IMG/VR virus record: IMGVR_UViG_3300042731_006134
Coordinates: 1-28,286 of that record
Origin: a virus
Length of the DNA stretch: 28,286 nt
Strand: one strand, 5' to 3'
Shown here: positions 1-28,286 of the stretch, one piece after another
Layout of the letters: every line of letters begins with the position of its first letter
Numbering within the stretch: the stretch's first letter is position 1
Notes under the pieces: model-generated
What the model was told of the DNA's origin: nothing
Databases searched by the model: none
What the model saw: only the letters and a program-made list of their open reading frames with translations
Translations under genes and position numbers: made by a program

Positions 1-88
1 TACTATATTTTCTGTAGAATCTTATATAAGCAGATTTTAAATGTTTCCATTCTTTTTCTGTTAGAGTTATATTTTTTAGTTTTCTCAT
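1..88 (-). CDS. Hypothetical protein, N-terminal fragment (cut by window edge)
   Basis: The first 29 codons of a gene leave the window at its left edge. The visible protein is basic and aromatic, starting MRKLKNITLTEKEWKHLKSA. A purine-rich GAGAG lies about 10 bases before the ATG. The gene continues the leftward accessory array, 36 bases after the upstream gene's stop. No family is recognised from this fragment. Confidence 0.6.
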   Translation of the reverse strand, partial: MRKLKNITLTEKEWKHLKSAYIRFYRKYS

Positions 89-124
89 AATATTATCTCT
101 CTTTCTTTTAGGAATTCTATTTGA

Positions 125-319
125 TTAGTTATTAATTATCATTTCATCTTCTCTAATGAATCCATCTATACTTTGATGTGTTATGTTACCATGTCCTTCA
201 TGTTCTTTCATGAATGTTCTATAGACTTCTTTCATGAATTCTAAATTTGTGTAGTGATTTTCATTGTTAAGTGTCATATTTGCATTTGCCCCACAAGGAC
301 AATTTAGTGTTAATTGCAT
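125..319 (-). CDS. Small hypothetical protein with shared C-terminal acidic motif
   Basis: A 64-residue protein of unknown function. The N-terminus has two close cysteines (NCPCGANAN), as in half of a zinc knuckle. The C-terminus, GFIREDEMIINN, matches the F-[I/L]-x-[E/D]-x-[E/D]-[M/F] tail found on about ten other small proteins here, but runs two residues longer. The ATG overlaps the previous stop as TAATG, behind an AAAGGAG site, so it is translationally coupled. The tail here is not serving as a ribosome site for the next gene, which starts 37 bases on. Confidence 0.7.
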   Translation of the reverse strand: MQLTLNCPCGANANMTLNNENHYTNLEFMKEVYRTFMKEHEGHGNITHQSIDGFIREDEMIINN

Positions 320-465
320 TAATATACTCCTTTACTATTTTTATCTTCTAAAGTCATTATATATACAAAATATGCTCCTTTGTTTTGAACTAACCATTTC
401 TTATATACTGAAAAAGTATTGTTTAACATTCTATATTGTTTGATAAGTTTTGTATATATATTCAT
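319..465 (-). CDS. Small basic hypothetical protein (48 aa)
   Basis: A short gene filling the gap between two better-supported ones. It starts MNIYTKLIKQYRMLN, is rich in Lys, Tyr and Asn, and ends KNSKGVY. Its ATG overlaps the upstream stop as TAATG, and its own stop overlaps the downstream ATG the same way. The last codons carry the AAAGGAG site of the downstream gene. This seamless packing is the main support. No domain is recognised. Confidence 0.6.
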   Translation of the reverse strand: MNIYTKLIKQYRMLNNTFSVYKKWLVQNKGAYFVYIMTLEDKNSKGVY

Positions 466-662
466 TATATACCCCATATATTTATTATAAATTCATTTGA
501 ATCTGTATTATCTGGAACAAAATCACTACACATATTTTCGAGTTCTTTTTCTCCAATTAAATGATCTGTATCTTCTAATTGCTCTATAAATTGATGCATC
601 CATTTCCATTTGCATATTGTATGATGTATGCATAATCTTTTGCATGGACTAGGTACTTTCAT
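465..662 (-). CDS. Small Cys/His-rich hypothetical protein
   Basis: A 65-residue protein with an N-terminal Cys/His cluster (SPCKRLCIHHTICKWKW, residues 5-21) that could bind zinc or an iron-sulfur cluster. The SPCxxxC start recalls DUF1289 proteins, but the rest does not follow that family, so this is only a resemblance. The C-terminus (NEFIINIWGI) is a loose version of the tail shared by neighbours. Start and upstream stop overlap as ATGA, with AAGGAG about 10 bases before the ATG. Confidence 0.65.
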   Translation of the reverse strand: MKVPSPCKRLCIHHTICKWKWMHQFIEQLEDTDHLIGEKELENMCSDFVPDNTDSNEFIINIWGI

Positions 663-1018
663 ATTATCATATCTCCTTCTTCTATAAAATCATCATAGCT
701 GTTTGGGCAGTCTTTTTCTTTACATGTTGGACAATCTTGAGGGGAGCAAGATTTACCTTCTTTTTCTATGGGTTTTTTGGTTACTGATGAATCTGAGTCT
801 GAGCATGATGAGGAAGAATAGGAATATTCGAAACCATCAGGATACCAATTGGTCTCTCGTTGATCAATAATATCAATATCTCGAAATTTGGTTTTCTTCC
901 TTTTAGGTTTACCAACATAAGGCCAAAAGGAAAATATCTTATTTTTCCAATCTTCACCCTTGATATAGTTTTCTCTATAGTATTCTAGTTTACCTTTTTC
1001 GTTTTTTCTTACAGGCAT
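659..1018 (-). CDS. Hypothetical protein with Ser-rich and Cys-rich segments and shared C-terminal tail
   Basis: 119 residues in three parts. The first (1-65) is basic and aromatic. The second is a serine run with acids (SYSSSSCSDSDSS, about 66-78). The third is a Cys cluster of CxxC type (SPQDCPTCKEKDCPNS, about 92-107). The protein ends YDDFIEEGDMII, one of the clearest copies of the shared tail, and its YDD core also resembles the YDDILG N-termini of genes at 2.9-7.0 kb. The ATG overlaps the upstream TAA. Function is unknown. Confidence 0.7.
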   Translation of the reverse strand: MPVRKNEKGKLEYYRENYIKGEDWKNKIFSFWPYVGKPKRKKTKFRDIDIIDQRETNWYPDGFEYSYSSSSCSDSDSSVTKKPIEKEGKSCSPQDCPTCKEKDCPNSYDDFIEEGDMII

Positions 1019-1242
1019 TATATTTCCATTTCCTTTTTTTCTATAAATGGTTCAAGTTCTTTATCAGGAAGTGGACACCATTCTGCAAGAATAGTATCTT
1101 CACCATCTCCCATCCAACATATAAATTTTCCATGTACACCACACATCTCATGTCCACATATCCACCTTGTTACGTTTTGGTCTGTTCTTCTTAGAGGACA
1201 TTGCCAGCAAGCTTCTATTTCTCTTATGAATTGTTTTGACAT
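1018..1242 (-). CDS. Small Cys-rich hypothetical protein with shared C-terminal tail
   Basis: 74 residues with six cysteines plus histidines (WQCPLRR, WICGHEMCGVHG, FICWMG, WCPLP), suggesting a zinc-binding fold. It ends EPFIEKKEMEI, a clear copy of the shared tail. The start overlaps the previous gene by 19 bases and has an AAGGA site about 9 bases upstream. The last codons (AAG GAA ATG GAA) also provide the ribosome site of the next gene. No family is recognised. Confidence 0.7.
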   Translation of the reverse strand: MSKQFIREIEACWQCPLRRTDQNVTRWICGHEMCGVHGKFICWMGDGEDTILAEWCPLPDKELEPFIEKKEMEI

Positions 1243-1373
1243 TTTTCTATTTCCTTTAGTAGGTCTCTTTTAGTGATACGTTTCATATCTTTTATAACCT
1301 TTATTAGATTATCTTTATGTATATATACTGTTCCATCTGTACATGTTAGAAAATTAATCTTTGATCTTTTCAT
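1224..1373 (-). CDS. Small basic hypothetical protein (49 aa)
   Basis: The start at MKRSKINFLTCTDGT is preferred over codons farther upstream, because the upstream part would be an out-of-frame reading of the preceding gene. The protein is lysine-rich, with a possible beta-hairpin (TCTDGTVYIHKDN) followed by a basic helix. It overlaps the gene before it by 20 bases and the gene after it by 19 bases, typical of this array. The ribosome site is weak (GGAA about 10 bases upstream). Function is unknown. Confidence 0.5.
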   Translation of the reverse strand: MKRSKINFLTCTDGTVYIHKDNLIKVIKDMKRITKRDLLKEIEKCQNNS

Positions 1374-1599
1374 CTTGATAATTCCAATCCAATAATAAAT
1401 CAAAATTGTTAGATAACCCACAAGAACATTCTAGATTAAAATCTATTGGCATTCCTTGACAAGCACACATATAGCCGCTACAACACATGATTGCTACGAT
1501 ACCAGTACCACCACATAAATCACATATATTAGGGTCAAAATATTGTTTATGATAATTAAAACAAATTTGCATAAATTTTGAATAATCAATATTTTCCAT
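1354..1599 (-). CDS. Small zinc-finger-like protein with a DnaJ-type CxxCxGxG motif
   Basis: 81 residues. C26-D-L-C29-G-G-T-G matches the CxxCxGxG repeat of the DnaJ central zinc domain and of small anti-TRAP-like proteins. More cysteines follow (C39, C40, C45, C47, C58, C60), so one or two zinc sites are likely. Because only one full CxxCxGxG is present, it is a stand-alone zinc module and not a DnaJ. The stop lies 20 bases inside the next gene. Its partner and role are unknown. Confidence 0.7.
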   Translation of the reverse strand: MENIDYSKFMQICFNYHKQYFDPNICDLCGGTGIVAIMCCSGYMCACQGMPIDFNLECSCGLSNNFDLLLDWNYQDEKIKD

Positions 1600-1600
1600 T

Positions 1601-1819
1601 TTATATTTCCATCTCTTTTGGTTTGATAAATCCGTTTTGACATATTAACATTTTACCTGCTGAACATAGAGTTGATTGAAATCTTGTTCCAAGTTCACCC
1701 CTACAGAATATTATATCACCATGTTTACATTTACTGCATTCTTCATTAAAACATTTTTTTGGGTAAGCTTCAGGATTTGAAACTTGATTAAGGTATAAAT
1801 ATGGTTTGAATGCAGTCAT
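1601..1819 (-). CDS. Small Cys-rich hypothetical protein with shared C-terminal tail
   Basis: 72 residues. Cysteines at CFNEECSKCKHGDIIFC (about 23-39) and two later ones suggest a zinc site. The C-terminus, NGFIKPKEMEI, is a copy of the shared tail. The start overlaps the upstream gene (ATGA), and the GAAGAAGAAATGAG of that gene's tail acts as the ribosome site. No known family is recognised. Confidence 0.7.
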   Translation of the reverse strand: MTAFKPYLYLNQVSNPEAYPKKCFNEECSKCKHGDIIFCRGELGTRFQSTLCSAGKMLICQNGFIKPKEMEI

Positions 1820-2301
1820 ATTCTCATTTCTTCTTCAGATAGAAATTCGGGTTCTATATGTTTTTTCTTTTTTGGTTTTTTTTCTGTTATATGGTTTTTA
1901 TAATCTGTATAATTAGCATATCTTCCTGCTGATGACCATAAACTAGATGTATCAGTTCCTATTATCATTGTTGTAGGCCCATATGCCATTTTTCGAACTT
2001 CTTCTATTGTTATAGCATAATCTATTTTTAAGGGAATGAAGAATTTACCTCTTAGTTCTTTTCCATTTATTTTTATCTTTTGAATTAGTCCTGCTTGAAT
2101 TAAATAGTTCTTGTAGCAGTCTATGGTATTGAATGAATTAATATATTTTTTTGTTTTTCTTCTCTCCACTACCTGAATATATTGTCCATGATTTTCCCAT
2201 GTTTCTGTTTGACTTTGTATATAGTCTAACAAGTCTTTTCTTGATCCCATCATTCCTACATTTCTATTCATGTAGTCTATTACAGTTTCCCATATATTCA
2301 T
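1816..2301 (-). CDS. Phage protein with winged-helix-like fold, shared C-terminal tail
   Basis: 161 residues. The pattern of a helical N-terminus (ETVIDYMNRNVGMMGSRKDL), then NTIDCYKNYLIQAGLIQKI, then a short beta-strand pair ending in IPLKI, resembles small phage proteins predicted to carry a winged helix. I infer a nucleic-acid-binding role, without an identified target. A basic run, KKPKKKKH (about 142-149), precedes the shared tail PEFLSEEEMRI. The gene starts in an ATGA overlap with a 29-codon ORF that has a very good ribosome site. Confidence 0.7.
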   Translation of the reverse strand: MNIWETVIDYMNRNVGMMGSRKDLLDYIQSQTETWENHGQYIQVVERRKTKKYINSFNTIDCYKNYLIQAGLIQKIKINGKELRGKFFIPLKIDYAITIEEVRKMAYGPTTMIIGTDTSSLWSSAGRYANYTDYKNHITEKKPKKKKHIEPEFLSEEEMRI

Positions 2302-2387
2302 ATTCTTACCTCATTATATCTCATTATATATATCTCTAGAGAACCGAGTGTAGAGTTTTGTGCTCTCTTATATACATATATACTCAT
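2298..2387 (-). CDS. 29-codon leader-like small ORF
   Basis: This ORF starts MSIYVYKRAQNSTLG and ends NEVRI. It has the best ribosome site nearby, AAAGGAG placed 6-7 bases before the ATG, and its stop overlaps the next gene's ATG as ATGA. It may be a real micro-protein or a leader peptide that couples translation into the 161-residue protein. A promoter-like TTCACA-N17-TATAAA lies just upstream (about 2408-2436), leaving a short leader. Confidence 0.5.
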   Translation of the reverse strand: MSIYVYKRAQNSTLGSLEIYIMRYNEVRI

Positions 2388-2423
2388 TATATATCTCCTT
2401 TAATTACTTTATATTAAAAGGAA

Positions 2424-2582
2424 TTATGTCTGTGAAATGTGCTTACAATACACATTACTACATTCATATACCCCTAGCCACTGGTATTGATAATACCCTA
2501 TCCAGCACTTCGAGCATTTTTTAGCTTTACTAGAGTCATTTCTATTAACCCAATTAATTATCAATGAATAAAAAAATTTCAT
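2424..2582 (-). CDS. Small zinc-ribbon-like protein (52 aa)
   Basis: A gene that fills most of an otherwise empty stretch. It starts MKFFYSLIINWVNRND and has CSKCW followed about 19 residues later by CSNVYC, so four cysteines are laid out as a compact zinc ribbon. The ribosome site is weak (GAAG 8-10 bases upstream). The start overlaps the end of a 28-codon ORF in another frame, suggesting coupling. The paired Cys motif makes a chance ORF less likely. Confidence 0.55.
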   Translation of the reverse strand: MKFFYSLIINWVNRNDSSKAKKCSKCWIGYYQYQWLGVYECSNVYCKHISQT

Positions 2583-2640
2583 TTATCACTTCATGGTTAT
2601 AATATATCTGATCAATATATATTGTTATTTTATGTTTCAT
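2554..2640 (-). CDS. 28-codon small ORF
   Basis: A short ORF starting MKHKITIYIDQIYYNHEV and ending IFLFIDN. Its ATG overlaps the upstream stop as ATGA, and the GAAGAGGAA in that gene's tail is a plausible ribosome site. It overlaps the next small ORF by 29 bases. Support rests on the coupling geometry only, and the product could be a by-product of translation running into the next ORF. Confidence 0.35.
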   Translation of the reverse strand: MKHKITIYIDQIYYNHEVINEIFLFIDN

Positions 2641-2930
2641 AATGAGAATTCCTCTTCTGTGATGAAATCTATTTTTTTGATTCTACGATGTGGTGGAGCA
2701 ACCCAATGTGTATAAGAATATTCATGCATTTTTGGAAGATATCCCATTTCTTCAGACCAAAAGGTTCGTGAATCAAGTGTAAGACATTCTTCATGTTTCA
2801 TTGAATAATTTTTACATTCATTATTATGACAGGTAGAACAACAAACAAGAACCTTATCATTTTCATTTTCTTTTTCGATTTTATTAAAATATTCTCTAAC
2901 TGCTTTACTCATATCTAAATCATATATCAT
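2637..2930 (-). CDS. Cys-rich hypothetical protein with shared C-terminal tail
   Basis: 97 residues. The N-terminus, MIYDLDMSKA, is a divergent relative of the MIYDDILG start of the gene just upstream. A Cys/His cluster (VCCSTCHNNECKN then HEEC, about 29-50) suggests zinc binding. The C-terminus, DFITEEEFSL, is a clear copy of the shared tail, so this protein may carry peptides of both kinds. The start is in an ATGA overlap with AAGGA 5 bases upstream. Confidence 0.7.
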   Translation of the reverse strand: MIYDLDMSKAVREYFNKIEKENENDKVLVCCSTCHNNECKNYSMKHEECLTLDSRTFWSEEMGYLPKMHEYSYTHWVAPPHRRIKKIDFITEEEFSL

Positions 2931-3217
2931 ATATATCCTTCATTTCTTAGAACTTCCATACCTATCTCAATATCCTCATCATTTGGTTCTCTCTTAAGAA
3001 ATTCTTTGAAGTATTTCATGGTATTAATTTCACCCTTTTCGGTCACTACAATAGGTTTTTCTCCACCATCTGAAATCTCCATAATACCAATATCAACCAT
3101 ATAATTAAGTTGAATAATACAAAATACAGCACACCATGAAGAATACATTTCTTTTGTAAATAGATTTTCCACCTTCTTTTCTTTTTCAATTGGGCCTAGT
3201 ATATCATCATATATCAT
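2927..3217 (-). CDS. Hypothetical protein with MIYDDILG N-terminal motif
   Basis: 96 residues, starting MIYDDILGPIEKEKK. The same opening occurs on three other proteins here whose remaining sequence differs. The body has no Cys pairs and looks like a small alpha/beta protein with winged-helix-like spacing (YSSWCAVFCIIQLNYMVD, then a GGEKPIVVTEKG turn); this is inference only. GGGAG lies about 9 bases before the ATG. Function is unknown. Confidence 0.7.
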   Translation of the reverse strand: MIYDDILGPIEKEKKVENLFTKEMYSSWCAVFCIIQLNYMVDIGIMEISDGGEKPIVVTEKGEINTMKYFKEFLKREPNDEDIEIGMEVLRNEGYI

Positions 3218-3219
3218 TT

Positions 3220-3402
3220 TTATTTTCTCCCTTTAGAATATTTCTTCATTATTTCATTATTAAGATACCAAAAAACTTCGCTATGAAGGTTCATTAATTC
3301 TAATGTTTCTCTTGTTTTAAATAGACCCTCATTGTACATTTTTCTAATTTTCTCTTGAGTATTTTTTTCTCTCATTTTTAGCCCATTGTCACATTTTTTC
3401 AT
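3220..3402 (-). CDS. Small basic hypothetical protein
   Basis: 60 residues from the chosen start MKKCDNGLKMREK. An ATG two codons earlier lies only 3 bases after the GGGAG site, too close, while this one is about 9 bases away. The protein is helical and lysine-rich, ending KKYSKGRK, and could bind nucleic acid, but no motif is recognised. It sits between two genes with the YDDILG N-terminus. Confidence 0.6.
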   Translation of the reverse strand: MKKCDNGLKMREKNTQEKIRKMYNEGLFKTRETLELMNLHSEVFWYLNNEIMKKYSKGRK

Positions 3403-3422
3403 AATCATTGTCTCCCAACAAT

Positions 3423-3593
3423 TTATCCTAATTCTATCTCTTCAATTTTTCTTTCGAGTTCTGTAACTCTATTAATTAAATCATTTATCATTTCTTCCTT
3501 TGCTTCAATATTAGCTTTCAAAGCAGATATAATTGAATCCTTAGTAACTTCTTCAGGAGTTTCTTCTTCTCCTAATATATCATCATACATCAT
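3423..3593 (-). CDS. Small coiled-coil protein with MMYDDILG N-terminal motif
   Basis: A 56-residue gene starting MMYDDILGEEETPEEV. After the shared opening, the rest is one long amphipathic helix with leucine/isoleucine at heptad-like spacing (MINDLINRVTELERKIEEIE), so a dimeric coiled coil is likely. AAGGAG lies about 10 bases before the ATG. It is the third of four proteins with this N-terminus and shows the motif joined to a non-zinc body. Function is unknown. Confidence 0.65.
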   Translation of the reverse strand: MMYDDILGEEETPEEVTKDSIISALKANIEAKEEMINDLINRVTELERKIEEIELG

Positions 3594-3607
3594 TTTAAAT
3601 CTTCTCC

Positions 3608-3805
3608 TTATGGTGGTGGACTTCCACCATCTACTGTCCTTGATTTTGAAGGATTACAATATTGACACCGAAATCCTATTAATACTTTTCTATTACATGA
3701 TAAACATCTATAATAAAAATTAACAACGGTGGTTCTTTCCCAAGGTTTTTTTTGTTTATCTTTTTCTTTTTCTTTTTTAATTGGGCCTAATATATCATCA
3801 TACAT
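3608..3805 (-). CDS. Small zinc-ribbon protein with MYDDILG N-terminal motif
   Basis: 65 residues: MYDDILGPIKKEKEKD, a charged linker, then a four-cysteine ribbon (RCLSCNRKVLIGFRCQYCN, about 33-51), ending in GGSPPP. The motif, a lysine/glutamate linker and a zinc ribbon are also combined in the gene at 6719-6982. A GGGG run lies about 10 bases upstream of the ATG. The role is unknown; a two-part adaptor (peptide plus ribbon) is my inference. Confidence 0.7.
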   Translation of the reverse strand: MYDDILGPIKKEKEKDKQKKPWERTTVVNFYYRCLSCNRKVLIGFRCQYCNPSKSRTVDGGSPPP

Positions 3806-3858
3806 TGTTTAAATACCCCTGTTTGATTGATTTATCAAGTTGTTGTATTTAGTCAAGT

Positions 3859-4200
3859 TCAAATTTTAAAATCATCTTCATTCAAAAAATCTTTATTTAA
3901 ATCTTTGAGTATTGGAGTACATGTATATGGTATCCGATCTATGGATAATATTTGATGATCTCTGAAATATATTAATCTTGGAAAAAATCCCATAGTCTTA
4001 ACTGAACCCCTTAACAGACTACATCTAACACATTCCTTTACATCATTAGGCATATGCCTGAAAGAATCCCCTTCTTGTCTACACCATATACGATTTCTAC
4101 TTTTATATTTCTTCCATTTATGTCTCAACACAATCAAAACTGAAATCCCACTAATACACCATATAATCCAAGATAAGCGAAAAAAGTAAATTTCGACCAA
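3859..4200 (-). CDS. Membrane-anchored hypothetical protein with shared C-terminal tail (start uncertain)
   Basis: The distal part (about 37-113) is well formed: two Cys pairs (IWCRQEG and VKECVRCSLL), a beta-rich segment and the tail KDFLNEDDFKI. The N-terminal part reads as one membrane span (SWIIWCISGISVLIVL) followed by a basic stop-transfer run, but it begins at a TTG and overlaps the previous gene by 67 bases. A start at an internal TTG or GTG near 4138-4130 is also possible. The tail ends about 50 bases before the next gene, so here it is not a ribosome site. Confidence 0.6.
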   Translation of the reverse strand: MVEIYFFRLSWIIWCISGISVLIVLRHKWKKYKSRNRIWCRQEGDSFRHMPNDVKECVRCSLLRGSVKTMGFFPRLIYFRDHQILSIDRIPYTCTPILKDLNKDFLNEDDFKI

Positions 4201-4430
4201 TCTGTTCTATTTAAAATATAAACAAAAGGCAATGAATAAAAAATCTTTATAATCATAGCTTGAAATAACGATAATCCTAATAATTTCATGGTTCCTGTAA
4301 TCAATGGATTAGTTTCTGTTCCTATATGAATAGTAACTAATGCATCAACTATTATTAGAATCAGTAGTGCTATTGTCCAAGGCTTTAATCTTAGTGTTTT
4401 CGGTTTTAAGTTCTTTAAATTTGAGTTCAT
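4134..4430 (-). CDS. DUF5658-like small membrane protein
   Basis: 98 residues from MNSNLKNLKPK, chosen because AGAG is 6 bases upstream; an ATG two codons earlier is too close. There are about three membrane spans. The first contains VDALVTIHIGTETNPL, which matches the D-A-x-x-T...G-x-E-x-N-P pattern of DUF5658 membrane proteins, whose function is unknown. It overlaps the genes on both sides (by 86 and 67 bases), unusually long even here. Likely location is the host inner membrane. Confidence 0.65.
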   Translation of the reverse strand: MNSNLKNLKPKTLRLKPWTIALLILIIVDALVTIHIGTETNPLITGTMKLLGLSLFQAMIIKIFYSLPFVYILNRTDWSKFTFFAYLGLYGVLVGFQF

Positions 4431-4572
4431 TTTCATCTCTTTTTATTAAGTTCATTAATCCATCTGTCATTGCATCAATTATCCTTTTTAAAGCTTGATC
4501 ATATGTAATATACTTTCTTACAGCATATCTTCTTATTGCAGCTTCTTCTTCTTTATTTAATACTATCTGCAT
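4345..4572 (-). CDS. Small helical hypothetical protein
   Basis: 75 residues starting MQIVLNKEEEAAIRRY. The first 45 residues (VLNKEEEAAIRRYAVRKYIT, then a second helix) have the look of a ribbon-helix-helix-like or small helical DNA-binding unit. The rest is a charged helix ending in NSTTDSNNS. A GGGGGA site lies just before the ATG. The 3' end overlaps the next gene by 86 bases, so its last 28 codons are the less certain part. Confidence 0.55.
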   Translation of the reverse strand: MQIVLNKEEEAAIRRYAVRKYITYDQALKRIIDAMTDGLMNLIKRDENELKFKELKTENTKIKALDNSTTDSNNS

Positions 4573-4580
4573 CAATCCCC

Positions 4581-4889
4581 CTATAATTCAAAATCTTTAT
4601 TATCAATAAAAGGTTTCATTTTTTGTTTTTCAAATAGCTCTTGAGATTTCTTCCATCCATTATTTTTAATTATATGTACAATATCATTTACAATTCTCAA
4701 TACAATATTTCTATGTGGAAATATATAATGTATTCTTCCATCTCTAAATACACAACATAACATTATCGCCGCAGCATCTTCTCTTATAAAAGGAATAGAG
4801 TTCATTAAATCAGGATTCTTTTTGATATCATTAATTTCCTTCTCTATCATTTCTAAAAATGTTATTTTTTTATGTATAATATTTTTCAT
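4581..4889 (-). CDS. Hypothetical protein with shared C-terminal tail
   Basis: 102 residues, mostly helical, starting MKNIIHKKITFLEMIEK. No family is recognised. A possible beta turn with Cys (IMLCCVFRDGRIHYIF) lies in the centre. It ends KPFIDNKDFEL, a copy of the shared tail. After its TAG stop comes a separate GGGGGA ribosome site for the next gene, so the tail sequence is not needed for translation here. The start overlaps the upstream stop as ATGA. Confidence 0.65.
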   Translation of the reverse strand: MKNIIHKKITFLEMIEKEINDIKKNPDLMNSIPFIREDAAAIMLCCVFRDGRIHYIFPHRNIVLRIVNDIVHIIKNNGWKKSQELFEKQKMKPFIDNKDFEL

Positions 4890-5305
4890 AACTCCATTTC
4901 TTTCTCATTAATAAAATCATCTTTTCCAAGCAATTCATCTAACTCCTTTGTGGTTTCATCATCATGAATTACTTCAAACTTCCCAAACTTCCCAAGTTTA
5001 TCAACATAAAATTTATATCTTTTTGTCATTTCCATTTCCATTTCCATTTTATATTTTTCTAAATTTTTGCTCACTGTGTTTCTCTGTAAATGTTCGCTAC
5101 TTGCATTATATAAATCTTCCATTAATCTATGAATATCATTAAATTCTAAATGATGAAGTAATTCAACTATTATATCTTTTGCTTCATTGTATGATATAAT
5201 TTGTCCTCTTATCATTCTTCTAAATCTGTAAAAGAACTCACTTTGATAAGATAGATAACTTTTTAAATCTTTAAATCTTTCTATGCTATAATATAAATCA
5301 GGCAT
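4886..5305 (-). CDS. Helical hypothetical protein with short repeats and shared C-terminal tail
   Basis: 139 residues, mainly helical and charged. The DNA holds a triple hexamer (ATTTCC on the plus strand, 5029-5048) encoding MEMEMEM, and a near-repeat encoding GKFGKF. The C-terminus reads DELLGKDDFINEKEMEL, one of the best copies of the shared tail, preceded by a DELLG that resembles the DDILG N-terminal motif. The start overlaps the previous stop as TAATG. No family is recognised. Confidence 0.65.
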   Translation of the reverse strand: MPDLYYSIERFKDLKSYLSYQSEFFYRFRRMIRGQIISYNEAKDIIVELLHHLEFNDIHRLMEDLYNASSEHLQRNTVSKNLEKYKMEMEMEMTKRYKFYVDKLGKFGKFEVIHDDETTKELDELLGKDDFINEKEMEL

Positions 5306-5691
5306 TACATTTCTTCCTTATCCATTATATTAAGAATTCTTTTTGCCATTTTTGCAATTCTATTTCCTGCTCTTTGCATTTCCTTTATATCTTGAGACCT
5401 GAATATATGTCTTCCATCCATTCTAATTGCAGATACTAATGCTCTAATATCTTCAGGTTTATCTTGTTCTATAATTTCTTTCATTTGTTCTTCTCTTTTT
5501 TCTTTTATGCAATAGAATACATTTGCTCTTTCCTCAAGATTTCTTGCAAACTCTTTTAGTTTGTAAGCTCTATGAGCAGTAGGATTGTTATTGATATATA
5601 CCCATCCACCTTTTTTGGTTATAATAGGTTCTTTACCTTTTAGTTTTAAATATGTTTCTGTATATAATTTTATATAGTCATCAGTTTTCAT
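5305..5691 (-). CDS. Helical hypothetical protein
   Basis: 128 residues starting MKTDDYIKLYTETYLKLK. An N-terminal part with GGWVYINN is followed by long charged helices. The C-terminus (ILNIMDKEEM) is only distantly like the shared tail. Start and stop both overlap neighbouring genes (ATGA before, TAATG after). No family is recognised and no enzymatic motif is visible. Confidence 0.65.
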   Translation of the reverse strand: MKTDDYIKLYTETYLKLKGKEPIITKKGGWVYINNNPTAHRAYKLKEFARNLEERANVFYCIKEKREEQMKEIIEQDKPEDIRALVSAIRMDGRHIFRSQDIKEMQRAGNRIAKMAKRILNIMDKEEM

Positions 5692-6065
5692 AATCCATGT
5701 ACTCCTATTTTATATATTCCATGTCCACATGTTGGACACTTCTCATTTATTAACCAATAATTTTGATGGAGTTTATTTAGAAGGATTTGCCTAATGAGGT
5801 CTGCATGACACATCTTTGGGGAACACCAACACACAAGGTTTAACTTACCTTTTTCTTGAAGGATATGTTCCATCTTTTGAAGTTCATTAACGATAATTTT
5901 TTTTCTTTTTAAAATAGCATTAATGAGCCATTCAGCATATCTTGAGATGGATTCTTCTCTTGATATGTCATTATTAATTTTGAAAGGATTACCAAGTACA
6001 GTAGGTCTTCCTATATAATAACCATCCTGTTTCCATTTTGATTTGTTTTTAATGTTAATTTCCAT
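5688..6065 (-). CDS. DUF4326 domain protein with C-terminal half zinc ribbon
   Basis: 125 residues. YYIGRPTVLGNPF (16-28) and the later CWCSPKMCHADLIRQILL (about 79-96) are the two signature blocks of DUF4326, a small family of unknown function common in phages. A C-terminal extension has one CxxC (EKCPTCGHG), which may pair with a second chain or complete the first Cys cluster. No good ribosome site precedes the ATG; it lies 55 bases inside the preceding gene, so coupling is likely. Confidence 0.75.
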   Translation of the reverse strand: MEINIKNKSKWKQDGYYIGRPTVLGNPFKINNDISREESISRYAEWLINAILKRKKIIVNELQKMEHILQEKGKLNLVCWCSPKMCHADLIRQILLNKLHQNYWLINEKCPTCGHGIYKIGVHGL

Positions 6066-6235
6066 AATATTATATTAATAACATACCATCCAACTACCAA
6101 ACATGTATATAGTTCAGGTAAGATGGTTTGGCCTAGAAAATTTACTTCTAACCATACTATTAAAATTTTAATATCTATGTCAGTTATGAGTTTAATAGTA
6201 TCTTTCAATTTTCCGAATAGTAAGGCAAGGCCCAT
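6011..6235 (-). CDS. Small membrane protein
   Basis: 74 residues with an amphipathic start (MGLALLFGKLKDTIKLI) and two hydrophobic segments (IKILIVWLEVNFLG and LYTCLVVGWYVINIILW). AAAGGAG lies about 11 bases before the ATG. The last 18 codons overlap the next gene in another frame. Two-span topology and small size fit a phage membrane effector, but no specific role can be given. Confidence 0.5.
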   Translation of the reverse strand: MGLALLFGKLKDTIKLITDIDIKILIVWLEVNFLGQTILPELYTCLVVGWYVINIILWKLTLKTNQNGNRMVII

Positions 6236-6243
6236 TTTTAAAG

Positions 6244-6474
6244 TTACTCCTTTATATTATTTTTTAGATGATATTTTTTTGTTCTGTCACAGTCTATTTT
6301 ATATTTTTCTATTTCTACAATTCTATTTTCAAGCTTTAATATAAATTTTTTGTTATAGTGAATTTCTTTTATCGCCAATGCCATAAAAGTTGCAACTATT
6401 ATCATAAATATTGCTGTGATAATTATAAATGCAATATCCTCTTTTGCCTTTTCTAATTCCAATTTATCATTCAT
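6244..6474 (-). CDS. Single-span membrane protein, tandem paralogue 2
   Basis: 76 residues: a short N-terminal segment, one membrane span (IAFIIITAIFMIIVATFMALAI), the block KEIHYNKKFI, then a charged coiled-coil-like tail. The block EIHYNKK and the layout are shared with the gene immediately upstream (6467-6712), so the two arose by tandem duplication. A GGGAG site precedes the ATG. Spanin-like or lysis-control roles are possible from the layout but not shown. Confidence 0.65.
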   Translation of the reverse strand: MNDKLELEKAKEDIAFIIITAIFMIIVATFMALAIKEIHYNKKFILKLENRIVEIEKYKIDCDRTKKYHLKNNIKE

Positions 6475-6712
6475 TATATTTTTTCTCCCGTAAGTATACT
6501 TGACCGCTACCTACTCTAGAACATTCTTTAAGAGTTTTAATTTCTTTCCTAAGATAATCTATTTGTTTTTTGTTATAGTGAATTTCTGTTACACAGAAAG
6601 TTATAAACAAAAAACAAATAATAAATAATGCCAAGATAAAAGAAAAAGCATCTGATGGAAACCATTGATAGAATGTATATAATTTATTCATAATATTTTT
6701 TCTTAAGTCCAT
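6467..6712 (-). CDS. Single-span membrane protein, tandem paralogue 1
   Basis: 81 residues. A span (FSFILALFIICFLFITFCV) is followed by TEIHYNKKQIDYLRKEIKTL, matching the downstream neighbour's EIHYNKK block and helical tail. Even the DNA is alike (TTTTTGTTATAGTGAATTTCT near 6344-6366 and 6570-6590 on the plus strand). AAAGG lies 10 bases before the chosen ATG; a second ATG seven codons on is possible. The two overlap by 8 bases. Confidence 0.65.
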   Translation of the reverse strand: MDLRKNIMNKLYTFYQWFPSDAFSFILALFIICFLFITFCVTEIHYNKKQIDYLRKEIKTLKECSRVGSGQVYLREKKYNE

Positions 6713-6718
6713 GTTTTT

Positions 6719-6982
6719 TTAACCTTTCATTTCTGCTATGATTTTTTCTAGTTCCAAATCAATATCTTTATTCCATACTTCTTTCCATTCAGTATAGCAT
6801 GTTTTACATCTTACTTTTCTGATTAATAAATCTTTAGTTAACTTATCTTTTAAAGTTTCTATATTAGTTGAACCACATTTATAACAATATGCCTCATCAA
6901 CATATTTAGAAAAATCCCAATTTATAGAATTTTCTTTTTCTTTTTCATTTTCTTTTTCTTCACCTAAAATATCGTCATACAT
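6719..6982 (-). CDS. Zinc-ribbon protein with MYDDILG N-terminal motif
   Basis: 87 residues: MYDDILGEEKENEKEKENS, then a ribbon with CYKCGSTN (about 33-40) and CKTCYTEW (about 59-66), then an acidic helix. The ribbon resembles those that bind nucleic acid or join protein complexes, and the layout repeats that of the 65-residue protein at 3608-3805. The gene begins 18 bases downstream of the tRNA-Ser gene, so tRNA 3' processing and this mRNA's 5' end are probably linked. Function is unknown. Confidence 0.7.
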   Translation of the reverse strand: MYDDILGEEKENEKEKENSINWDFSKYVDEAYCYKCGSTNIETLKDKLTKDLLIRKVRCKTCYTEWKEVWNKDIDLELEKIIAEMKG

Positions 6983-6999
6983 ATTCTATCCTTTTAAAG

Positions 7000-7082
7000 C
7001 GGAGAAAGGGGGATTCGAACCCCCAAGGCTTTTACACCCGATGGATTAGCAATCCACTCCAATACCTTTATGGGATTTCTCC
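7000..7082 (-). tRNA. tRNA-Ser (anticodon GCT)
   Basis: Read on the minus strand, the acceptor GGAGAAA pairs with TTTCTCC, the anticodon stem GTGGA/TCCAT encloses loop TTGCTAA (anticodon GCT, reading AGC/AGU), and the T stem GGGGG/CCCCC encloses TTCGAAT. The variable region is long, as expected for serine, and position 73 is G. CCA is not encoded (CTT follows), so the host CCA-adding enzyme is needed. The 5' base coincides with the last base of the upstream gene's stop codon, so it must be cut out of an mRNA. Confidence 0.93.
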
Positions 7083-7318
7083 TATTCAAAAATATCATCT
7101 TTCCCATCAGGAAGGATGATCTCTTTGATATGAACTTCAATACCACAAATATCACAATGTAGATAATGAGAATCATTATTCAATACTTCATCAAACATAT
7201 GTATTCCATTTCTACAATTTGTTTGTTTCCAAGACTCAATGAATTCATTAACTTGCAAGAATCCTTTGGATTCAAGTGGATGTGTTATTCCTAAATATTT
7301 ATTTCGAATTATTGTCAT
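7082..7318 (-). CDS. Hypothetical protein with CxxC motif, ends at tRNA
   Basis: 78 residues. A CDICG pair (about 55-59), an earlier CRNGIH and His residues suggest one zinc site (HYLHCDICGIEVHIKE). The C-terminus is acidic (DGKDDIFE), a possible short form of the shared tail. The TAG stop overlaps the first base of tRNA-Ser. The start lies 20 bases inside the upstream membrane-protein gene. No family is recognised. Confidence 0.65.
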   Translation of the reverse strand: MTIIRNKYLGITHPLESKGFLQVNEFIESWKQTNCRNGIHMFDEVLNNDSHYLHCDICGIEVHIKEIILPDGKDDIFE

Positions 7319-7484
7319 TTGTTATTCCATCCTCTATATCATTTTTGTTCTGATTTGTGTCTCTCTCTATCATAACCCATTTTTGAATTTTATCAAATAA
7401 ACCCCACATGATTGTTCCAATTATAGATATTACAGTAGATAATAAGAATAGAATCATTATTACATCTTCTAAAGTTAAATCCAC
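7299..7484 (-). CDS. Single-span membrane protein (GTG start)
   Basis: 61 residues with one span (VIMILFLLSTVISIIGTIMW) and a polar, Asn/Asp-rich C-terminal tail (about 30 residues). The GTG start is chosen because AAAGGA lies 8 bases upstream; an earlier GTG 13 codons upstream has no site and would overlap the VWA gene. The product probably sits in the inner membrane. No family is recognised. Confidence 0.6.
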   Translation of the reverse strand: MDLTLEDVIMILFLLSTVISIIGTIMWGLFDKIQKWVMIERDTNQNKNDIEDGITNDNNSK

Positions 7485-7503
7485 TTTATGTTTCCTTTGA
7501 AAT

Positions 7504-8148
7504 TTAGTTATCTGAATCTCCACTACCTGTATAATAGCTCATGGTTTGAGTTTGTCCTCTTTTTCTTGCCTTAATGAAATTTCCAAGACCTTGAGTTGAA
7601 CAAGCATATGCTTGAGCAACAACTTCATCACCACTTCCATGAGACATTATATTACCTGCTTTGAACCCCATATTCATAGCAGTCTTCTCATCAATGTTTT
7701 CTCCAAGAAAAACAAATGACCAAATTTTAGTATCCTCAAGCTCATTGATCATTTTCTTGACTTTCATTCTTAGTTCTTCATTTGGTGGATTCTGCATACC
7801 ATCAGTCTGAACAACTATTAAGACTGCTTTATCTTTTCTTGGATCATTGTCAATCTTTCGTTTCATTCTGTCAATACCATATTCAATTGCTTCATATAAG
7901 GCAGTCATACCACCACACCACCAATCTTTTATTTTGGGAATATCAGCAATTGGTTCACCATCAATATTACAATGGATTTCATCATCAAACTCAATGATGG
8001 TGACAAAATTGTCCATTGTTTCATCATCTTCTTTTAATAGTTTTGCTCTTTGTTCATTGAAGTTATTGACAGCAAGAACTTGATTATTACTCATAGAACC
8101 ACTATGATCTTGAATAAAACATGAATATGTTACACTTTTAACTTCCAT
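7504..8148 (-). CDS. VWA (von Willebrand factor A) domain protein
   Basis: 214 residues from MEVKSVTYS, chosen for its GGGGGA site; an ATG five codons upstream lacks one. The metal-ion-dependent adhesion site is complete: D14-x-S16-x-S18 (QDHSGSM), T82 (GGMTALYEA) and D116 (VVQTDGM). These residues hold a divalent metal that binds a partner protein. Stand-alone VWA proteins are common in phages, with unclear roles, often in complex assembly. The C-terminus is a Gly/Ser/Tyr tail (YYTGSGDSDN). Confidence 0.88.
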   Translation of the reverse strand: MEVKSVTYSCFIQDHSGSMSNNQVLAVNNFNEQRAKLLKEDDETMDNFVTIIEFDDEIHCNIDGEPIADIPKIKDWWCGGMTALYEAIEYGIDRMKRKIDNDPRKDKAVLIVVQTDGMQNPPNEELRMKVKKMINELEDTKIWSFVFLGENIDEKTAMNMGFKAGNIMSHGSGDEVVAQAYACSTQGLGNFIKARKRGQTQTMSYYTGSGDSDN

Positions 8149-8326
8149 TTTTCTTTCCCCCATTAATTATTATCGGTTTTCCTTTGTATTTAGGTTTTTT
8201 GTTTCTATTCATGATATAACTTATTAATAATATCATTAATACAATAAGCCAAATTATCACTGCAATAAAAAATGCACCAATAGTAGATTTTATAGCAATA
8301 ATTATACAACTTAAAATAAATTCCAT
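8138..8326 (-). CDS. Small membrane protein
   Basis: 62 residues from MEFILSCIII, chosen because AAAGGA lies about 7 bases upstream. A long hydrophobic stretch (residues 3-40) could form one or two spans, followed by a basic tail (MNRNKKPKYKGKP) predicted to stay in the cytoplasm. The stop is 11 bases inside the VWA gene, so the two are coupled. No family is recognised. Confidence 0.6.
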   Translation of the reverse strand: MEFILSCIIIAIKSTIGAFFIAVIIWLIVLMILLISYIMNRNKKPKYKGKPIIINGGKKNGS

Positions 8327-8337
8327 TTTTTTTCCTT

Positions 8338-8502
8338 TTACCACCAAAGATCATCGGGGTCTTTAATATTTATTTTCCTTTTTTTCTTTCTTCTTTGCTT
8401 TGGTGAATCTTTTAAAAAGTAATCATCAATTTTTCTTTGAATATTATGATTATCATCTCTCAAATCTTGTAAATTTTCCAAAGGTGATTTATCTTTTTTC
8501 AT
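8338..8502 (-). CDS. Small basic protein with acidic-aromatic C-terminus (54 aa)
   Basis: A gene starting MKKDKSPLENLQDLRDDNHN. A helical N-terminal half is followed by a strongly basic run (QRRKKKRK) and an abrupt DPDDLWW end. The basic run suggests nucleic-acid binding, and the DDLWW end is another acidic-hydrophobic C-terminus, though not the common tail. The ribosome site is GGAG about 8 bases upstream. Function is unknown. Confidence 0.6.
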   Translation of the reverse strand: MKKDKSPLENLQDLRDDNHNIQRKIDDYFLKDSPKQRRKKKRKINIKDPDDLWW

Positions 8503-8515
8503 TTATAAAATCTCC

Positions 8516-9010
8516 TTATTCCCAACCTTTTATTTCTTCTATTTTATATAGCGTAATTCTATCCAATAAGTTATCTGGATACTCTGCTCCTTTTTCGATC
8601 TTTCGAATCCATAGCGGAAAATCTTTATCCTTGTAATATTTTTCACATCTTTCAATGAATCCTTTTAATCTAATCATGACTGAAGGTGGAATTTCAACTA
8701 TAGTTGAAGTATCAGGATTAATATATTTAAATAGGTCTCCATCAGAAATTTCTTCTTCAGTAAAGGATTTTTGAACAAAATAATCAGTATGAAATTTCCA
8801 TTTTTCTGCTCTTAATTTCGCAATTTCAAGACCAAAACCTACAACTCTTTGATTTTTAACATAATCGAATCGGTCTGTAGGGTGACATAGAGCAAATCCG
8901 AAAATTACACTCTGATCATCATCAGGGTCAATTCCACAGAAAAGTACACCTTTCTTATGTCCTTTCTTTCTTCCATTTTTTCTAATGTATTCAATTCTTG
9001 ACATTTCCAT
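8516..9010 (-). CDS. Conserved-looking phage protein of unknown function
   Basis: 164 residues starting MEMSRIEYIRKNGRKKG. The central part (GVLFCGIDPDDDQSVIFGFA, then LCHPTDRFDYV, then a Gly-Phe-Gly stretch and RAEKW) looks like a globular family seen in other large phages, but I cannot name it. No catalytic motif is evident. AAGGAG lies 8 bases before the ATG. A TATAAATA lies about 35 bases upstream of the start, within the end of the previous gene, and may be chance. Confidence 0.65.
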   Translation of the reverse strand: MEMSRIEYIRKNGRKKGHKKGVLFCGIDPDDDQSVIFGFALCHPTDRFDYVKNQRVVGFGLEIAKLRAEKWKFHTDYFVQKSFTEEEISDGDLFKYINPDTSTIVEIPPSVMIRLKGFIERCEKYYKDKDFPLWIRKIEKGAEYPDNLLDRITLYKIEEIKGWE

Positions 9011-9022
9011 CTTTTTTTCTCC

Positions 9023-9274
9023 TTATATTGGTGGTGTTTTATTTATATCCACCAATAACTTTAAAGTTTTATTTATTTCTTTAAGTATTCCAACTATTGG
9101 AAATCTTAAATCATATTCATCCTGAAGTATTTCTAAATCTGCTTTTATTATATCATGATATTCAGACATTTTATCATCCTTCAAGGATTTTTTATGTAAT
9201 GATATCCATTTTATGATATCATCAGTCTCCATTAATGCTACTTCCTGTATATCTGTTACTGTTACTTGACTCAT
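9023..9274 (-). CDS. Small helical hypothetical protein
   Basis: 83 residues starting MSQVTVTDIQEVALM. The body is helical and acidic, ending LKEINKTLKLLVDINKTPPI, a heptad-like amphipathic helix. A GGGGGA site lies close to the ATG. The gene follows the Qng1-like gene after 38 bases. No family is recognised. Confidence 0.6.
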   Translation of the reverse strand: MSQVTVTDIQEVALMETDDIIKWISLHKKSLKDDKMSEYHDIIKADLEILQDEYDLRFPIVGILKEINKTLKLLVDINKTPPI

Positions 9275-9312
9275 ATTCCCCCTATATCATCTTAAAATAA
9301 CTTTGTCAAGTC

Positions 9313-10185
9313 CTAATAATCTGTTGTATAAGTTAAGTGAAAAGGTTTATCTACCAACTTTCTTTTTGTCCATAAATAGGTATCAACATCTGCAATGTTA
9401 AATCCTGTTGCATATTGTAACATTGTACAGACCTTAATAGTTGCTGCTCTAATTTGTAATTCCATCAGAGAATGTTTTTCAATGAGTCTCCCATTATCTA
9501 CTAACCACTCCAATTCGGGTGAATATTCTATAGCACCAAAATGTCTAAGTATCTTAGGTAGTTGATAATCCGCAGGAACAAATAATGTTACCATTAGATC
9601 ATCCTTGAACCATCCGAATTTCCTATAAAGCTGAATGAAAAACAAGCTTGCTCTTTTTAAGAATTGATCTGATGCAAAACCTGGGAACATTAAGACTAAA
9701 TTATTGAATAATTCCTCACCTGAATATTCTCTTGCACTAACCATATCTGCAAATTTTTCACAATTTCTATATTGACATAGCTCATATAAATGTTTTTTTC
9801 TTTCTTCTAACAAGGGATATCTATGAAAACATAATAGACGTACAAGAGCTTTAATTCTTTCATCAAAATTTAGAGAATGATTAATTGCATCTTCAAAAAT
9901 TTCAGCAACATCATTATACATTGTAGTGCTTGAACAATTATTTGGTCTGATATCATGAGCACCATACCAATAATTATAATTGATTGAACTTGCCACAATT
10001 TCCTTGATGATTTCAAAATATACACCTACTGTATATTCCTTTTTGGTATCATAAAAATTCTGGATACCATCATTTCTCATTTGATGTTCAAGTTTCTCTA
10101 TTTTTTTAATATTTAGAGTAACATAAAAAGGTTCAGTCGCCAATATTACCTCTGACATATTGAAAACATTTTGAATTATATCCAT
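9313..10185 (-). CDS. Queuosine-salvage (DUF2419/Qng1-like) nucleoside glycosylase
   Basis: 290 residues. The distal half matches the Q-salvage family closely in order and spacing: VPADYQLPKILRHFG (203-217), YSPELEWLVD (221-230), then MELQIRAATIKV (241-252) and a final DTYLWTKRK. In this family the enzyme splits queuosine 5'-monophosphate to release queuine for reuse in tRNA anticodons. The N-terminal NYNYWYG (70-75) fits its aromatic pocket. Start: AAGGAG 6 bases before ATG, overlapping the previous TAA. Whether the phage enzyme acts on queuosine or another deazaguanine nucleotide is open. Confidence 0.8.
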   Translation of the reverse strand: MDIIQNVFNMSEVILATEPFYVTLNIKKIEKLEHQMRNDGIQNFYDTKKEYTVGVYFEIIKEIVASSINYNYWYGAHDIRPNNCSSTTMYNDVAEIFEDAINHSLNFDERIKALVRLLCFHRYPLLEERKKHLYELCQYRNCEKFADMVSAREYSGEELFNNLVLMFPGFASDQFLKRASLFFIQLYRKFGWFKDDLMVTLFVPADYQLPKILRHFGAIEYSPELEWLVDNGRLIEKHSLMELQIRAATIKVCTMLQYATGFNIADVDTYLWTKRKLVDKPFHLTYTTDY

Positions 10186-10706
10186 TACTTTCTCCTTTTT
10201 ATAAGATTTGGGTTATCTGGTCTTGTCTTCATGATCTCTGTAATTTGATCGAATGATACAGGATAATAGTTGTTGTTGTCAACCCCAATATCCCATTGTT
10301 TTCCTATAGGTTCTAATTTACCATGAGAATGTCCATATAATTGCCAAGAGTTATAATGAGACCTTGCCCAAGTTCTCATAGAATAATGACATATAACTAT
10401 GTGTCTTTTCTGATGTTTCAGTTCAAATATTTCATGTTCATTCCATCCCTGCAACCAATAATCATGAGACCCTACTATGAACCTATGTTTCCCTTTGAGT
10501 CTCATAATGTATTTCTTATGGACTTTTTCCCTTCCATGCATTAATGTAAAATCACCTGCATGGAAAACGGTATCATCATCAGAGACCACTTCATTGTGAT
10601 TCCTGATTAGGTTCTCATCATGTTCCTCAATGTTGGAATATGGTCTACTGCAATATTTTAGAATGTTCTTATGACCATAATGTTCATCACTAGTGAACCA
10701 AATCAT
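10185..10706 (-). CDS. Calcineurin-like metallophosphoesterase
   Basis: 173 residues with the full set of metal ligands: D7-x-H9 (SDEHYGH), G51-D52 (AGDFT), G-S-H-D (79-82, in place of the usual GNHD), H107 (VICHYSM) and G-H126-S-H128. The two-metal centre hydrolyses phosphoesters. The SDxHxGHKNI start is typical of a small subfamily common in phages, often annotated as phosphoesterase of unknown substrate. His replaces Asn at the GNHD position, which may alter activity. It lies in one coupled run with SLOG and Qng1-like genes. Confidence 0.88.
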   Translation of the reverse strand: MIWFTSDEHYGHKNILKYCSRPYSNIEEHDENLIRNHNEVVSDDDTVFHAGDFTLMHGREKVHKKYIMRLKGKHRFIVGSHDYWLQGWNEHEIFELKHQKRHIVICHYSMRTWARSHYNSWQLYGHSHGKLEPIGKQWDIGVDNNNYYPVSFDQITEIMKTRPDNPNLIKRRK

Positions 10707-10780
10707 CTTCTGTTTTTCCTTATAAGAGTATCAATGAGTTTGTTATAAAAATCCCAATTTTTATAAAGATATTCTTTCAT
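10703..10780 (-). CDS. 25-residue small ORF coupling two genes
   Basis: This ORF starts MKEYLYKNWDFYNKL and ends TLIRKNRR. It fits exactly between the SLOG gene and the phosphoesterase gene, with ATGA overlaps at both ends and AAAAGG upstream. It may be a real micro-protein or only a bridge that carries ribosomes from one gene to the next. Aromatic and basic composition offers no clue to function. Confidence 0.5.
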   Translation of the reverse strand: MKEYLYKNWDFYNKLIDTLIRKNRR

Positions 10781-11229
10781 ACTATTATTACCTTTTCTCT
10801 CATTTCATCAGTCAATGGAATATTATTATCTGAATAAAATTTATGATAACCGATTTTTTTTAGAAATTTTCTTATTGTATCTTCTGAACCACCTGATTTT
10901 CTTTTATATATTTCTTCAAGTGATTCGTGAGGATTTATAAGGCAAGCAAGTAGGATATCCGAATGCACAGCAATAAGAGTATTCCTTGCAAAGAAATATT
11001 CTCTTCTAAGCTTTTCGGGTGGGAAAATAAGGATTGGAATACCATGATCATATGCAATCCTTTCCGCAAAAGCATCTCCACCTTTAGGACAATGACCACT
11101 TACAATCCAATCACCTTCTTTATAAATTTTGAAGAATGCATCTTTAACGCAATGATAATCTGTAATTATATTACGTTTTCTTGTACCTATTATGCCTATT
11201 TTTTTCACAATAATGTTTGAACCATCCAT
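10777..11229 (-). CDS. SLOG/DprA-like nucleotide-binding protein
   Basis: 150 residues from the ATG of MDGSNIIVKKIG; a TTG farther upstream and a GTG eight codons on are possible starts, and none has a good ribosome site. KIGIIGTRKR, then VSGHCPKGGDAFAERIA, then PILIFPPEK and HSDILLACL is the Rossmann-like SLOG fold (YspA/DUF2493 and LOG-like group), which binds nucleotide-derived ligands. Role in this phage is unknown; the neighbours (phosphoesterase, RNA ligase) hint at nucleotide or RNA metabolism. The gene overlaps a small ORF in another frame. Confidence 0.8.
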   Translation of the reverse strand: MDGSNIIVKKIGIIGTRKRNIITDYHCVKDAFFKIYKEGDWIVSGHCPKGGDAFAERIAYDHGIPILIFPPEKLRREYFFARNTLIAVHSDILLACLINPHESLEEIYKRKSGGSEDTIRKFLKKIGYHKFYSDNNIPLTDEMREKVIIV

Positions 11230-11326
11230 AGTCTGTAGGAACAATAGCTATTAATCCTTTTTGAATGGTTTCCTTTGGTAAATAAATTTCACATATCTTT
11301 TTGATACTTCTCTTTTTTCGTTTCAA
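11171..11326 (-). CDS. Small basic protein (51 aa, TTG start)
   Basis: An ORF starting with TTG, MKRKKRSIKKICEIYLPKET as translated, with an AGGA site 7 bases upstream and just 4 bases after the previous stop. It is very basic. The central LIAIVPTDYGWFKHYCEKN looks protein-like. It overlaps the beginning of the SLOG gene by about 60 bases. The TTG start and overlap reduce certainty, but without it 100 bases would be empty in a packed array. Confidence 0.45.
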   Translation of the reverse strand: MKRKKRSIKKICEIYLPKETIQKGLIAIVPTDYGWFKHYCEKNRHNRYKKT

Positions 11327-11330
11327 GGTA

Positions 11331-11504
11331 TCATCCTTTCTTTACCATGTCAAGAACTTTTTTTCCACATTCTTCAGCACCAAAACAAATAGCACCGAAT
11401 AATGCTGATATAAATCCACCACTCAATATTAAAATTAGTAACAATCCTTCTTTTGGATTTTTCCATATTTCTATTATTAAGTTTTTAAAAAATCTTGATA
11501 CCAT
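11331..11504 (-). CDS. Small single-span membrane protein (57 aa)
   Basis: A gene starting MVSRFFKNLIIEIWKNPKEG. One membrane span follows (LLLILILSGGFISALFGAI), then CFGAEECGKKVLDMVKKG. An amphipathic N-terminal helix before the span and a charged tail suggest an inner-membrane protein. GAGG lies about 9 bases before the ATG. No family is recognised. Confidence 0.6.
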   Translation of the reverse strand: MVSRFFKNLIIEIWKNPKEGLLLILILSGGFISALFGAICFGAEECGKKVLDMVKKG

Positions 11505-11538
11505 TATATCATACCTCTAATAAAAAGTTAACTATTTT

Positions 11539-12510
11539 TTAATCTTTATAATTTAAATTAATGATCTTGAAACTTAATCTTTCAAATTTCACCCTAGTTT
11601 CAACCATAGGTCTGATAACAACCCCTTCTCTATGTCTACCTGAAGGATATCTACCTTCTGCATATTTTCTTAATTGTTCATCAGAAGTGAATGAAAATGT
11701 TTCATCCCAATCAATAATATCGACTGTAGGTAGATTATAAGTTTTACAAAAATTAAGGAAATGTATTGCATTAAGATATTTTCTTTTTTCAATATTCCAT
11801 ACTTGAAAAACTCTAATCTCAAGTTCATCTAATCCAAGTGGATTTTTTTGGATGCCCGGCCCTACCATTTCAAATTGAATAGCGTATCCTTCAGGAATTT
11901 TGTTTTCAATATTATATTTCCTTGCAAGATTCCATACAGCATTGTCACCATCTTTTAATTCAAGATTTCTGCTGCAACATCCAAACTTTCCATCAATAGT
12001 TTTGTATATAGTACCACTAGAACCATCTGCTTTTACAGTGGAATAGAATTTATTTCCTTGTAAGGCATAAACCATATGGTTTGCTGTTTGGAAATTTGGT
12101 TCATCTGTTTTTGGAATAATATTAGTGGGAAAACTTCCTTTTGCCAATCCATGAAGTGAAGCATGAACAGGTTTGGAATATTTCATGACACCTATGGTAT
12201 CAGCTATATTATCACCTATGTTTCCCTCAACGGTAAGTGGCATAATGAGACACTCAGAAGGAACACCTTTGAATCTTTTCATGGAAATACGGTATTTATA
12301 TCTTTCTAGAAAGGAAAATCTATCTTCTTTGGGTAAAATTGCATCTTGAAGATATACTTCACAAAGATCACCTTTATTGAATTGATCTTTTTGTACTGTA
12401 CCACACCATTTTCCCCCCTCACCACATACAACTATTGCAGAAACAATGAAATCTGCTCCTTTTATAGGTTGAATATCGACAATTTTTCCTATATAAGCAA
12501 GTTTATACAT
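11539..12510 (-). CDS. RNA ligase, DRB0094/Rnl5-like
   Basis: 323 residues. The N-terminal 100 residues resemble the OB-fold domain that precedes the catalytic domain in this group. Nucleotidyltransferase motifs follow in order: I, K160-A-D162-G163-S (the lysine forms the AMP adduct); III, F213-E-M-V-G (IQFEMVGPG); IV, E295-G-V-V-I; V, S313-F-K315-I. The family seals 3'-OH/5'-phosphate RNA ends, including nicks in duplexes. In a phage with its own tRNAs, repair of cleaved tRNA is a natural role, but this is inference. AAGGAG precedes the ATG. Confidence 0.88.
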   Translation of the reverse strand: MYKLAYIGKIVDIQPIKGADFIVSAIVVCGEGGKWCGTVQKDQFNKGDLCEVYLQDAILPKEDRFSFLERYKYRISMKRFKGVPSECLIMPLTVEGNIGDNIADTIGVMKYSKPVHASLHGLAKGSFPTNIIPKTDEPNFQTANHMVYALQGNKFYSTVKADGSSGTIYKTIDGKFGCCSRNLELKDGDNAVWNLARKYNIENKIPEGYAIQFEMVGPGIQKNPLGLDELEIRVFQVWNIEKRKYLNAIHFLNFCKTYNLPTVDIIDWDETFSFTSDEQLRKYAEGRYPSGRHREGVVIRPMVETRVKFERLSFKIINLNYKD

Positions 12511-12521
12511 AATTTTCTCCT

Positions 12522-12767
12522 TTATATTTTTATGGTAAACTCTTCCTCTGTAAAAAAATCATCGAATCTAATGTTATTTATAGGATTTAATCCATGTTTT
12601 GCTAACATTATATGAATTTCTTTGATATGTTTACAGGTAGGTCTTGGATAGTTTCTTGTCCAATGAGGACAAGAACAACCCCAAGTTTTTCCATCATCAG
12701 CTTTCGATACTGTATATTCTCTATCTGAACTATGAGAACCAACATACCATCTTTCTATCCATTTCAT
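12522..12767 (-). CDS. SWIM zinc finger-like protein with shared C-terminal tail
   Basis: 81 residues from MKWIERWYVGSH, chosen for AAGGA 7-8 bases upstream. KTWGCSCPHWTRNYPRPTCKHI has the CxC...CxH arrangement of SWIM zinc fingers, which bind DNA or proteins. The C-terminus, RFDDFFTEEEFTIKI, carries the shared tail with two extra residues. The next gene has its own AAGGAG site 12 bases later, so the tail is not an mRNA signal here. Confidence 0.75.
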   Translation of the reverse strand: MKWIERWYVGSHSSDREYTVSKADDGKTWGCSCPHWTRNYPRPTCKHIKEIHIMLAKHGLNPINNIRFDDFFTEEEFTIKI

Positions 12768-12778
12768 TGTTTTTCCTT

Positions 12779-13027
12779 TTATGATAAAGAATCTCTTAAA
12801 TCTCTTGTTAATTGAACAGGGCAATCCTCATCATGACCATATGTAGGTGAATTTAAACAAAAGGCACATTGAGAAGGTTTACTCTTTCTCATTTGATGAG
12901 AATAATACCATACACCATCCTCAACCCTATCAATTATTTTTGCCAACTTTACAGCAATTTGACCTTGTTCATCCATCGGTAAATCTCTGAAATTATATAG
13001 TTTCATATATAAGCTATCTTTATCCAT
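12779..13027 (-). CDS. Small hypothetical protein with Cys cluster
   Basis: 82 residues starting MDKDSLYMKLYNFRDLP. The N-terminal half is helical; the second half has CAFCLNSPTYGHDEDCPV (about 54-71), a likely zinc site with three Cys and one His. The stop is 11 bases before the SWIM gene. No family is recognised. Confidence 0.65.
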   Translation of the reverse strand: MDKDSLYMKLYNFRDLPMDEQGQIAVKLAKIIDRVEDGVWYYSHQMRKSKPSQCAFCLNSPTYGHDEDCPVQLTRDLRDSLS

Positions 13028-13047
13028 TTTTAATTCCCCATTATATT

Positions 13048-13185
13048 TTATAGAAGGGCAAGTGTCTGTTCTCTTGACTTGGGAGTGGTGTCAGTTAAGT
13101 TGTCCACTCTTACATCAAGTTTCTTGTTTTCTTGCCCCTTTGGATTAGTCCATGCGATTTTCAAAAACCTTATGTTCTGGATCAT
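13048..13185 (-). CDS. Possible small gene (45 aa)
   Basis: An ORF reading MIQNIRFLKIAWTNPKGQEN and ending REQTLALL, covering a 100-base gap after the 168-residue gene and overlapping its end by 41 bases. No ribosome site is seen at the ATG; a TTG six codons later follows AAGG closely. The composition is protein-like, but evidence is weak. Confidence 0.3.
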   Translation of the reverse strand: MIQNIRFLKIAWTNPKGQENKKLDVRVDNLTDTTPKSREQTLALL

Positions 13186-13651
13186 GTTCAGTAAAGTAAC
13201 CCATTCTTGTTCCTTCTCCCCTTTTAACAAATCCTTCATTATCTCTGCTATTGGAAATGTAAGGATAAGAACCTGTATAAGAAGGACTACCATTCCATCC
13301 ATCTTTAATTTTTAAACGAAATTTAGGCCCATAGGTTTCCGAACCTGCTTTGACCTCACCTGCATAACCATTAAAACCTTCTTTGGTAAGCATACGGCAA
13401 ACAACGGTTTTGCCTGAAGGGGAAACCTCAATAATTTTACAGAAATTATTGATGGTCATGCTGTAACCCCAAGAGGTATGTAGAATTTTACCTACCAATG
13501 GATGATTATTAGCTTTTTTGGTAATAGATTTTTTAGATTTTTTGGGTTTATTCCAAGTAGGAATTTCGAAATCAGTTACCGTATTAAAAGGTTTGGTAAC
13601 TTTTCCTCTTGCAGCTAACAAAGCATAATCGGCATCGGTAAGTTTTTTCAT
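13145..13651 (-). CDS. Hypothetical phage protein behind a strong promoter
   Basis: 168 residues from MKKLTDADYALLAARGK, chosen for AAAGGA 8 bases upstream; an ATG 12 codons earlier has no site and lies almost at the predicted transcription start. A basic linker (KPKKSKKSITKK) precedes a beta-rich region (GKILHTSWGYSMTINNFCKI, then a VSPSGKTVVCRML strand pair). I do not recognise a named family. A near-consensus TTGACA-N17-GATAAT promoter lies just upstream. Confidence 0.7.
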   Translation of the reverse strand: MKKLTDADYALLAARGKVTKPFNTVTDFEIPTWNKPKKSKKSITKKANNHPLVGKILHTSWGYSMTINNFCKIIEVSPSGKTVVCRMLTKEGFNGYAGEVKAGSETYGPKFRLKIKDGWNGSPSYTGSYPYISNSRDNEGFVKRGEGTRMGYFTEHDPEHKVFENRMD

Positions 13652-13698
13652 TTTGTTTTTCCTTTCTATGTTTTGTTGTTTTCCCATTGTTTAATTAT

Positions 13699-13727
13699 AT
13701 TATCTCATATAAGATAAAGGTTGTCAA
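13699..13727 (-). promoter_or_regulatory. Sigma-70-type promoter (TTGACA-N17-GATAAT)
   Basis: On the minus strand, a perfect -35 TTGACA (13722-13727) is followed at exactly 17 bases by GATAAT (13699-13704), with an A-tract upstream resembling an UP element. The predicted transcript starts about 40 bases before the ATG of the 168-residue gene. A 28-base block containing the -35, the spacer and most of the -10 recurs at 14925-14952 on the plus strand. Confidence 0.8.
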
Positions 13728-13745
13728 GCTTTTTTTTTCACTTCC

Positions 13746-13937
13746 TTATACAAATACAAGATTTTTAACGGATGAACGAATTACCTTATATGAAAAACTA
13801 TAAACTTCCATATATTCTTCTTCTAAAACGGCTTTTCGCAATTTACTTTTTTCAATTTCATCAAACAGACTTAAATCATTTACACTGAGAATTTCACAAA
13901 TAATATTATCAGCTTTTGTTTTTTCGATTAAGTTCAT
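13746..13937 (-). CDS. Small acidic hypothetical protein
   Basis: 63 residues from MNLIEKTKADNIICEI, chosen for AAGGAG 8 bases upstream. The product is helical and acidic, ending SSVKNLVFV. It is the first leftward gene after the divergent regulatory gap, and a sigma-54-like element lies 46 bases upstream of its ATG. No family is recognised. Confidence 0.65.
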   Translation of the reverse strand: MNLIEKTKADNIICEILSVNDLSLFDEIEKSKLRKAVLEEEYMEVYSFSYKVIRSSVKNLVFV

Positions 13938-13982
13938 TGTGTTTTCTCCTTGTTTTCTGTTTGTGTTCATGCTTATATATAG

Positions 13983-13998
13983 AGCAAACATCATGCCA
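13983..13998 (-). promoter_or_regulatory. Sigma-54-like -24/-12 promoter, leftward
   Basis: Read on the minus strand: TGGCATGATGTTTGCT. It matches TGGCAC-N5-TTGCW with GG and GC exactly 12 bases apart, the fixed spacing of sigma-54 promoters. Predicted start is about 12 bases past the GC, leaving a short leader to the gene at 13937. The surroundings (CTATATATAAGCATGAAC) also match the rightward copy at 14213. An AT-rich alternative -10 cannot be excluded. Confidence 0.6.
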
Positions 13999-14057
13999 AA
14001 TTATATATATCTTTATAATTTTTTTATATAAATAATATCAGATACTTATGATTTTGT

Positions 14058-14150
14058 GGCAGTATGTGGTATTTTAAATATTGCCGGATACTGCCGAATA
14101 TTGTCATATTACTGACAAAAATTGTCAATTATATGACAATCTTTTCGGCA
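14058..14150. promoter_or_regulatory. Nested inverted repeats in divergent gap
   Basis: This 336-base gene-free stretch (13938-14273) holds dense dyad symmetry. GGCAGTAT (14058-14065) pairs with ATACTGCC (14088-14095). TGCCGAA (14092-14098) pairs with TTCGGCA (14144-14150). Between them lie two TTGTCA-N6-TGACAA sites. The flanks are very AT-rich. The arrangement could be operator sites, an enhancer or an origin; the sequence alone does not decide. Confidence 0.55.
14101..14139. promoter_or_regulatory. Two tandem dyad sites, TGT-N10-ACA, spaced 21 bp
   Basis: Site 1 is TTGTCATATTACTGACAA (14101-14118); site 2 is TTGTCAATTATATGACAA (14122-14139). Both have the half-site TTGTCA/TGACAA with a 6-base centre, and their starts are 21 bases apart, two helical turns, so bound dimers would face the same side. 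TGT-N10-ACA is the layout known for the NifA enhancer protein. They lie about 75 bases from the rightward and 100 from the leftward sigma-54-like element. Confidence 0.6.
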
Positions 14151-14212
14151 TGTTCAGAGAAATAAAATCAATATTTATAATGATTTCAAATACATAATTT
14201 TTTTATTGATTT

Positions 14213-14228
14213 TGGCATAACACTTGCT
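14213..14228 (+). promoter_or_regulatory. Sigma-54-like -24/-12 promoter, rightward
   Basis: TGGCATAACACTTGCT has TGGCA and TTGC with GG and GC 12 bases apart, as in sigma-54 promoters. The following bases, ATATAGTAAGGCATGAAT, parallel those of the leftward copy. Transcription would begin near 14239, about 35 bases before the chosen ATG at 14274. A sigma-70 reading (TTGATT-N16-TATATA) overlaps it and is the main alternative. Confidence 0.6.
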
Positions 14229-14273
14229 ATATAGTAAGGCATGAATGTAAACAACAAACTGAAAGGATTAAAA

Positions 14274-14666
14274 ATGAAAACCAATATGCCTAATGTAGAT
14301 ATCATGACTGCCGAAAATAAATTATATCAGCTTACCGAAACTGAAGAACAAGCAGTTAAATTACATAAAATTCTTCATATAGTTGTTAAAAAAGATGGTA
14401 CTGTTAGAGCAAGTAAACCCAAAGTTAAAGATACTCTGACAGGTAGAGCATCATATGTTTGGAGAATGGTTTGTTTTTATGTTTCTCCTAAAGGTTCTCA
14501 TCAATGTATGCCAGTTTGTGCTAATTTTGATCTTCAAGATGAAGATTGGAAAAATCGTAGGGAAGTTGAGAAAGAACTTGATAAAGTTGTTGATATAATC
14601 GTCAATGCAGTCGATAAAACAAATTGGCATGGTGTTCATAGATGGGGAAAAGCATTAGGATATTAA
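14274..14666 (+). CDS. Hypothetical protein, first gene of the rightward block
   Basis: 130 residues from MKTNMPNVDIMTAEN, chosen for AAGGA 6 bases upstream; an ATG 11 codons earlier lies at the predicted transcription start. A beta-strand region (LHIVVKKDGTVRASKP) is followed by a conserved-looking aromatic core (YVWRMVCFYVSPKGSHQCMP) and a helical end. No named family is recognised. Confidence 0.7.
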   Translation: MKTNMPNVDIMTAENKLYQLTETEEQAVKLHKILHIVVKKDGTVRASKPKVKDTLTGRASYVWRMVCFYVSPKGSHQCMPVCANFDLQDEDWKNRREVEKELDKVVDIIVNAVDKTNWHGVHRWGKALGY

Positions 14667-14668
14667 AA

Positions 14669-14929
14669 ATGAATTTTATTGGAAAAAATACATCTGATTC
14701 CGATAAGGAACTTTTCTTTGGCCCATTAACTGATGATGATACCTTTATTATAATAGAGGATAATTGGATAATGGCTCACATACTTCATAAAGCAGATATA
14801 TTTCCATCCATATCTCAAGCAAGAAAAAATGGATGGAATAAATCAATACCTGAAGGATTCACCATGTTGACTGTTGGAAAAAAAGCAAGAAAAAAACACT
14901 TATTCATATTTGTTGAAAAAAAGTCTTGA
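14669..14929 (+). CDS. Hypothetical phage protein
   Basis: 86 residues from MNFIGKNTSDSDKELFFG, with AGGA 8 bases upstream and two bases after the previous stop. The segment ADIFPSISQARKNGWNKSIP followed by GFTMLTVGKKARKKHLFIFV resembles a short conserved phage protein family whose function I do not know; it suggests a small basic beta fold. Its TGA stop lies within the -35 TTGACA of the next promoter. Confidence 0.7.
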   Translation: MNFIGKNTSDSDKELFFGPLTDDDTFIIIEDNWIMAHILHKADIFPSISQARKNGWNKSIPEGFTMLTVGKKARKKHLFIFVEKKS

Positions 14930-14954
14930 CAACCTTTATCTTATATGAGATACT
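14926..14954 (+). promoter_or_regulatory. Sigma-70-type promoter (TTGACA-N17-GATACT)
   Basis: TTGACA (14926-14931) is followed by a 17-base spacer and GATACT (14949-14954). The spacer is identical to that of the minus-strand promoter at 13699-13727. The predicted start falls within a few bases of the ATG at 14961, so the first gene would be leaderless or start farther in, and the main target may be the DUF932 gene. Confidence 0.7.
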
Positions 14955-14960
14955 AATATC

Positions 14961-15164
14961 ATGATCGAATATAAAGAACTCTGCGAAAAATTAAATAGTT
15001 TAGCACCGGGATCAAAAATAGAGAATGAAGGAATTATATGGGTAAGGATGAGGGATTCCATAAGTCACCATCTTGAAGGATACTTACTCAATACATCCAA
15101 TGGTGAATATTTCCATTATTCAAGAGTAGCTAATAAACTCCATAACACATTTAAAATAATTTAA
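14961..15164 (+). CDS. Small hypothetical protein
   Basis: 67 residues starting MIEYKELCEKLNSLAPGSK, with a helix then beta strands (EGIIWVRMRD, GYLLNTSNGEYFHY). No ribosome site precedes the ATG, and the promoter's -10 is only 6 bases away, so translation may be leaderless. No family is recognised. Confidence 0.6.
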   Translation: MIEYKELCEKLNSLAPGSKIENEGIIWVRMRDSISHHLEGYLLNTSNGEYFHYSRVANKLHNTFKII

Positions 15165-15180
15165 AACCAAGGAGAATTTT

Positions 15181-16113
15181 ATGTTTTCAAATTTAGTTAA
15201 TTCAGAAAATATAACTGACATTATGATGGAAGCAAACCATAATTTTACAGTCAAAAAAGTTAATCTAAAAACAAAATCTGTCGATAAATTTTTTGATGAT
15301 ATTTCCGTTCCTGACCATGTAGGTATTGTTAGAGAAGATACATTAAATTATCTTGGAACAGTCGGTAAAGGATGGGAACCTGTTCAACCTATTATTCTCT
15401 ATGATTTAGCACAAGAGTTAATTCAATCTTCAAATGGTAAAATCGTAGGAACTTTTACTATGATGAATGGAGCAGTTATAGGTATCGAACTAAATCTTGG
15501 TGAAAGAGAATATGTGGAAGGGCATAAGGTTCAATTAAACTTTCTTATGCTTACCTCTTTTAATGGAATGTATGGAATAGCAGGACACGCAACTATGACA
15601 TATCAAGATTCTTCAATTAATACTTCAAGTAAAGTCTATAATTTACGTCATACAAAATATGTTGCAAATCGTTTAGATGTTGTTAAAGAAATCCTCAAAT
15701 ATTACGAAAAAGAAATTGAAAATTTTGATAAAAAAATGGAAGGTCTTGCTAATAAGCGTTTATCAACTAAAGAAGCTCTTGATTGGTTTCGAAATCTTTT
15801 TCCTAAACCCAAATCAACTCTTGCAGAAAAAAAACTTGAAAATCAAGTTTCTATTTTCTTGAGTTGCCTTGAAAATACAGGAGAAGCAAACACAAGGGGA
15901 GTTAAAGGAACTTCCTATGGTGCTTATATGGCATTAGCTGAATATATCAATCAATTTCGAATGGTAAAAGTTCATAATAACAGAGATGAGGATGAAGTTA
16001 GGTTTCAATCAGTTCATTTTGGTACAGGTAACAAACTTGCTCAAAGGGCCTTGGATTCTCTGTCAAAAAATATCGTTGTGACATTTTCAGAAAATGATTT
16101 TTTAATTGATTAA
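15181..16113 (+). CDS. DUF932 / phage-plasmid-like (TIGR03299) protein
   Basis: 310 residues. The sequence follows the family pattern: VKKVNLKTKSV near the start, then VREDTLNYLGTVGKGWEPVQ (53-72), a repeated beta core (MMNGAVIGIELNLGE), GTSYGAYMALAEYINQFRMV and a final GTGNKLAQRALDSL. The family occurs on phages, plasmids and other mobile elements; its molecular role is not established. AAGGAG lies 6-7 bases before the ATG. It ends TFSENDFLID, a weak echo of the acidic tails on the other strand. tRNA-Trp follows immediately. Confidence 0.85.
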   Translation: MFSNLVNSENITDIMMEANHNFTVKKVNLKTKSVDKFFDDISVPDHVGIVREDTLNYLGTVGKGWEPVQPIILYDLAQELIQSSNGKIVGTFTMMNGAVIGIELNLGEREYVEGHKVQLNFLMLTSFNGMYGIAGHATMTYQDSSINTSSKVYNLRHTKYVANRLDVVKEILKYYEKEIENFDKKMEGLANKRLSTKEALDWFRNLFPKPKSTLAEKKLENQVSIFLSCLENTGEANTRGVKGTSYGAYMALAEYINQFRMVKVHNNRDEDEVRFQSVHFGTGNKLAQRALDSLSKNIVVTFSENDFLID

Positions 16114-16114
16114 T

Positions 16115-16200
16115 ATGGGAGTAGTCTAACTGGCTAGGCACCGGACTCCAAATCCGGGTACATTCGTACAATGCAGGTTCGAACCCTGTCTCCCATGCCA
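16115..16200 (+). tRNA. tRNA-Trp (anticodon CCA) with long variable arm
   Basis: Acceptor ATGGGAG/CTCCCAT, D stem GTCT/AGGC, anticodon stem CCGGA/TCCGG with loop CTCCAAA (anticodon CCA), T stem GCAGG/CCTGT with loop TTCGAAC, G73 and an encoded CCA end. A1-T72, G5-C68, A9 and G73, reported as bacterial tRNA-Trp recognition bases, are all present. The variable region is 15 bases and forms a GTAC/GTAC stem with an ATTC loop, as in class II tRNAs; normal tRNA-Trp has about 5. It starts one base after the preceding stop codon. Confidence 0.88.
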
Positions 16201-16214
16201 AAAAGGAAAAATAA

Positions 16215-16373
16215 ATGAAATACATACATACTAGAATTACTTTTTATCAATCAATCAGAATTGGATTTGGAATAGCAATAGGTATTGCTGCATTTAAACT
16301 TCTTACATTAGTTGTTATTTCGGCAATTAGTATAATGCTTTCAGTTCCACCAATACAATTTTTAACATGGTAG
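16215..16373 (+). CDS. Small membrane protein (52 aa)
   Basis: A gene starting MKYIHTRITFYQSIRIG just after the tRNA, with AAAAGGA about 7 bases upstream. It has one long or two short membrane spans (GFGIAIGIAAFKLLTLVVIS and AISIMLSVPPIQFL) and ends with TAG. A basic N-terminus predicts an N-in orientation. No family is recognised. Confidence 0.65.
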   Translation: MKYIHTRITFYQSIRIGFGIAIGIAAFKLLTLVVISAISIMLSVPPIQFLTW

Positions 16374-16386
16374 AAGGGAGAAAAAA

Positions 16387-16950
16387 ATGGAGTCAAACAA
16401 TTACGAATGGTTCATTACCCAAACCGTTGAATCAATGTTGCCTTGTGGTCATGATAGAAATATCTGTCTTGGAATGAAGGTCAAATTGGAATGGACTGAT
16501 CATGGATATGCTGAAGATGGTAACACTAAAGTTCGAGATACCAATAGTTTTATAAGGGAATATATTCTGATATTTCATAGACCATCCAATTATACTAAAG
16601 TCCTATTCAAGGATATCACAAATGAACGGCATTATTGGTTAGATAATAAAGAAATGGAAATGGAACAGCTTTCCGATCATGATAGCTGTTGGAGAAGTGA
16701 TGGAATGAGATGGATGTTCAAGACCTTCATGGAAGCTTGGGAGCACTTTAGAGCAACCCTTGACATTGAAGGTAGAGATATTGACCCAATGGTTCATTGG
16801 GATATCTTTGGTGGGTCTCCAAGATATCTACATCTTGAGAAGCTTGAACTAAAAGATAGGGATGATAGATGGAACTCACCCTATATTGTCAAAACAGGGA
16901 AAAGAATAGAGATGCATGAGATTAGTCAATATATGCCAAAACCAAGATAA
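16387..16950 (+). CDS. Hypothetical protein
   Basis: 187 residues starting MESNNYEWFITQTVESMLPC, rich in Trp, Asp, Arg and His. No catalytic motif or named family is recognised. AGGGAG lies 6-7 bases before the ATG. It is the last rightward gene and meets the tail module head-on; only 5 bases separate the two stop codons. Confidence 0.7.
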   Translation: MESNNYEWFITQTVESMLPCGHDRNICLGMKVKLEWTDHGYAEDGNTKVRDTNSFIREYILIFHRPSNYTKVLFKDITNERHYWLDNKEMEMEQLSDHDSCWRSDGMRWMFKTFMEAWEHFRATLDIEGRDIDPMVHWDIFGGSPRYLHLEKLELKDRDDRWNSPYIVKTGKRIEMHEISQYMPKPR

Positions 16951-16957
16951 TTATCTT
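16944..16957. repeat. Perfect palindrome at convergent gene ends
   Basis: AAGATAATTATCTT is a 14-base perfect palindrome covering the rightward TAA stop and the first bases of the leftward stop. It could form a short AT hairpin in both transcripts but lacks a GC stem and a T-run, so it is a weak terminator at best. Confidence 0.4.
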
Positions 16958-17942
16958 AGAAATTGTTGCTTTTTGACCCCGGAGTGGATGGAATTCTAGC
17001 CACTTCGGGTCTTTGTCCACCTGCTAATTGTTTAGCTCTATCTAATGCATTTGTAATACCTTGAATAGTAGTTGGAACTGCTCCTTGTGCTCTCCTTGAT
17101 TCGGCTTCATTAGGATTTATAACTCTAATTACTGAACCTTCGGTAATAGTGTCTCTATAAAGTGGTGACATATCTTGAAAGGTTAATTGTAAATTTACAC
17201 TTGATGGAACCCCACCTTGTAAATATGGTGCATTCCATGTTGGTTGAACGCCTATCAATGCACAAGTAGTATAATTAATAAATTGATATGGGATAGTTTG
17301 GACTTCCCACATATACGGAAAATCTATTGAAATACCACCCCTAGATGGTAAATGTGGAGATGAATATTTCATCATTTTTTGAATAGGTTTAACTAAAACA
17401 TTTTCAGGATTACTACTTATATTTTCATGAAATAGTTGAAATTCTACAACTAATTGTCTTCTATCTGAATTTGTATAATATAATGGTGTATCAACTTTAA
17501 TTTTTGGTATTACTGAACCAACAACATTTCCATATGCTGCTTTAACAAAATTTTCAATTGCTACTCCTGCATCTGAAGCTTTTGATGAGAATAATTGTTT
17601 TATTTGTTCAGAATTGATCATATTACTTCCTGTCTGTAACAATGCAGCACCTTCAGCACCTAGTTTGACTGCTGATCTAACTTTCTGAGCTATTCTTGAT
17701 GCAACTGATTCATAAGCTTCCCAATGATGAACTATATTTTCATTAAGACTTAATGGAGCTTGAAAAACAAATGTTTCGGGTAATTCTTCTGTTGCTATAG
17801 CACCAACTCCTTTGGAAAACTGATCTAAAATTTTTCTTGGTTTCATGGAAATCCAAACAGTACCACTTTTATCTTTAACTTGAGCTTGTTTAGACCAAGG
17901 ATTTAATTTAGTCGGTCTCTGTATCATTATCTCTCTTTCCAT
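16956..17942 (-). CDS. Baseplate tail-tube cap protein, T4 gp48/gp54-like
   Basis: 328 residues. The order and character match T4-type tube-cap proteins: ETFVFQAPLSLNENIVHHWE (56-75), a Gly/Ala-rich stretch, then DTPLYYTNSDRRQLVVEFQLF (about 157-177), the IPYQFINYTTCALIGVQPTW block and SSVNLQLTFQDMSPLYRDTI. In T4, gp48 and gp54 join the baseplate to the tail tube and start tube growth. The gene directly follows the tape-measure gene, as 48 and 54 follow 29 in T4. Which of the two it corresponds to is undecided. Confidence 0.65.
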   Translation of the reverse strand: MEREIMIQRPTKLNPWSKQAQVKDKSGTVWISMKPRKILDQFSKGVGAIATEELPETFVFQAPLSLNENIVHHWEAYESVASRIAQKVRSAVKLGAEGAALLQTGSNMINSEQIKQLFSSKASDAGVAIENFVKAAYGNVVGSVIPKIKVDTPLYYTNSDRRQLVVEFQLFHENISSNPENVLVKPIQKMMKYSSPHLPSRGGISIDFPYMWEVQTIPYQFINYTTCALIGVQPTWNAPYLQGGVPSSVNLQLTFQDMSPLYRDTITEGSVIRVINPNEAESRRAQGAVPTTIQGITNALDRAKQLAGGQRPEVARIPSTPGSKSNNF

Positions 17943-19648
17943 TAGAATCCCCCACCATAATTAAACATAGTTATTCCCCAATTGTCTACCTCATCAGGTA
18001 TTTGTTTCTGTTCTCCACCACCACCTGCTCCTTGATTAACTGTTGATAGTGAAGTCATTGCTTGAACAGCACCTTCAGTTTGTTTATTAGTTGCTTTTGT
18101 AGCTTGAGTTTGATTATCAATAGCACTTAATAATGATTTATTATTTTCTTCTTCTTTTTCAATCTTTTTAGCTTCATTTTTTCTTATTTTAGAATCAATA
18201 TTGCTTTCTATTGAAGAAGGTCTTTCAATTGTATCCATTCTTAGAGATTTGCTCATCTCTATGACTTTATCACCTAACCAAGGAACATTTTTTACTTTTT
18301 CTACAGCCCAATCAAGAAAGCTATTCCATATTCCTGCAATAAAATCTATCATATAAAATAATGGTTCTTGTAAGCTTTTTACTTTATCTGCAAATGCTCC
18401 TTTGAACCCACCTTCTGATGTAAATCCTTTTATTATGTCTGTTATAAGTCCAATTGGCCCCCATTTAAACATAAATCCCATTATACTATCGAACCATTTT
18501 TTTAATTTTTCTCCTGTATTTGCAGATTCGACACCAAATATACCTACTATTTTATCATATGCCCATCCTAATATTTCAAGTGGTAAATCCAATAAACCAT
18601 GAAAGACTGTTTTTAATCCTGTTATTAATTTTGATCTCCAATCACCTAAATCTTTTCTCCATCCCTTGATGAAATCTATAATACCAAATAAAATTGTTAT
18701 AGGCCACCCAAGAACCTTAAAACCGAATCTAAGACCCTTTAAAAGTTTTCCTATCAAAGGTGCTTTCATTAACCATTTGCCAAAATTTGACATAACTTTT
18801 TTAAATGCTATAAATCCGTTTTTAAATTTTAAAAAAACTCTTGATTTGAGAATATCATCTAACCATCCAAATCTCCCCCTCATTGTCCTCATAAGGCCAA
18901 AAATTCTAAGTTTGATACCATCCCATATCTTTCTTATTCTAAGTCCTCTGAGCATCAATTCAATGCCCATGAGCTTCTTTCTTATCCAAGCTCCAACCAA
19001 TGCCGCAGCTAAAAATAATGCAGCACCTAATAATGCCCAAAATCCTAATTTTTTCTTTTTAGGGTCTCCAAGCATATCTAATTTCATTTGTCTAATTTGC
19101 AAAGAATACATTTTACCTAAAGTCTTTACAATTTTACTTGCCCATGATGGAGTTCTTCTAAATATCCATATAAATCCTCTTGTAAACCATCCGAAAAATC
19201 CGGTTATTGAATCTTTTATACCACCTAGAATATCAAACCATTCTGATTCTTCACCAAACAATCCAAGAAAATGTCCTTTGACAGCACTAAATAAATTACT
19301 TAATTTCGAAGTAATACCATTAGCAATACCTCTTAAAGAATTACCTATGCCTTTTGTCATTCCCATGAACATTCCACTAATACCTTTGGCGATTCCCATA
19401 ATACTCCAAGAAAAAGCTTCTTGTTTTTTTAAGAATCTTCCTTTTTCATCTCTTTCTCTTTCGGTGAAAGCTCTTGTTTGTTTTACAGTTTCTTCTTGTT
19501 TTTCAGTAACATCAAACCATTTCTCAATAGCTTGTCGTTGTTTTTCATTCATATTCTTTATTTGAGCAGAGTTACCCACATAAAGCTTAAGAATGTTAAC
19601 TGCTTCATCAACTGTTTTGTTAAGTTTTTTTAGTTCCGTATCTGCCAT
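17942..19648 (-). CDS. Tape measure protein (T4 gp29-like position)
   Basis: 568 residues: a charged coiled-coil N-terminus (1-75), then alternating Gly/hydrophobic and basic segments (SIMGIAKGISGMFMGMTKGI, FWALLGAALFLAAALVGAWI) over about 350 residues, then a coiled coil and a Gly-rich end (FNYGGGF). Length and composition are those of a tape measure; T4 gp29 is about 590 residues. At roughly 0.15 nm per residue it predicts a tail tube near 85 nm. The stop overlaps the tube-cap start (TAATG) and the start overlaps the previous stop. Confidence 0.75.
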   Translation of the reverse strand: MADTELKKLNKTVDEAVNILKLYVGNSAQIKNMNEKQRQAIEKWFDVTEKQEETVKQTRAFTERERDEKGRFLKKQEAFSWSIMGIAKGISGMFMGMTKGIGNSLRGIANGITSKLSNLFSAVKGHFLGLFGEESEWFDILGGIKDSITGFFGWFTRGFIWIFRRTPSWASKIVKTLGKMYSLQIRQMKLDMLGDPKKKKLGFWALLGAALFLAAALVGAWIRKKLMGIELMLRGLRIRKIWDGIKLRIFGLMRTMRGRFGWLDDILKSRVFLKFKNGFIAFKKVMSNFGKWLMKAPLIGKLLKGLRFGFKVLGWPITILFGIIDFIKGWRKDLGDWRSKLITGLKTVFHGLLDLPLEILGWAYDKIVGIFGVESANTGEKLKKWFDSIMGFMFKWGPIGLITDIIKGFTSEGGFKGAFADKVKSLQEPLFYMIDFIAGIWNSFLDWAVEKVKNVPWLGDKVIEMSKSLRMDTIERPSSIESNIDSKIRKNEAKKIEKEEENNKSLLSAIDNQTQATKATNKQTEGAVQAMTSLSTVNQGAGGGGEQKQIPDEVDNWGITMFNYGGGF

Positions 19649-19884
19649 TACTTTTTATCTAAAGCTTTTGCTTCTTCCTCTATTTCTTTCATTATTAAAC
19701 TGATAAAAATTTCTCTTTCGAATCCTACCATATGATCACTATCCAATGGTGATATATTACACTTTCTTGCAAGAATATATTGTTCTTGAATGATTCCTTT
19801 GAAAGAACCCCACAAATTAATTAGCCAAAAAAATTGTGTTGAATTGGTATGATAGTTTTCTTCTTCGATCCACAGTGAGTACAT
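19648..19884 (-). CDS. Gp51-position ORF, probably made by -1 frameshift from the gp26-like gene
   Basis: The open frame runs from 19884, but the ATG there has no ribosome site and lies inside the gp26-like gene. The credible part is WLINLWGSFKGIIQEQYILA onward (59 residues, helical, ending EEEAKALDKK). It is entered from the gp26-like frame by a -1 shift at a run of seven U residues just before that gene's stop. In T4, gene 51 (hub assembly) follows 26. The frameshift is inferred, not shown. Confidence 0.65.
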   Translation of the reverse strand: MYSLWIEEENYHTNSTQFFWLINLWGSFKGIIQEQYILARKCNISPLDSDHMVGFEREIFISLIMKEIEEEAKALDKK

Positions 19885-20579
19885 TGATAATCATATTCAA
19901 GTTTCCATCCAAATCCCATTCCATCAACAGCTTCGGATATCTTATCCATCTCATGCATTGGAATGTTTTCTACAAAATAGATTTTATCGTTTAATGGTAT
20001 ATTTTCGTCAATACCACTCTTGGTTTCTATTTTGTCTATTGCACATGCATGAAATAAAACTTGAAACATATAGCCTAATTGGTTTTCTGTTGCCTTTTTA
20101 GGGAAGTATCTTGGTAATATTTCCTGTTTATGATGCTTCCTTTTCATATGACGTAAATGGACTTTAATATTATTCGATAATTCTACAATAACATTATCCA
20201 AATTTTTAGGTTCTATGAATTCAAGTGTATCAAGATTTACTCTGTTTAAAGATTGAGAATTACATTTCTTATTCTCACAATTTAATTGGAATTCAAGTAT
20301 CTCACCTTTTGTCTTTTTTCTGATTTCAAGTAATAGGAACAATCTATCATAAATATAAAGTTCCTTCACATCAAACCCATCAGACAAAACACTTGATGAT
20401 ATTAAATCATCAAGTGCCTGTTCTTGAACTACATAATTTGTTTCATTCTCATATGTGAGAAGCTTTTTGAGTTGACCTGTAACAACAGGCTTAAATTGAA
20501 CTGATTCTTTACTTCCGGGTAAATCACAACTAAAATTATATACATTAACGTGTTCCAAAAATTTAGGTCTTTCAGACAT
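19821..20579 (-). CDS. Baseplate hub assembly protein, T4 gp26-like
   Basis: 252 residues. CDLPGSKESVQFKPVVTGQL followed by an acidic helix and LYIYDRLFLLLEIRKKTKGE matches the T4 base plate family (gp26) in order. Two Cys pairs (CENKKC near 126, CTHCGSKKK near 234) may form a zinc ribbon. In T4, gp26 helps assemble the baseplate hub. A GGGGGG-A site precedes the ATG. It ends HNFFG, and a T7 run two codons before the stop permits shifting into the next frame. Confidence 0.75.
   Translation of the reverse strand: MSERPKFLEHVNVYNFSCDLPGSKESVQFKPVVTGQLKKLLTYENETNYVVQEQALDDLISSSVLSDGFDVKELYIYDRLFLLLEIRKKTKGEILEFQLNCENKKCNSQSLNRVNLDTLEFIEPKNLDNVIVELSNNIKVHLRHMKRKHHKQEILPRYFPKKATENQLGYMFQVLFHACAIDKIETKSGIDENIPLNDKIYFVENIPMHEMDKISEAVDGMGFGWKLEYDYQCTHCGSKKKTIIPIQHNFFG
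19827..19833 (-). promoter_or_regulatory. Candidate -1 frameshift site (U UUU UUU)
   Basis: In the gp26-like frame the mRNA reads AAU UUU UUU GGC UAA. A -1 slip at U-UUU-UUU gives UUU UUU UGG CUA, the frame of the following 59-residue extension, and avoids the stop. The fused product would be about 310 residues. A weak 5-bp hairpin (UUCUU/AGGAA) lies about 22 bases downstream; no strong pseudoknot is obvious. Confidence 0.6.
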
Positions 20580-20607
20580 TTTTCCCCCCTACAGCTTTAA
20601 AGTTTTA

Positions 20608-21162
20608 TTATTGATTTTGTGCTCCCCCTCTTTCTGTAAAAGTTACCTCATGATAACTATATGTATAAGTTACATCAAAAGTTGCAACTTCAGTAGATGA
20701 ATAATCCATCTGAATTTGTGATATCTCTTTAGGCCAAGCATCATGAATTGTAAATTCAAGAATCACATCACCCTCATAACCAATCATTTGAAGGGTTTGA
20801 TCCATCATATAAACATCATGAGTTGCATAAAAGTTATCTACTGGATTATGACAGAGATTAGACCACTTTTCGAATGTGCTTCTAATTTTAGCTTCCAAGT
20901 CCACATTAAATGTTATAACAAAATCTGTATATGTGTGCTTGCCCGGAAACTTCCAATCAAAACCCTGCCAATTTAATGTAACTTCTTCAAGAGCAGTGGA
21001 AGGCATCTGAGCAGTTTTAACCAAATAAATAGCATCCTCTTGTGTTAAGTCTGCTTGTAGACCAACAGGCCATTGTGGTTGATAGTAAAATAAACTACTC
21101 TTAGCACCGTCACCAAATCGGGCTTTAAAAGCTTCTATGTTAAACGATCTTACATCAGGCAT
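20608..21162 (-). CDS. Tail tube protein, T4 gp19-like
   Basis: 184 residues. The gp19 tube pattern is clear: LEEVTLNWQGFDWKFPGKHT, TDFVITFNVDLEAKIRSTFE, a YEGDVILEFTIHDAWPKEIS strand pair, then DYSSTEVATFDVTYTYSYHE. Hexamers of this protein stack inside the sheath to make the DNA channel. AGGAG precedes the ATG, and a TATAAATA lies about 20 bases upstream. It sits three genes after the sheath; in T4, 19 follows 18 directly. Confidence 0.85.
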   Translation of the reverse strand: MPDVRSFNIEAFKARFGDGAKSSLFYYQPQWPVGLQADLTQEDAIYLVKTAQMPSTALEEVTLNWQGFDWKFPGKHTYTDFVITFNVDLEAKIRSTFEKWSNLCHNPVDNFYATHDVYMMDQTLQMIGYEGDVILEFTIHDAWPKEISQIQMDYSSTEVATFDVTYTYSYHEVTFTERGGAQNQ

Positions 21163-21182
21163 TTTAATTTTCTCCTATATTA

Positions 21183-21190
21183 TATTTATA
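21183..21190 (-). promoter_or_regulatory. T4-late-like promoter box TATAAATA upstream of tube gene
   Basis: TATAAATA, the T4 late promoter consensus, lies about 20 bases before the tube gene ATG, in one of the few gaps of this module. The flanks (AAATATAAATATA) match the box before the sheath gene. In such AT-rich DNA an 8-base AT word is expected about a dozen times by chance, so location is the only real support. Confidence 0.35.
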
Positions 21191-21204
21191 TTTGTTATTA
21201 CAGG

Positions 21205-21885
21205 TTATACTTCCATTTTAAAATAATGTTTTTTTAAGTTAGTACTGAATCCAACATCAAATTTTCCACTAGGATTGTTTTTTCCTTTATTGGAATACTT
21301 CATAAACAATCTCAATGTTGCTAATTCAGAACCGAACCCAAAAAAAGCACCTTTTATATATTCAACTTCAATGTTTTCACCTGCAATTTTTTTCCATTCT
21401 CCAACTAGTTTTTTGGCTAGAGCATTACCCCTGTCTTCACCAAATTCTTCATTGGTTTTCTTTTTTGTCCATGCATCAGCATCTTTTCCTGTTTCCTTAA
21501 AGTTCTTACGGAAATCCGTTGCCTTTTCATATGACTCTTGTGTATCCATCCATTTCCAATAGAGTTTTTCTGCCATAATTTCAAGGTCTTTAAGGTCTGC
21601 CATCAGGACACCCAAATAGGACTTAGCTCCAAATGTAGGTTTACCTGTAACCTTCATTAGCTTCTTTAGAGCACTACTTACCAATGAAGACTTCTTAATA
21701 AACATTACATTCATAGCAGTATCCCATTCTTTTGACCTTCTACTATCGAATAACCCACCAATAGCTTTAGATGCTAATTCAGCTTGTTTTGAATCTAGGT
21801 TCAATGCTTCATCCATTCCTTTATTCTTTTTCTTCTTAGAATGCTTTTTTCCACACATTTCATCCAAGTATTTTTCTAACCTCAT
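21205..21885 (-). CDS. Virion-associated protein with capsid-targeting-like N-terminus
   Basis: 226 residues starting MRLEKYLDEMCGKKHSKKKK. The opening resembles those of the genes at 24978 and 25322 and the T4 capsid-targeting peptide, with an L-D-E that fits an (L/I)-x-E protease site. The rest is basic and mixed alpha/beta (KPTFGAKSYLGVLMADLKDL; EVEYIKGAFFGFGSELATLR). No family is recognised. AAGGAG precedes the ATG. Packaging in the head is inference. Confidence 0.7.
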   Translation of the reverse strand: MRLEKYLDEMCGKKHSKKKKNKGMDEALNLDSKQAELASKAIGGLFDSRRSKEWDTAMNVMFIKKSSLVSSALKKLMKVTGKPTFGAKSYLGVLMADLKDLEIMAEKLYWKWMDTQESYEKATDFRKNFKETGKDADAWTKKKTNEEFGEDRGNALAKKLVGEWKKIAGENIEVEYIKGAFFGFGSELATLRLFMKYSNKGKNNPSGKFDVGFSTNLKKHYFKMEV

Positions 21886-21919
21886 TTTAAAAATCTCCTT
21901 CTAGAAAAATTTTCTTATT

Positions 21920-22390
21920 TTATGGTCTTCTATCGTCATCATCTCTATATGGAGATGTGGTTGCAGGGTCTTCAAGAATACCAAAAACTCTACGATAACC
22001 TGCCGCTTGAGTACTATCAGTTACATACCAAGCAACTTTATGTCTGATAGCAGGTGCTTTTGTATTAGGTTTTGTCTCTCTATTGACCCAAGTTCCACCA
22101 CCCGGAGTAGTATTAGCATAACCATTTACTTTGTTAGCTTGTGTGCCACCCGGATTAGCACTAATCTTATTTCTATTAATAGTAGGTGTAAGAGTCCTTG
22201 ATTTTTGTCTTTGACTACCTTTTTTATAGGTATTTTCATCCGTATTATTAGCTCTTGAATTTCCCATTCTACCATCTTGAAAAATTTTAGTTTCATTTAA
22301 TAACCATGCATCTCCATCTGATGCATTAGCCGCTAATGCTGCTGCTACTGTATCATAATTTGTTAATGCTGCAAATGTCGCATAATTCAT
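21920..22390 (-). CDS. Unknown probable structural protein after the sheath
   Basis: 156 residues starting MNYATFAALTNYDTVAAALA. Composition is Ala, Thr, Asn and Gly-rich with few hydrophobic cores (ISANPGGTQANKVNGYANTT), ending in an acidic-basic DDDDRRP. No family is recognised; a decoration, fibre-like or minor tail role would fit. Its ribosome site is identical over 17 bases to that of the sheath gene (AGGGGGAAATTATTATG), suggesting high expression. Confidence 0.65.
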   Translation of the reverse strand: MNYATFAALTNYDTVAAALAANASDGDAWLLNETKIFQDGRMGNSRANNTDENTYKKGSQRQKSRTLTPTINRNKISANPGGTQANKVNGYANTTPGGGTWVNRETKPNTKAPAIRHKVAWYVTDSTQAAGYRRVFGILEDPATTSPYRDDDDRRP

Positions 22391-22417
22391 AATAATTTCC
22401 CCCTTTAATTTTTCCTT

Positions 22418-22441
22418 AAAAGGGGGGAGTTAATCCCCCCC
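22418..22441 (-). terminator. Rho-independent terminator-like hairpin after the sheath gene
   Basis: On the minus strand, GGGGGGA-TTAAC-TCCCCCC forms a 7-bp stem, six of them GC, followed by TTTT. It is 14 bases after the sheath stop and just before the next gene. Four T residues make it moderate; it may stop part of the transcripts and so set sheath level above that of later genes. Confidence 0.7.
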
Positions 22442-22454
22442 ATTGTACTAATTT

Positions 22455-24281
22455 TTACGGAGTAGTTGCTGCAACTAATTCCGTAAAACTTGCTCCTGTT
22501 TTTGTAGCAATCAAGTTTAGAACTATAAATTCTGCTGCTCTAGTAGGCTTAATATAAATATCAACCCATAACTCATTTCTATCTATTCTTTCAGGTGTGT
22601 TATTTCTATCATCACATACAATTAAATAATCAAAAACACCCCTTCTTGCTACAACATCTCTTAAAAATGGGTCTATCATATTTATGATTGCTAATCTTGT
22701 AAATGTATCGTTTGGTTCAAACAAAAAGTATTTCAATGCTGTACTAATTGCTTTACCAATTATAATAAAAAGTCTTCTAACATTAATTCTATTGAATGCT
22801 GAAGTCTTATCAAGCATGTTCTTTTGGCCCCAAACAACCTTTCCTTGACCTGGAAAGCTTACTATTGGATTCATTCCATTCTTATATAAGATATCCCTTT
22901 CACCCTTAGTTGGATTCCAAGCTAACTTTCTAACATTATTTAAAATACCTCTATTTAACCCCGCAGGAGCAAACCAAGCTTCCGCAACATTGTCTGTATT
23001 GGCATAAATACCTGCTACATGTCCTGAAGATGGTATCCATCTATGTTTCGCATTCCATTTATCATATACATTCAGCCAATTAGTATATGTTGCAATATAA
23101 CTTGAATTCTCATTTAGATTATATGTACCATGTAAACCTAATCTATAATCTCTACAATCTGTAGCTTCATTACTTCTATTATTAATAACTAATGAACTAG
23201 GTACATCAAGAACTGCAACTGCATCTGCTCTACCTTCACATATACTCTTTAGTGATTGTTTAACTGTAGTTGATTTTCCAGAATCAATAAAAATATTAAC
23301 ATCAATTGTTTCAGCATCACTATAAAGTTCATATGCTTCAATTACATCAGCATCGGTTATACTATCTCCTTGACTTCGAACTCCACCACCAAGATTATCA
23401 TATCCATCCATATATTTGTTTTTAAAGCTTTTATTTTTAAAGCTTGCTGCAACTGAACATCTAATATAATTTGAGTTATTATTAATCCAATTTTCAATGA
23501 ATATATTAGCACCTGTATCATCTATTTCTGTTGGGTCTGAACTTACAAGATGAGTTTCGACTACTTGATAAGGTATTGGATTATTTGTTACGTTTTGTTG
23601 TTTTGCTGCTCTAATAACTATTAATAATTGTTGATCATCTGAAAATGCAACATCTACTTGTTCATCAAGATCATCATATAGCTCTGATGATATACCTATA
23701 GCACTTGCAGCTAATTGTCCTTGTCTTACTTTAGTATAAGTTTCTCTACCAACAATTCCCACTTGCACGTAATTTCCCCATTCCCCTCTACTTTTAGCTA
23801 TAATAGCTAATTCTGAACCATTATCGGGTCTTCCTGCATCAAAAACTGTTGATTCTTCACCAAACTCATCAGGGTCTTGTGAACTCAAATCAGATAGTTG
23901 ATAACCATTACCTGATGTATATTGAGTTAAAGAACTTCCTGATGTTACTGTTCCATATGCACCCGAAAATGTAGCACTTGGAGCTAAAACTCTTGTACAA
24001 TACAAATTTTGACCATATTGTAGAAAACCTGCTGCTGCCATTATATCCTCATAGGATTGTCCTCTTGTTGAAAAATTAGAGGTAGCTGTTCCTAAAGCTT
24101 CTTCAGGTCTACCAAAAAGTTCAATTAATTCATCAATATTATTGACTAATTGTTCCTTTAATTCAGGCCCCTTCCAAGTATCTCTTAAAACAATTACACC
24201 AATTGAGGTAGCAACTGCTGGAATAGTTGTAGTTAAGTCAATTTCGTTTACATCTACCAAAGGTGATAAATACATAGTCAT
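22455..24281 (-). CDS. Tail sheath protein, T4 gp18-like
   Basis: 608 residues. The start (LSPLVDVNEIDLTTTIPAVA, then TSIGVIVLRDTWKGP) is the sheath N-terminal arm. The C-terminal domain (NRINVRRLFIIIGKAISTAL, FEPNDTFTRLAIINMIDPFL, VDIYIKPTRAAEFIVLNLIA) is the most conserved part of contractile sheaths. The centre is the variable insertion. Rings of this protein contract to drive the tube into the host. AGGGGGAAATTATT precedes the ATG, and a hairpin and TATAAATA lie in the 86-base leader. Confidence 0.95.
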   Translation of the reverse strand: MTMYLSPLVDVNEIDLTTTIPAVATSIGVIVLRDTWKGPELKEQLVNNIDELIELFGRPEEALGTATSNFSTRGQSYEDIMAAAGFLQYGQNLYCTRVLAPSATFSGAYGTVTSGSSLTQYTSGNGYQLSDLSSQDPDEFGEESTVFDAGRPDNGSELAIIAKSRGEWGNYVQVGIVGRETYTKVRQGQLAASAIGISSELYDDLDEQVDVAFSDDQQLLIVIRAAKQQNVTNNPIPYQVVETHLVSSDPTEIDDTGANIFIENWINNNSNYIRCSVAASFKNKSFKNKYMDGYDNLGGGVRSQGDSITDADVIEAYELYSDAETIDVNIFIDSGKSTTVKQSLKSICEGRADAVAVLDVPSSLVINNRSNEATDCRDYRLGLHGTYNLNENSSYIATYTNWLNVYDKWNAKHRWIPSSGHVAGIYANTDNVAEAWFAPAGLNRGILNNVRKLAWNPTKGERDILYKNGMNPIVSFPGQGKVVWGQKNMLDKTSAFNRINVRRLFIIIGKAISTALKYFLFEPNDTFTRLAIINMIDPFLRDVVARRGVFDYLIVCDDRNNTPERIDRNELWVDIYIKPTRAAEFIVLNLIATKTGASFTELVAATTP

Positions 24282-24303
24282 AATAATTTCCCCCTATTTT
24301 TTC

Positions 24304-24319
24304 AGATTATTAAATCTGA
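24304..24319. repeat. Small inverted repeat in the sheath leader
   Basis: CAGATTATTAAATCTG, a 6-bp stem with 4-base loop, lies 22 bases before the sheath ATG. It is not followed by a T-run on the minus strand, so it is not a terminator. A leader hairpin protecting the mRNA 5' end is possible. Confidence 0.4.
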
Positions 24320-24335
24320 GCTTCCTTTTCATATA

Positions 24336-24343
24336 TATTTATA
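24336..24343 (-). promoter_or_regulatory. T4-late-like promoter box TATAAATA upstream of sheath gene
   Basis: TATAAATA occurs 55 bases before the sheath ATG in an 86-base gap, preceded by an A-run. It matches the T4 late promoter box and shares flanking bases with the one before the tube gene. Chance occurrence in AT-rich DNA is the main objection. Confidence 0.35.
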
Positions 24344-24367
24344 TTTTTTTGAAAAAATATTCATTTT

Positions 24368-24967
24368 TTATAGTCCACCACCTGAAGTTGATTCACTTGA
24401 TGAACTTGAAGATGAACTAAATCCAAATATTGGATTATCTGTCCATCCTGTTTTTCTTACTTGAAAGTAATCATACTGAAAATTAACCATACTTTCTAAT
24501 ACAACATCTCCCTCTCTTTGTGAAAATGAGACTTCACCTATCATACTAGGCCAAATATCGACAAATTGAATTTCTAAAACAGAATTTGCAAAATTATCTG
24601 TAACAATCATTGCAGCATCAACACCATAATTCTTCTGTTCTTCTGCTATCTTATCTTTATTATTATTGATATAACTCATCCATTCGAACAGAAGTTTCCA
24701 ATTTTCTAATCTTGAGTCTACAACAAAACTCACTAACCAAACATCGAACTCCATTGGTATAAGTCCACGTCTTGTTTTATTCCCCTGCCAATGTAAATCC
24801 TCTGTTGCCATTGATACAGAAGGCAAAATAGCAGAAAAAATATTCATAATGAATGGATTATTGGCACTTATTGATGTTTCTGTTGGTATTAATGGAAAGA
24901 TCAACCTATAATTAGTAGGAGTTGCCTTATCCATATTCTGTAAATTAGATGAATTACATGTAATCAT
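24368..24967 (-). CDS. Second tail-tube-fold protein
   Basis: 199 residues. DKATPTNYRLIFPLIPTE (13-30), a mid-part FDVWLVSFVVDSRLENWKLL, then VLEIQFVDIWPSMIGEVSFS and MVNFQYDYFQV follow the tube-protein fold seen in the gene at 20608. A Ser run and Gly end (SSSSSSSSESTSGGGL) follow. It may be the main tube, or a tube-like terminator or initiator at one end; sequence does not settle which. AAGGA lies 7 bases before the ATG. Confidence 0.7.
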   Translation of the reverse strand: MITCNSSNLQNMDKATPTNYRLIFPLIPTETSISANNPFIMNIFSAILPSVSMATEDLHWQGNKTRRGLIPMEFDVWLVSFVVDSRLENWKLLFEWMSYINNNKDKIAEEQKNYGVDAAMIVTDNFANSVLEIQFVDIWPSMIGEVSFSQREGDVVLESMVNFQYDYFQVRKTGWTDNPIFGFSSSSSSSSESTSGGGL

Positions 24968-24977
24968 AAATTATTCC

Positions 24978-25319
24978 TTAAAAAATCATTTCATCATCAA
25001 GAAAAACATTGTTAATCTGTTGAGTTAATTGAGGATATTTTTTTATTAATGTTGATAATGGTGGTTGATTAGCCAAAAACAACCCTTTACATGCTCCGAA
25101 AAATGCCTTGACTGCTTCCTCACCCTTTAGGTTCATGCTAGGTTTCAGTCTTTGTTGAACTTCCCCTATGGACTGTATAACCTGTTTCACTATTGGAGCA
25201 GTATTAGGTAGTTTAGAAACTTTCTTCATTGCCGCTTTATCTAATGATTTAAAAAGTTTCTGTACAGTTTCCTTGTTCATATCCTTTTGTTCGATAATTA
25301 AATATTGTTTAAATCTCAT
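24978..25319 (-). CDS. Small virion protein candidate with capsid-targeting-like N-terminus
   Basis: 113 residues starting MRFKQYLIIEQKDMNKE. Its first residues match those of the J-domain protein next door, and I-I-E at 8-10 fits an (L/I)-x-E prohead protease site. The rest is helical and basic; the end (NNVFLDDEMIF) resembles a shortened copy of the acidic tail in the left-hand region. GGGGATATAATT precedes the ATG. Packaging is inference; function is unknown. Confidence 0.7.
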   Translation of the reverse strand: MRFKQYLIIEQKDMNKETVQKLFKSLDKAAMKKVSKLPNTAPIVKQVIQSIGEVQQRLKPSMNLKGEEAVKAFFGACKGLFLANQPPLSTLIKKYPQLTQQINNVFLDDEMIF

Positions 25320-25321
25320 AA

Positions 25322-26377
25322 TTATATCCCCTTTGATTTTTTATATGCTTCATATGCATACTTTAATAAATCACTTGCCTTTTTTATTTTAGCATCTCCT
25401 TTCACTTTCATTGTTTCTTTTTGAACTTTTTCAAACATTTTAGCTGTTTCTTCTTCTTCCAAAAAAGTAACAAATCTAGGTTGTCCAACTCTACCATGTT
25501 TTTCCTGATATATTCCATTAATACTCCATGCTCCTTGTTTCATAAAGACACTTCTAAATATTGTTAAAGTATAATCTTCACCTAGTGGTATTCTTGCCCA
25601 TTCTCCATCCCAACTTGCACCAAGTTTTTTAGTTAAAAAAGTAACCATATCTCTTTTTTGAAATTTACGATTGCTTGTTTTACCACTAAATATATCTTTC
25701 ATCTTTTTTCTTGGAAAAACTTCTTCAGGTTTTCTAAAGAATGAATGATCTCTTGTGAATTTCCAATCTCTTTGAGACATTTTTTGTTTTTTATTCATAT
25801 GAAATCCATGAGCTTCAGTATATACTTGATATTGCATTTCACCATAACCTAATTCATTTTTAGGCCAAACAATATCATGTAAACTAGCATGAACCTTAAA
25901 TGTAAATACAGTATTTCTATCTTTTGTAAAAAATTCGGCATCAAAACCTGCATATGATGGATTTCTTTCTCTTTCATATGGATATACTTTTTTAATCTCA
26001 TATGAGAAATCATATCCACTTAATTCCTTAAAATATGCTTGAAATATTTCTGGTTTAAAATTACTCAATAAAGCAGTTTTAATTTGTGCTCCTGCCATTT
26101 TATACTTTTCTGCTGTTTCAGCCCATTTTTCCCTTCGTGTTTGTGATTTGATTTCTGAATCACTCGCTTTTGATAAAGTTGCAAATGCATCATTAACATC
26201 TTGCATTATCTGTAAACTTCCACCTTTATCAGGATGATGTTTAATAGCTAGATTTCTATATTTCTTCTTAATTAAATCTTTATCACTAAGTTCATCCTGA
26301 TTAATGCCGAAAACTTTCATAGCATCAGGAATGGACATTTCATTTATGCTTTCTTCTAAGTATTTTTTAAATCTCAT
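25322..26377 (-). CDS. J-domain (DnaJ-like) protein with capsid-targeting-like N-terminus
   Basis: 351 residues. A J-domain spans about 17-70 with the essential H48-P49-D50 (KHHPDKGG), which triggers ATP hydrolysis by Hsp70/DnaK partners. There is no Gly/Phe region or CxxCxGxG zinc domain, so it is a type III J-protein. The rest (about 75-351) is unrecognised, beta-rich then helical. The first nine residues, MRFKKYLEE, precede the J-domain and resemble a T4-type capsid-targeting peptide. AGGAG precedes the ATG. A role as assembly co-chaperone is the simpler reading; ejection into the host is the bolder one. Confidence 0.85.
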   Translation of the reverse strand: MRFKKYLEESINEMSIPDAMKVFGINQDELSDKDLIKKKYRNLAIKHHPDKGGSLQIMQDVNDAFATLSKASDSEIKSQTRREKWAETAEKYKMAGAQIKTALLSNFKPEIFQAYFKELSGYDFSYEIKKVYPYERERNPSYAGFDAEFFTKDRNTVFTFKVHASLHDIVWPKNELGYGEMQYQVYTEAHGFHMNKKQKMSQRDWKFTRDHSFFRKPEEVFPRKKMKDIFSGKTSNRKFQKRDMVTFLTKKLGASWDGEWARIPLGEDYTLTIFRSVFMKQGAWSINGIYQEKHGRVGQPRFVTFLEEEETAKMFEKVQKETMKVKGDAKIKKASDLLKYAYEAYKKSKGI

Positions 26378-26413
26378 ATTTTATCTCCTAACTGAAGATT
26401 AGCTTGACCCACT

Positions 26414-27181
26414 TCATGGTTCAAATAGATTATATGTAACAAGAAGTTCACCATCTTCAACCCTTCCTTTGATTTCATATGTTAACCCACCTGAAGCACC
26501 TGATGAAAAGGTACTATTCGTATCAGTAATATAATTTAAAAATGAAGCTTGATCTGGAAAATAGCTTCCATAAATCTTTTTAATAAGCCCTGTATCTGTT
26601 GTTGGTTTAAAAAACCATGTCTGTACTTCAAAATCTAATGTATAATTTATAACTCTATACTCAAGGTCTGCCATTTCATGACTGACTTCAGGAGTTGCAG
26701 ACCTAAAAACAATCTTAGTATCAAATGCTGTATTTAATTCGGCTATCGTAATTCTTACAAATATATGTGGACAAAAAAATGGTAAAATTTGTTCCATTAT
26801 TTGGTCAATATCTACCATATGTAATGCCCAAATATTCATTGTAAAAGTTAGGTTATAAGGACATGGATGTAGATATTTTTCATATGTTGCATTATCAAAA
26901 TTACAGCTTGCCGCAAAACCATATGCAGAATTAACTTTTCTATCTGTTGCAAAGTCTATAGAACTAATATATGCTGTTATCATCGGCAAGACTTCATCAT
27001 CTTTTCTTTCATTTAACCAATAATACATCTTTTCTTTGATAGAATGTTTAATAGGTACTTCAATATACCTGTCAATGGTCTTCCCATCATCGGCATACCT
27101 AGCTATTTTTATATCATTGAATGCATCGAAAAACTGTACAATAGTTTTTCTGAATACATTAAAAAAGAAATATTCTCTCAT
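26414..27181 (-). CDS. Tail sheath stabiliser/completion protein, T4 gp15-like
   Basis: 255 residues. The order MREYFFFNVFRKTIVQFFDA, then EVPIKHSIKEKMYYWL, then CPYNLTFTMNIWALHMVDID, QIMEQILPFFCPHIFVRI and LDFEVQTWFFKP matches T4 gp15 along most of its length, with a C-terminal extension of about 50 residues. In T4 this hexameric ring caps the sheath and tube at the head-proximal end. AAAGGATATATAA precedes the ATG. Its place upstream of the sheath gene fits. Confidence 0.85.
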   Translation of the reverse strand: MREYFFFNVFRKTIVQFFDAFNDIKIARYADDGKTIDRYIEVPIKHSIKEKMYYWLNERKDDEVLPMITAYISSIDFATDRKVNSAYGFAASCNFDNATYEKYLHPCPYNLTFTMNIWALHMVDIDQIMEQILPFFCPHIFVRITIAELNTAFDTKIVFRSATPEVSHEMADLEYRVINYTLDFEVQTWFFKPTTDTGLIKKIYGSYFPDQASFLNYITDTNSTFSSGASGGLTYEIKGRVEDGELLVTYNLFEP

Positions 27182-27192
27182 TTATATATCCT

Positions 27193-28286
27193 TTAAAAAG
27201 TTGATAAATCCGATCTTTTCAATCCTGTTTTTGCTTTTTTCTTATCAAATTGTAACATTGCTTCCCTTGCTATTGTGAAATGTTTTGCATCTGTCATACT
27301 TAACCATTCACTATCATATGAATTTCCATCACCATTATCAAAAAGTTCTTTATTAAATTTTCTAGGCATATATCTTTCCATATTAGCGTAATTTGGATTT
27401 CCCTTTGGTAATGCCATAGTTCCCATTATTTGAACAACAGCACCTTGAAGCTGTTTTGCACTATCCTTAAAATTTATTTTATTTGGATGCTGAGACATAT
27501 AATTATCAATTATTTCATATGCATATTTGATAAATTCTTTTTTATATGCACTAGCTCCTTTTGCTTCACCTAAATATTTTTCTATTAAGTCCATTTTACT
27601 CTCCTTTATATTTGCTCCACCTGATCTAACTACTTCTTTAAAGAAGTCTCTTGTCCATTCACCTAATTGATTTCTTTTATTTACATATAATGCAAATGCT
27701 TCACAAAATGCTTCTTCTGTATTCTTTCTAGCATAATCAGTTATGAATTCTATATGAATACGTTCTCCAACATAATTTAATAATTCTTTTAATGATGTGC
27801 TATATGATATTGTATGAACTAAAAATTGATATATAGTTTTTATATTTGGGTCTTTTTCATTCTTTTTTATTAAAGCATCTAATCTTTCTCTTTCTGGTTT
27901 TTTTATTCCTGAATATTCATTTGGATCATCATATTTCTGCTCAAATTTACCTTTTATGTATTTATTAAAGAAATCTTCAACATGATTTTTCTCTACAGTA
28001 ATGAATTTCTTCCAAATTGCTTTGCCCCATGCTTCTTGAGCACTTTTAGTTAATGATTTTCTAAAGAACCTATGCCCAAGTTCATGAACTAAAGTATGGA
28101 GTGCTGATGATTGATCCACCATACCCCATGCATATAAAGCTAATGTATCCTCATAAGAAATGTATTCACCACCTTTATCACCACCAAATCCGGGTTTTTC
28201 TACTAATCGTAATTTAACTGTCAATCCTTTTAATGAATCTTTAAATCCTGCTTGTTTTATCGCTTTGACTGCTTTTGGTAATGTGT
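27193..28286 (-). CDS. Gluzincin-like zinc metalloprotease domain protein, 5' end outside window
   Basis: The frame is open to the window edge (363 codons visible), so the start lies beyond 28286; a TTG at 28224 should not be taken as the start. ALHTLVHELGHRFF gives the HExxH zinc motif, and NTEEAFCEAFALYV about 125 residues on could supply the third ligand Glu. A zinc peptidase, possibly processing virion proteins or acting after ejection, is inferred. It sits first in the visible tail operon, before the gp15-like gene. No exact family is recognised. Confidence 0.75.
   Translation of the reverse strand, partial: TLPKAVKAIKQAGFKDSLKGLTVKLRLVEKPGFGGDKGGEYISYEDTLALYAWGMVDQSSALHTLVHELGHRFFRKSLTKSAQEAWGKAIWKKFITVEKNHVEDFFNKYIKGKFEQKYDDPNEYSGIKKPERERLDALIKKNEKDPNIKTIYQFLVHTISYSTSLKELLNYVGERIHIEFITDYARKNTEEAFCEAFALYVNKRNQLGEWTRDFFKEVVRSGGANIKESKMDLIEKYLGEAKGASAYKKEFIKYAYEIIDNYMSQHPNKINFKDSAKQLQGAVVQIMGTMALPKGNPNYANMERYMPRKFNKELFDNGDGNSYDSEWLSMTDAKHFTIAREAMLQFDKKKAKTGLKRSDLSTF

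Follow-up and report, generated by a model that had tools for sequence, protein, structure and literature searches.

A long variable arm is normally carried only by the tRNAs for serine, leucine and tyrosine. In nematodes, the nev-tRNAs (Gly-CCC and Ile-UAU) combine class I anticodons with variable arms of 15–20 nt; these eukaryotic tRNAs have a Leu-like arm and accept leucine in vitro (PMC4300185). Allo-tRNAs and the selC* tRNA-Cys also bear long arms outside the canonical Ser, Leu and Tyr anticodons; they are tRNA-Sec-like and have extended acceptor branches (PMC7609411). In phage T5, the natively class II tRNA-Tyr has a variable region unlike that of the host, which is reported to prevent cleavage (PMC11555353; PMC13096335) and, as a distinctive loop, to make the tRNA resistant to retron-Eco7 (PMC13096335).

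Two cultured Caulobacter phages, CcrColossus (JX100810, 59240–59325) and CcrPW (MH588545), encode identical 86-nt tRNA-Trp(CCA) genes with a 14-nt arm. These genes are annotated simply as tRNA-Trp, and the tRNA passages of the CcrColossus genome paper (PMC3556154) make no structural remark on the arm. CcrColossus (L301) also carries a 90-nt tRNA-Lys(CUU) with a 17-nt variable arm at 8780–8869. A literature search, whose coverage ended at subscription papers, found no published account of long-arm tRNA-Trp in phages.

Here we describe a tRNA-Trp(CCA) gene with a class-II-like arm in a 28-kb virus contig with contractile-tail genes; the whole stretch of 28,286 nucleotides is called the window below (Table 1). 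ARAGORN returned exactly the span 16115–16200 on the plus strand, and Rfam RF00005 matched positions 16115–16197 with a score of 50.4 bits, the cut-off being 29. Read in order, the gene is AUGGGAG-UA-GUCUAACUGGCUAGGC-A-CCGGA(CUCCAAA)UCCGG-GUACAUUCGUACAAU-GCAGG(UUCGAAC)CCUGU-CUCCCAU-G-CCA. The anticodon CCA sits in a 7-nt loop (ARAGORN, Rfam), as expected of a tRNA-Trp, and U48 of the AAU that follows the variable-arm stem can make an A15-U48 Levitt pair. Folding of the RNA without constraints gave the cloverleaf, with the variable region forming a 4-bp hairpin of its own (z = −2.9). The gene begins 2 nt past the stop codon of the DUF932 gene and lies ahead of the gene for a 187-aa protein, which has no family match in Pfam or PHROG.

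Table 1. Coordinates of the tRNA-Trp gene, its parts, other features of the window and orthologous genes
Feature	Position	Strand	Basis or remark
tRNA-Ser(GCU), 16-nt variable arm	6999–7082	−	In minus-strand cluster of small genes
Queuosine salvage protein (PF10343)	9313–10185	−	Related to tRNA modification
Metallophosphoesterase-like protein	10185–10706		Adjoins queuosine salvage gene
RNA ligase (PF09414, PHROG 968)	11539–12510	−	Closest PDB entry: Naegleria gruberi RNA ligase 5cot
Upstream neighbour, DUF932 protein (Pfam PF06067)	15181–16113	+	Orthologues mark the site in related phages
Whole tRNA-Trp(CCA), 86 nt, 3' CCA encoded	16115–16200	+	ARAGORN; Rfam RF00005, 50.4 bits
Acceptor stem, 5' strand AUGGGAG (A1, U2, G5)	16115–16121	+	7/7 pairs with 16190–16196
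U8 A9, between acceptor 5' strand and D-arm		+	Direct reading
D-arm GUCUAACUGGCUAGGC, class I type	16124–16139	+	G18G19 present, U13-A22 paired; Rfam alignment, parse
Anticodon arm CCGGA-CUCCAAA-UCCGG	16141–16157	+	ARAGORN, Rfam, parse
Anticodon CCA (position 34), reads UGG (Trp)	16148–16150	+	ARAGORN
Variable region GUACAUUCGUACAAU, 15 nt, class-II-like arm	16158–16172	+	Orthologues 4–5 nt
Variable-arm stem, 5' strand GUAC	16158–16161	+	Fold
Variable-arm stem, 3' strand GUAC, then AAU	16166–16169	+	Fold
T-arm GCAGG-UUCGAAC-CCUGU	16173–16189	+	ARAGORN, Rfam
Acceptor stem, 3' strand CUCCCAU (U72)	16190–16196	+	
G73 discriminator and encoded CCA	16197–16200	+	
Downstream neighbour, 187-aa protein	16387–16950	+	Orthologues mark the site in related phages (synteny)
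Weak match to tail-tube-cap	16956–17942		
Tail tube	20608–21162		
Tail sheath	22455–24281		
Orthologous tRNA-Trp in L009	8487–8560		
Orthologous tRNA-Trp in L010	8200–8273		

The window gene agrees with ordinary class I bacterial and phage tRNA-Trp(CCA) in its anticodon, A1-U72, G5-C68, A9, G73 and D-arm, and it shares its genomic site with class I orthologues. The variable region of ordinary tRNA-Trp, however, has 4–5 nt, which is the range of class I, whereas that of the window gene has 15 nt and a 4-bp stem in the minimum-energy fold, as is typical of class II (more than 10 nt, stem-forming). Like the nev-tRNAs, the gene joins a class I anticodon to a variable arm, but it has G73 and the Trp acceptor bases. 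Its acceptor branch is the canonical 7/5 (ARAGORN, Rfam), unlike the 8/4, 9/3 or 13-bp branches of allo-tRNAs and tRNA-Sec-like molecules. The genes of CcrColossus and CcrPW share A1-U72, G73 and the long arm with it, but are built on an unrelated scaffold with a class II, Tyr-like D-arm (CCAGAGCGGTCAAATGGG) instead of the class I D-arm of the window gene.

The preliminary description of this DNA had pointed to a 15-nt variable region with a perfect GUAC/GUAC stem. Both are present (ARAGORN, Rfam and direct reading), but the perfection of the stem is not striking by itself: a 4-bp Watson-Crick stem arises in 10% of shuffles of the window 15-mer and in 5% of random 15-mers. The hairpin alone is therefore weak evidence, and we do not treat it as remarkable. 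The real observation is the length of the insert and its position in an otherwise intact tRNA.

Such an insert might also stem from faulty sequencing or assembly, or mark a pseudogene in decay. Strict-pattern scans of IMG/VR, in which near-identical records may be omitted, revealed no other viral contig carrying the exact arm, and BLAST of the locus against INPHARED gave no match. With one contig as the only source of this exact arm, an assembly error keeps a formal place among the explanations, and the arm does contain an 8-nt near-repeat. Nevertheless, every stem of the gene pairs, the Rfam score is high above its cut-off, U48 and the T-arm are undisturbed by an insert that is confined to the variable region, and comparable arms occur in many phages, including the independently sequenced CcrColossus and CcrPW. 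We regard an artefact or a pseudogene as very unlikely.

To place the gene in its genomic setting, relatives of the window were found via the tail sheath (19 viral loci with a related sheath) and a 328-aa protein (L300); patterns of the DUF932 protein, used as search query, yielded no relatives. Additional partial sheath copies of about 112 aa lie beside the full copy in L007, L008 and L009. Between orthologues of the same two neighbouring genes, L009 and L010 contain a tRNA-Trp whose variable loop has 5 nt. L300 (also retrieved as L302) has a tRNA-Trp with a 4-nt loop in the same gap, which reads AUGGGAA-UG-AUCUAAAUGGCAAUGAG-A-AUAGA(CUCCAAA)UCUAU-UAAU-GAGGG(UUCGAAU)CCUUC-UUCCCAU-GCCA and has six of seven acceptor pairs in common with the window gene, including A1-U72 and U2-A71. 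In L004 the same two genes are separated by 19 bp that contain no tRNA. Because this site holds class I orthologues or no tRNA at all, the arm was most likely gained in the window lineage on an ancestral class I tRNA-Trp, with the addition of about 10–11 nt. We rejected the possibility that the window gene is a tRNA-Ser or tRNA-Tyr converted by an anticodon change, as both its D-arm and its site are those of a class I tRNA-Trp.

Comparison of the three orthologues also bears on function. In them the acceptor, anticodon and T stems retain every one of their 17 pairs; eight have changed on both sides and three on one side. This conservation makes the gene look functional, a kept tRNA rather than a pseudogene. 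Conservation is poorer in the D-arms: the D-loop of L009 and L010 lacks G18G19, and the D-stem of L300 is weak.

The arm itself can be divided into two imperfect tandem copies of 8 nt, GTACATTC|GTACAATG, with 6/8 identical positions, and its source was probably an imperfect tandem duplication of 8 nt. As GTAC is its own reverse complement, a single duplication step would make a hairpin.

Identification of the gene as tRNA-Trp had been based on the anticodon CCA together with A1-U72, G5-C68, A9 and G73. All of these are present on direct reading, and the last four make up the bacterial Trp recognition set (PMC9976931 and the preliminary description). Pairs 3-70 and 4-69 are G-C and pair 2-71 is U-A, while the set G2-C71/G3-C70/G4-C69 has been shown for B. 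subtilis only; U2-A71 also occurs in L300. The preliminary description had further suggested that the arm might change charging, for instance by SerRS. In serine tRNAs identity lies mainly in the long arm and G73, and in bacteria also in G1-C72 and G2-C71, two pairs that show no variation in the tRNA-Ser of E. coli and most bacteria (PMC9976931). With its long arm and G73 the window gene could thus resemble a SerRS substrate, and the leucine accepted in vitro by nev-tRNAs with added V-arms (PMC4300185) shows the kind of switch that would lead to misreading of UGG or phage recoding. However, its first pairs are A1-U72 and U2-A71, and G1-C72 with G2-C71 was found in 113/125 phage tRNA-Ser vs 5/73 long-arm tRNA-Trp, where 1-72 is A-U or G-U in 63 of the 73 genes. 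These counts contradict charging by SerRS: with Trp-type acceptor ends (U72, G73) kept, recharging by this enzyme is unlikely. Similarly, tRNA-Leu and tRNA-Tyr would have A73, and the G73 of the window gene argues against LeuRS and TyrRS. Mischarging would be costly, given that 1.9% of the window's codons are UGG. Every Trp recognition base being kept, we consider it highly improbable that the arm would turn the tRNA into a substrate of SerRS, LeuRS or TyrRS. TrpRS is the likely charging enzyme, and an identity switch as in the nev-tRNAs is not expected.

The distribution of such genes was studied in IMG/VR with a pattern for tRNA-Trp with a variable region of 10–24 nt, G73 and encoded CCA. 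It matched at least 119 stretches, nearly all of them real tRNA-Trp genes with arms of 10–20 nt. When the pattern was widened to admit short loops, 11 of 120 stretches (about 9%) were long-armed, all repeats of the long-arm set, and the other 109 were new and short. Thus the class-II-like arm on tRNA-Trp, first seen as an oddity of this locus, is real but not singular: the window gene belongs to a phenomenon that recurs in phages and of which our search found no published description.

With the arm left out, the long-arm genes fell into 18 groups at 80% identity. For 16 of these, a tRNA-Trp or another non-Ser scaffold is a member or the nearest neighbour. Most groups are closest to short-arm tRNA-Trp, while L028 and L086 are closest to tRNA-Ser. 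These scaffolds suggest that the arm probably has several separate origins, having grown on Trp scaffolds and, in a few phages, on class II scaffolds, although the short sequences limit the count. Conversion by an anticodon change fits L028, L086 and CcrColossus. In one family with arms of equal length, 94% of the stem cells of the variable arm pair, three of five pairs change on both sides (vs none with a slid partner), and the covariation score lies above all 500 shuffles. Over 68 distinct long arms the longest stem has a mean of 3.75 pairs, compared with 2.88 after shuffling.

Long arms are not confined to tRNA-Trp among phage class I tRNAs. They were observed on tRNA-Asn (12/72), tRNA-Cys (7) and tRNA-Lys (9), and also on His and Thr tRNAs, each keeping its own discriminator base (L116, L130, L144, L027, L055, L095, L061 and others). 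In tRNA-Ile-UAU, arms of 20–25 nt, in which the loop motif CAGAT recurs, were found together with A73 in 23/26 distinct phage genes (L028, L031, L066, L086, L102, L192, L203 and others), which possibly form a separate long-arm family. Many phage tRNA-Leu, in turn, have short variable loops.

In cellular genomes the long-arm tRNA-Trp seems to be far rarer than in phages. A scan of about 85,000 species genomes of prokaryotes with the long-arm pattern produced 43 matches, of which about eight are true long-arm tRNA-Trp. The long-arm share is about 0.2% in cells vs 9% in phages, a rough figure extrapolated from one phylum with a pattern that suits phage T-stems more than cellular ones (short-loop match in only about 4% of 200 Pseudomonadota genomes). 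One match (L157) is on a phage-like contig, another (L181) is in a tRNA cluster of a candidate phylum, and in L153, L158 and L186 the long-arm gene occurs alongside a normal tRNA-Trp of the same genome. We rejected a host origin of long-arm tRNA-Trp, given the small number of true matches and the misbinned or mobile-looking contigs on which several of them lie.

Some cellular loci deserve separate mention. L158 and L186, from Bryobacterales MAGs, carry a serine-type tRNA with a CCA anticodon, G1-C72, G2-C71, G73 and a 23-nt arm, a candidate mistranslating tRNA that reads UGG. Among the tRNA clusters on MAG contigs of candidate phyla, L181 (Sungbacteria MAG, 210–296) and L153/L169 include a long-arm tRNA-Trp gene with G1-C72; in the L181 genome the long-arm gene is the only tRNA-Trp pattern match. 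A Photobacterium jeanii contig (L172) contains an array of 18 tRNAs, solely Arg-ACG and Ser-GCU copies.

What the arm does can be approached by weighing several explanations. We consider it reasonably probable that the window gene gives a TrpRS-charged, UGG-decoding phage tRNA whose arm was gained in the lineage and kept for changed recognition by a host factor. Such a functional, expressed tRNA would receive tryptophan from the host TrpRS. The ancestral class I gene at this site would have gained its additional nucleotides through the duplication described above, the palindromic GTAC copies pairing at once as a hairpin. Tolerance of the arm would follow from the fact that class II tRNAs are in any case used by EF-Tu and the ribosome, and that TrpRS reads its tRNA at the acceptor end and the anticodon. 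The arm may then change how a host factor recognises the tRNA. The most plausible such factor is a defence tRNase, in which case the phage tRNA-Trp would survive while host tRNA-Trp is attacked. Cleavage of tRNAs is a widespread form of host defence, and some of these systems are evaded by phage tRNAs (PMC10264068, PMC11555353). By analogy with T5 tRNA-Tyr, which also differs from its host counterpart in the variable region, nuclease evasion by the armed tRNA-Trp, also suggested in the preliminary description, is plausible, although T5 tRNA-Tyr is class II by nature and evades a known system, retron-Eco7, while no nuclease that targets tRNA-Trp is known for the host of the window phage. Taken on its own, the protective role of the arm is a possibility that we put forward with reserve. 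Still more tentatively, phages might have repeatedly grafted class II arms on tRNA-Trp, and on the Asn, Cys and Ile-UAU tRNAs, keeping the cognate acceptor bases, as a shield against host nucleases.

On the other hand, the long arms on Asn, Cys, Ile-UAU and other tRNAs could mean a generally relaxed constraint and not a selected function. Under neutral drift, weakly constrained phage tRNAs would occasionally tolerate an expansion of the variable region that plays no role. Armed Asn, Cys, Lys, His and Thr tRNAs and short-armed tRNA-Leu are in line with this, the degraded D-arms of the L009 and L300 orthologues are also compatible with relaxed selection, and one small duplication could supply the window arm. 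However, the arms are unevenly spread, with 9% of tRNA-Trp vs about 1.5% of the other class I isotypes pooled (Ile-UAU excluded) and none in several common isotypes such as Met, Pro and Glu, and the well-sampled family has a covarying arm stem kept through many phages. We find drift rather doubtful as an explanation.

Alternatively, the arm might hold the tRNA of an AT-rich phage in the cloverleaf. The mean cloverleaf pair probability is indeed 0.97 for the window gene, compared with 0.70 and 0.74 for the orthologues. This difference did not extend to natural phage tRNA-Trp, where long-arm genes (0.754) and short-arm genes (0.714) did not differ (p = 0.16). A folding aid is thus improbable, and we rejected this role.

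Two other genes of the window may bear on tRNA metabolism, the queuosine salvage gene and the RNA ligase (Table 1). Enzymes of the ligase kind serve in tRNA repair, and the one encoded here, a candidate for that role, fits a history of RNA damage, though it is not specific to it.

In conclusion, the window gene is a real tRNA-Trp that probably gained its class-II-like arm recently and is probably functional, as judged from its sequence and that of its relatives. The case also holds a warning for annotation: ARAGORN missed the class I orthologue in a first look at the L300 region, and long-arm genes are labelled plain tRNA-Trp. The short-arm and long-arm classes of the textbooks are tied to amino acid identity, and phages repeatedly break this tie for tryptophan. 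Since the Trp recognition bases are kept despite the arm, these genes are natural experiments on the tolerance of TrpRS, EF-Tu and the ribosome, and CcrColossus with its host Caulobacter CB15 can be taken to the bench now. They also offer a testable idea on why phages carry tRNAs, namely that modified copies may escape the tRNA-cutting defences of the host.
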